From NCBI RefSeq assembly GCF_000012325.1, contig NC_003910.7, positions 4,092,001 through 4,156,000 of the forward strand: a stretch of 64,000 bases of DNA, written 5' to 3'. Under the pieces are notes generated by a model that did no database searches, had not been told where the DNA came from, and saw only the letters and a program-made list of their open reading frames with translations. Positions 1-64,000 of this stretch are shown here, in pieces. The first letter of the stretch is position 1. Every line of letters starts with the position of its first letter. The translations under genes and the position numbers were made by a program. This stretch comes from Colwellia psychrerythraea 34H (GTDB taxonomy: Bacteria; Pseudomonadota; Gammaproteobacteria; Enterobacterales; Alteromonadaceae).

Positions 1-130
1 AGCACCTGAGTATTATCGCTCAGTTGATATAATGGATAAACTGAATTGTTATTGTTTTACTTAGATACAGCTTTCACTGATAGGATGGGAGTATCTGTTT
101 GGCGAGTAAAGTTGAGACAACAAAGAGATG

Positions 131-157
131 TGCGACTATAACGATATTACAGTCGCA
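131..157 (-). terminator. Hairpin downstream of glnB, possible terminator
   Basis: A 7 bp perfect inverted repeat, TGCGACT and AGTCGCA, separated by 13 bases, lies about 20 bases past the glnB stop. There is no strong T-tract on the minus strand, so termination is a guess. Confidence 0.3.
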
Positions 158-176
158 ATACATAGTTAAGCTAAAA

Positions 177-527
<351 letters not shown>

Positions 528-665
528 TCAGTTAAAGTTGTATTGATTAGAATAATAAAGTTATTACAGCGTGTTTATTGCAATTTAGCAATATCCAATT
601 GGCTTTTAATTTTGTTAAACTAGTGAAATTAGATACTTTACCCTCAAGCCTTGCTAGGAAACTCT

Positions 666-1511
666 ATGAATCAGCAAATTATCATTGCCGAAATGAAAGT
701 TTTACCTGAAATTGATGTTCAATTTGAAATAAACCGCCGTGTTGCTTTTATCAAAAAGCAACTAGTGCAATCTGGACTAACTAATTTAGTGTTAGGAATT
801 AGCGGTGGTGTTGACTCTTCAACCTGTGGTCGCTTAGCTCAACTTGCGGTTAATGAACTCAATGGACAACTAGATGAGGGTGAAGATAAAACACACTATC
901 AATTTATTGCAGTACGTTTGCCTTACGGCATTCAAGCAGATGAAGATGATGCTCAACAAGCGGTAGACTTTATTCAACCAAGTCATTGTTTAACAACTAA
1001 CGTACTTGCTGGTGCTGACGGTATTCACCATGAAGTATTACAAGCAATGAGCAAAGCGCAAATATTGACGTCCAGCGATGCCCAAATTGACTTTTCTAAA
1101 GGTAATGTGAAAGCTAGAGCCCGTATGGTAAGTCAATATCATATTGCAGGTATCATTGGTGCTTTGGTTATAGGTACAGATCATAGCGCAGAAAATATCA
1201 CGGGTTTTTTCACTAAATGGGGTGATGGCGCATGCGACTTAGCACCACTTTTTGGTTTATCAAAGAGACAAGTGAGAGCCATTGCTAAGGAGCTTGGTGC
1301 GCCAAGTATCTTAGTAGACAAAGCCCCTACTGCTGATTTGGAAGAACTCGAGCCAGGTAAAACAGATGAAGATGCCTTAGGCATTAGCTATGAGCAGTTA
1401 GATAACTTTTTAGAAGGTAAACAGGTCACTACTGCCGTTAGCGAACACATCATCAATATTTATAAAAAAACTCAACATAAAAGACAAGCGATACCAACAA
1501 TTTACGGTTAA
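666..1511 (+). CDS. nadE: NH3-dependent NAD+ synthetase
   Basis: This 281-residue protein is close to the length of Escherichia coli NadE and aligns with it by eye over its whole length. It amidates nicotinic acid adenine dinucleotide to NAD+ using ATP and ammonia in the cytoplasm. The PP-loop SGGVDS is at about residues 46-51, followed by conserved blocks [19 protein letters not shown] and KAPTADLE. No glutaminase domain is present, so this is the ammonia-dependent form. The ATG at 666 was chosen over an upstream in-frame TTG at 651 because AGGA sits 6-7 bases before it. Confidence 0.95.
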
Positions 1512-1546
1512 ATGTAATTTGATAGGCTATCAATGCTTCGCATAAT

Positions 1547-1596
1547 CCATTTTTATTATCTATAACTGAATGACACAGGGCAGTTAATAAAAATGG
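1547..1596 (+). terminator. 12 bp inverted repeat after nadE
   Basis: CCATTTTTATTA at 1547-1558 is perfectly complementary to TAATAAAAATGG at 1585-1596, with a 26-base loop and a short T-run after it. It lies between nadE and the pilin-like gene that starts 7 bases later. It may be a terminator or another small dispersed palindrome. Confidence 0.35.
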
Positions 1597-1603
1597 AATT
1601 TTT

Positions 1604-2230
1604 ATGCTTTATACTCAGTCTAATTGTGAAAAAAACACACCGAAAAAAACTTCTAATACCTATCATCAATTAAAATTATCGTTGGGAATGACGTTAATTG
1701 AACTAATGGTAGGTATAGGAATTACCTCCATACTTACCACAATCGCTTTACCTAGTTTCAATGATTTTATTGTACAACTGCGAGTCGATAATGAAATCTC
1801 ACGTCTTAGCCGTTTATTACTCACGGCACGAAATCATGCAATAAATAGCGGAGATAACGTTATTCTCTGCCCCTTAGAAGACAACGGCACATGCTCAGTG
1901 AAATGGCATGAAGAGCTCAGTGTATTTATCGACACTAACAATAATCAGCAATTTGATATCGCCAACAATGAACTTTTAATTACCACAAAGAGCCCTATAA
2001 CATCAGGTGACATATTGATATATGCGAAAAATAGAAACAGAATAACTTATCAGGCAACAGGGCATTTGTTTGGGTTAAGCAATGGTACGCTAAGGTATTG
2101 CCCGAAAGACTATGAGGAAAAATCAAGAGCTATAGTGGTAGCACGATCAGGCCGATTTTACGCGACCACAGATAACAATAATGATGGTCAAGATGAAACG
2201 CGGAGCAATCAGAAAATCATCTGTGATTAA
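1604..2230 (+). CDS. Type IV pilin-like prepilin (FimT/GspH-type minor pseudopilin)
   Basis: A 208-residue protein with a class III signal peptide. A 28-residue leader ending in Gly precedes MTLIELMVGIGITSI, with the conserved Glu at +5 of the mature chain, so cleavage by prepilin peptidase is expected. A hydrophobic helix follows, and the rest resembles the FimT/GspH globular domain. Such proteins are minor components of type IV pili or type II secretion pseudopili in the inner membrane and periplasm. Cysteine pairs in the C-terminal part may form a disulfide. No other pilus gene is next to it, so it is a solitary minor pilin. The leader is longer than usual, but no better start is visible. 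Confidence 0.8.
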   Translation: MLYTQSNCEKNTPKKTSNTYHQLKLSLGMTLIELMVGIGITSILTTIALPSFNDFIVQLRVDNEISRLSRLLLTARNHAINSGDNVILCPLEDNGTCSVKWHEELSVFIDTNNNQQFDIANNELLITTKSPITSGDILIYAKNRNRITYQATGHLFGLSNGTLRYCPKDYEEKSRAIVVARSGRFYATTDNNNDGQDETRSNQKIICD

Positions 2231-2241
2231 TTCCATATCGT

Positions 2242-2310
2242 CATCAATGCTTTGCCTAAAATCGTCTCTAATTAAAGCTGAAACCTGCATCTACAAGTAA
2301 CTTGGGTATA
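2242..2310. repeat. Partial copy (one end) of the TATACCC MITE-like element
   Basis: About 69 bp matching one end of the element at 16183-16496 in reverse complement. It contains the internal block CAATGCTTTGCCTAAAATCG and then the terminal repeat GCTGAAACCTGCATCT... ending in TTGGGTATA at 2310. The other end is missing, so it is a decayed fragment. Confidence 0.6.
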
Positions 2311-2349
2311 GAGCTTAGTAAAAAAGTATAAATACAAGGTTTTACACAT

Positions 2350-2377
2350 AAAAAAACCAGCGAAAAAGCTGGTTTTT
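2350..2377 (-). terminator. Intrinsic terminator of the RRM gene (bidirectional)
   Basis: AAAAACCAGC and GCTGGTTTTT form a 10 bp stem with a six-base loop, flanked by A and T tracts. It lies 17 bp past the stop of the RRM gene and could serve both strands. Confidence 0.85.
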
Positions 2378-2393
2378 GACTTTAAAAATAATC

Positions 2394-2630
2394 CTACTGG
2401 GCTATTTTCACTCGAATCTTATTCTTAGCAACTCTTGTTTCATGCAAACTAGATAATGCTACTTTTGCTTCAGCTTCATTAGGCATTTCTACAAAGGCAA
2501 AACCTTTCGATTTAGCTGTTGCTTGGTCTAACACTAAGCTACATTCTGCGACTGTGCCATGGGCGGAAAATAAAATACGAAGTTCTTGCTCGGTTGTTGA
2601 GCGAGAAAGGTTACGAACTAAAAGTTTCAT
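2394..2630 (-). CDS. Small RNA-binding protein with one RRM domain
   Basis: A 78-residue protein that is essentially one RNA recognition motif. RNP2 is LLVRNL at residues 3-8, and RNP1 is KGFAFVEM near residues 42-49, with the aromatic residues that stack on RNA bases. Such proteins occur in many marine gammaproteobacteria, and in other bacteria related ones respond to cold; the cold link here is inference. It is a stand-alone gene ending in a clear terminator. Confidence 0.88.
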   Translation of the reverse strand: MKLLVRNLSRSTTEQELRILFSAHGTVAECSLVLDQATAKSKGFAFVEMPNEAEAKVALSSLHETRVAKNKIRVKIAQ

Positions 2631-2771
2631 AAAGAACCATTGGATTGTTATTGCGAACTAAATTGTCTCATATATTTGTAATAGACCAAGCTATATTATG
2701 CATTTAAAACAAAATAACTTATTGTTAGGGTTCTAACCAACAATAATTGTCCCCCACAAAGAGGAATAGTA

Positions 2772-3116
2772 ATGCCACACTTTATAATGGACTGTTCACA
2801 AAGCGTATTAGAGTCTCATAAAGAAGAGTTTATCATCGAACAAGTTCACCTTATTGCCTACTCAACAGGGTTATTTGATGAAGGCGATATAAAAGTCAGA
2901 ATAAATCCCTTTAAGAAATTTATTGTTGGTAATAAAACTGACGATTTTATTCACGTTTTTACTCATATAATGCAAGGCAGGACAACTGAGCAAAAAGCTG
3001 ATTTATCAAAAATGGTAGTAACTATGCTTACAACTATGTTTCCTGATATTACTAATATTGCGATGAACATTAGTGATTTTGAAAAAGCCACTTATTGCAA
3101 TCGAACTATGTTGTAG
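2772..3116 (+). CDS. 5-carboxymethyl-2-hydroxymuconate isomerase-like tautomerase
   Basis: A 114-residue protein of the CHMI branch of the tautomerase superfamily. It begins MPHF, so processing of Met would expose the catalytic N-terminal proline at position 2 that is typical of the family. HpaF/CHMI enzymes isomerise a muconate in homoprotocatechuate breakdown, but no other gene of that pathway is here, so the substrate is unknown. The ATG follows AGAGGAATAGTA, a good ribosome binding site. Confidence 0.75.
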   Translation: MPHFIMDCSQSVLESHKEEFIIEQVHLIAYSTGLFDEGDIKVRINPFKKFIVGNKTDDFIHVFTHIMQGRTTEQKADLSKMVVTMLTTMFPDITNIAMNISDFEKATYCNRTML

Positions 3117-3240
3117 CTATTTCAACTGAAAAGAAAAACGCGATAGTGAAGTAAGTAGCACGAAGATTGAAATTGATGCTACTTTTAACTGTATAGTCAC
3201 TAAATTTAGGTATATTACTTCAATGCTGTGTTGCCGTTAA

Positions 3241-4335
3241 TTACGTACAGACCCTATTTCTTCCTTTATGTTTAGCTCTATAGAGCTGTTTGTCTGCTTG
3301 CTTATATAAATCTTCAATAGAAGTATTTTCTGTATTCAGTTCAGACACACCAATACTAATCGTTATGTCTATCGAAGTCGTATTATAAATAAAGACTTTA
3401 TTTTCTATCGTTAAACGCATTTTCTCAGCAATGACCTTTGCCCCCTCAAGTGAGGTATTATTGAGTAAAATTGTGAATTCTTCACCGCCGATACGAGCAA
3501 AAACATCACTTTTACGCATAACTTTTTCTAGCTCTTTTACTAAATCTATTAAAATACAATCTCCAGCTTGGTGCCCATAATTATCATTGACTCTTTTAAA
3601 TAAATCGATATCAAGCATTATTAGTGAAACTGGTTTTTGTTCTCTAAATGCTGTAGCAATTAATTTCTTGGACATCTCAAAAAAATAACGTCGATTGTAT
3701 ATATTAGTTAAGTTATCCATTATCGATAATCGATGTAATTCATTGACACTTTTTTCAAGGCTGTCATTCGCTTCAACACTCGATAAACGGCTATTGTATA
3801 TGGCTCTTGAAAGTAAAATAGTAGCGGGTATATAAATAAAAATTAAGACAACTAAACCAATATGTTGGTGTTCTCCAAAGGAAATCATAATAATAATTTG
3901 AGGAATTATCATTGAAAAGAAAAAGAGCAAATATGCCTTATACAGCGATGACATAGAGAGTGCGGCAGCCGTTATAATGCCGATGATCATAATCAAGCTA
4001 ACCAACTCATAGGGTTGAGGTGCATATACAATGGATAGAACTGAAGATATTGTCCACATAGCTGCTTGAAACACATTAGAAAGCATGAAATATAGTTCAT
4101 TTTTTTCTATTTTTTCATGAGCCTTCTGTGCTAAATGTTTTTTAAACATTATTGCATTATAGAAACGATACATAGCCAAAAACATTTGAAAAACAAACCA
4201 GACAACTAAAATTTCAAATGGAATAAATTTAATGAATATCCAAAAGTAAGCAGAAGACACTATTAGCATAGCAATCATTGCTCTTGGTGTTTGTTCTACT
4301 AAACTTTCGATAAGTTTAGGATGCACAGCAGCCAT
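3241..4335 (-). CDS. Membrane diguanylate cyclase (GGDEF)
   Basis: A 364-residue protein. The N-terminal half (about residues 15-185) holds several hydrophobic segments, probably five or six helices, with no recognised sensor domain. The C-terminal half is a GGDEF domain with signature GGEEF at 283-287, and an RKSD inhibitory I-site upstream, so it should make c-di-GMP and be product-inhibited. AGGAAA precedes the ATG. It is the last of three c-di-GMP genes on the minus strand, separated by 189 bp from the next, so it may have its own promoter. Confidence 0.9.
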   Translation of the reverse strand: MAAVHPKLIESLVEQTPRAMIAMLIVSSAYFWIFIKFIPFEILVVWFVFQMFLAMYRFYNAIMFKKHLAQKAHEKIEKNELYFMLSNVFQAAMWTISSVLSIVYAPQPYELVSLIMIIGIITAAALSMSSLYKAYLLFFFSMIIPQIIIMISFGEHQHIGLVVLIFIYIPATILLSRAIYNSRLSSVEANDSLEKSVNELHRLSIMDNLTNIYNRRYFFEMSKKLIATAFREQKPVSLIMLDIDLFKRVNDNYGHQAGDCILIDLVKELEKVMRKSDVFARIGGEEFTILLNNTSLEGAKVIAEKMRLTIENKVFIYNTTSIDITISIGVSELNTENTSIEDLYKQADKQLYRAKHKGRNRVCT

Positions 4336-4524
4336 GATATTTCCTAGTGTTTTATATTTATCACACTAATAAATAATTCATTAAACTATAGTCTAAAGTT
4401 ATCCTTTATTTACTGATTTCAATCAACTAGTTCTTAAGTAAAAATCTTATTTCCCCACAAACAGAAGGATTATTGAGCTGATATTTAGGTAGTCAACCTT
4501 CGATAAATTATGCAGATTTGTATT

Positions 4525-5418
4525 CTAATTGACTACCGTTAAATGATAACTCCCTTTACCACTATTTTTTACTTGGTATAGTGCTGCATCTGCATGTTTA
4601 ATAATGTCTTCAGATGAGCATTCGCTAAATGATGATGTCGCAATACCAATGCTAATCCCTATGGTGAACTTGTTATTATCAATAACAAAAGGTTTAAGAA
4701 ATTCAGCTAAGATATTATTTGCTAATACTATTAACGACTCGGTAGAATGAATATTCTCTAGTATTACAGAAAATTCATCACCGCCAACCCTAGCAATGAC
4801 ATCACTTTCTCGAAAGTGATTCTTTAACTTGTTGGCTACTTCTATTAAGAGAGCATCTCCTACAGGGTGACCATAGTTATCATTAATCTGTTTAAACCCA
4901 TCCAAATCTAACATCAAAAATGCCAAGGTAAAGTTTTCTCGATGCTGGCGTAACAGTGAGTGTTTTAAACTTTTCATTAACGAGTATCTATTATCTAACC
5001 CCGTTAAGCTATCGCTTAATGCCAGTTGTTCTAGTGATTTTTCAGCTTTTTTTCGCTCAGTAATATCAAGTATTGAACCTACGATGCCTTCGATACCTTC
5101 GGCGTGAAAATAAGCCTTGTGAAACATAACATCGTGAGTTGTACCATCAGCATACTCCACCTTAGCTTCATAAATTTGCGTACCTTTTCTCTCAAAAAGC
5201 GCATTGTCTGCTTCAAAGTAAGTTCTAGCTAGCTCATCATCAAAGAGTTCTAAGACACTTTTACCGATTAATTGCTCACGGTTTAACCCTATATATTCTT
5301 CAAAGGCTTTATTGCATCCTAAATATCGACCTTGTGCATCTTTATAAAAAATAGGCGTTGGCGCCGCATTGATAACGGCTTGCATAAAATCTGTTTCATT
5401 ATATTCAGGTAATATCAT
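4525..5418 (-). CDS. PAS-GGDEF diguanylate cyclase
   Basis: A 297-residue soluble protein with an N-terminal PAS domain (about residues 10-125, including NKAFEEYIGLNREQLIG and a PAC tail ending DITERKKAEK) and a GGDEF domain (about 130-295). The catalytic signature GGDEF is at 212-216, and the I-site RESD lies just before it. It is predicted to make c-di-GMP from GTP in response to a ligand or redox signal at PAS. It lies 106 bp after the large PAS-GGDEF-EAL gene on the same strand. Confidence 0.9.
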   Translation of the reverse strand: MILPEYNETDFMQAVINAAPTPIFYKDAQGRYLGCNKAFEEYIGLNREQLIGKSVLELFDDELARTYFEADNALFERKGTQIYEAKVEYADGTTHDVMFHKAYFHAEGIEGIVGSILDITERKKAEKSLEQLALSDSLTGLDNRYSLMKSLKHSLLRQHRENFTLAFLMLDLDGFKQINDNYGHPVGDALLIEVANKLKNHFRESDVIARVGGDEFSVILENIHSTESLIVLANNILAEFLKPFVIDNNKFTIGISIGIATSSFSECSSEDIIKHADAALYQVKNSGKGSYHLTVVN

Positions 5419-5524
5419 GAAAATATCTCATCCTTTTGAATTAAGCTCGTATTGAATTGAAAGATCTGCTTTAGAGAGAGCTTCGATGATCCTTGAACAA
5501 AGAATCCTCCCCGCCCATTGACGA

Positions 5525-8500
5525 TTACCCTCCACTGGCAACCTTTAATTTCATGCCTAGGTCACCAGAATCTGAAGCCAATAACTGTAAAAAATCTTCT
5601 GCTGGTATAGGCCTTGAGAAATAATATCCTTGACCATAATCACAGCCTGCACCAATGAGTAACTCCATCTGTTCTTTTGTTTCGATACCTTCTGCTATAA
5701 CTTTCAATCCTAACTTTTGAGCCATGGTGATAATAGCTTCAGACAAAATCATATCCTCAGAGCCTGGCGCTATATTTCTTGTAAACGATTGGTCAATTTT
5801 AAGATAATCAAGTGCAAACTTTTTCAAGTATGATAGTGATGAATAACCTGTTCCAAAATCATCCATAGACAAGCCAATACCAGCAGACCTGAACTTAGAA
5901 AGTCGCTCCATTGTGCTTGTATTATTATTCATTAATAGACCTTCTGTTATTTCAATAACAATGTTTTCACCAGGTAATTGATTTTCAGCAAGGTAAGCTA
6001 GCCAATCTAATTGGTCTATCGATTCTCTAAATTGTACCGGTGATTTATTGACACTGATTTGTATATCTAAACCAAGCTGGTCTTTGCATGTATTAATATG
6101 TTGAACGGTTTGCTTGAATACCCAATCACCTATTTCAATGATTAATCCAGACTCTTCTGCCAGTGGAATAAATTCTGCAGGACTCACCATGCCTCGCACT
6201 GGATGTTTCCATCGCAACAGGGCTTCTGCTTTGCGAATAACACCTGTTTGTAGTTCAACAATGGGTTGATAAAAGACCTCAAGTTGATTCAAACTAATGG
6301 CTTTACGCAAGTCGTTAATTAATTCTAAGTGATCTAGTGCTTCCTCCTGCATTGAGGCGGTAAAATAGCAAAATCTATTTCGTCCAAGGTTCTTAGCAAG
6401 ATACATTGCTTGATCAGCATTTTTTAATAGCTCCAAAGTGCTGCTTGCATCGTTTGGATAGATGGTGACCCCTAAACTAGCGGAGATATAGGTATACATT
6501 TTAGAAATAAAGAAAGGCTCACTTAAAGTCTGTAAGACTTTCTGACAAATTGATTCAACATTATGTATATCGGCTATGTCAGACAAAAGAATAGTAAACT
6601 CATCACCACCTAATCGCGCAACAGTGTCGACTTCTCGAATACAATGAGTAATGCGTTTTCCGGCCTCAATAAGTAGTGCATCACCATAGACATGACCCCG
6701 AGTGTCATTTATTTTTTTGAAGTTATCTAGATCAATAAAAATTAGAGCGAACTTTTGATTTTTACGATGAGATACCTTAATTTCTTGTTCCAACCTATCA
6801 ATAAACATTATTCGATTGGGTAAGTTAGTCAAACTGTCATACTTAGCTTGTCTTAATATCAATGCATCTTTCTTTTTCTTTTCTGTTATATCTGAAAATA
6901 ATGCAATCCGTCTAAATACGTTGCCATAATCATCATAAATGGTGCTAATTGAAAGCCATTCAGGGTACTCCTTACCATTTTTCTTAGTATTCCAAATTTC
7001 ACCTTGCCATGTACCGGTTAACTTTATTTCTTCCCACATTAATTGATAGAATTCTGGGTTTTGCTTTCCAGAACTAAATACATTAGGATTTTTTCCGATT
7101 AATTCGCTGGAGCTATAACCAGTAATCTCAGATAAAGCGGGATTAATCGCAATAATCTCATTCTTACTATCGGTGATCATCATCGCTTCAGAGCTATTTT
7201 GATAGACAATGTCTGCCAGTTTTAAATCTTCTTCCTGCTGACGTTTATTTGTTATATCTTTGCTGATACCAATTAAACCAACAACTTCACCTTGTGCATT
7301 TTTCAATTTCACTTTGGTAATTTCAAGAATGTATGGTTTGGCATTTGAACGGGGAATAGTTTCAAAAGAAACATGAGGAGAATCTTGTGCTAAAGCCGCT
7401 TTATCGGAATCTAAGCAATGATGTGCTATTTCATCGCCCAATAACTCAGCTAAATTAGATGAAGGAGTATTTAGCATATCTTCTTCTTTTATTCCGGCTA
7501 AGTTACAAAATGTCTTATTGACGAAATGATAACGACCATCTATTCCTGTAAACCAAATTCCTATTGGTGAATTATCAATAATGGCGCGTAGTCTTGAGCT
7601 TATTTCTTCTTTATCAATCATTAGATTTTGAAAGGATGTCGCCATTTCATTGAATCCAAGCGCTATATTATTGAGCTCATCATGAGTATCAAGCGTTACA
7701 CGAGCATCAAGATCACCACCATAAAACTTACCGGTAACTTTAGTTAGAGAGTTAATGCTTCTAATTGTTGATAAATGCAGCCCTATTATAAAGTACAGTA
7801 CTATAAGAAAGAGTGCTGACGAAAAGCCTATACTTACAATTAATTGAGTGTTTGCTTGTTTAACTCGACTGCGAAGTAAAGTGCTTAAGGTAAAAGAAAG
7901 TGAATTATCTAAAAACTGATAACCGACATCAATAACTGAAGTAGATTGATTATAAAGCTCAAGAGAACTCAAAGAAGTGGTATCAGCTAAAATCCCTTCT
8001 AAGGTAAATTTGATATGGCTCTCAATTGATTGAATTAGCTCCTGAGCGGAAAGACTTTCTCCATCCGAAATCAATTCTCTCTTAACTTTGTCCACATTCT
8101 CTTTAAAGACATCAAGAGGCACAATAGTCTTTGATAAGAGTGATAGCATTTCCCCTCTAAATTTTACTTCCTTATTACCCAGATATGAAACACCAACAGC
8201 ACGTGCCTGGCCAAGTAATTCTAAAGTAATGGGTATGGTGAATAAAAAACTATTTGTTAAATAATAAGAATCAAGATCATCCATTACAAGTAAATAATAA
8301 TAGTCAGCCACTTGCAGTTGTAGGGAGTTTACATTGTGAATTAATTCTGTATGTAAATTAAAACTTTCATTAAGTGCTAACGTCATTCCATTAGCATCTA
8401 AATATTGCCATTGCTCAACAATTGTAGACCATTTGGCTACTTGCTTTAACTCTGAAGGCAAGTTATTGCTAACTTTTAAGAAATTGTTAACAACTTGCTT

Positions 8501-8785
8501 ATTCACTGACATCTGTTTTTCAGTACTGTCATTAACACCTGCAATAACAGCCGCAGACATTCCTCGGTGTTGTTGAAGTGATTGAATTAATCTTGATGTT
8601 TTTTGTGTCTGCTTTAAGCCGTCCAACTGCTGATTAGCGGTGCTAATTGACTCAGACAAATAGACTAATAAAGAAATTGAAACAATCAATAAGGAAAGAA
8701 GAGAAAGTCCACCAAGTACAATTAATTTACGAGGGTAACTCAGATTGTTCATTAAATTTATAGCGGGGTTGAATAACTGTTTCAC
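5525..8785 (-). CDS. Membrane sensor with HAMP, two PAS, GGDEF and EAL domains
   Basis: A 1086-residue c-di-GMP turnover protein. Transmembrane helices at about 19-43 and 314-339 bracket a periplasmic sensor whose start (SRLIQSLQQHRGMSAAVI) resembles the NIT nitrate/nitrite-sensing fold. HAMP spans roughly 340-395, PAS domains 400-515 and 525-645. GGDEF is intact at 726-730 with an REVD I-site, and the EAL domain is intact (EALLRW at 854-859, DDFGTGYSSLSYL, AEGIETKEQ). Both synthase and phosphodiesterase activities are possible; which dominates cannot be read from sequence. The start is GTG, chosen because AAGG lies 8 bases upstream. Confidence 0.9.
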   Translation of the reverse strand: MKQLFNPAINLMNNLSYPRKLIVLGGLSLLSLLIVSISLLVYLSESISTANQQLDGLKQTQKTSRLIQSLQQHRGMSAAVIAGVNDSTEKQMSVNKQVVNNFLKVSNNLPSELKQVAKWSTIVEQWQYLDANGMTLALNESFNLHTELIHNVNSLQLQVADYYYLLVMDDLDSYYLTNSFLFTIPITLELLGQARAVGVSYLGNKEVKFRGEMLSLLSKTIVPLDVFKENVDKVKRELISDGESLSAQELIQSIESHIKFTLEGILADTTSLSSLELYNQSTSVIDVGYQFLDNSLSFTLSTLLRSRVKQANTQLIVSIGFSSALFLIVLYFIIGLHLSTIRSINSLTKVTGKFYGGDLDARVTLDTHDELNNIALGFNEMATSFQNLMIDKEEISSRLRAIIDNSPIGIWFTGIDGRYHFVNKTFCNLAGIKEEDMLNTPSSNLAELLGDEIAHHCLDSDKAALAQDSPHVSFETIPRSNAKPYILEITKVKLKNAQGEVVGLIGISKDITNKRQQEEDLKLADIVYQNSSEAMMITDSKNEIIAINPALSEITGYSSSELIGKNPNVFSSGKQNPEFYQLMWEEIKLTGTWQGEIWNTKKNGKEYPEWLSISTIYDDYGNVFRRIALFSDITEKKKKDALILRQAKYDSLTNLPNRIMFIDRLEQEIKVSHRKNQKFALIFIDLDNFKKINDTRGHVYGDALLIEAGKRITHCIREVDTVARLGGDEFTILLSDIADIHNVESICQKVLQTLSEPFFISKMYTYISASLGVTIYPNDASSTLELLKNADQAMYLAKNLGRNRFCYFTASMQEEALDHLELINDLRKAISLNQLEVFYQPIVELQTGVIRKAEALLRWKHPVRGMVSPAEFIPLAEESGLIIEIGDWVFKQTVQHINTCKDQLGLDIQISVNKSPVQFRESIDQLDWLAYLAENQLPGENIVIEITEGLLMNNNTSTMERLSKFRSAGIGLSMDDFGTGYSSLSYLKKFALDYLKIDQSFTRNIAPGSEDMILSEAIITMAQKLGLKVIAEGIETKEQMELLIGAGCDYGQGYYFSRPIPAEDFLQLLASDSGDLGMKLKVASGG

Positions 8786-9645
8786 AAATATACCTTACAT
8801 AATTTATGAGTGTCAAAGCGACATGTTATACCTAATTACTTCCAAACAGGATGTTTTAGGTATTTGAAAAAAATCATTAATTATCCTGTCAACTGTATTA
8901 GCTGTACCAGGAAATATTGGGATTAAAAATAAAAGCTTTACCGTCGAAACCATTTCATCACAGCAAAAATGCTGACTATTTCTAGTCTATTTATCCTGCA
9001 CTTCCCATAGGCTATTTATCGACTTAAAATACAGAATAACGTATTGAATACAGATGTCTGAAACATCATTAATGGCTCAATCCATATTTTTCATATTGCT
9101 CATTTAGAGTTAAACGAGCAATGATTTGTATAATTATTGAGATCTAATTAAAGGAGCCCCCCTATTACACAGCTTTATTATTACATATGTAAACCATGAG
9201 TAAGTTGCTTCAATCGAGTATTTCTTTTAAAAACCTTAGTAATTAAAAGGTCTAATTCAGATGTTTTCTCATTTTCATAAAATCTATTAAAATGGTTAGC
9301 GTCATCCCAAAGAAATCTTAGCAAAACATGACATAAAGAGAATGGCTATTGATGTATTTCACTGACAAAAACAATGAAATAACTATAATTTGATTAGCAA
9401 TAAAGCAAATTACTAACACTAAAAAACAGTAAATAAAAGAAGTTCATATCCGATACTTTTCGCCAGCATGGCCATGGTAATTCAATTTAGTTTTAATCAA
9501 TTAGCGAAATTTTATTAAGTTCGTGCTACGTTTATTACAATAAGTTAATAATTTCGTTTATGAGTTAGTTATTAACTTAAATTTTTCTATATACCAAATG
9601 GATGAGGAAATATATAGGTCCCTCAAAAATAAGGTATAAGCTTAT
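8786..9645. other. 860 bp intergenic region without a recognisable gene
   Basis: An AT-rich divergent region between the GTG of the PAS-GGDEF-EAL gene and the chemoreceptor. I found no open frame with a ribosome binding site longer than about 20 codons and no RNA gene that I recognise. It should hold the promoters of both flanking genes. Confidence 0.5.
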
Positions 9646-11670
9646 ATGCTCAAATTTAAAAAAATTAATCACAAGCTTGTTTTTACATTTCTATCTCTTT
9701 CTTTAACACCACTCATTATTTTTGCCTATATCAGTATCAATATGGCAAGCGACTCCATACAGGCACAAGCATTTAGTCAATTAGAATCTGTACGTTCGAT
9801 TAAAAAAGCACAAATATCTAACTACCTCTCATCATTAAAAGCCAGTTTACAGGTATTAAATGATGATCCTTATGCATCCGAAGCGTTCAATGCCTTTGAT
9901 CAAGCAATAACTTCTGCTGGTTTAGATAGTAATGCATGGCGACAAGCAGAAAATAAATATGCTGATCGTTTTATAAAAATTAATAAAGTGAATGCTTGGT
10001 ATGATCTCTTTTTTATCAATTTACAAGGTGACATTGTATTTACCGCCGCAAAAGAGTCTGATTTAGGTATTAATATTCCTCAATCTCACATTAACCAAAC
10101 TAGTCTAGGCGATGTATTTCAAAAAACACAACAAAATGGCGTAACTGAAATATCAGTTACCGACTTCAAACCTTACCCACCATCCAACGATGAGCCCGCT
10201 GCGTTTATGATGACAAAGCTAATTAACTTAAGTGGAAAGCACATAGGTTATATTGCTCTACAGTTCCCTTTAAATAAAGTTAATGAAATCATGCAGCAAC
10301 GTGATGGCATGGGCGATACCGGAGAAACATACCTCGTAGGTGAAGACCAGAGAATGCGTTCAGACTCTTATTTAGATCCCAAAGGACATTCAGTTATTGC
10401 ATCTTTTGCTGGTGATATTAGTAATAATGGAGTGAATACCGATGCGGTAAAATCGGCATTTAACGGTGAGACTGCAAGCCGTATTATTATTGATTACAAC
10501 GGTAACAGCGTACTATCTTCGTTTACCACGGTAGATTTGGGAGACTTTAAATGGGCACTTATTGCAGAAATTGATGAAGCAGAAGCTTTTGAAACGTCCA
10601 ATAATCTTATTAATATATCAACAGGCATTGTCGCCGCAGTATCGGTCGTTATTGGGTTTATAGCAATTTTAATTGCTAAAAACATCAGTGGCCCTATCGT
10701 GCAGGCGGTTGCTATAGCACAACGAGTCTCGTCAGGTGATTTGACGGCAAAGATAGTCGTTAATCAAAGTGATGAGTTAGGCTTATTGCAACAGGCGATG
10801 CACGACATGATAGCTAAGTTGAAGGATATGATTGAACATATTTCGAGTTCTGCCGATCAGCAAGCCACTGCTTCTCAAGAACTATCCAGCATTACCGAGT
10901 TAACCAATACAAATGTATCTCGACAACACCAAGCAACAGAGCAAGTTGCTACCGCAATAAATGAGATGAGTGTTTCAATTGACGAAGTAACACAAAATAC
11001 TGCTGAAGCGTCAAATGCAGCAGATACTTCAACCAAACTAGTCAAGATTAGCTCTATTGCAGTCAATCAAACCATAGACCAAATCCTCCAATTATCAGAT
11101 GACATCACTAAATCTAAAGTTTTAATTGATGACGTTCAAGCGGGAACCAAAGATATCGCGAATATTTTGGTCACCATTAAAGGCATTGCCGATCAAACAA
11201 ATTTGCTCGCACTAAATGCAGCAATAGAAGCAGCGAGAGCAGGAGATCAAGGTCGGGGTTTTGCAGTAGTCGCTGATGAAGTGAGGAATTTAGCACAAAA
11301 TACACAAAATTCGACGGTAGAAATCGAAAAAATGATTAAGTCATTAGAGTTAAATGTAAGTGCTGCAACAAACTCTATGGTTGCAGGTACAACACAAGCC
11401 CAGCTCATCGTTGATAAAACGAATGAAGTAACACAGTCATTAACCGAAGTTGAGTCATCTGTAGCAATGATCTCTGATATGAATATTCAAATATCTACTG
11501 CCACACAACAACAAAGCTCAGTTGCGCGAGATATAAACCAACAAGCAACAGAGATAAGCAACATTTCAATTGAAACGGGTGAAAGTACTAAAGAAATATC
11601 TTCTGCGAGTGACGAATTGGCGGCTTTAGCAGTAGAACTGACGAATCAAGTTCAAGCATTTAAAATATAA
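9646..11670 (+). CDS. Methyl-accepting chemotaxis protein with periplasmic Cache-type sensor
   Basis: A 674-residue transmembrane chemoreceptor. TM1 is near residues 11-30. A large periplasmic region follows, with a Cache-type feature [12 protein letters not shown]2 is near 322-343, then HAMP, then a methyl-accepting signalling domain whose conserved hairpin tip, including [18 protein letters not shown], is near residue 514. It should bind a small extracellular ligand and control CheA through CheW. The ligand is unknown. AAGGT lies upstream of the ATG, and the gene ends at a strong terminator. Confidence 0.93.
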
Positions 11671-11760
11671 TTTTTAACAACTGACTCTGATTAATTAATG
11701 ATTATAAATTGATACTAATAAACATGCTGACAAAACATATTCATTAACAATGTTGAATGT

Positions 11761-11799
11761 AAAAAGCCCTAGCGACTATCGTCTACTAGGGCTTTTTTT
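11761..11799 (+). terminator. Intrinsic terminator after the chemoreceptor
   Basis: AAAAAGCCCTAG pairs with CTAGGGCTTTTT in a 12 bp stem followed by extra T residues. It lies between the convergent chemoreceptor and RND pump genes and can act in both directions. Confidence 0.9.
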
Positions 11800-11872
11800 C
11801 ATTTATCAGCTTGTTATTTGGTTGTTAGTTATTAATACACCAAGATAAGTTCACCTAAATAGAACATTGTCA

Positions 11873-14800
11873 TTATCCTAGTTGCTTAGCCTTTTCAATT
11901 TCATTGGCAATAGCTTGCGGTGAGCCGGTATTACGACATAACCAATAATATGCACCCGGCACAATGAACAAGGTAAATATACTTGCTAATGATACGCCAG
12001 CAAAAATAACCACACCGATAACCATACGACTTTCAGCACCAGGCCCAACGGCTAACACTAAAGGTATTGCACTGGTTACTGTGGTAAAAGTAGTCATGAC
12101 AATTGGACGCAGTCTTTGCTGCGCGGCACTGATTAACGCCTCTTCAAAAGCAATACCTCTATCACGTAACTGGTTAGCAAACTCAACAATTAAAATACCA
12201 TTTTTTGCCGCTAAACCAATCAACATAACAATGCCAATTTGACTATAGATATTTAAGCTCATGCCCATAAGTTCTAACCCAGCAAGGGCTCCTACCAGCG
12301 CCAGTGGAACGGTAAGTAATATAACAAAAGGATGAATAAAACTTTCGAACTGCGCAGCTAACACCAAATAAGTAATTAATAGCGCAAGCAAGAAAACAAA
12401 CAAGATAGAATTACCTGACTCTTTTAATAATAAAGACTCACCTTTATAATCAACTTGTACATGCTCTGGCAGTTTATTTTTAGTTACTTCAACTAGAAAA
12501 TCTAATGCATCACCTAAGGCATAACCGTCGGCTAAGTTCGCAGTAACAGTGATACTACGTAAGCGATTATAACGGTTGAGCCTCGATGAAGTCGCATTCT
12601 CAGCAATAGTAAGTAAGTTAGCGAGTGGAATTAGTTTTTCCGTGGTTCGAGAACGTACATAAAGATTATCGATATCAGTCGGGCTTTGAAATTGTTTTTC
12701 ATCCCCCTCAACAATTACATCATATTCTTCACCACGATCAACAAAGGAAGTAACGCGACGTTGACCTAACATAGTCTCTAACGTTTGTGCTATGTCTCCT
12801 ACTGGCACACCTAAATCATAGGCACGTTCACGATCTATTTGTACTAATAACTGAGGATACGTTTCTTTATAATCACTATTAATATTCGACAAGTTAGGGT
12901 TCTTTTGCGCTTCCGTGATCAAAATATCACGCCACTGAGCCAGCTCTGCAAAGGTATTCCCTTGAAGAACAAAAGACACTGGCGCATTACTACCACCGCC
13001 GCCACCAATGCCACGGCGCATAATAGCAAAAGCACGTACATCAGTAACATTTTGCACATCACGATTTATTTTGTTAATAAAACTAAAGGTATCAATACTT
13101 CGTTTATCCCACTCAGGTAGACCAACAATAGCAATACCACCACTGCCACCAAAACCAGGAACACGTACTAACACACGGTCTAATTCCCCCTCAGCTTGAT
13201 AACCTAAAAGCTTCTCTTCAATCTTATGCATATTCTTTACGTTACTTTCATAACTAGCCCCTTCAGCGCCTTGCATAATTAAGAAGAAATTCCCCCTGTC
13301 TTCTTTAGGCGTATATTCAGAAGGTAATTTATTAAACAACAAAAATACTGCAGCTAATGATAAGCCCAGCACAAGTACAATTAATAATGGCTGATGAATA
13401 CTACTGGCTAATGCACGGCCATAAGCGGCTTCAAAGCGAGCAAAAGCGCGATCAAGCTTTTGTCCAAATGAAGAGCTTCGCTCTCTATGCTTTAACATTT
13501 TTGAGCACATCATGGGCGTAAGTGATAAAGCGGTAAGACTTGAAAAAACAACGGCTGCAGCGATAGCAATGGCAAATTCGGTAAACAAACGCCCCATATT
13601 GCCAGAGAGAAAGACCAGTGGCACAAACACAGCAACCAATACTAATGTGGTAGCAATAACCGCAAAAGCGACTTCCCTCCCCCCTTCGTATGCAGCCATT
13701 AATGGCGCTTGACCATTTTCAATACGACGGTAAATATTTTCAAGTACGACAATGGCATCATCAACAACAAGACCAATAGCGAGCACTAAAGCCAATAATG
13801 TAAGTAAGTTAATGGAAAAACCAAACCAAGATAGCGCCATCATTGAACCAATTAAGGCAACAGGTACCGTAACCGCAGGAATTAACGTAGCGCGAACGTT
13901 ACCTAAGAATAAAAAGATTACTAAGACCACCATAACCATGGCAATAATTAAGGTGTTATACACTTCATCGATAGAGCCTTGAATAAACACAGAGCTATCA
14001 TAACTATTGGTGATGGTTGTTCCCACAGGAAGTGAATCACGAATAGCGATCATTTCTTTCCTAGCCGTTTTAACCACGTCCAAGGTATTGGCTTTAGACT
14101 GTTTTATTACCCCCAAGCCCACCATATTTTTACCATTGCCGCGGAACATATTTTCATCATCTTGTGCACCAATGAATACTTCAGCAACATCACCTAATCG
14201 CACAACTGACTTACTCTCAGAGTGATTAATCACCATATTGGCAAAGTCTTGCTCGGTTAAGTAGCTACGCTCAACGCGAATAGAGAAATCTCTGTCTATT
14301 GACTCTATACGCCCTGCGGGTAGCTCAACATTCTCGTCACGTAAGGTACTTTCAATATCTTGTACGGTAATATCACGCGCAGCCATAGAAGCACGATTCA
14401 AGCGAATCTTCATGGCATAGGTACGACCGCCGCCAACACGAACACGGGCAACGCCATCAACCACGGCAAAACGGTCAACGATGTAACGATTAGCGTAATC
14501 GGTAAGCGCTAAGGTGCTCATGGTTTCACTTTGTAAAACGAACCACACAATCACGCTTTCATCGTCATTGGCTTTTGATACTTCAGGAGGATCAGATTGC
14601 TCTGGTAGATTATTTAATGCACGAGAGATACGATCACGCACATCATTTGTCGCGGCATCAATATCGCGATCTAAATTAAACTCAATGGTAATACTTGAAC
14701 GACCAACACGACTATTAGAGTTGATGGTTTTAACCCCCTCAATACCGCTAATTCTATCTTCAAGTAATTGAGTGATTTTGGTTTCAACAATGGCAGCAGA

Positions 14801-14962
14801 AGCCCCCGGGTATGTGGTACTAATATTAACAATAGGCGGATCAATATCCGGATATTCGCGTAACGGCAACATTAAAAAAGCAACAATGCCAAAAGTTATA
14901 ATAAGTAAGTTTAATACCGTAGCAAAAACAGGTCTTTTAACCGATAAGTCAGAAAGGATCAC
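11873..14962 (-). CDS. RND-family (HAE1) multidrug efflux transporter, inner-membrane subunit
   Basis: A 1029-residue AcrB/MexF-type proton-driven pump, the normal family length. The proton-relay residues are visible: the TM4 acid pair in GLVVDDAIVVLEN near residue 400 and the TM10 lysine in LAAKNGILIVEFAN near residue 916. It starts ILSDLSVKRPVFATV, typical of these transporters. The start codon is GTG, sharing one base with the adaptor stop (TAGTG), so the two are translationally coupled. Substrates cannot be predicted. No outer-membrane channel gene is adjacent, so it probably uses a TolC-like protein encoded elsewhere. Confidence 0.95.
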   Translation of the reverse strand: MILSDLSVKRPVFATVLNLLIITFGIVAFLMLPLREYPDIDPPIVNISTTYPGASAAIVETKITQLLEDRISGIEGVKTINSNSRVGRSSITIEFNLDRDIDAATNDVRDRISRALNNLPEQSDPPEVSKANDDESVIVWFVLQSETMSTLALTDYANRYIVDRFAVVDGVARVRVGGGRTYAMKIRLNRASMAARDITVQDIESTLRDENVELPAGRIESIDRDFSIRVERSYLTEQDFANMVINHSESKSVVRLGDVAEVFIGAQDDENMFRGNGKNMVGLGVIKQSKANTLDVVKTARKEMIAIRDSLPVGTTITNSYDSSVFIQGSIDEVYNTLIIAMVMVVLVIFLFLGNVRATLIPAVTVPVALIGSMMALSWFGFSINLLTLLALVLAIGLVVDDAIVVLENIYRRIENGQAPLMAAYEGGREVAFAVIATTLVLVAVFVPLVFLSGNMGRLFTEFAIAIAAAVVFSSLTALSLTPMMCSKMLKHRERSSSFGQKLDRAFARFEAAYGRALASSIHQPLLIVLVLGLSLAAVFLLFNKLPSEYTPKEDRGNFFLIMQGAEGASYESNVKNMHKIEEKLLGYQAEGELDRVLVRVPGFGGSGGIAIVGLPEWDKRSIDTFSFINKINRDVQNVTDVRAFAIMRRGIGGGGGSNAPVSFVLQGNTFAELAQWRDILITEAQKNPNLSNINSDYKETYPQLLVQIDRERAYDLGVPVGDIAQTLETMLGQRRVTSFVDRGEEYDVIVEGDEKQFQSPTDIDNLYVRSRTTEKLIPLANLLTIAENATSSRLNRYNRLRSITVTANLADGYALGDALDFLVEVTKNKLPEHVQVDYKGESLLLKESGNSILFVFLLALLITYLVLAAQFESFIHPFVILLTVPLALVGALAGLELMGMSLNIYSQIGIVMLIGLAAKNGILIVEFANQLRDRGIAFEEALISAAQQRLRPIVMTTFTTVTSAIPLVLAVGPGAESRMVIGVVIFAGVSLASIFTLFIVPGAYYWLCRNTGSPQAIANEIEKAKQLG

Positions 14963-16140
14963 TAGGTTTTGCTCCCGTTTTCAGCGGGAGTTTTGTTGGC
15001 CTTTTCCTTAGCTGACTTGCTTGCCTTATCTCCAGCCTCAGCCTCAACTTCAGCAACTTGACCAATGATACTGACAGCAGAGCCATCTCGCAGTTTAAGT
15101 GCCCCTTCAACAACCACATGTTCGCCTTCAACTAAGCCTGATAAAACCTCTACTACACCAGGATGACGTCGACCAATTTTGATTGCTTTTCGTATCGCTT
15201 TCCCTTCCTTTTCAACAAAGACATAATGGATATCTTCAATAGGAATAATACTGCTTTCAGGTAACTGTAATATATTCTCTACTTGTAATAACACACTAAT
15301 ATTGAGCAACATGCCTGGGTGAAGTTTTAATGCTTTATTACTGATAGTGGCGCGCACTTTAATACTTCGCGTACTTGAATCAATTCGGCTATCAATGGCC
15401 GTTATTTTACCGATGAATTCTTTATCTTTATAAGCGCTGTTTACCGCACTCACTTGTTGTCCAACATGAATATGGGTTAGTAAACGCTCAGGTAAGTGAA
15501 AATCAACTTTGATAATACTCAAATCATCTAAACTAGTAATGACATCACCGGCATCAATATAAGCACCTTTACTCGCCTCACGAAAACCCAATACGCCAGC
15601 AAATGGGGCACGAATAGTTAAGTCATTTAATTTAGCGCGTGCACTAACGAGTTGTGCTTCAATCGCCTTGGTTTTTGCTTCTTGTTGCTCGACTAAAGAT
15701 TTTGAAGTAGCTCGACTGGCGAGTAACTCAGATAGTCGTTTTAAATGCGCCTGTGACTCTGACAAATTGGCTTTTAATTCGTTAACCTTTGCTAGCTCTT
15801 CTTGGTTATTCAACTTAACTAACTTAGCGCCTTTCTTAACTCGCTCACCATCATCAAAGTAAATCTCATCAACAAGGTCTGAATATTTACTGGTAATAAC
15901 AACTTGCTCATTGGCTCTCGCTGTACCCACGGCTTCAACGCTTTCAATAAATTCGGCAAGTAATACCGGCACCATTTTTACCGCAACGACACGCTTGAAT
16001 GTACTTTTTTCTTGCTTAGCTTCTGGCCATTGCAAATAAGTAATTAAGGCCACTAGGATGGCAACGATAATAAATAGGGGTAAACGGCTGATGAGAGTCG
16101 GAGTACTTGCAGGTGCTGTAGACACAGACTTATTTGGCAT
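14962..16140 (-). CDS. RND efflux periplasmic adaptor (membrane fusion protein)
   Basis: A protein of about 392 residues with an N-terminal membrane anchor near residues 20-38, a lipoyl/coiled-coil hairpin (around EELAKVNELKANLSESQAHL), a beta-barrel and a membrane-proximal domain, as in HlyD/AcrA adaptors. It links the inner-membrane pump to an outer-membrane channel. I start it at the ATG of MPNKS (16140), preceded by AGAGAA. The open frame runs 17 codons further into the end of the MITE-like repeat at 16183, which argues against the longer form. It is the first gene of a two-gene operon. Confidence 0.9.
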   Translation of the reverse strand: MPNKSVSTAPASTPTLISRLPLFIIVAILVALITYLQWPEAKQEKSTFKRVVAVKMVPVLLAEFIESVEAVGTARANEQVVITSKYSDLVDEIYFDDGERVKKGAKLVKLNNQEELAKVNELKANLSESQAHLKRLSELLASRATSKSLVEQQEAKTKAIEAQLVSARAKLNDLTIRAPFAGVLGFREASKGAYIDAGDVITSLDDLSIIKVDFHLPERLLTHIHVGQQVSAVNSAYKDKEFIGKITAIDSRIDSSTRSIKVRATISNKALKLHPGMLLNISVLLQVENILQLPESSIIPIEDIHYVFVEKEGKAIRKAIKIGRRHPGVVEVLSGLVEGEHVVVEGALKLRDGSAVSIIGQVAEVEAEAGDKASKSAKEKANKTPAENGSKT

Positions 16141-16182
16141 AAAATTCTCTAGTAGCATATTGATAGTGAAGTATAAAGCGTA

Positions 16183-16496
16183 TATACCCACACTACATGA
16201 AGATGCAGGTTTCAGCTGGAATTAGAAACACCTTTAGGCAAGGCATTGATTGAAAAGAATAGTTATTCTATTGTCGAAATCAATAACGTAGCATAAAGCG
16301 TTTCTAAATCAGCCCTACGGGGACTCCTGAGCAATTTATGCTCTTCGTTGCCTCTTTTTTAAGGACGCTACATGGATGTAGCTTATTAGAGAATGCAGGA
16401 GCATATTCTCCCGAATAACCATTAATAAAAAGAGGCGCCTTGATCATAAGACGCTCAGGTACCCTGAAATATGCAGCTTCAAGTGGTTTGGGTATA
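16183..16496. mobile_element. MITE-like element, 314 bp form
   Basis: The ends are imperfect terminal inverted repeats of about 33 bp. The left end begins TATACCCACACTACATGAAG, and the right end read in reverse begins TATACCCAAACCACTTGAAG; both run into CAGGTTTCAG-like sequence. The interior holds a block beginning TTAGAAACACC and ending GCGTTTCTAA, plus the conserved core GCTACATGGATG and GAGAATGCAGGAGCATATTC. No protein is encoded. Related copies occur at 17495-17684 and 63773-64000, with a fragment at 2242-2310. The TA at each end may be the target duplication. Confidence 0.75.
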
Positions 16497-16607
16497 GTTG
16501 TACACAAATACTATAACCTATAGCCTACTTAATAGCATTTACCTAGACGGTAACTTAGCTTAAAATATTAACCACTTAACGCAAATTAATGCAAATGAGA
16601 TAACCCC

Positions 16608-17456
16608 TTGAACAAATTAGCCGTACTAGCCTTTGCCTTATTATTATTTTTTAGCACCATGTTATGGTATCTCGCCAATAGCTCTTTAAATGATTACCTC
16701 AAAAGCCAAGTGATATTGCAGAGTCACTACTATAGTTCTCAAGAAGCAAAACTACTCAGTGCTGATTACTCCGATAATACCGGCATCACTAACTTCACTG
16801 ACTTTTCTCTGAGCAATATTGATGGCTTAATCCAGCCTTTACTTTTTAAAGCAGATACTATTAGTGCACAACTGGCAAAAGTACCTACCCGCCAGCTTGA
16901 TTCGCCCAGCATACAGAAAAAAACAACCACTATTGTTCACATTGAAGAACTTCGCCTAGGCAGTTTACAGGCTTGGTCTGAGATTTCTAAAACAAGTGAA
17001 ACAGGTAAAACTAATTTAGAAGTTTTGTTTGATCGCATTAATGCCCAGCTAGCCACTGATTACCCCGCTTTATATCCACAAATCAGTGCAGGACTTTATG
17101 CAAAAATGTACCCTGAACGAAGCGAAAAATTGGCCTTAGAGGAGTTAGACACCAAGCCACAAGTACAAACGGTTGAAACCAACCAAGCGATAATCGCCTC
17201 CAATGAAGCTAAGCAGAAAAAACGCTTATTAGGAAAAGCATTAACACGAGTAAAAATAAGTTCAGTGATTATTGATGACTTGACCCTAACCGTTATTAAT
17301 GAAAATAAAACGCAAACCAAGCAGTTTAAAAATATACAGTTAGGCAGTTTTGGTAATGAAAATGGTCTAGAGAGTAATCAGTTGGGTGGAGAGCTACTTA
17401 AACAAATACTTTCTAAGTTAATCAAATTAGAAAACTCTAATGCCATGAAAAATTAG
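16608..17456 (+). CDS. Unknown protein with N-terminal membrane anchor
   Basis: A 282-residue protein I do not recognise. A hydrophobic stretch (about residues 3-22) after MNK acts as a signal anchor, so the remainder is probably periplasmic. The body has charged, partly repetitive segments such as IEELRLGSL and VKISSVIIDDLTLTVI, reminiscent of AsmA-like beta-rich proteins, but I cannot assign a family. The start is a TTG; the next in-frame ATG, at codon 18, would cut the anchor. The gene lies between two MITE-like elements and has no obvious partner. Confidence 0.6.
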   Translation: MNKLAVLAFALLLFFSTMLWYLANSSLNDYLKSQVILQSHYYSSQEAKLLSADYSDNTGITNFTDFSLSNIDGLIQPLLFKADTISAQLAKVPTRQLDSPSIQKKTTTIVHIEELRLGSLQAWSEISKTSETGKTNLEVLFDRINAQLATDYPALYPQISAGLYAKMYPERSEKLALEELDTKPQVQTVETNQAIIASNEAKQKKRLLGKALTRVKISSVIIDDLTLTVINENKTQTKQFKNIQLGSFGNENGLESNQLGGELLKQILSKLIKLENSNAMKN

Positions 17457-17494
17457 GCTAATTAATATAAGACCGCTTTAATAAATCATTGGTC

Positions 17495-17684
17495 TATACC
17501 CGTTACCATTCAAAGTGCAGGTTTTCAGTGGGAATTTAAGTGACTTTATAATGGCGCTACATGGATGGTGTTATTAGAGAATGCAGGAGCATATTCTCCT
17601 GAATAACCATTATTTCATCACAGCGCCTTGAATTGAAATTGCTCAAGCACTCTGAAACCTACATCTTGATTGGTAGCGGGTATA
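17495..17684. mobile_element. MITE-like element, 190 bp form
   Basis: It begins TATACCCGTTACCATTCAAA and, read in reverse from 17684, begins TATACCCGCTACCAATCAAG, giving imperfect terminal inverted repeats of about 33 bp. It shares the palindromic core (GCTACATGGATG, GAGAATGCAGGAGCATATTC, GAATAACCATTA) with the copy at 16183-16496. It lacks the roughly 130 bp internal block of that copy, so it is the short form of the family. Confidence 0.75.
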
Positions 17685-17715
17685 ACTTATATAGTTTAGT
17701 TTACTAAAAATTTAT

Positions 17716-17741
17716 TAAAGTTCATTCTCTGCTGCCGATAT
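17716..17741 (+). promoter_or_regulatory. Candidate sigma-28 (FliA) promoter of the Aer-like gene
   Basis: TAAAGTTC, ten bases, then GCCGATAT. This matches the flagellar/chemotaxis sigma-28 consensus TAAAGTTT-N11-GCCGATAA closely, with spacing one base short. It lies 56-81 bp before the Aer-like chemoreceptor, a usual target of this sigma factor. Confidence 0.65.
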
Positions 17742-17796
17742 AGATCAAAACAATAACGTTTTATCACTGTTATTATTAACTTAACCACTTTAAGTT

Positions 17797-19323
17797 GTGC
17801 AATTTATGTCATCTACTATGAAACAATTAATTACCGTTACCGACTTGAAGGGTAATTATACCTATGTAAATCAAGCATACTGCCAAACAACTGGCTACCA
17901 AGAAAGTGAATTACTCAATACTGATACTCGTAGTTTAACTCATGAACAAATGCCTAAAGTTGTGCTTGATGAGCTATCAGCAACCTTAGCAAAAGGTTTT
18001 TCATGGCACGGTTTATTAAAGCTAAAAAGCAAAACAGGTAATAAAATTTGGCTAGATGTTTTTATTACCCCGCAATACAGTCAAAATAAAATAACGGGTT
18101 TCCAATGTATTAGCTCCATCGCAGATACTTCACTTACGAGCAATGCAGAACAGATCTATCAAGCACTAAATAAAAATAACAACTGGATAACCTTTGAGTT
18201 TACTAAAAACCATAAGTTTGCTTTTCTAGTTTTACTGTCCATTATCGCGCAAGGCTTTATTTTTACTCAGCTAGGCTTGTTCGCCTCCATTGTTGCAGGG
18301 CTAAGCGCCATTACCCCAGTTCTCGTTTTTTGGTCTGATATCATTCCGACCGCTATGCGTGCCCAGCGTATGCAGAGCGTATTTGACTCAGTATCTCGTA
18401 AAGTGTATTTCGGTAAAGGCACCGCCAGCGTTTTTGATTTTAATTTCTTACTGTTAAAAACCAAAATCAAAGCCATTATTGAGCGTACGCTTGACGCAGC
18501 TAAACCAATAAGAGCCGTTATGGCAAAAGTAAGTCAAGGTTTAACAGATACTAGAACAACATTAGCACAGCAGAAAAATGATTTAGAACAGCTCAGTACC
18601 GCAATGAATCAAATGCAAGATTCTACGCAAGATATTGCACAAAACACGGTTAATGTTGCCAGCGAATTAGAAATCACTTTCGAACATTGTGAGCAATCTC
18701 AGCAAAGTATTTATGAAACTAGTGACAAAATAAGTCATTTAGCACAATCAGTAGAAAGTGCATCAAGCTCAGCTGATAGCTTAACGCAGTCGGCGAATAA
18801 CGTCGGTGCCTTGATGGAAGAAATTCAATCAATTGCTGACCAAACAAATTTATTAGCATTAAATGCAGCTATTGAAGCTGCACGTGCAGGTGAACATGGC
18901 CGAGGTTTTGCCGTCGTTGCCGATGAAGTACGAAATTTGTCATCACGCACTCAAGATTCAGCTGTAAAAATTCATCAACGCTTAACCATTATGCTTAATA
19001 CCATAGAGGAATGGGTCGCCTTGATGAATAAAAATAAAGATGAAGCGCAGTTCTGTGTTGATAGTGCTCAAGCGTCTCATCAGCAAATTAATTCAGTAGT
19101 CGAAAAAATGCAAAATATTAACCAAGCGGCAACTCAAATAGCCACAGCAGCTGAAGAGCAGTCTCACGTATCTCACGAAATAAATAGCCACTTAACAGAT
19201 ATTGCACAAAATACCGAATCGACTTGGCAGCAAACTGACAATGTCGCCGAGCAAATGGAACAATTGGCAAAAAGTGTTGATGATATTGCCGACCTGGCGA
19301 GCACCTTTGTCCCCAAGAAGTAG
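17797..19323 (+). CDS. Aer-like PAS chemoreceptor (aerotaxis/energy taxis)
   Basis: A protein of about 500 residues with an N-terminal PAS domain ([20 protein letters not shown], to about residue 115), two hydrophobic segments near 140-185, and a methyl-accepting signalling domain with hairpin tip [18 protein letters not shown]. This is the layout of Aer-type receptors that sense redox through FAD bound to PAS and have no periplasmic domain. The first start is GTG; ATGs at 17806 and 17818 are equally plausible, and none has a clear ribosome binding site. A cytochrome b561 gene follows 18 bp later on the same strand. Confidence 0.88.
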
Positions 19324-19341
19324 GTAAATAAGGAACTGATC

Positions 19342-19896
19342 ATGACTTGGAAAAACACTCAAAATCACTATGGTTCGATTTCAATTAAAATGCACTGGTT
19401 AATGGTGGTTTTAATGATTTTTGTTTTTGCCAGTATTGAAGGCAGAGTGTTTTTTGAAAAAGGTACCGAGCTACGAGATCTCTTCAAGATGTGGCATTTC
19501 ATGCTTGGTTTATCGGTATTTATTTTAGTCTGTGCGCGCCTCTATTTACGCAGTGTACAAGTTATTCCCCAAATAACCCCGCCACTTTCAGTTATTCAAG
19601 CTAGGGGCGCCCATATGGCGCACTTGGTGCTTTATGTTTTCATGATTGCCATGCCAATTTTTGGTTGGTTTGTGCTCAGTGCAAAAGGCAAAGTCATTCC
19701 CTTTTTCGGATTAGAGTTACCCGCTCTTATTCCCTATGACAAACCTTTTGGCAAAGTATTAGAAGGCTGGCACAAAGAAATTGGCTCATGGGGTTATTAT
19801 CTGATTGCCTTTCATGCAGTAGCAGCGTTAGTGCATCATTACATTCAAAAAGATGACACGCTAACACGTATGTTACCGGTAAAGAAAAACCACTAA
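19342..19896 (+). CDS. Cytochrome b561 family protein
   Basis: A 184-residue four-helix membrane protein of the bacterial cytochrome b561 (CybB/YodB) family. Histidines suited to bind two b-type hemes are visible in KMHWLMVV, KMWHFMLG, the GWHKEIG region and AFHAVAALVHH. It likely passes electrons between the quinone pool and a periplasmic acceptor or superoxide. It starts 18 bp after the Aer-like gene with AAGGAA before the ATG, so the pair is probably cotranscribed. It overlaps the convergent PhoD-like gene by four bases at the stops. Confidence 0.85.
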   Translation: MTWKNTQNHYGSISIKMHWLMVVLMIFVFASIEGRVFFEKGTELRDLFKMWHFMLGLSVFILVCARLYLRSVQVIPQITPPLSVIQARGAHMAHLVLYVFMIAMPIFGWFVLSAKGKVIPFFGLELPALIPYDKPFGKVLEGWHKEIGSWGYYLIAFHAVAALVHHYIQKDDTLTRMLPVKKNH

Positions 19897-22055
19897 GGAA
19901 GCAGCTCTTCGCTAGTTTCTATGAAAACAGTTTTACTGCCATCACAATGCAAGTCTGCTATAAAATGTGGCGAGCCATCATCATGGATCTCTAAATAACC
20001 CAAGCCACTTTTAGGTTGCAGACGTTGGTGACCTAACTTCAATTTCTGCTCTTGCTCATCAACCATTAACTTACGTCCTTTAATACGCATAGAGCGACGT
20101 TTTGTAAATAAATTAAGGGGGGAATAAGGGCCATAAAACCAACGATTCATTCGGTCAAATAAACCAATGAGCGGTTGAGGGAATTGGTTCTTAATACCAC
20201 TCGAAGTAATTTGCCAAATATGGGGTGAATGGTGACGAAAACGCAATTCAATATCGTAAACAAAAGAGTAATGCACATCGCCTGAAAGAATAATAAAGTG
20301 TTCTGGTGTTTTAGGGTGTTTGAAAATATTCAACAAGGTACTCGCGGCGCCTGGATGCGCCATCCAATTTTCAGCATCTACTGCTAAGGGGTGTCCTGCT
20401 AAAGTGGCAATGCGTTGAATAGTTTCAATAACCTTAACACCAAAAATAGGTGCTGGTGATACCAATAAGATAGCGTTATGGCCTATCAATTCTTGTTGTA
20501 ATTCACATAAAGCTTCCCAATCCATTAATCCTGAAGGGTCATCCAACGCTTGTTCTGAGCGCCAGCGACGCGTTCGACTATCAAGCACGACTAACTTAGG
20601 CTGACTATCAAGGGTGTATTGCCAATGGGAGAACTTCAATAGATAGTCAATAAACCTATCTTGCGAGCATGAGGCTTTCGAACTTAATCCTTGTGAATCA
20701 TCGTCTTGTTGCGCTGAATTTGGTTCTTTTTGATTAGCATTTGCCACTTGGTACTCATTAGCAACTGCATAAAAATCCCCTTGAAATTGTTTAGGATCAT
20801 TACCCCAACCTTGGCATAACCAATAAGCAAACAAACTATTGCCGATAATACGTTTTGCCAACGGGTCTTGATAAGCAGCCTGCTCCCATGCAGCCGTTAA
20901 ATTCCAATCATCGGTAACATCATGATCATCAAAAATCATGTAGGTTGGTGTGTGCGCAAGTAAGCGCTGCACTTTATCTAAACCACTAATAAAACCTTTA
21001 ATTGCGGCTAACTCTTGCTGATGAATCGCTTGGTATTTATCAGGGACAATAAAATCGTCCAATGTCACCTGCTGCCATAGGGTCGGTGACCACACTAAAA
21101 AGTACATTGCCATATTCTCAGCAAAGGTCATCACATGATTGTGAGCATAGGTGGAGGTAAAAATGGCTTGTTGTTTTCTTGATGTAAAAAAAGCGGCGGG
21201 TGAATTACTTTTAGGTAACAGTAACTCCCGTTGAAAGTATTGTTCACTAAACTGATAAAGCTCACTACCGCAAGTAATGCCTTGTTCAGCTAAATTTTCA
21301 TCACTAAAACTTTCATCATTTAATCCTAATAAAGCGATCACTTGGTGAATTGCATGGAGTGTTACGCCGGCAACATGATCAGCATAAATTTGATCGCCAG
21401 ACATCATCAATAACGCCGGCCTTCTTTCAACATCTGATAAGGTTTTTCCAACTAATTGATCGCCTGCTAATAAGCTATCAGGGCTCTCATGATGTGGATT
21501 ACGACAAGACCCATGAAGTAAATTATTTATATTCTCTTGGATAATAAAGGAGGGGCGACTTTTATTGCTATAGGCTAAATGCGGAATAATATCAGCTAGG
21601 CATTTACTACTCTCTTCAGCGCGAGTAGTAGCGCTAATATCGATACTGTCTTGAGCCTTATTGTCACTAAAACCAAAGCTATCACTTGAGTTTACAAGTC
21701 GTAAATCATATTCAATATAAGTCTCTGCCGGTAAGTTAATACTTACATCAAATAAATGAACAACAGCTTTTTCACCAACACGAAAAGTCGTTAAATTACT
21801 TTCATCAAGTACTGCGGTAAAGATTAATTTGTCTGTATCTACAGTATTTTTATATGGGGTATGTGTATCTTGGGACTTGGTTAAGGCGTCATCATAGGTT
21901 GAATTATCGTTACTTAGGTTTTCATTACTTAAGCTATCCTTACCTAAGTAACAACAGAGCTCTCCACGACACTCAAACGGACTAAGCCACCACAACACTA
22001 ATTGTTGTGATGTTAAACGTCGTAAAATTGGCCCCACTAAAATTTCTGCTAACAC
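19893..22055 (-). CDS. PhoD-like metallophosphatase
   Basis: A 720-residue protein of the PhoD-like phosphatase family. Metal-binding motifs in order are SGDQIYAD, DDHDVTDDWN and LSGDVHYSFVYD. The N-terminal 150 residues form a less conserved, acidic Ser/Asn-rich region, and a low-complexity insert lies around EYQVANANQKEPNSAQQDDD. No signal peptide is seen, unlike secreted PhoD, so it may be cytoplasmic; a missing upstream start is unlikely. The start is GTG. It is divergent from the PhoA genes, and a shared phosphate response is inferred. Confidence 0.8.
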   Translation of the reverse strand: MLAEILVGPILRRLTSQQLVLWWLSPFECRGELCCYLGKDSLSNENLSNDNSTYDDALTKSQDTHTPYKNTVDTDKLIFTAVLDESNLTTFRVGEKAVVHLFDVSINLPAETYIEYDLRLVNSSDSFGFSDNKAQDSIDISATTRAEESSKCLADIIPHLAYSNKSRPSFIIQENINNLLHGSCRNPHHESPDSLLAGDQLVGKTLSDVERRPALLMMSGDQIYADHVAGVTLHAIHQVIALLGLNDESFSDENLAEQGITCGSELYQFSEQYFQRELLLPKSNSPAAFFTSRKQQAIFTSTYAHNHVMTFAENMAMYFLVWSPTLWQQVTLDDFIVPDKYQAIHQQELAAIKGFISGLDKVQRLLAHTPTYMIFDDHDVTDDWNLTAAWEQAAYQDPLAKRIIGNSLFAYWLCQGWGNDPKQFQGDFYAVANEYQVANANQKEPNSAQQDDDSQGLSSKASCSQDRFIDYLLKFSHWQYTLDSQPKLVVLDSRTRRWRSEQALDDPSGLMDWEALCELQQELIGHNAILLVSPAPIFGVKVIETIQRIATLAGHPLAVDAENWMAHPGAASTLLNIFKHPKTPEHFIILSGDVHYSFVYDIELRFRHHSPHIWQITSSGIKNQFPQPLIGLFDRMNRWFYGPYSPLNLFTKRRSMRIKGRKLMVDEQEQKLKLGHQRLQPKSGLGYLEIHDDGSPHFIADLHCDGSKTVFIETSEELLP

Positions 22056-22214
22056 CTAAGTCTCTATTATCTAGTTAAATTAGTTATACATTAACATAAT
22101 GTATAACTAAGTTTATCTCGTAAACTCGCCTTAATAGCAAGATGAAATTGTTACCTTATGTGATTCCCCTCCGAGCACTCTATATTGTCTATTGAGCAGC
22201 TTACCACTGTTACC

Positions 22215-22232
22215 TTGTCACAATGCTGTTAC
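22215..22232 (+). promoter_or_regulatory. Candidate PHO box (PhoB site) before phoA
   Basis: TTGTCAC, AATG, CTGTTAC: two 7-bp half-sites 11 bp apart, as in the PHO box (CTGTCAT, four bases, CTGTCAC). A further CTGTTAC is at 22207 and a CTGTCAT at 22270. It lies in the 307 bp between the divergent PhoD-like and PhoA genes and could serve both. Confidence 0.45.
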
Positions 22233-22362
22233 AAATCCTTCATCGTTGATTCATCTTTACTTTACCAAACTGTCATTTTAAATCACTAGGATACTGAGGA
22301 AGTTAATGCATGCGCATTAACTTCCTAACTTCTAACCTTAAATTAAAAACAAAGGAAGCACT

Positions 22363-23946
22363 ATGAACTCAATGTGGGTTTCACTTTCAGCCTTGTCATC
22401 ATTTTTACTCTCTAGCGTCGCCGTTGCTGGCGTTTTACCCGACGTACAAAAAAACAGTCAGTGGTTTGCTGATGGCGAACAATCTGTTATCGCTAAAACG
22501 AAACTAACGCCGCGTAATAAAGCAAAAAACGTCATTTTATTTGTCGGTGACGGCATGGGTTTATCTACCTTAACCGCGGCACGAATTTTAGCTGGACAAA
22601 ATGAAGGTAAATCAGGAGAAGAAGGTTATTTAAGTTTTGAAACCTTTCCTTATTCAGCGCAAGTTAAAACCTACAACGTCGACGCTCAAACGCCAGATTC
22701 TGCTGGTACCATGACAGCCATGATGTCAGGCGTAAAAACAGATGTCGGCGTTATTGGTGTGGATGAAGATATTGCCCGAGGTGATTGCTCCACAGTTGCA
22801 GGTAATGAGTTAGTGACCTCACTTGAGGCTGCAGAAATTAAAGGTTTATCAACGGGCATTATTTCAACGGCGCGCATAACCCACGCAACGCCTGCTGCTA
22901 CCTATGCAAAATCTGCCGATCGCAACTGGGAAGATATCTCTGACATGCCTGAGGCTGCAGTAACGGCTGGTTGTGTTGATATTGCAACACAACTTATTGA
23001 TTTTGAGAAAAATTTAGAACAGCGTTTCCCTGGCATTGATGTTGATGGCATGGAAGTCGCTTTTGGTGGTGGTCGTCGCCATTTCCTTCCTAAAGATGAA
23101 AGCTTCAACAGCGCCGATGCCAGTAGTGCTATTGAAGGTGATCGAACTGATGGCATTGACCTAACAGCCAAGTGGCAAGAGCAGTATCAAAACGGTAAAT
23201 ATGTTATTGACCAAGCGGGTTTTGATGCTATTGATGCCACTAGCACTGAGCGCGTATTAGGACTTTTCAATGAATCTCATATGCAATATGAAGCAGACCG
23301 CAAAAATGATATTGCTGGTGAACCTTCATTAACTCAGCTAACTAGCAAAGCCATTGATATTTTAGATAACAATGACAAAGGTTTTTTTCTTGTGGTTGAA
23401 TCTGGACGCATTGACCATGGCCATCATGCAGGCTCTGCCTACAATGCATTGACCGATACCATAGAGTTTTCAAATGCTGTACAAGCAGCTATCAACAATA
23501 CTAACCCCGAAGAAACCTTAATATTAGTGACTGCGGATCATAGTCATGTATTTACCATTGCAGGTTACCCTAAACGTGGCAATCCGATATTAGGCAAGGT
23601 AGTTAATGTTGGTGATACTGAGCCGGCACTCGCTAACGACAATATGCCATACACCACCTTAGGTTATACCAACGGTAAAGGCTTTAGGAATTTAGTTAAT
23701 GAAACCAATGCCGACCTTGCTTATAACGATGATGCCGTTGCTGGTCGTCAAGACTTAACCACTGTTGATACAAGTTCAACAGGTTTCCATCAAGAAGCAG
23801 CAATACCATTGGGTTCAGAAACCCATGCTGGTGAAGATATCAGCCTACATGCCTCAGGCCCTGGTGCTCATTTAGCACAAGGTGTTATCGAGCAAAGTGT
23901 TGTTTTTCACATCATCAATCAATCTCTTGGCTTAATTGCTCAGTAA
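22363..23946 (+). CDS. phoA: Alkaline phosphatase, PhoA type
   Basis: A 527-residue secreted alkaline phosphatase that removes phosphate from organic monoesters. The signal peptide ends near SSVAVAG. The metal site FVGDGMG, the nucleophile serine (about residue 112, in TPDSAGTMTAMM), RIDHGHH and VTADHSH are all intact. The ATG follows AAGGAAG. It is 24 bp ahead of a second, closely similar phosphatase, so the pair arose by tandem duplication and is probably one operon. Confidence 0.93.
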   Translation: MNSMWVSLSALSSFLLSSVAVAGVLPDVQKNSQWFADGEQSVIAKTKLTPRNKAKNVILFVGDGMGLSTLTAARILAGQNEGKSGEEGYLSFETFPYSAQVKTYNVDAQTPDSAGTMTAMMSGVKTDVGVIGVDEDIARGDCSTVAGNELVTSLEAAEIKGLSTGIISTARITHATPAATYAKSADRNWEDISDMPEAAVTAGCVDIATQLIDFEKNLEQRFPGIDVDGMEVAFGGGRRHFLPKDESFNSADASSAIEGDRTDGIDLTAKWQEQYQNGKYVIDQAGFDAIDATSTERVLGLFNESHMQYEADRKNDIAGEPSLTQLTSKAIDILDNNDKGFFLVVESGRIDHGHHAGSAYNALTDTIEFSNAVQAAINNTNPEETLILVTADHSHVFTIAGYPKRGNPILGKVVNVGDTEPALANDNMPYTTLGYTNGKGFRNLVNETNADLAYNDDAVAGRQDLTTVDTSSTGFHQEAAIPLGSETHAGEDISLHASGPGAHLAQGVIEQSVVFHIINQSLGLIAQ

Positions 23947-23970
23947 CTTGCTAATAGAAAGGAATTAACA

Positions 23971-25821
23971 ATGAAAGCCTTAAATAAAAAATCAAATAAA
24001 ACATTAAATTTAACATTAAAATTAACCTCATTAGCCGTGTTAGCCGCATTAGCAGGTTGTGATGGCAGCGACGGAACAAGTGGTGATAACGGTACCCAAG
24101 GTACAAGCAGTTTAATCAGCCAAACCTTAGTTACTGTTGGTCACGAACAATGTCTTAACGGTGGCGTACAAATTGATTCAGGCTTAGATAGCGATAGCTC
24201 AGGTATTTTAGACGCGGGTGAAATTACAACAACAGAGTTTGTTTGTAAACCAACAGTGACTCAAATGCAGGGTTCATCACTGACCGCGACGACCAATAAC
24301 CTTTGGTATGAACAAGGACAAAATATTTTAGGCCAAGCGCAGTTAAATGCTAAATCTTTGGTTAATGCTCGCGGTAAAGCAAAGAATGTCATTTTATTTG
24401 TCGGTGATGGCATGGGTTTATCAACCGTTACTGCCGCACGTATATTAGCAGGACAGCAATTAGGAAAATTAGGTGAAGAACACGAGTTAAGTTTTGATAA
24501 ATTCCCTTACTCTGGTTTTGCAAAAACCTACAATGTTGATGCACAAACGCCTGATTCTGCTGGCACGATGACAGCGATGATGTCAGGTGTTAAAACCGAT
24601 GCAGGCGTCATTGGTGTTGCCGAAGCCATTAAGCGTGGCGATTGTGCTACTGCATCAGGTAATGAACTGGTTACAGCATTAGAATTGGCTGAGATTGCAG
24701 GGAAATCAACGGGTATTATCTCTACGGCTCGTATTACTCATGCAACGCCCGCAGCAACCTATGCTAAATCTGCGGAGAGAAATTGGGAAGATATTTCAGA
24801 CATGCCTGCCACAGCTATTGCCGCTGGTTGTGTTGACATAGCGTCGCAGCTTATCAGCTTTGAAAGTGATATTGAGAGCCGTTTCTCCGGTACTGATGTT
24901 GATGGTATCGACGTTGTGCTAGGTGGCGGAAGACGCCACTTCTTACCAAAGGACGCAGCATATAATACCGCTGATGCAACCAGTTCTGTTGAAGGTGATA
25001 GAACTGATGGTCGAGACTTAACGGCAGAGTGGCAAGCGCAATATCCAACGGGTAGTTTCGTGATTGACCAAGCGGGTTTTGATGCAGTTGATAGCAACGC
25101 TACACAACGTTTATTCGGTTTGTTTAATGAATCACATATGCAATATGAAGCCGACCGTAAAAATGATATTTCGGGTGAACCTTCTTTACGTGAAATGACC
25201 AATAAAGCTATTGATATACTTGATAATAATAAAGAAGGTTTTTTCTTAATGGTTGAAGCGGGTCGCATAGATCATGGCCATCATGCAGGGAGTGCGCACG
25301 GAGCATTAACCGATACCATCGCATTCGCTGATGCAGTACAAACTGCTGTTGAAAACACTGACCCTGAAGAAACTTTGATTATTGTTACAGCCGATCATAG
25401 TCATGTATTTACCATGGCAGGTTATCCAAAACGTGGTAATCCAATTTTAGGTAAAGTCGTGAGTGTAGGAAAAACTGAACCAAGCTTAGCAAAGGATGGC
25501 ATGCCTTACACCACATTGGGTTATACCAACGGTAAAGGTTTTAGAGATTTAGGCTCAGAAACTGATGCCGATGAAGGATATAACGGTGATGCGATAACAG
25601 GGCGTCAGGACCTCACTCTGGTTGATACAAATTCAGCAGGTTTCCACCAAGAATCTCTAGTACCAAGAGGCTCAGAGACACATGCAGGTGAAGATGTCGG
25701 TATTTATGCAATGGGACCTGGCGCTCACTTAATTACCGGCACAAATGAGCAAAGTGTTATTTTCCATGTAATGGATTATGCCGCTGACTTAGTAAAAAAA
25801 GCTGAAAAGGCAATGAACTAA
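23971..25821 (+). CDS. Alkaline phosphatase, PhoA type, lipoprotein form
   Basis: A 616-residue paralogue of the preceding phosphatase, with all catalytic motifs (FVGDGMG, TPDSAGTM with Ser near 195, RIDHGHH, VTADHSH). It differs at the N-terminus: a lipobox LAGC at Cys30 predicts lipid anchoring, followed by a Gly/Ser-rich linker. Next comes a short domain with two cysteines and the pattern GGVQIDSGLDSDSSG...LDAGE, seen in DUF7151-like modules of surface lipoproteins. It is probably held in the outer membrane, while its neighbour is soluble. AAGGAA precedes the ATG. Confidence 0.92.
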   Translation: MKALNKKSNKTLNLTLKLTSLAVLAALAGCDGSDGTSGDNGTQGTSSLISQTLVTVGHEQCLNGGVQIDSGLDSDSSGILDAGEITTTEFVCKPTVTQMQGSSLTATTNNLWYEQGQNILGQAQLNAKSLVNARGKAKNVILFVGDGMGLSTVTAARILAGQQLGKLGEEHELSFDKFPYSGFAKTYNVDAQTPDSAGTMTAMMSGVKTDAGVIGVAEAIKRGDCATASGNELVTALELAEIAGKSTGIISTARITHATPAATYAKSAERNWEDISDMPATAIAAGCVDIASQLISFESDIESRFSGTDVDGIDVVLGGGRRHFLPKDAAYNTADATSSVEGDRTDGRDLTAEWQAQYPTGSFVIDQAGFDAVDSNATQRLFGLFNESHMQYEADRKNDISGEPSLREMTNKAIDILDNNKEGFFLMVEAGRIDHGHHAGSAHGALTDTIAFADAVQTAVENTDPEETLIIVTADHSHVFTMAGYPKRGNPILGKVVSVGKTEPSLAKDGMPYTTLGYTNGKGFRDLGSETDADEGYNGDAITGRQDLTLVDTNSAGFHQESLVPRGSETHAGEDVGIYAMGPGAHLITGTNEQSVIFHVMDYAADLVKKAEKAMN

Positions 25822-25859
25822 TTCGCCATTAATCAGCCTGTTTAGAAGTAATATAAAGA

Positions 25860-25894
25860 GAAGCTGCCACGTTTTGTAAAAAACAGGCAGCTTC
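25860..25894 (+). terminator. Hairpin after the phosphatase pair
   Basis: GAAGCTGCC pairs with GGCAGCTTC (9 bp) around a 17-base loop, followed by CTTTCATTTAC. The T-tract is interrupted, so termination may be partial. Confidence 0.6.
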
Positions 25895-25968
25895 CTTTCA
25901 TTTACTTTACTTTACTTATTTTACATTGTTTAACCAACTCACCTATTTCTTATGAGAGCAATATTAGT

Positions 25969-26721
25969 ATGAAAATTATCTCTGTATCACGATTAACCCT
26001 ACTGCTATTCACAATATTAGGGGTGACCACATCAGTCAATAGTACCGCCGGCGAATGCAAAATATTACCCAAGGTACTTAGCGCTTATTATGATTTTAAC
26101 CAACAGAAAAGCAATAATAGTGAAGGAAACAAAATACAGATACTGGCAGCTAAACAAACACAATCATTTGAATTACACCGATACAATAATAGAGTCTTGC
26201 AGCGAGATATTAACCAAGGCGTTAATGATATTTGGTCGCACAAGGGCAATCGTTTATCGTTAAATAGAGCTTTTGAGCAATACCAACACACCATTGAGTA
26301 TCAATCAAATGAATTAAGATATCAGCCGAAATGGCAAGATATTTTTCAATTAGTCGCGACACCTGATTTAGATAAAATGCAGCTTGTCGAGCAAAAAAAT
26401 TCAGGTTGCCAATTAGAACAGCATTATTTTCATAAGACTAAAACATCAGAATATCAATTAGTTTGGTTACCTAACCTTCAGTTAGTCAAGTTCTTCGAGC
26501 TCAAGAGTCCAACTTTGACTCGCCAGTGGTCATTAACAAATTATCAAGGTAGCGTCGAACAAATCGCAGTACTCTTTGCTGAATATTCACGTTATCAAAG
26601 TACTGATTATGCCGATGTTGGCGATAACGAATCAACGCCATTTTTAGCAGCTATGATTAATCAAGGGTTTTCAGCCAGCCAGAATACACGGGCTCTACAC
26701 ACACATCATGAAGCACATTAA
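25969..26721 (+). CDS. Unknown secreted protein
   Basis: A 250-residue protein with a signal peptide of about 29 residues (hydrophobic core LTLLLFTILGV, likely cleaved after STAG before ECK). Two cysteines remain in the mature chain. I do not recognise the family. It is on the same strand as the two phosphatases but is separated from them by a hairpin, so a link to phosphate is only positional. Confidence 0.6.
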   Translation: MKIISVSRLTLLLFTILGVTTSVNSTAGECKILPKVLSAYYDFNQQKSNNSEGNKIQILAAKQTQSFELHRYNNRVLQRDINQGVNDIWSHKGNRLSLNRAFEQYQHTIEYQSNELRYQPKWQDIFQLVATPDLDKMQLVEQKNSGCQLEQHYFHKTKTSEYQLVWLPNLQLVKFFELKSPTLTRQWSLTNYQGSVEQIAVLFAEYSRYQSTDYADVGDNESTPFLAAMINQGFSASQNTRALHTHHEAH

Positions 26722-26752
26722 GTTCAGGGGTTTCCTATGACCAAGGAGTGAT

Positions 26753-26786
26753 GTTGAAATAAGTCACGGAAATGACTTCTTTCAAC
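26753..26786. terminator. Hairpin between convergent genes
   Basis: GTTGAAATAAGTCA and TGACTTCTTTCAAC pair with a small internal mismatch around a six-base loop. It lies between the ends of the secreted protein gene and the MocR gene. The T-tract is weak. Confidence 0.5.
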
Positions 26787-26825
26787 GTACTTCTCAACCC
26801 TCTAGGTTATCACTTTTTAATAAAC

Positions 26826-28337
26826 TTATTCGCTGACCAAGCCATATAAAGTATTCATCACAATGTCCAATCCTTGGGTAACTTCTGCTTCATTCATTGC
26901 CGCAAAACCCAGCCGGATAAACCGATATTTTGTCCTAGGTAAGTCATCAGGCAACTCATTAAATCTACTAAATTCCACTTCGGTTTGTAAGTACACTTGC
27001 TGTGGAAGTAACTTCTCTTTTAGCCCAATAATCGACTTACCGGTATCAAGCCATATTGCCATACCGCCAGCAGGTACTTCGAAATGTATTGGTAAGCCTT
27101 TATCTTGAAAGGATCTTAGCTGTTGAACCATAAAATCACGACGCTTTTGATATAAACGTGTCATACGTCGTAAATGTGCTTCAAAGCCACCTTGCTGCAT
27201 CCACTTAGCCACCGCTTGTTGAACTAAAACATTACACTTATGGTTCATTACCATTTTATAAGCCGCCACTTGCTCAATTAGGGCATTATTTGCCACAACA
27301 TAGCCAATACGTGCGCCACCAAACATCAGTTTTGAAAAGGTAGATATATAGATAACCAAACCTGCTGGATCATCAGCAGCCATAGGTGCAATCGGCTGGC
27401 TGTCATAATGAAATTCGTGATCATAATCATCTTCTACAATGGCGACACCGTATTGCACCGCTAATTGATAAATTTGCATACGCCTAGAGATATCTAAAGA
27501 GACAGTCGTTGGGTATTGATGTAATGGCGTAAGATAAAGCAACTTAACCTTACCTTTTGCAAATACTTGCGCTAAATGCTCAGGATTTATGCCTCGCTCA
27601 TCTTGTTTAACAGCAATTAATGTCGCACCTGTGCGCTCAAAGGCAGCCCAAGCTGGTGGATAACCTAACTGCTCAACCGCAACTTTATCACCGGGTTGTA
27701 GAAGTAACTGTGAAATCATATACAAGGCTTCTTGTGAGCCATTGCAAATCATCAACTCTTTATCAGTAATCGAGCGAACGCGTCGTAAATACGTGGCTAT
27801 TTCCTCAATAAGCTCAGCTTCTCCGCGACTATCACCGTAACTTAAATCATCTATTTTAGGACGCTGACACGTTTGTGAAAAATGACTTTTAAACTCATCA
27901 AAAGGAAATTTCCTGATATCAGGCTGGCCACCAGAGAAGTTATAAGGATATTCGCTCGCTTTAACTTTCGGCGTAACAGCAAAGGTTTGTTTGACTCGAA
28001 ATTTCCAGTCAAAACTTTGCGGTGTTTTCGCCACTTTATTTATTGTACGACTGCCTTGAATTGGCAGGTTTTCTACTACTCGATAACCTGAACGCTCTCT
28101 TACTTCAACCCAGCCTTGCGCTACTAACTCAGCCAAGGCCGCCATAATAGTATGACGATTTACCGATAACTGCTGAGCAAGTTTTCGTGCAGAAGGTAAT
28201 GCTTCTGTCGGCGCAATCTGTCTTTCTCTAATCGCCTTTCTCAAGGCATCAGCAATCGCCAAATACTTTGCTTGCTTCGATGACGATTTATTAGGATCCG
28301 AGTTTTCATAAAATACTTTCAACGTTAACGCTTTCAA
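26826..28337 (-). CDS. MocR/PdxR-type regulator (GntR DNA-binding domain plus aminotransferase-like domain)
   Basis: A 503-residue protein with an N-terminal GntR winged helix (ALPSARKLAQQLSVNRHTIM, about residues 45-65) and a C-terminal fold-type I aminotransferase domain. The PLP-binding lysine is in STFSKLMFGGARIGY (near 332), after EDDYDHEFHYD. Such regulators use PLP as a ligand, often controlling vitamin B6 or amino-acid genes. It is divergent from an acetyltransferase and a PaiB-like flavoprotein, likely its targets. The frame opens with TTG; a second TTG five codons later is an alternative, and no strong ribosome binding site decides. Confidence 0.88.
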   Translation of the reverse strand: MKALTLKVFYENSDPNKSSSKQAKYLAIADALRKAIRERQIAPTEALPSARKLAQQLSVNRHTIMAALAELVAQGWVEVRERSGYRVVENLPIQGSRTINKVAKTPQSFDWKFRVKQTFAVTPKVKASEYPYNFSGGQPDIRKFPFDEFKSHFSQTCQRPKIDDLSYGDSRGEAELIEEIATYLRRVRSITDKELMICNGSQEALYMISQLLLQPGDKVAVEQLGYPPAWAAFERTGATLIAVKQDERGINPEHLAQVFAKGKVKLLYLTPLHQYPTTVSLDISRRMQIYQLAVQYGVAIVEDDYDHEFHYDSQPIAPMAADDPAGLVIYISTFSKLMFGGARIGYVVANNALIEQVAAYKMVMNHKCNVLVQQAVAKWMQQGGFEAHLRRMTRLYQKRRDFMVQQLRSFQDKGLPIHFEVPAGGMAIWLDTGKSIIGLKEKLLPQQVYLQTEVEFSRFNELPDDLPRTKYRFIRLGFAAMNEAEVTQGLDIVMNTLYGLVSE

Positions 28338-28442
28338 TCTGGTCTACCAAGTTATCAATATCTGGTTGTAGTAGTTATACCAAAACCAATCATAATAACA
28401 AGCATAATAACAACTATTACCTAACCTTTTATGGAGCAACTT

Positions 28443-29066
28443 ATGTTAAAACCAAGGCTAAAGCCAACCACGTTAGAAACCAGTTTACTAAAATTAGAAC
28501 CAATGAACTTGCAACACTTAACAGGTTTTTTATCGGCAGGAAATCACTCACAAGTATGGCAGCATATGCCAATAAATCGTTGTCAAAATACAGAGATTGC
28601 AGCGGCGTGGATGAAAGAAGCAATTGATGAAATGACCCAAGGTTTACAGATCGCCTTTGTCACCATTGATAAGAGAACTAATAAAATAATTGGTTCAACA
28701 CGTTTGTTTCGATGTAATGACAAAGATAAGAGTATTGAGATTGGTCATACGTTTATCACCCCTGAATTCCAGCGAAGTTACGTTAACTCTCATGCAAAAT
28801 ACTTAATGCTAAAACATGCCTTTGAACACTTGGGCATGGCGCGTGTTGAAATTTGTACTCATGAAGATAATCAACAATCTCGACAAGCGATTGCCCGTAT
28901 TGGTGGTCACTTTGAAGGTGTTTTAAGAAAACATCGCCGAGCACCGAATGGTAACTATAGAAATACTGCATTATTTAGCATCATTGATGATGAATGGCCT
29001 CAAATAAAACGACACTTGTTAAGCACAGGAAAAAACCAAGAGGAATTCAGTTATGTACCCAGCTAA
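28443..29066 (+). CDS. GNAT family N-acetyltransferase (RimJ/RimL-like)
   Basis: About 207 residues with the RimJ/RimL type of GNAT fold. The region IGHTFITPEFQRSYVNSHAK, then HLGMARVEICTHEDNQQSRQ and the tail GGHFEGVLRKHRRAPNGNYR, is typical of acetyl-CoA transferases acting on amino groups of proteins or small molecules. The target is unknown. The ATG at 28443 was preferred over that at 28431 because GGAG lies six bases upstream. It overlaps the next gene by 14 bases, so the two are translated together. Confidence 0.85.
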   Translation: MLKPRLKPTTLETSLLKLEPMNLQHLTGFLSAGNHSQVWQHMPINRCQNTEIAAAWMKEAIDEMTQGLQIAFVTIDKRTNKIIGSTRLFRCNDKDKSIEIGHTFITPEFQRSYVNSHAKYLMLKHAFEHLGMARVEICTHEDNQQSRQAIARIGGHFEGVLRKHRRAPNGNYRNTALFSIIDDEWPQIKRHLLSTGKNQEEFSYVPS

Positions 29067-29721
29067 GCATTATCAAACAAATGAAGAAAACATTACCCAT
29101 TATCATGAGATTATTGAGAGTAACCCCTTAGCAACACTACTATTTAGTCATGAATCAGAGATTGACGTTAGTCATATTCCTTGTCACTTTTCTCTCAAGA
29201 CTTCTAACACGAACACACAGCAACTAGAAAGAAGCACGCTTACGGCTCATGTGAGTAATCATCACCCGTTAGCCAAAGTGCTACAGCGTTCATCAACAGT
29301 AGCCCTTCAATTAGTTTTTCATGGTGAAGATGCGTACATATCACCACGGGATGTTTCTAAGCAACATAGCCATGCGCAAAGCGTACCCACTTGGAATTAT
29401 GCCAAGGTACATGTATCTGGTATCGCCCATGAGGTAAAGGATAGTGATGATAAGTATCAATATATGGCAGCGAGTACCGCTTACTTCGAGCAACGTCGTT
29501 CGACAAACAACATCGATAAGCCATGGTCTATAGAAGAGGCTCCAGCAATTGCCATTAAAAAAATGCTTAATGCTATTACTATTTTTAGTATTAATATTAC
29601 TCACCTTGAAGGCAGATTTAAGCTCAGTCAAAACAAATCGAAAGCAGTACAAAAAGAGATAGCAGAACAATTAACAACAAGGGGTGTTGAAGAGCTAGGA
29701 CAACTTATGCTTGCACTTTAA
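29053..29721 (+). CDS. PaiB-like FMN-binding split-barrel protein
   Basis: A 222-residue protein of the PaiB family. It starts MYPAKHYQ and carries the family blocks FHGEDAYISPRDV and VPTWNYAKVHVSG. In Bacillus subtilis, PaiB is encoded with an acetyltransferase (PaiA) and is called a negative regulator of sporulation and protease genes; the molecular role is unsettled. Here too it is paired with an acetyltransferase, though of a different GNAT branch. AGAGGAA lies 6-7 bases before the ATG. Confidence 0.85.
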   Translation: MYPAKHYQTNEENITHYHEIIESNPLATLLFSHESEIDVSHIPCHFSLKTSNTNTQQLERSTLTAHVSNHHPLAKVLQRSSTVALQLVFHGEDAYISPRDVSKQHSHAQSVPTWNYAKVHVSGIAHEVKDSDDKYQYMAASTAYFEQRRSTNNIDKPWSIEEAPAIAIKKMLNAITIFSINITHLEGRFKLSQNKSKAVQKEIAEQLTTRGVEELGQLMLAL

Positions 29722-29748
29722 CAGAATGGAAAAGTGATTAGAAAATGA

Positions 29749-29786
29749 AAAAGGCTAATATTCAAGGCATTGAATATTAGCCTTTT
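29749..29786. terminator. Bidirectional intrinsic terminator
   Basis: A 17 bp perfect stem (AAAAGGCTAATATTCAA and its complement) around a four-base loop, with T-tracts on both strands. It lies between the convergent PaiB-like and porin genes. Confidence 0.9.
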
Positions 29787-29830
29787 AGTGGTAACTGAGA
29801 GTTAACTAAAGTTTCTAGTTAAAGTGAGAC

Positions 29831-31057
29831 TTAAAAATAATAACCAAAATTAATATTAAATCTTGTTTGCCAGTCATCACTATCGCCTGCCATGGTGCCA
29901 CCGACAAATGGCTGATTTTTTGCTCTAACCAAATCAACGTAGGTATAAAGTCCACCCGCTGAAATAGCGACGCCCAAGACGTTCATAATAGTGTCATTAT
30001 TAAAGTCGCCCGACTTATCTGTCATCAAATTATAATTATTATAAAAATTTAATGAGGTAATAGGTCCAAACTCAACAGGTTGTAAGTAGGCAACATTAAC
30101 AGTATAAAGCTTGGCTTCACTTGGAATGGAATCATAAAAACTGTAAGCTCCAACCGCAATGGAGGGCGAGTATTCATCAAAATCATACTCATAGTCGGTA
30201 TATTGTAGCTTTACGTTCCAACGATCAAATTGTGCATCACTGTGTATCGCATAAGCAGTTCGTTCACCTATGGATGAGCTTGAGTCACGCAAATCACCGC
30301 TTAAGTAAGAGAAGCCCAGTTCAACATTCGATAACTGATAGGCATAACGTAAACTTATTGTATTATGCTCGGCAGCTGCATTGTCAGGTTCGTCATAAAT
30401 ACCTTCATCATTAGCACGAACACCAACAATATCGTAAGAGTATCGATCTGATCTATCATCTACGTAGCCATCGATGCCGCCCATTTCATCAGTAAAGAAA
30501 AAAGCGATCCTTAAATCATGTTCATCAGTTTTTCTAATAAACTTTATACCCGCATCATAATCATCTTCTAAACCAACATAATAATTACTACTAAAAAAGT
30601 AATTATGTGAGTTGTAGTTCAAGTTACCAAATGGCACACGTGTTATACCTATTTGACCTTGCCATTTTTCATCAAAATCATAACCGGCCCAAGCATGATG
30701 AATTACATTCATGTATTGAAACCAGCGATATTGAGCAGATAAAATTACCCCGCCAACTTCACCATTTAAATCAAGACGGAAAACATCAAAATCTAAATCG
30801 CCTCCTCGGCTAGTATTATCATCATTATAGTCTTCATAAGAATACTGAAAGCGGACTGCCCCACCTAACTTAATACCCGTATCTTCTTTTTTATCTACTG
30901 TTAACTCTACTTCACTATCAGCAGAGTTAACTGAATCTTTTAGCGCCTGTATTTCTTTTTCTAATTGATTAACTTTTTTTATTAGTGCTTCATCATCAGC
31001 TGAAAAAGATGATGATGAAAAACACATAAAAACTAAAGTAATGGCCAAGAATTTCAT
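29831..31057 (-). CDS. Outer-membrane porin with N-terminal coiled coil
   Basis: A 408-residue precursor with a signal peptide ending near SSSFSA. A short coiled coil follows (ALIKKVNQLEKEIQALKDSV), then a beta-barrel rich in alternating aromatic strands, ending in the outer-membrane C-terminal signal FGYYF. The coiled coil plus barrel resembles OprP/OprO-like and related Alteromonadales porins. Substrate unknown; a phosphate role is possible but unsupported by a nearby PHO box. AGGTAGG precedes the ATG, and the gene ends at a strong terminator. Confidence 0.82.
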   Translation of the reverse strand: MKFLAITLVFMCFSSSSFSADDEALIKKVNQLEKEIQALKDSVNSADSEVELTVDKKEDTGIKLGGAVRFQYSYEDYNDDNTSRGGDLDFDVFRLDLNGEVGGVILSAQYRWFQYMNVIHHAWAGYDFDEKWQGQIGITRVPFGNLNYNSHNYFFSSNYYVGLEDDYDAGIKFIRKTDEHDLRIAFFFTDEMGGIDGYVDDRSDRYSYDIVGVRANDEGIYDEPDNAAAEHNTISLRYAYQLSNVELGFSYLSGDLRDSSSSIGERTAYAIHSDAQFDRWNVKLQYTDYEYDFDEYSPSIAVGAYSFYDSIPSEAKLYTVNVAYLQPVEFGPITSLNFYNNYNLMTDKSGDFNNDTIMNVLGVAISAGGLYTYVDLVRAKNQPFVGGTMAGDSDDWQTRFNINFGYYF

Positions 31058-31393
31058 AATACCTACCTAGATATATTTCATTAAAATATTGCGAACTTTG
31101 CTAATTATTACATATATTTACACTTTATATGAATATAGTTACAGTTTTCCGCTAGATAGAAATATTCACTGTAAACTAAACAGTGAACATTAGTAGTCAT
31201 GAAAATGTGTTTTCTCGGCCATTTTAATAAATAGAATTAAGCTGTGGGAAAATTTATTAAGACTTTGCCTATATCTGATCCCACCTAAAAAACTACCTGA
31301 ACCGATTTGAATATTCTGCGGGTTCTAGACCTTACAGCGGCTCCATAAGACAAAAGCTTATGCCCTTGTTAAAGCTTAATAGTTTTTCCTTAT
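31058..31393. other. 336 bp intergenic region, no gene seen
   Basis: It should hold the porin promoter and the end of the oxidoreductase transcript. I see no open frame with a ribosome binding site and no strong hairpin. Confidence 0.4.
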
Positions 31394-33070
31394 TTAAAGA
31401 TCCAGCTCTAACGTATCTTGGGCAGCTCTAGAGACGCACAGACACATAAGCTTATTTACTTTGTCGGTGTTAGTTAGACATTCATCTTTGTGGATAACAT
31501 TGCCGTTAACTACAGGAACAACACACGTTTTACATTCGCCCGTTTTACAACTGTAAGGCACATTAATACCTTGAGCTAATACTGCGTCTAAAATAGATTC
31601 TTGGGCCGACACCGTAAATTGTTTTGAAGAGCGTTTAAGTGTCACAGTAAAGGGTTTTGCCGTAGCATCTATCTTATGCTCAAAACGCTCAAAATGTAGG
31701 CGTGTACTATCAATGCCATGCTGTTTAGCCAGTTCAAGCAACTGATCTATCATCTTTTGCGGGCCACAAAAGTAAAAGTGTGCCTTTATAGGAGAGCTAG
31801 TTAATAGCTTTTCTAAATTTAGTTTATTGCCTTCATCACTCGCGTATAGATATAATTTATCGCCTAGTTGCCTGCTTAGTCGATCACTGAAGGCCATTTC
31901 ATCGATTGAGCGACCGCAATAATGCAGTGAAAAATCACGCTGCTGACTGGTTAGCGTTAAGGCCATCGCTTTAATGGGGGTAATACCAATACCACCAGCG
32001 ATCAACACAACAGGATCTGTTGACTGTTCAAGGGGAAAGTAATTTTGCGGCTGTACACAGTTTAACCTGAGCCCAAGTGTGAAATATTGATGAATAACCG
32101 CAGAGCCACTTTCTTCAATATCGCTATTATCTACGTTATTGTCTTCTTTCAACTCATTATGATCATTTAGTACGGCAATTTCATAACAATCAGTTCTACT
32201 GGGATTTGAACAAAGTGAATAATGTCTGTGCGTAACTTTCCCATCATTTAATACTACAGGTATTGCCAAGTGTGCACCGGCCTCAAAAGCAGGTAATGCC
32301 TCACCCTTTACATGTCTGAGCTCAATAGCTCTAATACGAGGGGTCAATTGTCTAATACCACTAATAACTAACGGTAACTCTCCCTCTCCAGATATTTTCG
32401 GATAATCAGGTAAGCTTACTTTGGCTACTGCACTGTTTTTTGATAAACCTTCACCTGATGACGAGGCAAGCTGCTGCGTTTTCAACTGTGCTTTTAGGTC
32501 TGAAAGCTCATTCGTTAGCGGAATAATTAATGACTCAATTTCACTTTCACTATATCTAGGTGTTATATGCTGTGGGCAGTTCCAATCAAATGCTTCGACT
32601 TTAATAACAAAACCTCGCTCTACTTTAGCTCGATAATCATCATCTTCAAGACTGGCAAGTGTTTGCCAATCATCTTCAGCTACTTGACTGATTCGTCCCA
32701 TCAATTTTAAGCGACGTTTATTTGGATAATCGACAAATATCAAAGCAACACGATCATTATTACGGAAATTTCCTGCACTTACATACTGGCGATTACCTTT
32801 ATAATCAGCAAAACCTAATGTAGAAGCATCAAGCACCTTCAAAAAACCTTTAGGTCCGCCACGGTGTTGAACATAAGGCCAATCGGTTTCACTAACGCTG
32901 GCCATATATAAACTATCTCGTTGGGCAATAAACTCGGCTTCAACTGCGGATAAGAGAAAATTGTAATCCTCACCTTGGTCCATACTGGCATAACCTGCTC
33001 GGCTATTCTGCTCTTGCTGCATTGCTCTTACTGTCTCAGTAAAGGCTAGTTGTGCGTATTTATGTGCCAT
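31394..33070 (-). CDS. Three-domain flavin oxidoreductase: PNPOx-like, FNR-like reductase and 2Fe-2S ferredoxin
   Basis: A 558-residue fusion. Residues 1-180 are a pyridoxamine-phosphate-oxidase-like split barrel (RAGYASMDQGEDY, YVQHRGGPKGFLKV, FVDYPNKRRLKL). Residues 215-440 are a ferredoxin-NADP reductase module with RHYSLCSNP for flavin and AGGIGITPIKAM for nucleotide. The C-terminus is a plant-type ferredoxin with Cys508, Cys513, Cys516 and Cys545 for a 2Fe-2S cluster. It should move electrons from NAD(P)H through flavin and cluster to a substrate at the split barrel. AGGAG precedes the ATG. It shares strand with an AhpD-like gene. Confidence 0.88.
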   Translation of the reverse strand: MAHKYAQLAFTETVRAMQQEQNSRAGYASMDQGEDYNFLLSAVEAEFIAQRDSLYMASVSETDWPYVQHRGGPKGFLKVLDASTLGFADYKGNRQYVSAGNFRNNDRVALIFVDYPNKRRLKLMGRISQVAEDDWQTLASLEDDDYRAKVERGFVIKVEAFDWNCPQHITPRYSESEIESLIIPLTNELSDLKAQLKTQQLASSSGEGLSKNSAVAKVSLPDYPKISGEGELPLVISGIRQLTPRIRAIELRHVKGEALPAFEAGAHLAIPVVLNDGKVTHRHYSLCSNPSRTDCYEIAVLNDHNELKEDNNVDNSDIEESGSAVIHQYFTLGLRLNCVQPQNYFPLEQSTDPVVLIAGGIGITPIKAMALTLTSQQRDFSLHYCGRSIDEMAFSDRLSRQLGDKLYLYASDEGNKLNLEKLLTSSPIKAHFYFCGPQKMIDQLLELAKQHGIDSTRLHFERFEHKIDATAKPFTVTLKRSSKQFTVSAQESILDAVLAQGINVPYSCKTGECKTCVVPVVNGNVIHKDECLTNTDKVNKLMCLCVSRAAQDTLELDL

Positions 33071-33240
33071 GGTCGACTCCTACAGGATCATTAAACTGAT
33101 TATTAGACTAAGTAAATGGTTACACTATGTTGACAGCTGATAATTGTTGTTAGCTATAACGTTTTGATAACCACCTTTTACTGAATAAAACTTTCAAATT
33201 GAAATAATTCAAATGAACTCCCTGTTCATTTGAACTATTA

Positions 33241-33786
33241 TTAAGATGCTTTTTGCAGGGAAATTTTAGGAAAATCGATAGCTACACGACTTGCCTTACC
33301 CAAAATATTGGTCATGATATTCATGCCCACATGAGTAATAATTTCAACAATCTCAGCATCTGAATAACCTGCATTACGTATTTCAAGTAACTCAGCAGTG
33401 GTCACTTCACCGTTGTGCTCAGCTAAAGAACGCGCAAACTTCACCGCGATAGCTGCTTGTGCATCTTGACTACCACCCGCTCTATTTTCAGCCATTTCAT
33501 CTTCCGTTAAACCAACGCCTTTACCTATTGCAGTGTGCGCCGAAACACAATATTCACAGGCATTTTGTTCAGCTAAACCTAAGGCAATACGCTCTTTAGT
33601 TTTAGAGGTTAACTCTCCCTCGTTAGCTATAGAGTGTAAACCTAAAAATGCTTTTAAGGCTGCAGGTGAGTTTGCAAATACTTTTAAAAAATTTGGTACC
33701 ATGCCGAGTTGGCTTGTTATCGCAGCATAAAGCTCTGCTTGTTCTGGATTTGCTTGCTCTGGGGTAACTAAATTAATACGACTCAT
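33241..33786 (-). CDS. AhpD-like carboxymuconolactone decarboxylase family protein
   Basis: A 181-residue all-helical protein with the alkylhydroperoxidase-type site Cys77-Glu-Tyr-Cys80 and His84 (NACEYCVSAH). Such proteins act as thiol-dependent peroxidases or disulfide relays. It is upstream of the PNPOx-FNR-ferredoxin gene on the same strand, with a 170 bp gap, and divergent from a LysR regulator, suggesting a redox or detoxification unit. AAGGAAG precedes the ATG. Confidence 0.85.
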   Translation of the reverse strand: MSRINLVTPEQANPEQAELYAAITSQLGMVPNFLKVFANSPAALKAFLGLHSIANEGELTSKTKERIALGLAEQNACEYCVSAHTAIGKGVGLTEDEMAENRAGGSQDAQAAIAVKFARSLAEHNGEVTTAELLEIRNAGYSDAEIVEIITHVGMNIMTNILGKASRVAIDFPKISLQKAS

Positions 33787-34066
33787 TGTTCTTCCTTATT
33801 CTCATTAAAATATAAAATATGAACTGACATATAACGTTATGCTCATGTTCATGATGGTGTTAATAACTATCTTTCAACAACGCACTGTCGGTTATTACTC
33901 TTTACTACGTTGCAATATTACGCTTAGTTATTGTCATCTCATCTGATGATTTAATGCGGCTAACCAAGCGATGAAGCTATTGTGAAACAAAACGGTTTAA
34001 TTAAGAATAAGCATGATTTACAATTAATTATTTCAAATACTGAAATAATCAACGAAGAGACAGACA

Positions 34067-34966
34067 ATGGATACATTCCACTTAATGAAGGTTTATATTG
34101 CCGTTGCTGAAGAGCAAGGCTTCTCAGCGGCGAGCAGACGCCTCAATATGTCTGCGCCCACGGTTACCAGAGCAGTCGCACACTTAGAAGAGACATTAAA
34201 AGTAAAGTTGCTCAATAGAACCACGCGTTATGTCAGAATGACTGAGGCTGGTGCTCGTTATTTGGAAGATGCAAAAAGAATTTTGCACGATGTAAAAGTT
34301 GCCAACGAAGCTGCGTTAGGTATCAACGCTACCCCACAAGGAAAAATTAGCGTTACCGCCCCAGTACTTTTTGGTCAGCAGTTCGTATTGCCAACGATCA
34401 CCGACTATTTAGTGCGTTATCCACAGACACAAGTGAATGCTGTTTTTTTAGATAGGGTGGTTAATTTACTCGAAGAAGGTCATGACGTTGGCATTCGCAT
34501 TGGTGAGCTACATGATTCAAGTATGCGTGCAAAAAAGGTCGGTAACGTTAGGTTGATACTCGTTGCATCTCCTGAGTATTTAGCGAAAAATGGTATTCCA
34601 AAAAACTGTCAGGAGTTGGCTCAGCACACACTTATTGCGGCTAATACCGGTAGCCTAAATCCGGATTGGCAGTTTCTGGTTAATAAAAAAAATCAAACAA
34701 TAAAGATCAACCCTAGGTTGACCGTTACTACAAATCAGGCAGCAATTAATGCGGCAAAAAATGGTTTAGGAATAACCCGAATTATTTCATATCAAGTTGC
34801 TGAAGAGCTTAAAAATAATAAGCTTAAAATACTATTAGAAAATTTTGAGTATCCTGCCAAACCCATTAATATAGTTCATAGAGAGGATAAATTTTCTTCC
34901 GCAAAAGTCAGAAGTTTTATCGACTTACTCGCTGAAAATCTGCAAACTAATTCCGCTTTAAACTAA
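34067..34966 (+). CDS. LysR family transcriptional regulator
   Basis: A 299-residue LysR protein with an N-terminal winged helix (FSAASRRLNMSAPTVTRAVA, residues 18-37) and a substrate-binding domain. It lies 280 bp from the divergent AhpD-like gene, the usual arrangement in which LysR proteins activate their neighbour, so the AhpD/oxidoreductase genes are the likely targets. The inducer is unknown. Confidence 0.92.
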   Translation: MDTFHLMKVYIAVAEEQGFSAASRRLNMSAPTVTRAVAHLEETLKVKLLNRTTRYVRMTEAGARYLEDAKRILHDVKVANEAALGINATPQGKISVTAPVLFGQQFVLPTITDYLVRYPQTQVNAVFLDRVVNLLEEGHDVGIRIGELHDSSMRAKKVGNVRLILVASPEYLAKNGIPKNCQELAQHTLIAANTGSLNPDWQFLVNKKNQTIKINPRLTVTTNQAAINAAKNGLGITRIISYQVAEELKNNKLKILLENFEYPAKPINIVHREDKFSSAKVRSFIDLLAENLQTNSALN

Positions 34967-35547
34967 TATTTTTCTGAACAGTATTCTCTAATACCACTTT
35001 GCTGAAGTTAGTCTTTGAGAATCTATACCGAAAATATTTGTCTGTTTTATCTATAGCGGACATGGCATATCAAACACATTCCTCTGACATTTTCCCGATA
35101 GCGGAGGTTCCCCATAGATAAGAACATGAGTATTTTGATGAGAAACTATTGCCAATAACCGGTTAAACATGAATGCGAACTAAACCACCAATTTAAGACA
35201 GTCGAGGATGCAGTAATGTTAGTGGAATAAAGGGAAAACGCTAAGAAATTCAGACCAAACAGAACTATAGGTCAATAACGCAGAAGTTCACTTTGGAAAA
35301 TAATTAGTTCGGATTTTGTTAACTTAAAAGTACCTAACTTTTACCAAAAAGGGGAGTATCACATACCAACATGTGTTTTCATTTTAAGAAAAATGACGTC
35401 TATTTTACCTATATTTTAATTGGCAGTGACTTTTGCCAATACATACAGACCGAGACTGGTTATTATTTTTATCAAACTTCAATGAGCGTTAAAACGAAAA
35501 ATACAGCGCAATATGATTTTTCTCGTTTTAACTAATACCTATCCACT
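34967..35547. other. Intergenic region with a dispersed repeat, no gene seen
   Basis: No open frame with a ribosome binding site was found. Positions 34994-35125 resemble 39389-39510 (see the repeat entries). The rest is unassigned and AT-rich. Confidence 0.4.
34994..35125. repeat. Dispersed repeat, copy A
   Basis: About 130 bp that align by eye with 39389-39510, sharing ACCACT, GAAGTTAG or GGAGTTAG, CTATAGCGGACATGGC (copy B CTACAGTGGACATGGC), a GATA block and GGAGGTT. Identity is roughly two thirds. Not evidently coding. Confidence 0.5.
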
Positions 35548-35718
35548 TTAATCATTCGAAATATCTAATTTACTATGCTGAACTCTCAATGGAGATGTTA
35601 TTCCACTTTGTATGTACATGCTTTGTGCTTTCTTGATATCAGAAAGGTTTCCTGATGATATGCATTTCCACTCATCAATCATATGGCAGTATAGATACCA
35701 GACAGTTTTACTTTTCAT
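35548..35718 (-). CDS. Possible small protein, 56 residues
   Basis: A 56-codon frame starting MKSKTVWYLYCHMIDEWKC and ending LDISND. AAGGAACATAT gives a strong ribosome binding site 6-7 bases before the ATG. The composition is protein-like (Trp, Cys and Tyr present, no low complexity). I do not recognise it. It lies in the accessory stretch between the LysR gene and the AbrB-like gene. Confidence 0.45.
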   Translation of the reverse strand: MKSKTVWYLYCHMIDEWKCISSGNLSDIKKAQSMYIQSGITSPLRVQHSKLDISND

Positions 35719-36331
35719 ATATGTTCCTTAGCGACAGTATTGCGATAACATATTTAAAGATTAATTCAAAAAGGTATATCTAGACAAACGAATTTTTTTA
35801 AGTAATGAGTGAAAAAATTTCACGTATATAAAGATCCTACTTCGATTAATGTGGAGTAGACAAACACTTGGATTATGAGCTTAGCTGCAGTCACATATTG
35901 TTCTCGTTCTGTAACTATACTTTGCTCTTTTGGGTATGGAATTCGTCTCAAAACGATTTTGGGAACGTCCGCTATACAAAACTTTTTAATTCCTCTGCCA
36001 ACTTGCTTAGATCAACTAACTGATGTTCTGTTGAACTCGACAAACACTCAAAACGTCAAACTCTTATTTCTTCTCTGCGCGCTTAGGGAACATTAGCACT
36101 AATAAAGATTAGCACCAGACAAAAAGCAGCTGAGGGTGTAATCGTCACTTGTGCCACAGAGAGGTCATGAATATTGTAGATTAGTATCACTGTAAAATGT
36201 TTTTCTTCAAACTGCATATCGATAAATCGCCTTGTTGCAATGAAATTCAACAACTATAATTAGAACTGGCGCATTTTATTAAAAATGCAAACTAGGTACT
36301 TAACGTATTATTATATAAGTGAATTATTACC
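35719..36331. other. Intergenic region, no convincing gene
   Basis: A 73-codon frame at 35875-36096 has no ribosome binding site and was not accepted. A short palindrome, TTAGCACTAATAAAGATTAG at 36093, recurs at 38333. The stretch is otherwise unassigned. Confidence 0.4.
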
Positions 36332-36538
36332 ATGATTGAACTTACGTTACAAAAGGTTGGCACTGGCTTTGGCGTTGAATTACCTCAAGAAGTACTTGAC
36401 CAACTACAAGCTAGCGGTGGGCAATGTATTTTCTTAGAAAACATGTTTGACGGCAGCTATCGATTGGCAAAGCATGATGAAAAATTCGTTGAAAATATGA
36501 CGTTAATCGACGGCCAAATGCACGAGGAAGATGCATAA
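36332..36538 (+). CDS. AbrB/MazE-like (SpoVT fold) small DNA-binding protein, orphan antitoxin-like
   Basis: A 68-residue protein whose start, LTLQKVGTGFGVELPQEVLD, fits the swapped-hairpin AbrB/MazE fold. Such proteins are often the antitoxin half of toxin-antitoxin pairs (with Doc or MazF partners). No toxin frame follows: the next downstream frame is about 15 codons. It may be a remnant antitoxin or a solitary regulator. No clear ribosome binding site is seen. Confidence 0.65.
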   Translation: MIELTLQKVGTGFGVELPQEVLDQLQASGGQCIFLENMFDGSYRLAKHDEKFVENMTLIDGQMHEEDA

Positions 36539-36797
36539 AAATGACCTGCATAATTTTTAGGTCGCCAGTTCTATATTTTCTACAATAAAATAGTCTAGCA
36601 GGATAATAATAATAATTGCTGAGGCTTAATCTAACATTCTTAAATAATAGCTTTGTCTAAAGCGAGCAATTAGGTAAGTCAAATTATGCCAAAAACCTGA
36701 CCTTCAATTGATATGAAAAAGCAGCCATGTAAAGACTGCTTTGTGCTCAAACAGCAGCCCTTAAAAAGATATCGACATGTCTAATCGAATCCACTTT

Positions 36798-37142
36798 TTA
36801 CAATCCTTGCCCGAACTCAAGCACCGTTTGAGATAGTATCTGTTTTGCCTTCTCTCGAGATAGACAGTTAGATAAAGGGTCATTATAAAATAATTCTTTG
36901 CTAATTTTTTTTTCAGGGGATACCCACATCATGTTGTCTAAAACAGCTTCAACTTTACAGCTAAAGCTCTCACCATTCATGATATAGAAAACTTTAAGAC
37001 TATCAGTTCGATTAATTAGGTTCTTGTAGGGGTAATTTTCAGCCCTATCTACAGTAAAATGTTCTGCACCTGCTAAATTACAAAACAAAAAGACACTTGT
37101 TAAATACATGGTTTTAAATGATTTTACTAATGAGTCATTCAT
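36798..37142 (-). CDS. Unknown small secreted protein
   Basis: A 114-residue protein with an N-terminal signal peptide (hydrophobic MYLTSVFLFCNLAGA, cleavage near AGA before EHF) and two cysteines in the mature part. Family not recognised. GAGAGA precedes the ATG. It is divergent from a LysR gene with 102 bp between starts, so it may be the target of that regulator. Confidence 0.6.
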   Translation of the reverse strand: MNDSLVKSFKTMYLTSVFLFCNLAGAEHFTVDRAENYPYKNLINRTDSLKVFYIMNGESFSCKVEAVLDNMMWVSPEKKISKELFYNDPLSNCLSREKAKQILSQTVLEFGQGL

Positions 37143-37244
37143 TTATTCTCTCGATTAATCTCTAAAGTGTAGATAACAGATTAAATATGATAAGGTTTAA
37201 AAACAAACGATATAAAATTAACTTCAATTAAGAAAAACTTAAGT

Positions 37245-38156
37245 ATGAAATATTTACCACCATTGAAGTCCTTACAGTTTTTTCTGGCTGCGGGACAATC
37301 TAAAAACTTTAAACAAGCAGCCGAACAACTTAACGTAACGCAAGCAGCAGTCAGCCAACAAATTCGATCGTTAGAGGAAAACTTACAATCAAAACTATTT
37401 GAACGTACAAATAGACACACAATGCTTACCGAAAAAGGCCGAACACTACTACCTTTCATACAAAGAGCATTTGAAGAACTATCATCCGGTATACAAAGCA
37501 TTACAGGTGATCAAAACCCACAAGTTTTACGTATTTCTACAGTACATTCATTTAGTTCTCTCTGGCTAATTCCTAGGCTTCAAGAGTTCCAGAAATTACA
37601 TCCTGAAATAATGGTGCAACTTGCTCCTTCCAGTGAACTTATTGATTTTAAACAATCACATATTGATTTAGCAATTCGTATGGGAAGAGGTGGTCACTCT
37701 GAGTTAGTACAAAAAAAAGTCTATGATGATAATCTGACATTTGTTGCAAGCCCAGAGTTACTAACTGGTATTAATAAAGACATCCCGGAGCAAGTATTTC
37801 GTTTGCCTTGGATAGAAGACACTAGTATTGGAATACAGGAAAGGTTTCAAGATTATTGTAAAAGCGTAAATATTAAATTTGAAACATTAGTACCCGTAAT
37901 TAAAACGAATGACGCACTTCCTTTGATTGATAGTGCTGTTCAAGGCCGTGGTTTCTTATTAGTAAATACTAGCTTAGTCATCGAACATTTACGCACAGGT
38001 CGTTTGGTCAAACTACTCAACTACTCTAGCAAAAGTCCTTATTCACTTTATCTTGTTGCGCCGGAACAACAATTTTCATGGAATAAAGTTAAGCTATTTG
38101 AAGACTGGATAGTTCCTAAGTTACTAGAGTCATTCTCCAATCTAGAAGTTCGCTAA
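37245..38156 (+). CDS. LysR family regulator, GcvA-like
   Basis: A 303-residue LysR protein. The N-terminus, LPPLKSLQFFLAAGQSKNF then FKQAAEQLNVTQAAVSQQIR, is typical of the GcvA/AmpR-like branch, which binds DNA through the winged helix at residues 20-45. The C-terminal effector domain is complete. It is divergent from the small secreted protein gene; target and inducer are unknown. Confidence 0.9.
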   Translation: MKYLPPLKSLQFFLAAGQSKNFKQAAEQLNVTQAAVSQQIRSLEENLQSKLFERTNRHTMLTEKGRTLLPFIQRAFEELSSGIQSITGDQNPQVLRISTVHSFSSLWLIPRLQEFQKLHPEIMVQLAPSSELIDFKQSHIDLAIRMGRGGHSELVQKKVYDDNLTFVASPELLTGINKDIPEQVFRLPWIEDTSIGIQERFQDYCKSVNIKFETLVPVIKTNDALPLIDSAVQGRGFLLVNTSLVIEHLRTGRLVKLLNYSSKSPYSLYLVAPEQQFSWNKVKLFEDWIVPKLLESFSNLEVR

Positions 38157-38332
38157 TAGCTCATGATAACGCTGAGTAAGTAAATAGTTATCAACAGCAT
38201 AAATTTTTTATTAAGCTTAACTAGTTTTTTACACAACAACTATAAAAGCATAAATTTATGTCGGCTATATGATTGTATAATTGACTTTCATACTCTTAGG
38301 GATTTTCGTCTTCTCTACACACCAAAGGAGCA

Positions 38333-38409
38333 TTAGCGCTGATAAATATTAGTGCTAAAGATAAACCGATTGGGGATTTCATCCCCCCGATGCAATGCCT
38401 TGTTAGCGG
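38333..38409 (-). repeat. Palindrome and half attC-like sequence after the 124-residue gene
   Basis: Read on the minus strand, six bases after the stop of the 124-residue gene comes GCTAACAAGGCATTGCATC, which resembles the left arm of an integron attC site. No matching right arm is found. Next to it is the palindrome TTAGCGCTGATAAATATTAG... (38333-38358), related to one at 36093. I read it as a decayed recombination site. Confidence 0.4.
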
Positions 38410-38411
38410 TA

Positions 38412-38786
38412 TTAGTAACCACCTTCAAGTTCTTTAGATACTATTTCAGAGGTTAATTCAGGTATGATTTGTTTTTGATTTCTTGCACAAATATATCTAG
38501 ATCCATCACCTTTACGACAATTATAATAACTACCCCAAGATCGGTTATCAGCAACAGGAATTAGGTAAGCTATTTCTCCTTGCCCTATAGCATCATGACT
38601 TATTAAATCTCGTTCAGTTAAGCGCGCCTGCCGAATTGCCTGCATTAATTCAATTTTCGCTGTTGATTGTTCTGCCTTAGTAGCCGAGTGTTCAGCACTT
38701 TGAGCAAAGTATGCTGATAAAGCAGAAATTGCGGCAGGTATTATCGCTAGTATTACTGCTTGCTTAAATGTTAATTCCATCGCCAT
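38412..38786 (-). CDS. Unknown small membrane-anchored protein
   Basis: A 124-residue protein with one hydrophobic segment (about residues 8-27, AVILAIIPAAISALSAYFAQ), an Ala/Glu-rich helical stretch, and a soluble C-terminal part with two cysteines. Family not recognised. GAGAG precedes the ATG. It sits between an attC-like site on its 5' side and a half-site just past its stop, the layout of an integron gene cassette. Confidence 0.6.
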   Translation of the reverse strand: MAMELTFKQAVILAIIPAAISALSAYFAQSAEHSATKAEQSTAKIELMQAIRQARLTERDLISHDAIGQGEIAYLIPVADNRSWGSYYNCRKGDGSRYICARNQKQIIPELTSEIVSKELEGGY

Positions 38787-38812
38787 AAATACTCTCAGTG
38801 AAGTTTAGAAGT

Positions 38813-38903
38813 AGCTAACACCGACTTAAGCGGTAAATATAGTTGGCAAAAGAAGAACGAAGTGAAAGCCAACTGTATTTTTCCGTTTGAAGTTCTTGTT
38901 ATG
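38813..38903 (-). other. Integron attC-like recombination site
   Basis: Read on the minus strand, 91 bp that fold into two long arms. The left arm is TAACAAGAACTTCAAACGG, then AAAAATACAGTTGGC; the right arm is GCCAACTATATTTACCG, then CTTAAGTCGGTGTTAGC. The arms pair with one unpaired base in the L box (CTTCAA against CTT-AA), the mark of attC sites, and end in AAC and GTT core bases. It starts 14 bases after the stop of the SnoaL-like gene, as in gene cassettes. The outer core bases deviate from RYYYAAC/GTTRRRY. Confidence 0.7.
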
Positions 38904-38916
38904 TTTATCAACTAAT

Positions 38917-39276
38917 TTAAAATACGCTTTTCCATTGCTCAGTGTCTACGAACCACCGTTCCTCATAAATTTGATCACCTTCAAACTTGAACAAGACTGA
39001 CAACTGAGAGGCTATCATCTTATCGGACTTCCACTCTACAATAGAGACAATTTCATTTTCTCCTTCGAGCTGACGAAGCCCCGTAATTTCGAAACCTGGA
39101 GGCAGGATTTCCCCAAGATTATCTAAAGCAGAACGGAATGCTTGTCGCCCCTTTAAAACATCAGCTTGTCCTGGCATGATGAATATCATTTTTTCTACAT
39201 AGTCAGTTACTAACGTATCAAAATCTCCAGCACCAAGAGCTTCCCAACCACGTTGTACTATATTGGCTAAATTCAT
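38917..39276 (-). CDS. SnoaL/NTF2-like fold protein
   Basis: A 119-residue protein with the pattern of the SnoaL-like/nuclear transport factor 2 fold: an N-terminal helix WEALGAGDFDTLVTDYVEK, then LKGRQAFRSALDNL, then strands ending WFVDTEQWKSVF. These small cone-shaped domains bind or isomerise hydrophobic ligands; the function here is unknown. AGGAA lies eight bases before the ATG. The attC-like site directly downstream makes it a candidate cassette gene. Confidence 0.7.
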   Translation of the reverse strand: MNLANIVQRGWEALGAGDFDTLVTDYVEKMIFIMPGQADVLKGRQAFRSALDNLGEILPPGFEITGLRQLEGENEIVSIVEWKSDKMIASQLSVLFKFEGDQIYEERWFVDTEQWKSVF

Positions 39277-39388
39277 TACTTTATTTCCTATAGGGTTTAA
39301 ACAGTTTAACTATAGAAGTTATCCACTAATATTACTGAGATACTGAAACATATAGAAAACTATTCAAAGCAAACTGTCACTTTTACCA

Positions 39389-39510
39389 CTAATCTGGAGT
39401 TAGCATTTAAGAGCTTATACTGACAATTTTTTGTATATTTTGACCTACAGTGGACATGGCTGAACAATCACACTTATCAAATGGCCTGCTGATAATGGAG
39501 GTTATCATGA
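39389..39510. repeat. Dispersed repeat, copy B
   Basis: It aligns by eye with copy A at 34994-35125; the clearest block is CTACAGTGGACATGGC followed by GATAATGGAGGTTATC. It fills most of the gap upstream of the SnoaL-like gene. Function unknown. Confidence 0.5.
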
Positions 39511-39625
39511 ACTAAAATGTGACTTTTTATTATGACTTTTGTTAATGAATCGTTTGGCGGAATATGAACTAAGCACTATTACGCTAACTCACTTAGTTGG
39601 GCTTTGATAACTAATCAGTAAGCAT

Positions 39626-39675
39626 AAATAATGTCAGCTATGTATAAATATAACGATGGTTAGCTGACATATACG
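39626..39675. repeat. Inverted repeat after the 144-codon frame
   Basis: AATGTCAGCTA and TAGCTGACATA form a stem of about 10 bp around a loop of about 21 bases, close to the stop of the neighbouring minus-strand gene. No T-tract is present. A related string, AGCATAAATTTATGTCGGCTAT, occurs near 38247. Confidence 0.4.
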
Positions 39676-39687
39676 TCAATAGATTAG

Positions 39688-40068
39688 CTAATGTTTTGTT
39701 GACGAGTACAAGCTATTACTTGAACACTTTGACAACATTTTAAACTCTTTTTGTAGCGCTTTACCTTCTTCTGTTTTCTCCATTACATTCTCCCCTGCTG
39801 CCCAAGATTGCATGTTTGGATAGACATCAACAAACATAAACCCATTGTGATTTCCTACTCTAGGCTCCATATCATAGGAGTTAATCCCGCCTCCTTTAAC
39901 ATTAGCATTCATGAATTTTACCCATTTTTCATTCAATACTGCAGCATCTTTCATCGTTTTATTTTCTTTCAGCTTACATTGCCAAACATCTACAATATGT
40001 TTTTCAGCGTAACAATTTGCGCTAAATATAAGTATTAAGGGGATCGTAAACTTTATTAAATTATTCAT
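39688..40068 (-). CDS. Unknown secreted protein
   Basis: A protein of 126 residues from the ATG of MNNLIKF, chosen because AAGGAAT lies just upstream; an 18-codon longer frame lacks this. The signal peptide ends at NCYA before EKH. The mature part has WQCKLKENKTMKDAAVLNEK and further cysteines, and resembles small stress-antibody barrel-like or uncharacterised secreted proteins of marine bacteria. I cannot name a family. Confidence 0.6.
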   Translation of the reverse strand: MNNLIKFTIPLILIFSANCYAEKHIVDVWQCKLKENKTMKDAAVLNEKWVKFMNANVKGGGINSYDMEPRVGNHNGFMFVDVYPNMQSWAAGENVMEKTEEGKALQKEFKMLSKCSSNSLYSSTKH

Positions 40069-40250
40069 TATGATTCCTTGATTAAATTGACCAAAGAAAA
40101 CGTGGGAGGAACTATTACCCAAGACATCATTCTAAAATTACTTCAGCTCAATTATTGTTCACATATATTGTTAATGCAAATAACTGAAATTTTCAGACCA
40201 GCGAACTCAAGCAAAATGGACTATTGATTTAACATTTCTAAAGGTAATGA

Positions 40251-40397
40251 ATGACTATGGAGTTGTCACAGGTGCCATCTATATATGAAATATCGACAAC
40301 AGTAAAGAGTTTGAAGGGGGCGTATATTATCCCATTTTTATTAAGTGAAGTTACAGAATTCAGTGAGGGTAAATTTTCAATAATTAACTCTGCTTAA
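40251..40397 (+). CDS. Possible small protein, 48 residues
   Basis: A 48-codon frame beginning MTMELSQVPSIYEIS, with AAAGG 7-9 bases upstream. Its stop lies inside the left arm of the 19 bp stem at 40379-40421. No relative is known to me and the frame could be chance. Confidence 0.25.
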   Translation: MTMELSQVPSIYEISTTVKSLKGAYIIPFLLSEVTEFSEGKFSIINSA

Positions 40398-40421
40398 TTA
40401 TCTTAAGCAGAGTTAATTATT
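40379..40421. terminator. Long perfect hairpin, probable bidirectional terminator
   Basis: A 19 bp perfect stem (left arm begins AATAATTAACTCTGCTTAA) with a five-base loop, 40 bp past the stop of the REC-GGDEF-EAL gene. The tails are AT-rich rather than pure T. It may end that operon or be a small palindromic repeat. Confidence 0.6.
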
Positions 40422-40460
40422 AAATTTTATATATATATATTGTGAATAAAATGGTTTCAG

Positions 40461-42167
40461 TTATAAATATTTTCTTTCTAAATCAAAAGGAGATAAAGGC
40501 TTATCAAAATAAAAACCTTGGATTTTACCTATACCCAGTTTCACACATAAATTTAAGTCACTTTCTGTTTCAACGCCTTCAGCAACAATCTGTAAATCTA
40601 GCGACTTGATCATAAGAACTAAACCGCTTAATAGCTGCTTAACTTTTTCTGACGAAGAAGCATTCGGCATCAATGTTCTATCTATTTTAACAATATTAAT
40701 TGGAAAGCTATGTAAGTGTGATAAAGATGAAAAGCCAGTGCCAAAGTCGTCAAGTGAGACTTTACAGCCTAAGTCACTTATTCCTTGAATAATTTTAACT
40801 GTCTTTTCTGGCTCAATAATTAAAGCTGTTTCAGTCAATTCCACTTCAATTAAATGAGCAGCAACATTATGCTGACTTAAACAGTCGCGAATAAAATCAA
40901 ATAAATATTCATCCGCTAGCTGCACTGAAGAAAAATTAATTGCCATGGTTAGTGGCGAGCTTCGATTTTTGTTCCAAAGGCTAAGCTGTTTTATTGCTTG
41001 TTGTATTACCCATTTACCAATATCAATAATGAGTCGAGACTTTTCAGCAATCGGGATGAACTTGTCTGGGCTGATCATATCACCGTCGATATTCCATCGA
41101 ATTAGTGCCTCCACCCCTGTTATTGTTTTACTTTTAGCATCTATGACTGGTTGATAGTGTAAATAAAAGTCGTCATTCATTATTGCTGATCTTAGTTGAG
41201 TTTCAATCTTAAATTGCTCTAGAAACTCATTTTGCATTTCTTCTTCAAAGAATGAAAATTGATTGCGGCCTTTATTCTTAGCTCGATACATTGCAATATC
41301 AGCGAATTTAAACAATTCCTTAGTATTTGAACTGTCCCACGGACATGTGGAAATGCCGATACTGGCACCCGATTGAATCCAATGATTATCGATTTGAAAA
41401 GGTTCACGTAACGCATTGATAATGCGCTGAGAAACAATACTAGCTCCATTAATGGATGGTAGACGCGTTAATGTAATGGCGAATTCATCTCCACCTAAAC
41501 GCGCAAATAATTCATTACCACGTAAACAGTTACTTATGCGTTTAACCACCTCAATTAACAATTTATCACCAATATCATGACCAAAGTTATCATTTACATA
41601 TTTAAAATTATCCAAGTCTATTAATAACAATGCGAGGATTTTCTTTTCTCTTTGGTTACTCTTAATATCTTTTACTAAGGATTCATCAAAATAATAACGG
41701 TTGGCTAGACCGGTTAAGCTATCATGCTCTGCAAGTTCTTTAGTACGCTGGTAACTTTGATATAGTCTTTTTTCCAAGTCTGAGCGTGCTTGTGCATTGA
41801 CTATCGCCCTTTGTAATCGAAAGACGTTTATCTCAGTTTTAACCAGAAAATCTTGGGCTCCTGCATTAATACAATTAAGTGCTAACTCATCTTCTTTTGA
41901 TGTGCTCATCATTATTACAGCAGTATCATGCCTATTTGGATCGCCTTTTATTTCTAAAAGTAACTCAATCCCGTTTCGTTGCGGTAAGTTATAATCGAGC
42001 AATATCGCATCGAAAGAAGAGTCTTGTAGATTCTTCAGAGCATCATCCACGGATTCAACTTCAGTAATATTACAACTAATATCACTTCGTTTTAACGTTC
42101 TTTTTATGAGCTCTCTGTCAACGATATCATCATCAACAATTAATACTTTCATGTGTTGCAATGGCAT
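40461..42167 (-). CDS. Response regulator with GGDEF and EAL output domains
   Basis: A 568-residue protein. Residues 1-125 are a receiver (LIVDDDIVD, phosphoacceptor Asp in AILLDYNLPQRNG, MSTSKEDE). Residues 150-310 are a GGDEF domain with intact ARLGGDEF but no RxxD I-site (RGNE instead). Residues 325-565 are an EAL domain with EALIRW, DDFGTGFSSLSHL and VAEGVETESD intact. It should change c-di-GMP levels when phosphorylated. The first ATG was kept; an ATG five codons later is possible. It is the last gene of a three-gene phosphorelay. Confidence 0.92.
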   Translation of the reverse strand: MPLQHMKVLIVDDDIVDRELIKRTLKRSDISCNITEVESVDDALKNLQDSSFDAILLDYNLPQRNGIELLLEIKGDPNRHDTAVIMMSTSKEDELALNCINAGAQDFLVKTEINVFRLQRAIVNAQARSDLEKRLYQSYQRTKELAEHDSLTGLANRYYFDESLVKDIKSNQREKKILALLLIDLDNFKYVNDNFGHDIGDKLLIEVVKRISNCLRGNELFARLGGDEFAITLTRLPSINGASIVSQRIINALREPFQIDNHWIQSGASIGISTCPWDSSNTKELFKFADIAMYRAKNKGRNQFSFFEEEMQNEFLEQFKIETQLRSAIMNDDFYLHYQPVIDAKSKTITGVEALIRWNIDGDMISPDKFIPIAEKSRLIIDIGKWVIQQAIKQLSLWNKNRSSPLTMAINFSSVQLADEYLFDFIRDCLSQHNVAAHLIEVELTETALIIEPEKTVKIIQGISDLGCKVSLDDFGTGFSSLSHLHSFPINIVKIDRTLMPNASSSEKVKQLLSGLVLMIKSLDLQIVAEGVETESDLNLCVKLGIGKIQGFYFDKPLSPFDLERKYL

Positions 42168-42237
42168 TCCAAATAATAGTGATTAGGATTCAATATAGCT
42201 AATAAATATAGCTAAAGTACGCTACATTTTTATGCTT

Positions 42238-42660
42238 TTATTTTGGGAGTTGCACTACTTTCCAGTAGCTGTCTAACACGTTTACAATATCTAAAAATTT
42301 AGCTCCTGACTTCCCTTTTACAAAGTAACCTGCGATATGCTGGCGGTAGCTAGATAACATGTCTTCTTCAGATTTAGAGGTAGTGAGGACAAAAACGACT
42401 AACTCTGACAAGTTTTCGTCAGCACGTAACTCTTTTAAAAACTCGATGCCTCCCATACGTGGCATTTGCAAATCAAGCAAAATGATTAATGGACGAGAAA
42501 CTTTATTACTTCGTAATAACTCTAACGCTTCAATACCATCATAAGCCCGAACGATGGGGTTCGCGATTCGTTGTTTTAGAAAACTTCTTTCAATTGTCAT
42601 CGCATCAACGTCATCATCTTCTACTAATAATAACGTTACGTCGCTTGGATTTTCAACCAT
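42238..42660 (-). CDS. Single-domain response regulator (Rcp1-like)
   Basis: A 140-residue receiver without an output domain: acidic pocket LLVEDDDVDAM, phosphoacceptor Asp in IILLDLQMPRMGG, and conserved TTSKSEED. It has the extra length of the Rcp1 group that partners phytochrome-type and CHASE/PAS kinases. It sits between the kinase (43 bp) and the REC-GGDEF-EAL gene (70 bp) and may shuttle phosphate. GAGAGAGAA precedes the ATG. Confidence 0.9.
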   Translation of the reverse strand: MVENPSDVTLLLVEDDDVDAMTIERSFLKQRIANPIVRAYDGIEALELLRSNKVSRPLIILLDLQMPRMGGIEFLKELRADENLSELVVFVLTTSKSEEDMLSSYRQHIAGYFVKGKSGAKFLDIVNVLDSYWKVVQLPK

Positions 42661-42703
42661 AATTCTCTCTCTTTATTTTTATGAATTACTGCTAATTAGG
42701 TCT

Positions 42704-44455
42704 TTATGATTTCGGCCAATGAATAATTACTTTTGTTCCACGTTGTCCATCAGAAACAATTGAAATGCTCCCCTGATAATGTTCAGTAACTCGTTTTATC
42801 ATTGCCAATCCCATACCACTACCTTCGACTTTATCTCTAGATTTTAGTGTTTGAAACATCTCCATCGCTTTATCATGAAATTTTTCAGGAATGCCAGGAC
42901 CATCATCCTCTACCGTTATTACGTGATAATCAGAACTGCTTTTGCATGAAATACGCACATAGCCACTTTTTTCATCGTGATGCTTTATTGAATTTGAAAT
43001 TAAGTTTCTAAGGACTATCTCAAACGGAGCTCTGGGGATCATTATTTCAATATCTGGTGCGGAGATATTGAATCCAGGGGGCTTGTCTATCAAATGGAGA
43101 ATATCGATGCTCATTTCATTTAAATTGACAAGTTCACTTTTAAATTCACTTCGATTAATACGTGAATAATCTAGCAAATCATTAAGTAGCTTCATCATTC
43201 GATCGCTTCGTTGAGCTAACAAGGCTAAATGCTTTTTTGATTCATCTGGAATAATGTCTTGGCAATCTTCGGCTATCCAACCAACCAATTGTTTAATCGC
43301 ATTAAGAGGCGATTTAAGATCATGAGAAGCAACATAAGAGAATTGTTCTAAATCACTATTTGATTTTTCTAAATGAATTGTTTTTTCTTCCAGCGCATGG
43401 GTCATGTGATCAGCATAAGCTAAGGCCTGCCGATTAGCTCGCGATAAAAAGAGAAAAAGGCCAAGTAATAAGGCATCTATCACTAAACCTCCCATTAAAA
43501 TAAATGACGATTGATTAGCTGCTGACTCATCTCTAAAATCTAGATTAGATTGAATAGTGAATGACCATGTACGACCATATAATGAAATGTCCTGTTCTTT
43601 GGTAAATAAAGGATTAGCGTCCGCGTCAAGTACACTTTCGTCGTCATGATCATCAAAGAGCAAATCGCCAGCATCACGTATTTGAATACTTACATGCCTA
43701 TTTTTTTCAGCTAAAGTTCCCTGCATTAAATTTTTCATTATAAAAGGCGCGTAAGTTACACCGTCAATAGCGTCTCTTCTCGCCTCAGTACTTTCAGGCT
43801 TAGTACCATTTTTATAAAAAGGGGTATAAAACAGAAAACCAGGCGTTTTTTTAGCATCTTGTACTAAGGTAATTGGTCCTGTTAATTGAGCGACTCCTGT
43901 ATCTCGCGCTTTTTTAATTGATGAATATCTGTTGGTTTCAAAGGCCATATCAAGCCCTATAGCTTTCTTATTAGGGGCTGCTGGTTCAACATAAGTAATG
44001 GGCCAATACTCGGATTCATTATGGCTGGGGTGTATTGCATAGTTTGGCCTAAGCACCCGTTGTTTTTCTATATAATCATCAAGTTGATCCGCCTGAATAT
44101 TATATATAATACCTATACCATTAATACCAGGGTACGTTAAATCTATTTTTAGACTCTTTGAATAAGCTAACCATTTGGTATGAGTGATATCAGTCTCATC
44201 AGCATCAATATATGCTACCGAACTCCACAGTGCATTTTCATAGAGTTGCATTCTCTCTTTTACTAAACTAACGACTTGTTCAGCATTACGTTGAAATTTA
44301 TCTTCTAGTTTTTGATTAAATTGAGATTTTGAATAATACCAAGCACCAAACGTTAACACTACTGATAGCAACACAATTAGCCAATGAACAAGGTGCATTT
44401 GCCCAGCATAAATCAGTTTTTTTCTTTCTTCGCCATTATTTTTTGTATCAACCAT
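42704..44455 (-). CDS. CHASE-domain sensor histidine kinase
   Basis: About 583 residues. TM1 is near residue 20-40. A periplasmic CHASE domain (to about 300; motif PGINGIGIIYNI, YVEPAAPNKKAIGLD) is followed by TM2. HisKA has the phospho-histidine in SYVASHDLKSPLNAIKQLV, and the HATPase contains NLISNSIKHHD, DDGPGIPE and GSGMGLAM. The start is taken at the ATG of MVDTKNN (44455), preceded by AGAGAA; the frame extends 11 codons to a GTG without a binding site. CHASE binds small ligands, so this is the input of the phosphorelay below it. Confidence 0.9.
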   Translation of the reverse strand: MVDTKNNGEERKKLIYAGQMHLVHWLIVLLSVVLTFGAWYYSKSQFNQKLEDKFQRNAEQVVSLVKERMQLYENALWSSVAYIDADETDITHTKWLAYSKSLKIDLTYPGINGIGIIYNIQADQLDDYIEKQRVLRPNYAIHPSHNESEYWPITYVEPAAPNKKAIGLDMAFETNRYSSIKKARDTGVAQLTGPITLVQDAKKTPGFLFYTPFYKNGTKPESTEARRDAIDGVTYAPFIMKNLMQGTLAEKNRHVSIQIRDAGDLLFDDHDDESVLDADANPLFTKEQDISLYGRTWSFTIQSNLDFRDESAANQSSFILMGGLVIDALLLGLFLFLSRANRQALAYADHMTHALEEKTIHLEKSNSDLEQFSYVASHDLKSPLNAIKQLVGWIAEDCQDIIPDESKKHLALLAQRSDRMMKLLNDLLDYSRINRSEFKSELVNLNEMSIDILHLIDKPPGFNISAPDIEIMIPRAPFEIVLRNLISNSIKHHDEKSGYVRISCKSSSDYHVITVEDDGPGIPEKFHDKAMEMFQTLKSRDKVEGSGMGLAMIKRVTEHYQGSISIVSDGQRGTKVIIHWPKS

Positions 44456-44780
44456 TTTGTTCTCTGCAAAGAAATTATTGAGTTTCACTATAACTGATTT
44501 CTTAGATTAATCAGATATTTATTCTTATTGCTAGTTAAAAGTGATTTATTCTTCATTCAGAAGTTACGTGGGGGGAGTACGACTAACATTTACATTTTTT
44601 ATCAACAGTAATTTGGCCGTAACTTACTAAGAACAAGCAGCTGAAAATAAGTTAATTTCGATCATTATGCGTAGTTACACCAAAGTAAGTAAATTTGTTG
44701 TTATGAATTATTGGAATAAAGAAGGATAAATCACGCTAGTGAAAGCACTAGCGCGATAGGTTTGAAACACTAAAGATAAA

Positions 44781-45926
44781 TTAATGTTTTTTCAGCTCAT
44801 TAGCTTTTAATAACATCGATTTACTTTCTTCGAGAAAATCTCCGGCATAATCACCAAACCAACCCGAAACATTATTAAACATATCAACAAAGGCATCTTT
44901 ATCATCAAGGCTGACATCTTCAAGTAGTTCTAAAAATCGGTAAGCAAAGCGTTTCATCATGCTGACATTATCTTTGTTAGCAAAAATAATATCCGCATAA
45001 AGGGTAGGATCTTGAGCAAATAATCGCCCTACCATAATCAACTCTAATCGATAGATAGGTGAACTCATCGCTACTAGGTTCTCAATATCAGCCCCTTCAC
45101 TCATCAAGTGATAGCCGTAAGCGATAGTAGAGAAATGTCGCATAACTTGTACCATTGACATCGCTTGGTCATGTTCATGCGCTTGCACCGGATAAATTTT
45201 AGCGCCCCACACTTCAAACTGCTCAATGAGCCATTGATATTGTTCAGGGTTACGCCCTTCACAACTAATAATGGTTTGTTTAATTAAGCCTGTGACATCT
45301 GGACCAAACATAGGGTGTAAGCCAACAACAGGACCAGCATGTACCTTTTTCATTTCAAACAAAGGCGACTCTTTAATACTGGTTAAATCGGCAAGAATAC
45401 ACTCTTTTGGTAAGTTATTAAGATGATTAATAACCATAGTCGTCAGGCGAATAGGCACAGCAACAATGACTAAGCTCGCATCAGCTAAAATAGCTTCACT
45501 GTTGGGCCAATCATTTTGCTCAATAATAGCAACTTGGTAATCAGAACGTTGAAAAAGGTCGACAAAAACAGAGCCTAATTGCCCTTTACCGCCCACTACC
45601 ACAACCTTTTTACATTCTGGGTTAACGCAGCGATAACCACTAGCATCTTGACTGACATAAGAGTCACGCATTAAACGGCGTAAAACATCTTCAATTAAGT
45701 CAGGTGATAGACCAGCCTCACTTGCCTGCTGGCGACGTTTAGCAAATAAACTCGCCTCGCGTTTAGCATCATAAATGGGTCTGCCAACACCACTTTTTAG
45801 TTGACCAACTTTACTGGTAACAGCAAGGCGTCTTTGCAATAATTTGACTAAATCACTATCAATTTCATCAATTTCGTCACGTAAACTTGTTAACTTTTTA
45901 TCAAAATCGGGATCTGAATTTTTCAT
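44781..45926 (-). CDS. tyrA: Bifunctional chorismate mutase / prephenate dehydrogenase
   Basis: A 381-residue TyrA protein. Residues 1-90 are an AroQ-type chorismate mutase (DEIDSDLVKLLQRRLAVTS, RLMRDSYV). From about 105 comes the NAD-binding prephenate dehydrogenase (VVVGGKGQLGSVF, GLHPMFGP). It makes 4-hydroxyphenylpyruvate for tyrosine. AAGAGA precedes the ATG. It follows aroF on the same strand, as in Escherichia coli, with 186 bp holding two small palindromes between them. Confidence 0.95.
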   Translation of the reverse strand: MKNSDPDFDKKLTSLRDEIDEIDSDLVKLLQRRLAVTSKVGQLKSGVGRPIYDAKREASLFAKRRQQASEAGLSPDLIEDVLRRLMRDSYVSQDASGYRCVNPECKKVVVVGGKGQLGSVFVDLFQRSDYQVAIIEQNDWPNSEAILADASLVIVAVPIRLTTMVINHLNNLPKECILADLTSIKESPLFEMKKVHAGPVVGLHPMFGPDVTGLIKQTIISCEGRNPEQYQWLIEQFEVWGAKIYPVQAHEHDQAMSMVQVMRHFSTIAYGYHLMSEGADIENLVAMSSPIYRLELIMVGRLFAQDPTLYADIIFANKDNVSMMKRFAYRFLELLEDVSLDDKDAFVDMFNNVSGWFGDYAGDFLEESKSMLLKANELKKH

Positions 45927-45996
45927 TAATGTCTCTTATCTAAAACAGAGTATTTGAAGCATATTACACAATACCTTTAAAATAGAAAACGCGACA

Positions 45997-46029
45997 TATA
46001 CCCGCTCACTTTGATTGGTAGTGGGTATA
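45997..46029. repeat. Short palindrome made of MITE-like ends
   Basis: TATACCCGCTCACTTTGATT followed by GGTAGTGGGTATA is a fused pair of the terminal repeats of the TATACCC element with nothing between. It is probably an extreme deletion product. Confidence 0.6.
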
Positions 46030-46051
46030 AGTCACGTCTAATTAAAATATA

Positions 46052-46087
46052 TTATGCCAATCGGACTAATTAATCCGTTTGGTATTA
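46052..46087. repeat. Palindromic repeat, TTATACCAAT family
   Basis: TTATGCCAATCGGACTAATT followed by AATCCGTTTGGTATTA forms an imperfect stem of about 17 bp. A larger relative lies at 49757-49819. It sits in the aroF-tyrA gap and could act as an RNA hairpin. Confidence 0.6.
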
Positions 46088-46112
46088 CCTAACAATGTTA
46101 GGCAAATAACCT

Positions 46113-47207
46113 TTAGGCGGTACGTGCAGTTAAACAACCCGATAGGCGTGCATTAGCATCATCTAATAGTTGTTCGGTTTCAGCAAAATCAATACAAGCA
46201 TCGGTAACAGATACACCGTAAGCTAAGTCTTCTTTTGCTAAATCACTGCTTTGGTTACCCGCGTTAATATTACTCTCTAACATTATACCAATAATTGATT
46301 TATTACCCGCACAAATTTGTTCGACAACATCTTGTGTTACCAGTGGTTGTCGAGTGTAATCTTTACTTGAGTTACCGTGACTACAGTCAACAATAATACC
46401 TGGGGCAATACCTTGTTTAGCTAAGGCTTGCTCACACTCTGCAATACTTTTTGCATCGTAATTAGGCGTTGCACCACCTCGTAAAATAACATGGCCGTCA
46501 GGGTTACCGCTAGTTTGGATTAAAGCAACCTGCCCTTGACGGTTTATACCCATAAAGTGATGTGGCGAAGCTGCTGATTGTAATGCGTTTACTGCAACAC
46601 TTAGGCTACCGTTAGTACCATTTTTAAAACCTATTGGCATGGATAAACCACTTGCCATTTCTCTGTGAGTTTGTGATTCAGTGGTACGTGCGCCAATAGC
46701 TGACCAGCTAAATGCTTCTGCAAGGTATTGCGGGCTAATCGGATCAAGCGCTTCCGTTGCCAAAGGCAAACCAAGTTCTGTTAAGTAAAGAATCAATTCA
46801 CGTGCTTTTCGAAGGCCCGTTTCAACATCAAACGTACCATCCATATGAGGGTCGTTGATCAAACCTTTCCAACCCACTGTTGTTCTTGGCTTTTCAAAAT
46901 AAACACGCATAACAATGAATAGTGAGCCTTGGTATTTATTGTGTAGCACCTTTAACTGACGAGCATAATCTTTAGCTGCTTCAACATCATGTACAGAGCA
47001 CGGACCTGAAATAACGAGCAAACGAGGATCTCGCTTGTGGATGATGTCACTAATCGTTTTACGCGACTGCTGTACAAACTCACGACCTTCTTCTGAAAGT
47101 GGTAATTCAGCACGTAACGCTTCTGGGGTAATTAATACATGCTCAGCATTCACATGAATGTTATTTGAGCTGGTCGGCACGGCAGATAATTCGTTGGCTG
47201 TTGTCAT
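46113..47207 (-). CDS. aroF: 3-deoxy-7-phosphoheptulonate (DAHP) synthase
   Basis: A 364-residue class I DAHP synthase of the AroF/AroG/AroH type, the first step of the shikimate pathway (PEP plus erythrose 4-phosphate). Conserved blocks include ISGPCSVHD, MRVYFEKPRTTVGWKGLIND, GARTTESQTHREMASGL, IGFKNGTNGS and VDCSHGNSSKD. The order aroF-tyrA and the TyrR-like sites favour a tyrosine-regulated enzyme. GAGGAAAAATC precedes the ATG. Confidence 0.93.
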   Translation of the reverse strand: MTTANELSAVPTSSNNIHVNAEHVLITPEALRAELPLSEEGREFVQQSRKTISDIIHKRDPRLLVISGPCSVHDVEAAKDYARQLKVLHNKYQGSLFIVMRVYFEKPRTTVGWKGLINDPHMDGTFDVETGLRKARELILYLTELGLPLATEALDPISPQYLAEAFSWSAIGARTTESQTHREMASGLSMPIGFKNGTNGSLSVAVNALQSAASPHHFMGINRQGQVALIQTSGNPDGHVILRGGATPNYDAKSIAECEQALAKQGIAPGIIVDCSHGNSSKDYTRQPLVTQDVVEQICAGNKSIIGIMLESNINAGNQSSDLAKEDLAYGVSVTDACIDFAETEQLLDDANARLSGCLTARTA

Positions 47208-47359
47208 GATTTTTCCTCAATGTAGTTCTTTTTCCACCAAGTGGATCTTTAAAGTGTGTTTACGCTAGCTAAATAAACAGATTAAACATGTGAAATTCAA
47301 GGTAGGAAAAAAGCGACTAAATAAGGGCTACAGCTCAACCAAAAACAAAAACAAGAAAT

Positions 47360-47400
47360 CGTAAAGATTTAATTACGCGATTTGTATTGTTATTTTTACA
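47360..47400 (-). promoter_or_regulatory. Pair of TyrR-box-like sites upstream of aroF
   Basis: Positions 47383-47400 read TGTATTGTTATTTTTACA (TyrR consensus TGTAAA, six bases, TTTACA). Positions 47360-47377 read CGTAAAGATTTAATTACG. The centres are 23 bp apart with five bases between the boxes, the spacing of strong/weak TyrR pairs in Escherichia coli. They lie 153-193 bp before aroF. Confidence 0.5.
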
Positions 47401-47725
47401 CTCTTTTTTACGTATGTATAGTGTTAATTCGAAATATTCAGAGAAAATGAAGTAAAAACTTTATCGATAAAGGAAAATAGTAGATAGCGATGGTTTTTTG
47501 GGCTCATTATGATGACTGTTATCTTCCCTTTAATGTAAGCGAAGGAAGTCAATGCTACTTTATATTGCTTTATTAAGACCTGTTACGCTGTTTCTATCGT
47601 GGCTCAGGCTATCGTGACTCAGACCAGAGTCGATGATTCACTAGGTTATGCCAATTAACTAAACAATCACTAAACAATCACTAAACAATTACTAAAAAAG
47701 AACTAAGTAATAATAAAGCCATAAA

Positions 47726-47747
47726 AAAAGCGCCTTTCGGCGCTTTT
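47726..47747 (-). terminator. Intrinsic terminator of acs
   Basis: AAAAGCGCC and GGCGCTTTT form a nine bp stem with a TTTC loop, followed on the minus strand by TTTTTTT. It lies 31 bp past the acs stop. Confidence 0.92.
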
Positions 47748-47778
47748 AATTAGTTTACGAGTGATAAGCCATTAAGGT

Positions 47779-49725
47779 TTATGCACCGTGAATGATACGT
47801 TTATCAATCAGGTTTTCAACAACACTTGGATCTGCCAATGTTGAAGTATCTCCTAAACTATCTACATCATTCTCAGCAATCTTACGTAAAATACGACGCA
47901 TGATTTTACCTGAACGTGTTTTCGGTAAGCCCGGTGACCATTGAATGTAATCAGGTTTTGCAAAGCGACCTAACTCTTTCGCCACAAATTCACGTAGCTC
48001 TACATTTAACTCGTCTGATTCAGTCGCGTTGCCCATTAAGGTCACGTAACAATAAACGCCTTGGCCTTTAATTTCATGTGGGTAACCAACAACAGCCGCT
48101 TCAGCAACAGCTGGATGAAGTACTAATGCACTTTCAATTTCAGCAGTACCTAATCTGTGTCCTGAGACGTTAAGCACATCATCAACACGACCTGTTATCC
48201 AGTAATAACCATCTTCATCACGTTTAGCGCCGTCACCAGTAAAGTAATTACCAGGGTATTGACCTAAATAAGTTTGATAGAAACGATTATGATCACCATA
48301 AACGGTACGTAATTGTCCTGGCCAACTTGCCGTCATTACTAACAGACCTGCATTTTCACCTTCTAAGGTATTGCCGTCTTTATCAAATAGTGCCGGTTGT
48401 ACACCAAAGAATGGCTTACCCGCACAACCTGGTTTCATATCGACTGCACCAGGTAGTGAAGTAATTAAAATACCACCTGTTTCTGTCTGCCACCACGTAT
48501 CAACAATTGGGCAATTACTCTTGCCAACAACTTCATAATACCAATGCCATGCTTCAGGGTTAATTGGCTCACCTACCGTACCTAACAAGCGTAAAGAGGA
48601 TAAATCAGCTTGATTAACTAAATCATCACCAATACTCATTAATGCACGAATGGCAGTAGGTGCTGTGTAGAATACGTTAACTTTATGTTTTTCACAGACT
48701 TGCCAAAAACGACCAGCATCTGGGTAAGTTGGTACACCCTCAAATACTAGAGTAGTTGCACCGTTTGCTAACGGGCCGTAGAAGATATAAGAGTGACCAG
48801 TAATCCAACCAGCATCGGCTGTACACCAGTAAACTTCGCCTTCTTTATAATCAAACACATACTTGTGTGTCATCGCAGCATAAAGAATGTAACCACCACA
48901 AGTGTGTACTACACCTTTGGGTGTGCCCGTTGAACCTGAAGTATAAAGAACAAATAAAGGATCTTCAGCATCCATTACTTCTGGTTCACAGATTGCTGAT
49001 TGTTTCGCAACGGCTTCTTCGTAGTTGATATCTACTTTATCATTCCAAGCAACATCACCACCGGTACGAGCAACAACAATTACTGAGTGAACGTTAGGAC
49101 AATCAATAACCGCAGCATCAACATTTGATTTAAGTGGAATACGTTTACCACCACGTAATGATTGATCCGCAGTGATTACCACTTTACAGTCTGCATCAAG
49201 TACGCGCGCTTTAATTGATTCAGTAGAGAAACCACCAAATACAACAGAGTGAATGGCACCGATACGTGCACACGCTAACATCGCGTAACCTACTTCAGGG
49301 ATCATTGGCATGTAGATACATACTCGGTCGCCCTTTTTAACGCCGCGTTCTTTTAATAAATTAGCAAAACGACAAACATGGTCGTGTAATTCTTGATACG
49401 TTACTTTTGAGTCATCATTTGGATCATCACCTTCAAAAATAATAGCTGTATCATTTGCTTTAGTCGCTAAGTGGCGATCAATACAGTTATAACTTACGTT
49501 AAGTTTACCGCCAGAGAACCAGTTAATTTCAGAGTTTTTAAGATCAACTTTACTTACGCTGTCCCAAGGTTTGTACCAGTCAATAAACTCTTTCGCTTGC
49601 TCGCCCCAAAATTCATCAGGTTGCTCAATTGATTTTTTGTACATAGCATCGTATGTAGCCGCATCAATGTGGGTATGCGCTTTAGCTTTCTCTGAAACTG
49701 GATAACAAGATTTTAATTCTTTCAT
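47779..49725 (-). CDS. acs: Acetyl-coenzyme A synthetase
   Basis: A 648-residue AMP-forming acetyl-CoA synthetase, the usual length. The adenylation motif is [14 protein letters not shown], the acyl pocket is in [10 protein letters not shown], and the C-terminal lysine (acetylation target) is in [16 protein letters not shown]. It activates acetate to acetyl-CoA through acetyl-AMP. AAGGAAG precedes the ATG. The gene stands alone with a strong terminator. Confidence 0.97.
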
Positions 49726-49756
49726 TTTCTCTTCCTTCGGACTTAACTTGAGGTTA

Positions 49757-49819
49757 TTAATACCATTGGGATTAATTAATTAACTTTACGTTGACCCATT
49801 AATTAACCCATTGGTATAA
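49757..49819. repeat. Large palindromic repeat, TTATACCAAT family
   Basis: TTAATACCATTGGGATTAAT on one side and ATTAACCCATTGGTATAA on the other form arms of about 22 bp around an AT-rich centre, just upstream of acs. A shorter relative is at 46052-46087. Confidence 0.6.
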
Positions 49820-50225
49820 CATGAAATATTTTTTATTTATATTGTTCATTCATCAACGTTAAATATCTTTTAATAATTTTTACATATTATTTGAACATAG
49901 TTTTAACGTATTGTTTTCTTTATTTCCAGCAATAAAACTACATAAGTTCTGCAGCTAACGACAATTGGATAACTAACATGCTAAAATTTTTAATCCGACT
50001 TTAATATACAACTTTAGTATTAATTTAAGTTTTTACTCTAAAAAATTGTAAGCAAAAATGGCTGGACAGTACCATACCATTGAAAATAAAACATGACAAC
50101 GCTGTCATTTCTTACCTGAATGTTTACCATAAAAAAGCACCTGGCATGAGTTATTGGCTTTATGCTTATTTATTAATAGATAGCGCTACTTTGCCAAATT
50201 TAGTTACCTGTTAGATATTTCAGGT
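49820..50225. other. Intergenic region, no gene seen
   Basis: AT-rich sequence between the acs promoter side and the end of the TonB receptor gene. I see no open frame with a binding site and no terminator that I trust. Confidence 0.4.
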
Positions 50226-52991
50226 TTAAAACGTTACTTCCACACTGGCTATTACCGAACGGCCAAAGATAGCTCTCGCGTAAAAATTAGTACTATTACG
50301 GTGCGCTAATGCATTTCGAGGGTTACCTTCAGTTAATCCAACACTGTTGGTTATATTTTTACCGTGTAGCGCAAAGCTAAACTGCTTGGTAAGTTGGTAA
50401 GTAAAACCTAAATCGATAACAGAGTAAGCCGCTAACGAAAAATTATTAGCAATATCTGAATAGCGTTTCCCTATATAAGCGTAGGTTAAAAAAAACCTCG
50501 CCTTATCTATAGTGTAACTCGGACTAATACGTAATTGGAATTCAGGCGTTCGAGTAATTTGATTACCATTATATGCACTTTCAATCGCATCACTGGGAAT
50601 GCCACTAAGTACAGCTTTTTGCCAAACGCCTAGGCCTGCAACGGTTAGCTGCTTGGTTAAATTAACAGTAAAGTCAAATTCAATACCTCTAGTTTTAGTA
50701 TCAATAAAAATACTTTGTTGGCGATCATAAATGCCACGAAATACGGTAAAGGGTAATGGATTAAAGCGAGTTTCAAATAATGCAGCCGTTATACGCCAAT
50801 TATTGTCAGCTAAACGTACGCCACCTTCAGCAAAGGTTAATTCAACGGGGTCACCAAAACCAGCTTCTTCTGGGATAGTGTCTTGATAATCCCCCCAACC
50901 TATCTCATTGCCAAAATTAATTAGCTTCGGCATTTCAAAGCCACTCGATAAATGAAAAAATATTGCAGATAATGGTGATAACTGATAATTACCACCTAAA
51001 TTCCATGCAAGCTTGTTAAAGTCATCATTTTTAGTAAAAGTGTAACCGCTCTTGTATACCGCATCAAAATTACTATCCGCTAATGCATAAACACTATCAG
51101 TACCCGCGGTTGATGTTAATGATAAGTGCTCCCAACGTAACCCAAAGTCTAAAAGTAATGGCGTTATAGGCTGCCATTCAAGGTAACCATAAATAGAATT
51201 AGATATAGCTTCCCCTTCTCCATCTAAATAACCCGGCCCCGCATACGAGGTGAAACCTTGTTCACTGAAACTAGCAACAACATTATCGCGATCATCAAGT
51301 GCGACAATATCTAAACGACGTGGCTGGTCTTTTACTTCGGTTAGGATTTCCCCTTGCCATTTATCGAGAGGTAAACTGCCAAAATCATTGTAGGCGAACA
51401 TATGTCCTAAGCTGACTTGCACTTCATCTAAATCTACATTGACACTAAAATGATTTAGCCATTGTTTTTGCTGATAATGTGAATATAGAGGGTACGCGGT
51501 AGTGATTAATCCATTAGAGTTTAAGTCAGCAGGATTTGAAATTATTTGTTGACTGTGACTATAAACATAAGCAGGTTGGGTTGCCCCTTGTGATTGTTGT
51601 TGATTAATAAAATCAGTTATATCCTTTTGTTTAAGTCGCTCAGCTGCATCAAGTAAGGTGTCATTACCCAAATTAATTAAGGCATACATGGTGTTTTCCA
51701 TATCAGCAACACTGAACTTATTTTTAAGTAAGATCTTTTCTGCTACATCCCAATCAATACTGGCATTAAAGCGGTGTAATTTACTTTGTTGACCATCTTC
51801 AATGTCACGTTGAAAAGAACCTTCGGGGCTTTTAAAGGTAAGGTTATTAAAGTCGGCACTGAGTAAAGTGCCATAGCTAGCATCTATGCCTGTAACACCT
51901 TGTGGGGAATTAGCATTGGTCATAGGTGTGGGTGAGAAAAAACTGGTTTTGTCATCCAAAAATCGATAGGAAAAATTCATTTCAGCAGCTTTAGTCTTTC
52001 GCGTAAGGTTAACCTTAAATTGACCGCCCTGATCTGCCGTATAACCGGGTTCACGTACACCGTCACTTTGCCGATAAAAGCCACCAAACGCATAAAACCA
52101 TTGCTCATTAATGGCGCCACTTGTTAAGCCATCAAGCCGAGTAAAGTGATGATCAAGCCCCTGACTAAGCTTAAGTCGATTAACTTGTTTTTCAGTCCCT
52201 TTAGCCGTAATAAAATTTACAATCGCAGCAGGTCCATTAAATGTAAAAATACCGCTACTTCCGCCACGTATTGTTTCTATTCCCTGAGTCATTAAATCTT
52301 GTCGCAGAAAAAAATCTGGCCAAACACCATCATAAACAATAGGGATGCCATCTTCCATCAGGCTGATAAATCGAAAGCCCTCACCTCCCCTTAACCCACG
52401 AGGTGCAACATTATTATTTGTTTCGCCGCCAGATCCTTCTACCCAAAATCCAGGTACATTTTGTAATAACTCTGCAGTATTTTCATTAGATAACTGCTGT
52501 AAGGTACCGCTACTTATATAGCTTACCGAAGTAGAAGAAGATAATAGGTTTCTATTTTCACTTCCATGCCCCGTCACCAAAATATGCTCCCATACACGAT
52601 TAACCTCTAAAGCATCGCTATTTTCAGGGGCAACAACTGTCTTAGGAAGAATAAGGATGACGTGTGTATCCACTAAAATCTGATAATTAAATGGGCTATC
52701 TCTTAATACCTGAGAGAGTAAATCGTCCAAACTCGATTGCTGCTTTAGCGCTTTATAGCGTTTATTATCTTCTCCATACTCAACATTAGCGCGCATAACC
52801 AATTGCATATTGGCTTGCTTAGCAATACTCAGTAGCATGTTATTTAATGTGCCCGCAGTAAGTTCAAAGTCAAACTCTTGAGCAAAGGAAGTAGAGGATA
52901 AAAAGAAAGAAACGACTAAAACACTATTAAAAATAACGCTTTTAATAGTGTTTAAACCAATAAAAAAATTTGAGGTCGGTGTATAAATCAT
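50226..52991 (-). CDS. TonB-dependent receptor with STN signalling domain (FecA-like)
   Basis: A 921-residue outer-membrane receptor. The signal peptide ends near TSFAQ. A secretin/TonB short N-terminal (STN) domain spans roughly 38-118 (FDFELTAGTLNNMLLSIAKQ). A plug with APRGLRGGEGFRFIS and IRGGSSGIFTFNGPAA follows, then a 22-strand-type barrel. Receptors with STN signal to a FecR-type protein when loaded. The gene follows fecR and fecI, and a paralogue without STN lies at 57641. The substrate is unknown; the nearby hexosaminidase points to an amino-sugar glycan. Confidence 0.9.
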   Translation of the reverse strand: MIYTPTSNFFIGLNTIKSVIFNSVLVVSFFLSSTSFAQEFDFELTAGTLNNMLLSIAKQANMQLVMRANVEYGEDNKRYKALKQQSSLDDLLSQVLRDSPFNYQILVDTHVILILPKTVVAPENSDALEVNRVWEHILVTGHGSENRNLLSSSTSVSYISSGTLQQLSNENTAELLQNVPGFWVEGSGGETNNNVAPRGLRGGEGFRFISLMEDGIPIVYDGVWPDFFLRQDLMTQGIETIRGGSSGIFTFNGPAAIVNFITAKGTEKQVNRLKLSQGLDHHFTRLDGLTSGAINEQWFYAFGGFYRQSDGVREPGYTADQGGQFKVNLTRKTKAAEMNFSYRFLDDKTSFFSPTPMTNANSPQGVTGIDASYGTLLSADFNNLTFKSPEGSFQRDIEDGQQSKLHRFNASIDWDVAEKILLKNKFSVADMENTMYALINLGNDTLLDAAERLKQKDITDFINQQQSQGATQPAYVYSHSQQIISNPADLNSNGLITTAYPLYSHYQQKQWLNHFSVNVDLDEVQVSLGHMFAYNDFGSLPLDKWQGEILTEVKDQPRRLDIVALDDRDNVVASFSEQGFTSYAGPGYLDGEGEAISNSIYGYLEWQPITPLLLDFGLRWEHLSLTSTAGTDSVYALADSNFDAVYKSGYTFTKNDDFNKLAWNLGGNYQLSPLSAIFFHLSSGFEMPKLINFGNEIGWGDYQDTIPEEAGFGDPVELTFAEGGVRLADNNWRITAALFETRFNPLPFTVFRGIYDRQQSIFIDTKTRGIEFDFTVNLTKQLTVAGLGVWQKAVLSGIPSDAIESAYNGNQITRTPEFQLRISPSYTIDKARFFLTYAYIGKRYSDIANNFSLAAYSVIDLGFTYQLTKQFSFALHGKNITNSVGLTEGNPRNALAHRNSTNFYARAIFGRSVIASVEVTF

Positions 52992-53051
52992 CCCGACTTA
53001 TATAAGGGCGTTGTCATATATGCTCTCATTATTGCTATTATAATTTTAAAG

Positions 53052-54242
53052 CTATTCCTTACGTTTTACGATAACGACACTATTACCGTGACGTTGTACC
53101 TCAACAGGAAAAATATAAGGTAGGGCAATTAACCAGTCATCCACTTTATCGTATATCACGCTACCGGTATAGCCCATGTTAGCCACCTGTTTATTGGGTA
53201 TATGAATAGATAAAGTAGAGTAGCGTTTCAAATCAAAAATCACGTTAGCTAAATCAGTATTAACATAATTTAATCGGCCATCTTGCCATGCCATACGCTC
53301 ATTAACCTCAATCGCATAGGTTGTTGAAAATTGACCTAAGCTATCAAGTTCAAGTGCTTGCCCTGCCACAAGGGTAGCGACTTGATTTTTGTCACTACTG
53401 TTAGTTACTTTAGACTTAACCTCTGGCTCAACGTTCACCTCAACAATACCCTCTAATACTGAAACTTGCATCGCGCTTTTAGACTCTCTGACATTAAAAA
53501 TAGTACCCAACGCTTGTACGCTACGGCCATGATTATGCACAATAAAAGGTCTTTCTTTATCTTTTTCAACAGTAAAAAGCGCCTCTCCATACAATAAATG
53601 AATATCTCGACGGTTAGCTGAGTAATCAATAAACACCTGTGACTTAGCCGCTAAAACAATAATAGATCCGTCTTGTGCGGTAATAGTTTTATGCTCGCCT
53701 AACTTTGTTTGATATTCGTTGGTACGCAAGGTACTTGAACTTGCTACTTGTAATGGTTTATCGGTCGTAACCATCTCGCGGTTATATTGTGTAAATGTAA
53801 TAAAAGTCGCAAAAATGACACTGGCGAAACTGGCCGTATACATAGTTTTTCTCAAGGTGAAGAAGGAAATAAATTTCGCCAAAATACTTTCTTTTTTTAA
53901 AGCATATGGATTAACTCTGGAGGAAGTATTTACTGCAGAGCTCGGTGTCATTGATAACCCAAGTAAGTCTTCACTAAATAAATCGACGGGAAGCTCATCA
54001 GCTACTTCCCAAAGGGTTTGTAGTTGCTGATACACTTTTTTATGCTGGGCACTCAAAGATAACCAAGCGTTTAATGCCTGTTGATTGTTCTCAGAGTCAT
54101 CTTCTTCAATAGTGAGCAACCATTGAGTTGCTTCATCACTTATTTGAACATGTGTTTTATCGCTTAATGGCTCATCTTGAGTTTTGCCAAACTGGGCGCT
54201 TTCAACCGGGTTCTTATTTTCTTTAATATCAATTGGTTTCAT
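53052..54242 (-). CDS. FecR-type anti-sigma factor/signal transducer
   Basis: A 396-residue protein. A cytoplasmic N-terminus with the family pattern SDEATQWLLTIEEDDSENNQ and WLSLSAQHKKVYQQLQTLW precedes a transmembrane helix near 135-152. The periplasmic FecR domain follows (TKLGEHKTITAQDGSIIVLA, VLEGIVEVN), with a C-terminal part that contacts the receptor STN domain. It relays receptor occupancy to the sigma factor. It lies 42 bp after the sigma gene on the same strand. Confidence 0.9.
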   Translation of the reverse strand: MKPIDIKENKNPVESAQFGKTQDEPLSDKTHVQISDEATQWLLTIEEDDSENNQQALNAWLSLSAQHKKVYQQLQTLWEVADELPVDLFSEDLLGLSMTPSSAVNTSSRVNPYALKKESILAKFISFFTLRKTMYTASFASVIFATFITFTQYNREMVTTDKPLQVASSSTLRTNEYQTKLGEHKTITAQDGSIIVLAAKSQVFIDYSANRRDIHLLYGEALFTVEKDKERPFIVHNHGRSVQALGTIFNVRESKSAMQVSVLEGIVEVNVEPEVKSKVTNSSDKNQVATLVAGQALELDSLGQFSTTYAIEVNERMAWQDGRLNYVNTDLANVIFDLKRYSTLSIHIPNKQVANMGYTGSVIYDKVDDWLIALPYIFPVEVQRHGNSVVIVKRKE

Positions 54243-54284
54243 AGTTTGCTCTAGTCAAAGTGACTATCTATTTAATGCATTAAG

Positions 54285-54842
54285 TTACAAATCTGACTTG
54301 AGTTCATCAAAGCAGTGTCTGACTGCTCTTAGGACATATTTTCGTACCATACTCTCTGATACTTCCAAGGTGCTAGCAATATCCGCATAAGACATGCCTT
54401 TTATTTTATATAAAATAAAAGCTTGTCGACACTTAAGAGGTAGCGTTTTGATTGACTCTGACATTTTACGCAAAAGCTGTTGAGATTCATTCTTCCGCTC
54501 GGGCGAGGTACTTTCGTCACTATAATCTTCTTGTTCATGCATTGACTCCAACGGACTTCTTGCGTTAGACCTGAGCTTATCAATAGCCAGATTTAAGGCA
54601 ATACGATAAAGGTAAGCTTGGATATAACTGCTTATTTCTTGGTTATCGAGTCCAAGTAATTTAACAAAAGCTTCTTGAACTACATCTTCGGCCTCACGTT
54701 TAGCTAAACCTTTTGCCATAACACGGTGAATCAAGCGTAGATGATGATCTTGATACAGCAATTTGACTTGGGCCACTCTCTTTTCATCAGAAGAAGCCTG
54801 TTCAATATTTTTTAAAAAATCAGTCATAACTAACCACAACAT
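54285..54842 (-). CDS. ECF sigma factor, FecI type
   Basis: A 185-residue extracytoplasmic-function sigma factor. Region 2 includes AEDVVQEAFVKLLGL, and region 4 includes LPLKCRQAFILYKIKGMSYADIA, as in FecI-like factors. It should recruit RNA polymerase to receptor and related genes once released by the FecR-type partner. An ATG five codons downstream (54827) is also possible; neither start has a strong ribosome binding site. Confidence 0.92.
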   Translation of the reverse strand: MLWLVMTDFLKNIEQASSDEKRVAQVKLLYQDHHLRLIHRVMAKGLAKREAEDVVQEAFVKLLGLDNQEISSYIQAYLYRIALNLAIDKLRSNARSPLESMHEQEDYSDESTSPERKNESQQLLRKMSESIKTLPLKCRQAFILYKIKGMSYADIASTLEVSESMVRKYVLRAVRHCFDELKSDL

Positions 54843-54967
54843 ATCGAATTTCTACTAAATAAGAGGCCATTGCAACACGGTAAGATAACAGGATTAAATC
54901 CTTGTAGTGCCATGGGAGTGCCATCGTATTCCTTTAATAAAGATTGCTGGATACTTATAAAACGAAT

Positions 54968-55004
54968 GAGGTGGCATTTTTGGGAATAAATAAATAATTT
55001 TATT
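54968..55004 (-). promoter_or_regulatory. Motif shared with the TonB receptor at 57.6-60.1 kb, upstream of the sigma gene
   Basis: Read on the plus strand, GAGGTGGCATTTTTGGGAAT then AAATAAATAATTT. The block at 60332-60360 matches it (GAGGGGATATTTGGGAATAA then ATAATTAAT). It lies about 126-160 bp before the sigma gene start. It could be a promoter or operator common to both genes. Confidence 0.5.
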
Positions 55005-55118
55005 TTTACTCCACCTAATTTACTTTTATCATACCTAAGGAAGTCACTATTACCATAATCTAAACGAAGTAGTCTAAACCTCTTCGTTAAATAACTTCCC
55101 TAGCGTTTTTTATATAAA

Positions 55119-57449
55119 CTAATAGACTGCAATCTCATCGATATATAAAGGAAGTTTTGGTATTTGTGGATCAGTAGAGTTCTTAGCATTAATAGCAATA
55201 ACACGAAGAAATTGCATTTTTACTTGCTCAAAGTCTAAGGTTAATAACGGCCCTTTAATTTGAGTTGGCGTTAAACGTAATAATGATTGCCAATTAATGC
55301 CGTCATTCGAAACTAACACTTCAACTGACACAGGAGGCTGCAACTGCCTGTGTTTACCGGTATCAATGCCCAGTTGCACTTGACTGAACTCAGTGGCCTG
55401 CTCAAAATCAATAATCGCATCTAGATCCTCATCGTAAAACACCGCAAAATCATCAACATTGTAATACTGCTGGTAAGCCATAATGCCATCTAATAAACGT
55501 TCTTCACCCGTTTTTGGAGGTGCAGCAAAACTGATTTTTTTACCTAAAGCTTTATGCGGCGCTAACGCCACATTCACTTCACTAAAAAGCGTTCTTCCCT
55601 GGGCTGATTCGACAGCCACCCGTATTAACACTGGCTGCGTTACTGTGATGGCATTCTTATATAAATAGGTTGCTTTACTGTAGGGGGCGGGTTCACTACC
55701 ATCAATAGTATAGAATATATTCTTCCCCGCAATATCGGCTGTTAAGTTTACGGTTAATTCACCACTTTTTACAACGTCAATCTTAGTGCTTGCGGTAAAA
55801 GCACTGGTGCTTGGGTTAAGCCCCATTTTCTGATATCGCGTAATAATATGATCAACATTAGCACTATAACGAGACCAGTTTTTATTTGTCGGTTGTGTCC
55901 AAAATACTTCAGCTAAAGCACTTAACCTTGGTAATAACATGTACTCCGCATGGCGGGGACTCTCAATGTACTCTGTCCATAATGCCCCTTGTGCACCTAG
56001 AATATGTTGTTGATGCTGTGGTGATAAATCTGCCGGTACTGGGTCGTATCCATAAACCATTTTAAGGGGTAAGTAACCATGAATGGCTTTAGGTTCATCA
56101 ACTGAACGCGATTGATAAGCATCTAAATAAGTATATTGGTAAGGGCTCATTATTACATCATGTCCAGCTTCACTTGAAGCAATACCTCCTTCAATACCGC
56201 GCCACGACATAATCACAGCGTCTTTGGCAATACCACCTTCAATGATTTCATCCCAGCCAATAAGAGTTTTATCTAAGCCGGTGATGATTTGACTAACACG
56301 TTTAATAAAGTAACTTTGTACCTCTTCTCCATTGGTTAAGCCCTGCTCTTTCATCAACTGTTGTACAAAGTCACTTTCAAGCCACTGTTTTTTAATCACC
56401 TCATCACCACCAATATGAATATATTTTGATGGGAACAGAGTCGCAACTTCTTGGTAAACTTTAGCAAGCATAGTAAAAGTATCCTCAGTAGGGCAAAGTA
56501 CTTCTTCAAATATACCAAAGCGTTGCTCAACCTTAACCAGATTTTTATGGCAAGAATATTCTGGGTAAGCCGCTAAAAATGCAGTGCTATGCCCCGGTAC
56601 ACCCACTTCTGGAATCACCTCAACATGAAGTTCTTTAGCATAAGCCAATACCTCTTTAATTTGTGCCTGAGTATAAAAACCACCATGGGATTTATTATCA
56701 AACACTGATTGATAATCGTAAGTGTGACCGACAACCGTTTGTGCGCGATGCCCGCCCACCGAAGTTAATTTAGGAAACTGCTTAATTTCAATACGCCAAC
56801 CTTGATCATCGGTGAGGTGCCATTGAAAATAGTTAATTTTATGAAATGCTAGCCAGTCGATATAACGTTTTACAAAGGTAACATCAAAAAAATGACGGCT
56901 TACATCTAAGTGCATACCGCGATGTTTGAAACGTGGTGCATCAATAATATCAACACTAGGTAATAGCCATTGCGCTTTATTAATTGGCATACGGCTTTCT
57001 ATATCACTTGAGAATAACTGCCTTAAGGTCTGCGCAGCGTAGAATAAACCAACTTCGCTACTGGCACTAGCCGTGACTTTGTTGGCATCAATGGTTAAAT
57101 GATAACTACCTTCAACAGCTTCTTCACTTGATTTTTCCAGCAGTAAGAACGCTATTTTATTAGCCGAATTAGCCAATTTATACTGTAACCTAGCTTCTTC
57201 TGTAGTCAACAATGATGGCAAATATCCTGTGGCTGGTTGTATGAAGTCACTAAAATAATGAGCAACTTTTTTAGCGTCATTATTGGTATAAATTAATTGA
57301 GTTTCATTATTAAAGGTAAAGGTTTCTTTTCCCCAACTCACTTGTTGAGGATATGGGAATAGCGCGTTTTGCTGTGCACTTTTTTGTGCGCCAGAGGTAA
57401 AGGGTGACGCAGATAAAGTAAGCAATAATAAAAAAAGTGATATTTTCAC
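55119..57449 (-). CDS. Beta-N-acetylhexosaminidase, GH20
   Basis: A protein of about 776 residues that removes terminal GlcNAc/GalNAc from glycans or chitin oligosaccharides, probably periplasmic or outer-surface. An N-terminal GH20b domain comes first. The catalytic domain has the Asp-Glu pair in HIGGDEV (about residue 345), GWDEIIEGG and the substrate tryptophan region LWTEYIES. A chitobiase C-terminal-like domain (YTIDGSEPAPYSK) and a discoidin-like module follow. The start is taken at GTG 57449 (GAGGATTATTT upstream, then KISLFLLLLTLSASP as signal peptide); a longer frame begins at ATG 57482 inside a terminator stem. Confidence 0.9.
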   Translation of the reverse strand: MKISLFLLLLTLSASPFTSGAQKSAQQNALFPYPQQVSWGKETFTFNNETQLIYTNNDAKKVAHYFSDFIQPATGYLPSLLTTEEARLQYKLANSANKIAFLLLEKSSEEAVEGSYHLTIDANKVTASASSEVGLFYAAQTLRQLFSSDIESRMPINKAQWLLPSVDIIDAPRFKHRGMHLDVSRHFFDVTFVKRYIDWLAFHKINYFQWHLTDDQGWRIEIKQFPKLTSVGGHRAQTVVGHTYDYQSVFDNKSHGGFYTQAQIKEVLAYAKELHVEVIPEVGVPGHSTAFLAAYPEYSCHKNLVKVEQRFGIFEEVLCPTEDTFTMLAKVYQEVATLFPSKYIHIGGDEVIKKQWLESDFVQQLMKEQGLTNGEEVQSYFIKRVSQIITGLDKTLIGWDEIIEGGIAKDAVIMSWRGIEGGIASSEAGHDVIMSPYQYTYLDAYQSRSVDEPKAIHGYLPLKMVYGYDPVPADLSPQHQQHILGAQGALWTEYIESPRHAEYMLLPRLSALAEVFWTQPTNKNWSRYSANVDHIITRYQKMGLNPSTSAFTASTKIDVVKSGELTVNLTADIAGKNIFYTIDGSEPAPYSKATYLYKNAITVTQPVLIRVAVESAQGRTLFSEVNVALAPHKALGKKISFAAPPKTGEERLLDGIMAYQQYYNVDDFAVFYDEDLDAIIDFEQATEFSQVQLGIDTGKHRQLQPPVSVEVLVSNDGINWQSLLRLTPTQIKGPLLTLDFEQVKMQFLRVIAINAKNSTDPQIPKLPLYIDEIAVY

Positions 57450-57465
57450 AAATAATCCTCGGTAT

Positions 57466-57502
57466 AAAAAACCCGATTTCATGCCATGTAAATGAAATCG
57501 GG
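57466..57502 (-). terminator. Intrinsic terminator in the hexosaminidase leader
   Basis: CCCGATTTCAT pairs perfectly with ATGAAATCGGG (11 bp, nine-base loop) and is followed on the minus strand by TTTTTT. It lies 139 bases past the upstream receptor stop and 17 bases before the hexosaminidase GTG, so it ends receptor transcription or acts as an attenuator. Confidence 0.88.
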
Positions 57503-57640
57503 GGCAAATAAATCAACGACGCTCAAGGGTAAAGCGTATTAATGCCATCAACGTGTGTTTGTTTTACGTATACTGATTTACGTGTATCTAGGGCTAGCCG
57601 TGGCGGTATAAATCATCACAGCTACCCCTCAATTTAACGC

Positions 57641-60148
57641 TTAAAAATCGTAGGTTAATGAAGCTGTGAACGTTCGACCTAAGATTGGACGAGCATAGTA
57701 ATATTCAAAGCCAGCTTGTTGGTCATTAATTGCACGAGGATTACCTTCCGTCAAACCAATTTCATCTGATAGGTTAGTTGCTTTTAAGTGAATACTTAAC
57801 CCTTGATTGAAGTGGTACATAACACCTGCATCTACGGTGGTATATGCAGGTAAAGCGAATTCATTTTGACCATCAGAGAAACGTTCCCCTAAATGATGAA
57901 TTGTTAAGTACACATTACCTTCGTCGAAATGATAAGTCGGCGTTACGCGCATTTGTATCTTAGGCGTACGCTTAACTTGATTGCCTTCCCAATGACTGAA
58001 ATCACCTTCAAAGCCTTCCATTTTAGGGTCTTGTACTACACCAGTCAGCTCTATTGAGATGCTCTCAACTGGCCGCCAAACGGCCTCGAATTCAATACCT
58101 GTAGTAATTGCATCAACCGTTTGGTTAGACACTTCACCGTTACTACCGGTAAAGTTACGCTCAGTTAAGTCTTGAAAATTAGTATTAAATAAGGTCACGG
58201 AAGTACCAATAGTATCTCCTGAATAACGAACACCTATTTCACCGAAAGTAAGGTTTACCGTTTCATTAAACTGTGCATCTTCGCCTGAGTGAATACCTTG
58301 ACCATGGCTAAGTAAACGTGGCATTTCAAACGCATCAGCATAACGACCGAACATGGCAATATTTTCATTAAAGGTATAATTAAAACCTAATGTCCATGCC
58401 GTTTCAGTAACATCCATTTTTTTATTGAAGAAAACATTAGAAGGCATATCCGTATAGTTGTTTGCCATAATGTTATCAGTATCATTGCCATTAGCATCAA
58501 AAGCGCCATCAACTTCTTGTGCAAATGAAGTGCCTGAACCAGTACTATTTAAACTTAAACGCTCAACCCTAATACCACCATCGAGTCTTAAATCATCGGT
58601 AACTTGAAATTCTTCATTAACGAAAAGTGAGTGCGAGCTTGTGGTGCCATAAGCAGTTGCTTGACCCCAACCTGGCGCATATCCTGTAGAGCCTTTATCG
58701 GTAAGTTGACCAATAACACCACCTTGTGAGTCAAGCGCAACAATATCTAAACGACGTGCATTGTCTCTCACCTCGGTTAAAAATTGTGACTCCCACTTAT
58801 CTACAGGCAAATCATCGGCATCAACACCAGCATATAACCAACCGAAGGTTAAACTGTGAGCATCATTTTCGTAAGTAAAACTTAGTTTAGTCACTAGTTG
58901 GTCAGCTTCATAACGCGAGTAAAGTGGGTAACTTGTTGTAACTAAGCCATTACCGTTAAGGCTACTGGCATCGTTAAATATTTCACCTGAGTTCACAAAT
59001 TGATAAGCTGCACTTACTGCACCGTCATCAGCAAAATGAGTTAGCATATTTTGAACATCATCAGCTTGTAAGCGCGCATTGCCATCAACCAGAGTTGAGT
59101 TATCAAAGTTGAGTAAGATATACATATCATTTTCTAACTTAGAGTAACGAGCTTTTGCATTCATATACCAGTTATCAGATAGGTCATAATCAAACTCAAA
59201 ACCTAAAGTAGTCACTTTAGTGTGCTGGCCATCTTCAAGATCTCGGTTTAAATAACTACCATCTTGTTTTAAATAACCAAGGTTTTGCTGATCTTTACCA
59301 ATAAGCGTACCTGATTGAGGATCAACTCCTGGTATGCCTTGAGGGTCGGCTTGGTTTTGCAATGGAATAGGCACATAAAAAGTGGTGTGGTCATCAAGAT
59401 GTTTTGCTGAAATAGTCAATTGACCATTATCAAACTCACGGACTAAATTGGCACGAATTTGACCACCTTGATCAGCAGTAAATTCCGTATCACGCACACC
59501 ATCTGATTGGCGGTAAAAACCACCCACTGACATTTTCCAGTCTTCGCTGATTGGAGCCCCATAAAAACCTTCAAGACGAGTCATACCATAATCTGCATAT
59601 GATAACTTAACTGTACCTTCAGCTTCATCGCTAGGTTTACGGGTAATAAAGTTAACTAATGCGGCGGGACCATTGGTGGTAAGTAATCCACTTGTTCCGC
59701 CACGTACTGCTTCCATTCGTTCAATGGTAATATCTTGACGCTGATAAAAATCAACCCATACGCCATCATATACAACCGGTAAGCCATCTTCTTCGACACC
59801 AATATAGCGAAACCCTTCACCACCACGTAAACCACGAGGTGCTACGTTATTATTCGTTTCGCCGCCTGAATCTTCTACCCAAAAACCAGGTACTGATTCT
59901 AATAAATCAGCAGTACCTAAAGGCATTTCTCTGGCAAGTTGCTCTGGACCTAAAGAAGTGACTGATATTGATGATTCTAGAATAGTTTGGCCACGGCCCG
60001 TATTACCCGTTACTACAATGCGTTCTAAATCTGCAACTGCTGGTTTGCCTGCTTCTTTTTTTACTTCTTCAGCCATTGCTGAAGAGCCTATTGCAAGTGC
60101 TGCCAATGTTGCACAATAAACCGCAGATTTTTTAAATGTAATGGTCAT
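57641..60148 (-). CDS. TonB-dependent receptor without STN domain
   Basis: A receptor of about 835 residues for active uptake across the outer membrane. The signal peptide ends near SSAMA. A TonB-box region, LERIVVTGNTG, leads into the plug with APRGLRGGEGFRYIG and VRGGTSGLLTTNGPAA, nearly the same as in the receptor at 50226, so the two are paralogues. There is no STN domain, so it cannot signal to the FecR-type protein. The ATG at 60148 has GAGGG six bases upstream; a GTG seven codons earlier does not. Hexosaminidase follows 191 bp later on the same strand. Confidence 0.9.
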   Translation of the reverse strand: MTITFKKSAVYCATLAALAIGSSAMAEEVKKEAGKPAVADLERIVVTGNTGRGQTILESSISVTSLGPEQLAREMPLGTADLLESVPGFWVEDSGGETNNNVAPRGLRGGEGFRYIGVEEDGLPVVYDGVWVDFYQRQDITIERMEAVRGGTSGLLTTNGPAALVNFITRKPSDEAEGTVKLSYADYGMTRLEGFYGAPISEDWKMSVGGFYRQSDGVRDTEFTADQGGQIRANLVREFDNGQLTISAKHLDDHTTFYVPIPLQNQADPQGIPGVDPQSGTLIGKDQQNLGYLKQDGSYLNRDLEDGQHTKVTTLGFEFDYDLSDNWYMNAKARYSKLENDMYILLNFDNSTLVDGNARLQADDVQNMLTHFADDGAVSAAYQFVNSGEIFNDASSLNGNGLVTTSYPLYSRYEADQLVTKLSFTYENDAHSLTFGWLYAGVDADDLPVDKWESQFLTEVRDNARRLDIVALDSQGGVIGQLTDKGSTGYAPGWGQATAYGTTSSHSLFVNEEFQVTDDLRLDGGIRVERLSLNSTGSGTSFAQEVDGAFDANGNDTDNIMANNYTDMPSNVFFNKKMDVTETAWTLGFNYTFNENIAMFGRYADAFEMPRLLSHGQGIHSGEDAQFNETVNLTFGEIGVRYSGDTIGTSVTLFNTNFQDLTERNFTGSNGEVSNQTVDAITTGIEFEAVWRPVESISIELTGVVQDPKMEGFEGDFSHWEGNQVKRTPKIQMRVTPTYHFDEGNVYLTIHHLGERFSDGQNEFALPAYTTVDAGVMYHFNQGLSIHLKATNLSDEIGLTEGNPRAINDQQAGFEYYYARPILGRTFTASLTYDF

Positions 60149-60331
60149 ATTTTCCCTCAAGCTTTTCACTTTGTTTTAATTGAATTAGCGCTGTTTCGTT
60201 TTAGCTCTTTTTAATTTAATTAACGTTGTTTCGATTCAACGTCGCTTAGTTGTAAATTTTGTTGCTAAAGCGCAATAAAGTGATATGAAATAAGTCAGCT
60301 TTATTTTGCTTACATAGATAAATACGTAAAC

Positions 60332-60360
60332 GAGGGGATATTTGGGAATAAATAATTAAT
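60332..60360 (-). promoter_or_regulatory. Motif shared with the sigma gene, upstream of the TonB receptor
   Basis: Read on the plus strand, GAGGGGATATTTGGGAATAA then ATAATTAAT, matching 54968-55004. It is about 184-212 bp before the receptor ATG. The core TTTGGGAATAAATAA is identical in both places. Confidence 0.5.
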
Positions 60361-60447
60361 TAAATTTAATAATTATTTTACTGAGGGCTTTAACTATCAC
60401 GTTAATTATGGTGCTAATTGTTACTTTAATTGAAGTATTACAGGCAT

Positions 60448-60472
60448 AAAAAAACCGAGCACATGGCTCGGT
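60448..60472 (-). terminator. Intrinsic terminator of the DUF6172 gene
   Basis: ACCGAGC and GCTCGGT form a seven bp stem, followed on the minus strand by a run of T. It lies 34 bp past the stop. Confidence 0.85.
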
Positions 60473-60506
60473 CATTTATTAACTTTAAACAGTAGCGATG
60501 TGCTAA

Positions 60507-60824
60507 CTAGTCTTCAAAGTCACTTTCTTCTTCATCTCTTGGCGTAAAGGTTCTAATACCTTCTTTTGCTTCGATTTCAATGTAAAATGACGTTAAGCCT
60601 TCAACTTGAGTTTGATCAATACGTTTATTAATCTCTGACAATTGTACTGGCTCTGCTTCTTCTTTGGTGTTACCAAATTGGCAATCAAAATCCCAAAAGT
60701 CAGCACCTGCTGGTAATTTTTTGTTGCGCTCTCTTTTAAGATACTTTTTAACTTCATGCTTTACAGCATCAACGCGTCTTTCAAGTTTTACTTTCGGGTG
60801 GGTTAATTCAAACGTTTTTTTCAT
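60507..60824 (-). CDS. DUF6172 family protein
   Basis: A 105-residue protein of unknown function. Its start MKKTFELTHPKVKLERRVDA, then VKHEVKKYLKRERNKKLPAG and FWDFDCQFG, is the hallmark of the DUF6172 family found in many proteobacteria. The C-terminus is acidic (DEEESDFED). A stand-alone gene with its own terminator. Confidence 0.82.
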   Translation of the reverse strand: MKKTFELTHPKVKLERRVDAVKHEVKKYLKRERNKKLPAGADFWDFDCQFGNTKEEAEPVQLSEINKRIDQTQVEGLTSFYIEIEAKEGIRTFTPRDEEESDFED

Positions 60825-60997
60825 GGTGGGCCTTAAGTCAATGGCTACAATTACTCGTCTATAAGACGAGAAAAAGGTGTAAATAGTATAATGTCGGCTA
60901 TTTTACGTTACTTTCACGCAAGTAGCGAGATAGGATAGCAACACAAGCATAAAAACCTGAGTGTGTTGCCGATAGACCTGTTTTTATAGCCTTAACA

Positions 60998-61954
60998 CTA
61001 CAATGACAACATTGATTGAGTTGCCGCAATCAAGTGATGCTTAGTGTTTGGTTCAACAGAAGCATGACCTGATGCCTCACTAATAACAAGACGCGAATTA
61101 GGTAACTGTTGATGTAATAACCACGCATTATCAGCAGGACAAACAATATCATAACGACCATGAACGATAGTCGTTGGAATATCTTTTATTTTATCGCAGT
61201 TCGCTAAGATCTGATTGTCAGTTAAAAAACAATCATTCACCATAAAGTGTGCCTCATGGCGAGCTAATGTCCAAGCATGGTCGTCACCTGTAGCTGCATC
61301 AACAAAGGCTTGATCAGGTATTAAGGTACAGCAACGGATTTCCCAAATACTCCAAGCCGTTGCTATTTTTTGCGCTAGGGCTTTATCCTCACCAATCAAC
61401 ATTTCGTAAGCCGCTTTAGTCGTCGCTTGTTCTCTGCCTAGCGGAAGTACATCAATATAATCTTGCCAATAATCAGGGAAAATACGTGTTGCCCCGCCAC
61501 CTGAAAATGTCCAATTAGTATCAACCTCACGTCCAAGGAAAATACCACGTAAGACTAAACTTTTAACACTGACCGGATGCGCCTCAGCATAGACTAAAGA
61601 TAACGTAGAGCCCCACGAACCACCAAACACATGCCATTGTTCAATATTCAAGTGTTGGCGAATCTTTTCTATATCTGCAACTAAGAAATTGGTTTCGTTG
61701 TTATCTAGACAACCATGAGGTAATGAACGACCACAGCCACGTTGATCAAATAAAATGATATGGTATTGCTCAGGATCAAAAAAACGCCTGTCATTAGTTG
61801 AACAACCGCCTCCTGGACCACCATGAATGAAAAGCACGGGTTGCCCTTTAGGATTACCACACTGCTCTACATAAATTCGATGTTGGCCATCAACATCAAG
61901 TAGAAAGTCATTAAACGGGGATATTTCAGGGTAAAACTGATTCATCTTGTTCAT
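60998..61954 (-). CDS. pip: Proline iminopeptidase
   Basis: A 318-residue alpha/beta hydrolase of the S33 family that removes N-terminal proline from peptides in the cytoplasm. Visible blocks are the oxyanion loop HGGPGGGCS, DQRGCGRS, the nucleophile elbow GGSWGSTL (Ser near residue 113), and the Asp/His regions HGRYDIVCP and ASGHAS. ATG at 61954; a second ATG three codons on is possible. Confidence 0.93.
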   Translation of the reverse strand: MNKMNQFYPEISPFNDFLLDVDGQHRIYVEQCGNPKGQPVLFIHGGPGGGCSTNDRRFFDPEQYHIILFDQRGCGRSLPHGCLDNNETNFLVADIEKIRQHLNIEQWHVFGGSWGSTLSLVYAEAHPVSVKSLVLRGIFLGREVDTNWTFSGGGATRIFPDYWQDYIDVLPLGREQATTKAAYEMLIGEDKALAQKIATAWSIWEIRCCTLIPDQAFVDAATGDDHAWTLARHEAHFMVNDCFLTDNQILANCDKIKDIPTTIVHGRYDIVCPADNAWLLHQQLPNSRLVISEASGHASVEPNTKHHLIAATQSMLSL

Positions 61955-62039
61955 TTTATAAATTCTCTTCAGGCATATCCTGATAATAAGCTAATACTTG
62001 AATTAATTTGATTACGTTAATTTAATTAACTGATTTTGA

Positions 62040-62417
62040 TTAACTTAAATCTAATGCAAATTTTTTCAATATCTCAATAGGCACTATCTCTAAAGCTTTA
62101 ATATGGGTCTTTCGTAAGTGAACTCTCGGTGCTCTATCGCCTTGATAAGCTTCTAACCATCGCTCTGCACATAAACACCAAGTATCTCCAGGTTTTATGC
62201 CTTCAAAGTTAAACTCAGGTCTTGGCGTTGATAAATCATTGCCTTTAAAACGAGAGAATTCTAAAAACTGCTCGCTTGCTTCAATGCAGATGGTATGTGA
62301 ACCAACATCTTGCTCAGAGGTATTACATTTATTATCACGAAAAAATCCAGTTACCGGATCTCCACCACAGCCTATTAACGCTTCACCAAAAACGTTAATT
62401 GATTCATCCATTTCCAT
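62040..62417 (-). CDS. DUF2237 family protein
   Basis: A 125-residue protein with the DUF2237 pattern: NVFGEALIGCGGDPVTGFFR, then CNTSEQDVGSHTICIEAS, then PGDTWCLCAERWLEAYQ and APRVHLRKTHIKALEIVP. Conserved cysteines and histidines suggest metal or redox use, but the function is unknown. It is 85 bp before the iminopeptidase gene on the same strand. Confidence 0.85.
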   Translation of the reverse strand: MEMDESINVFGEALIGCGGDPVTGFFRDNKCNTSEQDVGSHTICIEASEQFLEFSRFKGNDLSTPRPEFNFEGIKPGDTWCLCAERWLEAYQGDRAPRVHLRKTHIKALEIVPIEILKKFALDLS

Positions 62418-62614
62418 TTTTTTGTTCCCATTGCTACTACTAATTAGCTGACAGTATACCCATGTTAATTCAAAATGTAGAATTCAGTGGAATACCTGAA
62501 AAAAGAGTTCAGACTTACTGCCTAATACACCTTACATTCTCATCCTAGAAATAGTGAGACATAAAGGATCACAAAAAATATGAGTAGTTTTTTTGCACGA
62601 CTTTTAGACAGCAC

Positions 62615-63742
62615 TCACAAGTAATCGTTAATATTACCGTGCTGATTAATGGTTCGTAGCACCTGTTGATTTTCCCCCATACCGCCAATCGTTATTAACT
62701 GATCATCTAAAAGTAATAAACCTCGGTGGTCCATTGTTGCGTTAGGTGTTGTTTTAACTTGCCAACCTTGGGTTTTAATATCATAAATCCATACGCCATT
62801 ATCAGGCGTTGAGGCCTGTCCGTTATAACCTATACCATTGAAGTTATAAGGATTGTCACTACCGCCAATAAAAATAATTTTTTGATATTGATCGATTCCG
62901 ACCGCTGCCATGCGGTATCTTGATTTTCCTGTCGGGTGAGGTAATAATTGCCATGCTATTTTACTTGGATCTTTTTGATCTATTTTTCCTACATAACAAC
63001 TTGCTTCAGCTGCATAACTTCGACGTTTATTGATATGAACATCAACTCGTACGCCATCACAAATAACAAGCGTATTACCAACGATTCCGCCTGCTTGTCC
63101 AAATACCGGTTTCCCTGGAAATGGGCTTGCTTGCTGCCAAGTATCTGTTTTTATGTCGTATAGCTGAACCAAGTTAACATTTCCATCATTATGCCAACCG
63201 CTAACTAAATAGATATATCGGTTATCATAAGGCAGAGCAACGCTATCATCGACAGGCACAGGCATAGATGCCAGTTTTTTATAGCTCGCATTAGTCACAT
63301 CATAAGAATAAACATCAGGAACTGATACTTCACTATGATCTTTCGCAACAGTATAACCACCAAAGATATACGCTTTATTATTTATGCTCGTTGCAACACT
63401 AGCCAAGCGCCCCGTTAAACCATTAATCGGTTTTTCAATCGGCACAGGGGCAATAGACTGCCATTTTTTCAGATTAACATCATAGATAAATGCCTTATTA
63501 TGAACATCTTGATAGGTCTTATTTTTACCTAAACCAGAAAAAGACAATAGATAGTCTTTATTCTCAATAGAAAGCTGAGTAACTGCGTTATTAGCGACAG
63601 GCTCGGGTAATAAAGCTAATTCAGTTTCGTGTAGTGAATTAGCTCGAACAGATAGGGTAAAACTAAACAGAACTGTTAAATAAAAGAACGCCGATATACT
63701 TTTAGTAAATAGATGAGCAGTGAAAAAAAATGATTTAGGCAT
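62615..63742 (-). CDS. Kelch-repeat secreted protein (NanM-like beta propeller)
   Basis: A protein of about 375 residues with a signal peptide ending near SVRA and six kelch-type blades (for example SFSGLGKNKTY, AYIFGGYTV, YLVSGWHNDG, IFIGGSDNP, LITIGGMGE). The closest known type is the N-acetylneuraminate mutarotase NanM and related sugar-handling propellers, but assignment to a reaction is uncertain. The ATG at 63742 (MPKSFFF) was chosen because the 29 upstream codons, beginning with TTG, run into the MITE-like repeat starting at 63773. Confidence 0.7.
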   Translation of the reverse strand: MPKSFFFTAHLFTKSISAFFYLTVLFSFTLSVRANSLHETELALLPEPVANNAVTQLSIENKDYLLSFSGLGKNKTYQDVHNKAFIYDVNLKKWQSIAPVPIEKPINGLTGRLASVATSINNKAYIFGGYTVAKDHSEVSVPDVYSYDVTNASYKKLASMPVPVDDSVALPYDNRYIYLVSGWHNDGNVNLVQLYDIKTDTWQQASPFPGKPVFGQAGGIVGNTLVICDGVRVDVHINKRRSYAAEASCYVGKIDQKDPSKIAWQLLPHPTGKSRYRMAAVGIDQYQKIIFIGGSDNPYNFNGIGYNGQASTPDNGVWIYDIKTQGWQVKTTPNATMDHRGLLLLDDQLITIGGMGENQQVLRTINQHGNINDYL

Positions 63743-63772
63743 AAATATAATCCGAATGTTTAACATGTTATA

Positions 63773-64000
63773 TATACCCGCTCCACTTGATGATGCTCGT
63801 TTCAGGAAGTCTGATCGCTTCATAATCAAGGCTCATTTTTTTATTAATGGTCATTCCCTTAAAAAGAAATGTAACGAAGAGTATGATTTGCTCAGCCTTC
63901 CCCAAGAGGCTGGTTTAGAAACGCTTTATGCTGCGTTACTGATTTCGACAATAGAACAACTATTATCTTCAATCAATGCCTTGCCTAAAGGCGTTTCTAA
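63773..64000. mobile_element. MITE-like element, long form, cut by the window end
   Basis: It begins TATACCCGCTCCACTTGATG and in reverse complement follows the copy at 16183-16496, including the block beginning TTAGAAACGCC (at 64000) and the AACCAGCC/GAGCAA region. The far terminal repeat would lie just beyond the window. Confidence 0.7.

Follow-up and report, generated by a model that had tools for sequence, protein, structure and literature searches.

Among described systems, the FecA-FecR-FecI system of Escherichia coli, which responds to ferric citrate, is close in its parts to the locus reported here. Both have a FecR protein and an ECF sigma factor; the STN domain on one receptor and the control of a target receptor gene by the sigma factor, two further traits of the E. 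coli system, are proposed for our locus. Bacteroides species carry ECF/anti-sigma (FrrF-type) SusC loci, in which an outer-membrane glycan receptor is accompanied by a FecR-type anti-sigma protein, an ECF sigma factor, and glycosidases (PMC3878776), and a comparable sigma-FecR-SusC/SusD locus for xylan is described from Rhodothermus marinus (PMC6987092). The nag and chitin loci of Alteromonadales combine a TonB receptor with a GH20 enzyme for amino sugars. Carbohydrate TonB receptors are also found in the CUT loci of Xanthomonas and more widely in aquatic and plant bacteria (PMC1790865). For Xanthomonas, the same source describes a sole transducer-type receptor that is Fur-regulated and preceded by fecI and fecR, with a Fur box upstream of fecI. 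No FecI/FecR-GH20-TonB cassette in Gammaproteobacteria was recognised among titles and abstract openings in the open-licence literature.

The five-gene block analysed here lies in a 64,000-nucleotide stretch of Colwellia psychrerythraea 34H DNA (hereafter the window), which spans bases 4092001-4156000 of a 5.37-Mb genome in one contig. We propose, with a probability of roughly 0.7, that the block works as a self-contained cassette for cell-surface signalling in response to an oligosaccharide bearing beta-HexNAc, a reading in which the signalling steps, the operons and the ligand class are predictions from sequence. The cassette differs from FecA-FecR-FecI in that its sensor and importer are two paralogues, it adds a GH20 gene, its sigma operon has the same motif as the target and includes the STN receptor, and a low-power search revealed no Fur box. 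Compared with the Bacteroides SusC loci it shows no SusD match, keeps the sensor apart from the importer, belongs to Gammaproteobacteria, and carries an amino-sugar enzyme, a GH20 that resembles Bacteroides BT0459. Unlike the nag and chitin loci, it has no kinase, deacetylase, or inner-membrane transporter, whereas the nag locus of the same genome (L142) has no FecI/FecR match in 20 kb.

Gene content of the cassette

The features of the cassette are as follows, in window positions and all on the minus strand.

50226 to 52991, minus strand: TonB-dependent receptor with a probable N-terminal signalling domain (STNrec), the proposed sensor; assigned from profiles, fold, and tree
53052 to 54242, minus strand: FecR-type anti-sigma regulator; FecR (E=1.3e-21) and DUF4880, with FecR_C weak and under its cut-off
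54285 to 54842, minus strand: FecI-type ECF sigma factor; Sigma70_r2 and r4_2
54961 to 54986, minus strand: proposed promoter of fecI-fecR-STNrec, TTCCCAAA-N13-TCGTT; 13/13 consensus matches
55119 to 57482, minus strand: GH20 beta-N-acetylhexosaminidase (GH20a); Glyco_hydro_20 (E=4e-116), Glyco_hydro_20b, and CHB_HEX_C_1
57472 to 57502, minus strand: intrinsic terminator-like hairpin of 11 pairs followed by a T run, in the gap between REC and GH20; from a hairpin scan
57641 to 60169, minus strand: TonB-dependent receptor lacking a signalling domain (REC), the proposed bulk importer; Plug and barrel Pfam domains
60323 to 60348, minus strand: proposed REC promoter, TTCCCAAA-N14-CGTA, the motif in a weaker form; 11/13 consensus matches

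The ORF list together with Pfam and NCBIfam profiles bears out the five minus-strand genes, and the families, that had been described from the bare sequence. REC probably starts at the ATG at 60148, where the earlier note also ended the locus, and the sigma factor has an alternative ATG start at 54827. The NCBIfam matches of the sigma factor are FecI-like and fall below their cut-offs. From its families and hydropathy, the FecR protein is predicted to be a regulator of the one-pass anti-sigma type. It has a hydrophobic segment near residue 133, and such a segment is present in 17/17 loci (best 19-residue hydropathy 1.33-2.49, the lowest value being that of the window). The cassette was also considered as a polysaccharide utilization locus (PUL) of the Bacteroides kind and rejected as such, since SusD was not found: none of the five window proteins matches this family in Pfam, and BLAST matches in the other loci are to these same five proteins, with one additional GH20 in ten of them.

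Between fecI and its proposed promoter there is a 34-codon ORF (54820-54924, minus strand) that, by eye, has a likely ribosome-binding site. Its stop codon and the alternative fecI start overlap (ATGACTGA), an arrangement seen by eye that hints at translational coupling.

Conservation and linkage

REC, GH20, the ECF sigma factor, FecR, and STNrec occur together in all 17 loci compared, which come from Colwellia, Thalassotalea, Bowmanella, and Pseudoalteromonas. These are the window, G059, four loci from a family-wide search (G142, G221, G321, and G332), and 11 named loci from a scan by REC alignment, namely Bowmanella pacifica, eight Pseudoalteromonas, Thalassotalea sp. 1_MG-2023, and Colwellia sp. 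D2M02. Three loci bear two labels (L115 is G029, L113 is G202, and L109 is G138), and several are closely related, with some REC pairs more than 90% identical in DNA. The block is present in each of the 11 named loci (with STNrec split in L118 and reaching the end of the fetched stretch in L112), but because these loci were found through REC they provide no linkage test on their own. Among 99 relatives including the C. psychrerythraea genome itself, the block is found in that genome, G029, and G059.

Separate searches of 395 family genomes with REC (E<=1e-100, 15 genomes) and GH20 (E<=1e-80, 15 genomes), scoring at most two candidates per genome, gave REC at 71% identity or higher in nine genomes and GH20 at 51% or higher in the same nine. 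The two genes are adjacent in 9/9. The earlier note had left it as a check whether the GH20 gene is conserved with the other four, and this adjacency, with the 17/17 loci above, indicates that it is. Chance co-occurrence of the five genes is also excluded, given that the block recurs in 17 loci. The six remaining genomes of each list have weaker matches, and the two sets share no member: REC-like receptors of 36-40% identity in G051, G126, G137, G170, G198, and G408, and GH20 proteins of 34-44% in G041, G107, G116, G175, G176, and G304. These REC-like receptors have other neighbours, with a Trp-halogenase-like gene in the partly annotated flank of G126 and lactone-oxidase-like and RPE65-like genes in that of G198, which suggests that the wider receptor family is probably not entirely devoted to amino sugars. 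REC, FecI, and FecR were sought in the GH20 neighbourhood of G175, and none was found.

The genes flanking the cassette vary between genera. In G321 the order of its modules is swapped, such that GH20b-fecI-fecR-STNrec is followed by REC-GH20a. An additional GH20 gene (GH20b) is present behind the second promoter in 10 of the 17 loci, comprising the eight named Pseudoalteromonas, G321, and G332. A search of a plasmid collection returned two records above 60% identity, both of them Pseudoalteromonas replicons larger than 1.2 Mb. One is the G332 replicon; the other, from P. piscicida, has the complete block along with both motif sites and is thus an 18th locus, which stands outside the counts given here. 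Carriers of the cassette also include P. prydzensis DSM 14232 and Pseudoalteromonas sp. NC201.

A common putative promoter motif

The main new result is a common motif, a putative promoter, TTCCCAAA-N14-CGTT, that is present ahead of both transcription units in 17/17 loci (34/34 regions). Comparison of upstream regions placed it, as TTCCCAAA-N13-TCGTT, ahead of REC and ahead of whichever gene opens the second unit. Pseudoalteromonas loci have the second promoter ahead of the added GH20 gene and not directly ahead of fecI. The sites were initially noticed by eye, in loci that then also served for the tests. Matrices built without the genus being tested select the listed site in 34/34 regions, and 0-2 of 100 dinucleotide shuffles score as well. 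Control regions before GH20, fecR, and STNrec never reach the lowest true score of 8.5 (0/50, top control 6.6). The trinucleotide CGT is invariant over 28/28 distinct sites, and a −10 element of the CGT type fits iron-starvation sigma factors. We propose that the motif is an ECF-sigma promoter for both units, which the sigma factor of the cassette would recognise. For L116, L118, L119, and G332 the consensus scan chose a site in a coding region; the intergenic sites were used for these loci, and the matrix test chose them as well.

The REC promoter of the window, at 11/13 consensus positions, is one of seven sites with this score, and only the REC site of G321 is lower (10). It is equalled by 2 of 200 shuffles, or by 0 of 100 when scored with the matrix from the other genera. 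By comparison, the promoter of the fecI unit is the sole exact match in the 5.37-Mb genome. A strict form, TTCCYAAA-N13-TCGTT, occurs 10 times in nine whole genomes, always at the cassette, whereas the backward pattern occurs 16 times. A 12-base form occurs five times in three genomes, again always at the cassette. The strict form covers 10 of the 18 cassette sites of the nine genomes, and since it misses the other eight, weaker targets may exist outside the cassette. A wider sigma regulon is not claimed, because matches with at most one mismatch, exact ones included, are fewer than those of the backward control in three genomes (22 versus 60 in G000, 13 versus 55 in G029, and 16 versus 43 in G059).

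The two receptors

STNrec matches the STN profile weakly, with E=0.02 and 15.1 bits where the cut-off is 28.4, and it is not among the matches of a whole-genome search with the STN profile. Its orthologue in Bowmanella (L109) gives E=1.8e-6 and 28.1 bits, just below the same cut-off, and that in L113 gives E=0.0083, while three of the five orthologues scanned (L111, L035, and L036) have no STN match at E<=0.1. In addition, the predicted fold of STNrec has a beta-alpha-beta pattern at residues 40-116, in a model with a mean pLDDT of 58. Our tentative assignment of the domain is based on the stronger Bowmanella match and this predicted pattern.

REC and STNrec are 40% identical over 805 columns. 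Their plugs had been described as nearly identical, which is overstated given 61% identity over the plug (106 aa) and 70% over its core (84 aa), although the plug is indeed more alike than the barrel (38%). In a tree of 39 receptors, REC (17 sequences) and STNrec (16 sequences, from all loci except L118) form separate clades with support of 100/99 each, and long branches were flagged by the program. These two clades and the same motif at both units uphold the view of the earlier note that a paralogous sensor and importer share one FecI/FecR set. Divergence is greater on the regulatory side than in the importer, and the promoter motif persists: relative to the window, identity is 70-85% for REC in the 16 other loci, compared with 41-60% for STNrec and 30-46% for FecR. 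STNrec retains a TonB-box-like segment and a whole barrel, and hence may also transport. In Pseudoalteromonas sp. HM-SA03, STNrec is present as two ORFs (L118:19718-22376), and the remaining cassette ORFs are of normal length.

Among solved structures, siderophore receptors (Fiu, FhuA, and FoxA) are closest in fold to both receptors, and the best NCBIfam match of each is TonB-siderophor, below its cut-off. The fold search cannot separate iron from sugar. Confidence in the models is low to moderate, and the PDB is rich in siderophore receptors.

GH20 enzymes and the nature of the ligand

A glycan with terminal beta-HexNAc would be the safest statement of the ligand class. The catalytic motif of GH20, H[IV]GGDE with its Asp-Glu pair, is present in 17/17 loci. 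An amino-sugar glycan or chitin had been suggested from the sequence, and the first part of this idea fares better: an amino-sugar ligand appears likelier than iron, judging from the linked enzymes and the lack of a recognisable Fur box (a weak test), whereas chitin is unsupported in the window genome. In that single-contig genome a GH18 search had no match (GH19 was outside the search), and there is a separate nag locus (L142) with a receptor, a chitobiase-type GH20, a BadF-type kinase, NagA, and an MFS transporter.

A more specific but tentative reading is that the cassette serves N-glycans or other glycoconjugates, with GH20 trimming antennary GlcNAc from the imported glycans. The best solved relative of GH20a in the PDB is 6q63 (464 bits, residues 32-767), and the chitobiase entries are far lower. 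This structure is named BT0459 in PMC7426924, and PMC10154615 attributes to BT0459 a broad activity on the antenna GlcNAc of N-glycans. GH92 is present in 8/9 cassette genomes, a count made in cassette genomes only, with two genes in the window genome. However, these two genes lie beside a LacI-type regulator and a receptor of their own, the cassette includes no other N-glycan enzyme, and one cassette genome (G059) lacks GH92.

More doubtful is a system for chitin oligosaccharides or oxidised chitobiose. The second GH20 of Pseudoalteromonas is chitobiase-like, with CHB_HEX and chitobiase-type domains in both of the proteins scanned (two of ten), one of which matches 9joq at 367 bits and the chitobiase entry 1qba at 314 bits. 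Moreover, GH18 is found in 8/9 cassette genomes, although like GH92 in the same proportion it does not point to one substrate. The TonB-dependent receptor OngOT-2 of P. prydzensis ACAM 620 is induced by GlcNAc1A, lies outside the ong cluster, and is not under OngR (PMC9537276). OngOT-2 could or could not be identical with the cassette REC, as the passages that describe it give no locus tag. Deletion methods are published for ACAM 620, whereas the P. prydzensis strain in which we find the cassette is DSM 14232. The chitin reading is weakened by the window genome, with its separate nag locus and no GH18 match, by the distance of GH20a from chitobiases, and by an identity of just 28-31% between GH20b and the nag-locus GH20.

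It is quite improbable that the system signals with an iron chelate (siderophore), beside a chance GH20 or with a GH20 that trims a glycosylated siderophore: the receptor folds and profiles above lean this way and FecI/FecR systems usually concern iron (PMC9249621, PMC1790865), but GH20 is kept in every locus and doubled in ten, no iron gene is present among the annotated neighbours within the window, and Fur boxes were not detected by two weak tests, with 0/34 upstream regions above shuffles (low power, E. coli consensus, two Xanthomonas boxes scoring 8/19) and no box close to the cassette when as many as three mismatches were allowed (17 matches in the genome versus 9 for the backward control).

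The gap between REC and GH20

A strict hairpin scan of the gap between REC and GH20 was positive in 15/17 loci, the exceptions being L115, where a hairpin with a longer loop is visible by eye, and G321. A hairpin and T run located 3′ of REC suggest that GH20 is probably a read-through product. Because the called ATG of GH20 falls within the hairpin, the real start is probably the GTG at 57449. By eye, the N terminus of the protein is of the signal type.

In the window (57480-57600, minus strand), L115, L036, and L113, which are Colwellia and two Thalassotalea-type loci, the gap shares ACACACGTT-A-GGCAT, a hairpin, and a TTGCCCCCG stretch ahead of the terminator. This conserved stretch could be an attenuator or a 3′-UTR small RNA. 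An Rfam search of window positions 49700-61000 at E<=1 returned no match, and the gap is therefore treated as a terminator region rather than as a known RNA.

Proposed circuit

The FecI/FecR/STN circuit described in the earlier note is supported by these comparisons, and we infer its operons and signalling steps as follows. STNrec would bind the glycan outside the cell, and its N-terminal domain would signal to FecR, which would in turn allow the ECF sigma factor to act. This factor would read two promoters of one type, that of its own fecI-fecR-STNrec operon and that of REC-GH20, and the former would provide positive feedback. REC would bring the glycan in, while the terminator after REC would hold GH20 at a lower, read-through level. 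Presumably, periplasmic GH20 then clips terminal GlcNAc or GalNAc, and the products might join the general amino-sugar route (MFS, kinase, and NagA) encoded elsewhere in the genome.

A bolder extension is conceivable, though we would not rely on it: the cassette might be an insulated, transplantable circuit with one input, in which the two cassette promoters are the entire sigma regulon, a duplication split sensor from importer, and GH20 genes were added during spread. The odds of a two-promoter regulon are reduced by the eight cassette sites that the strict motif misses. If this reading were true, the cassette would be a proteobacterial counterpart of the ECF-controlled glycan loci of Bacteroides that has spread among marine Gammaproteobacteria, with a fast-evolving sensor receptor, a conserved importer, and one or two GH20 enzymes behind the same sensor.

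FecI/FecR circuits are normally taken as iron systems, and the cassette is a conserved case whose linked genes point to an amino-sugar glycan. Its promoter motif is clear enough for a test with one reporter. The split between sensor and importer offers a natural way to tell apart the parts of a TonB receptor that signalling requires and those that transport requires, and the pair of sigma factor and promoter might serve as an orthogonal switch.

Neighbouring and related loci

A Kelch-repeat protein related to N-acetylneuraminate epimerase is encoded near the cassette (62615-63829, minus strand). It is just above the Pfam NANM cut-off and below the NCBIfam cut-offs, and it has no BLAST match in the other cassette loci fetched.

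The same genome contains other FecI/FecR loci. At L144:1403-12463 (genome positions 241402-252462) there are genes for an STN-type receptor, whose STN match is likewise under the cut-off, a Trp-halogenase-like protein, a SapC-like protein, FecI, FecR, a sugar MFS transporter, and glucokinase. Because of this locus, a sugar-linked circuit is no lone oddity in this genome, and the suggestion that such circuits are uncommon outside Bacteroidetes-like systems is doubtful. A third set of FecI, FecR, and an STN receptor is present at L143:7327-12107 (genome positions 2947326-2952106), and next to it the opposite strand carries genes for prpF, aconitase, and citrate synthase.
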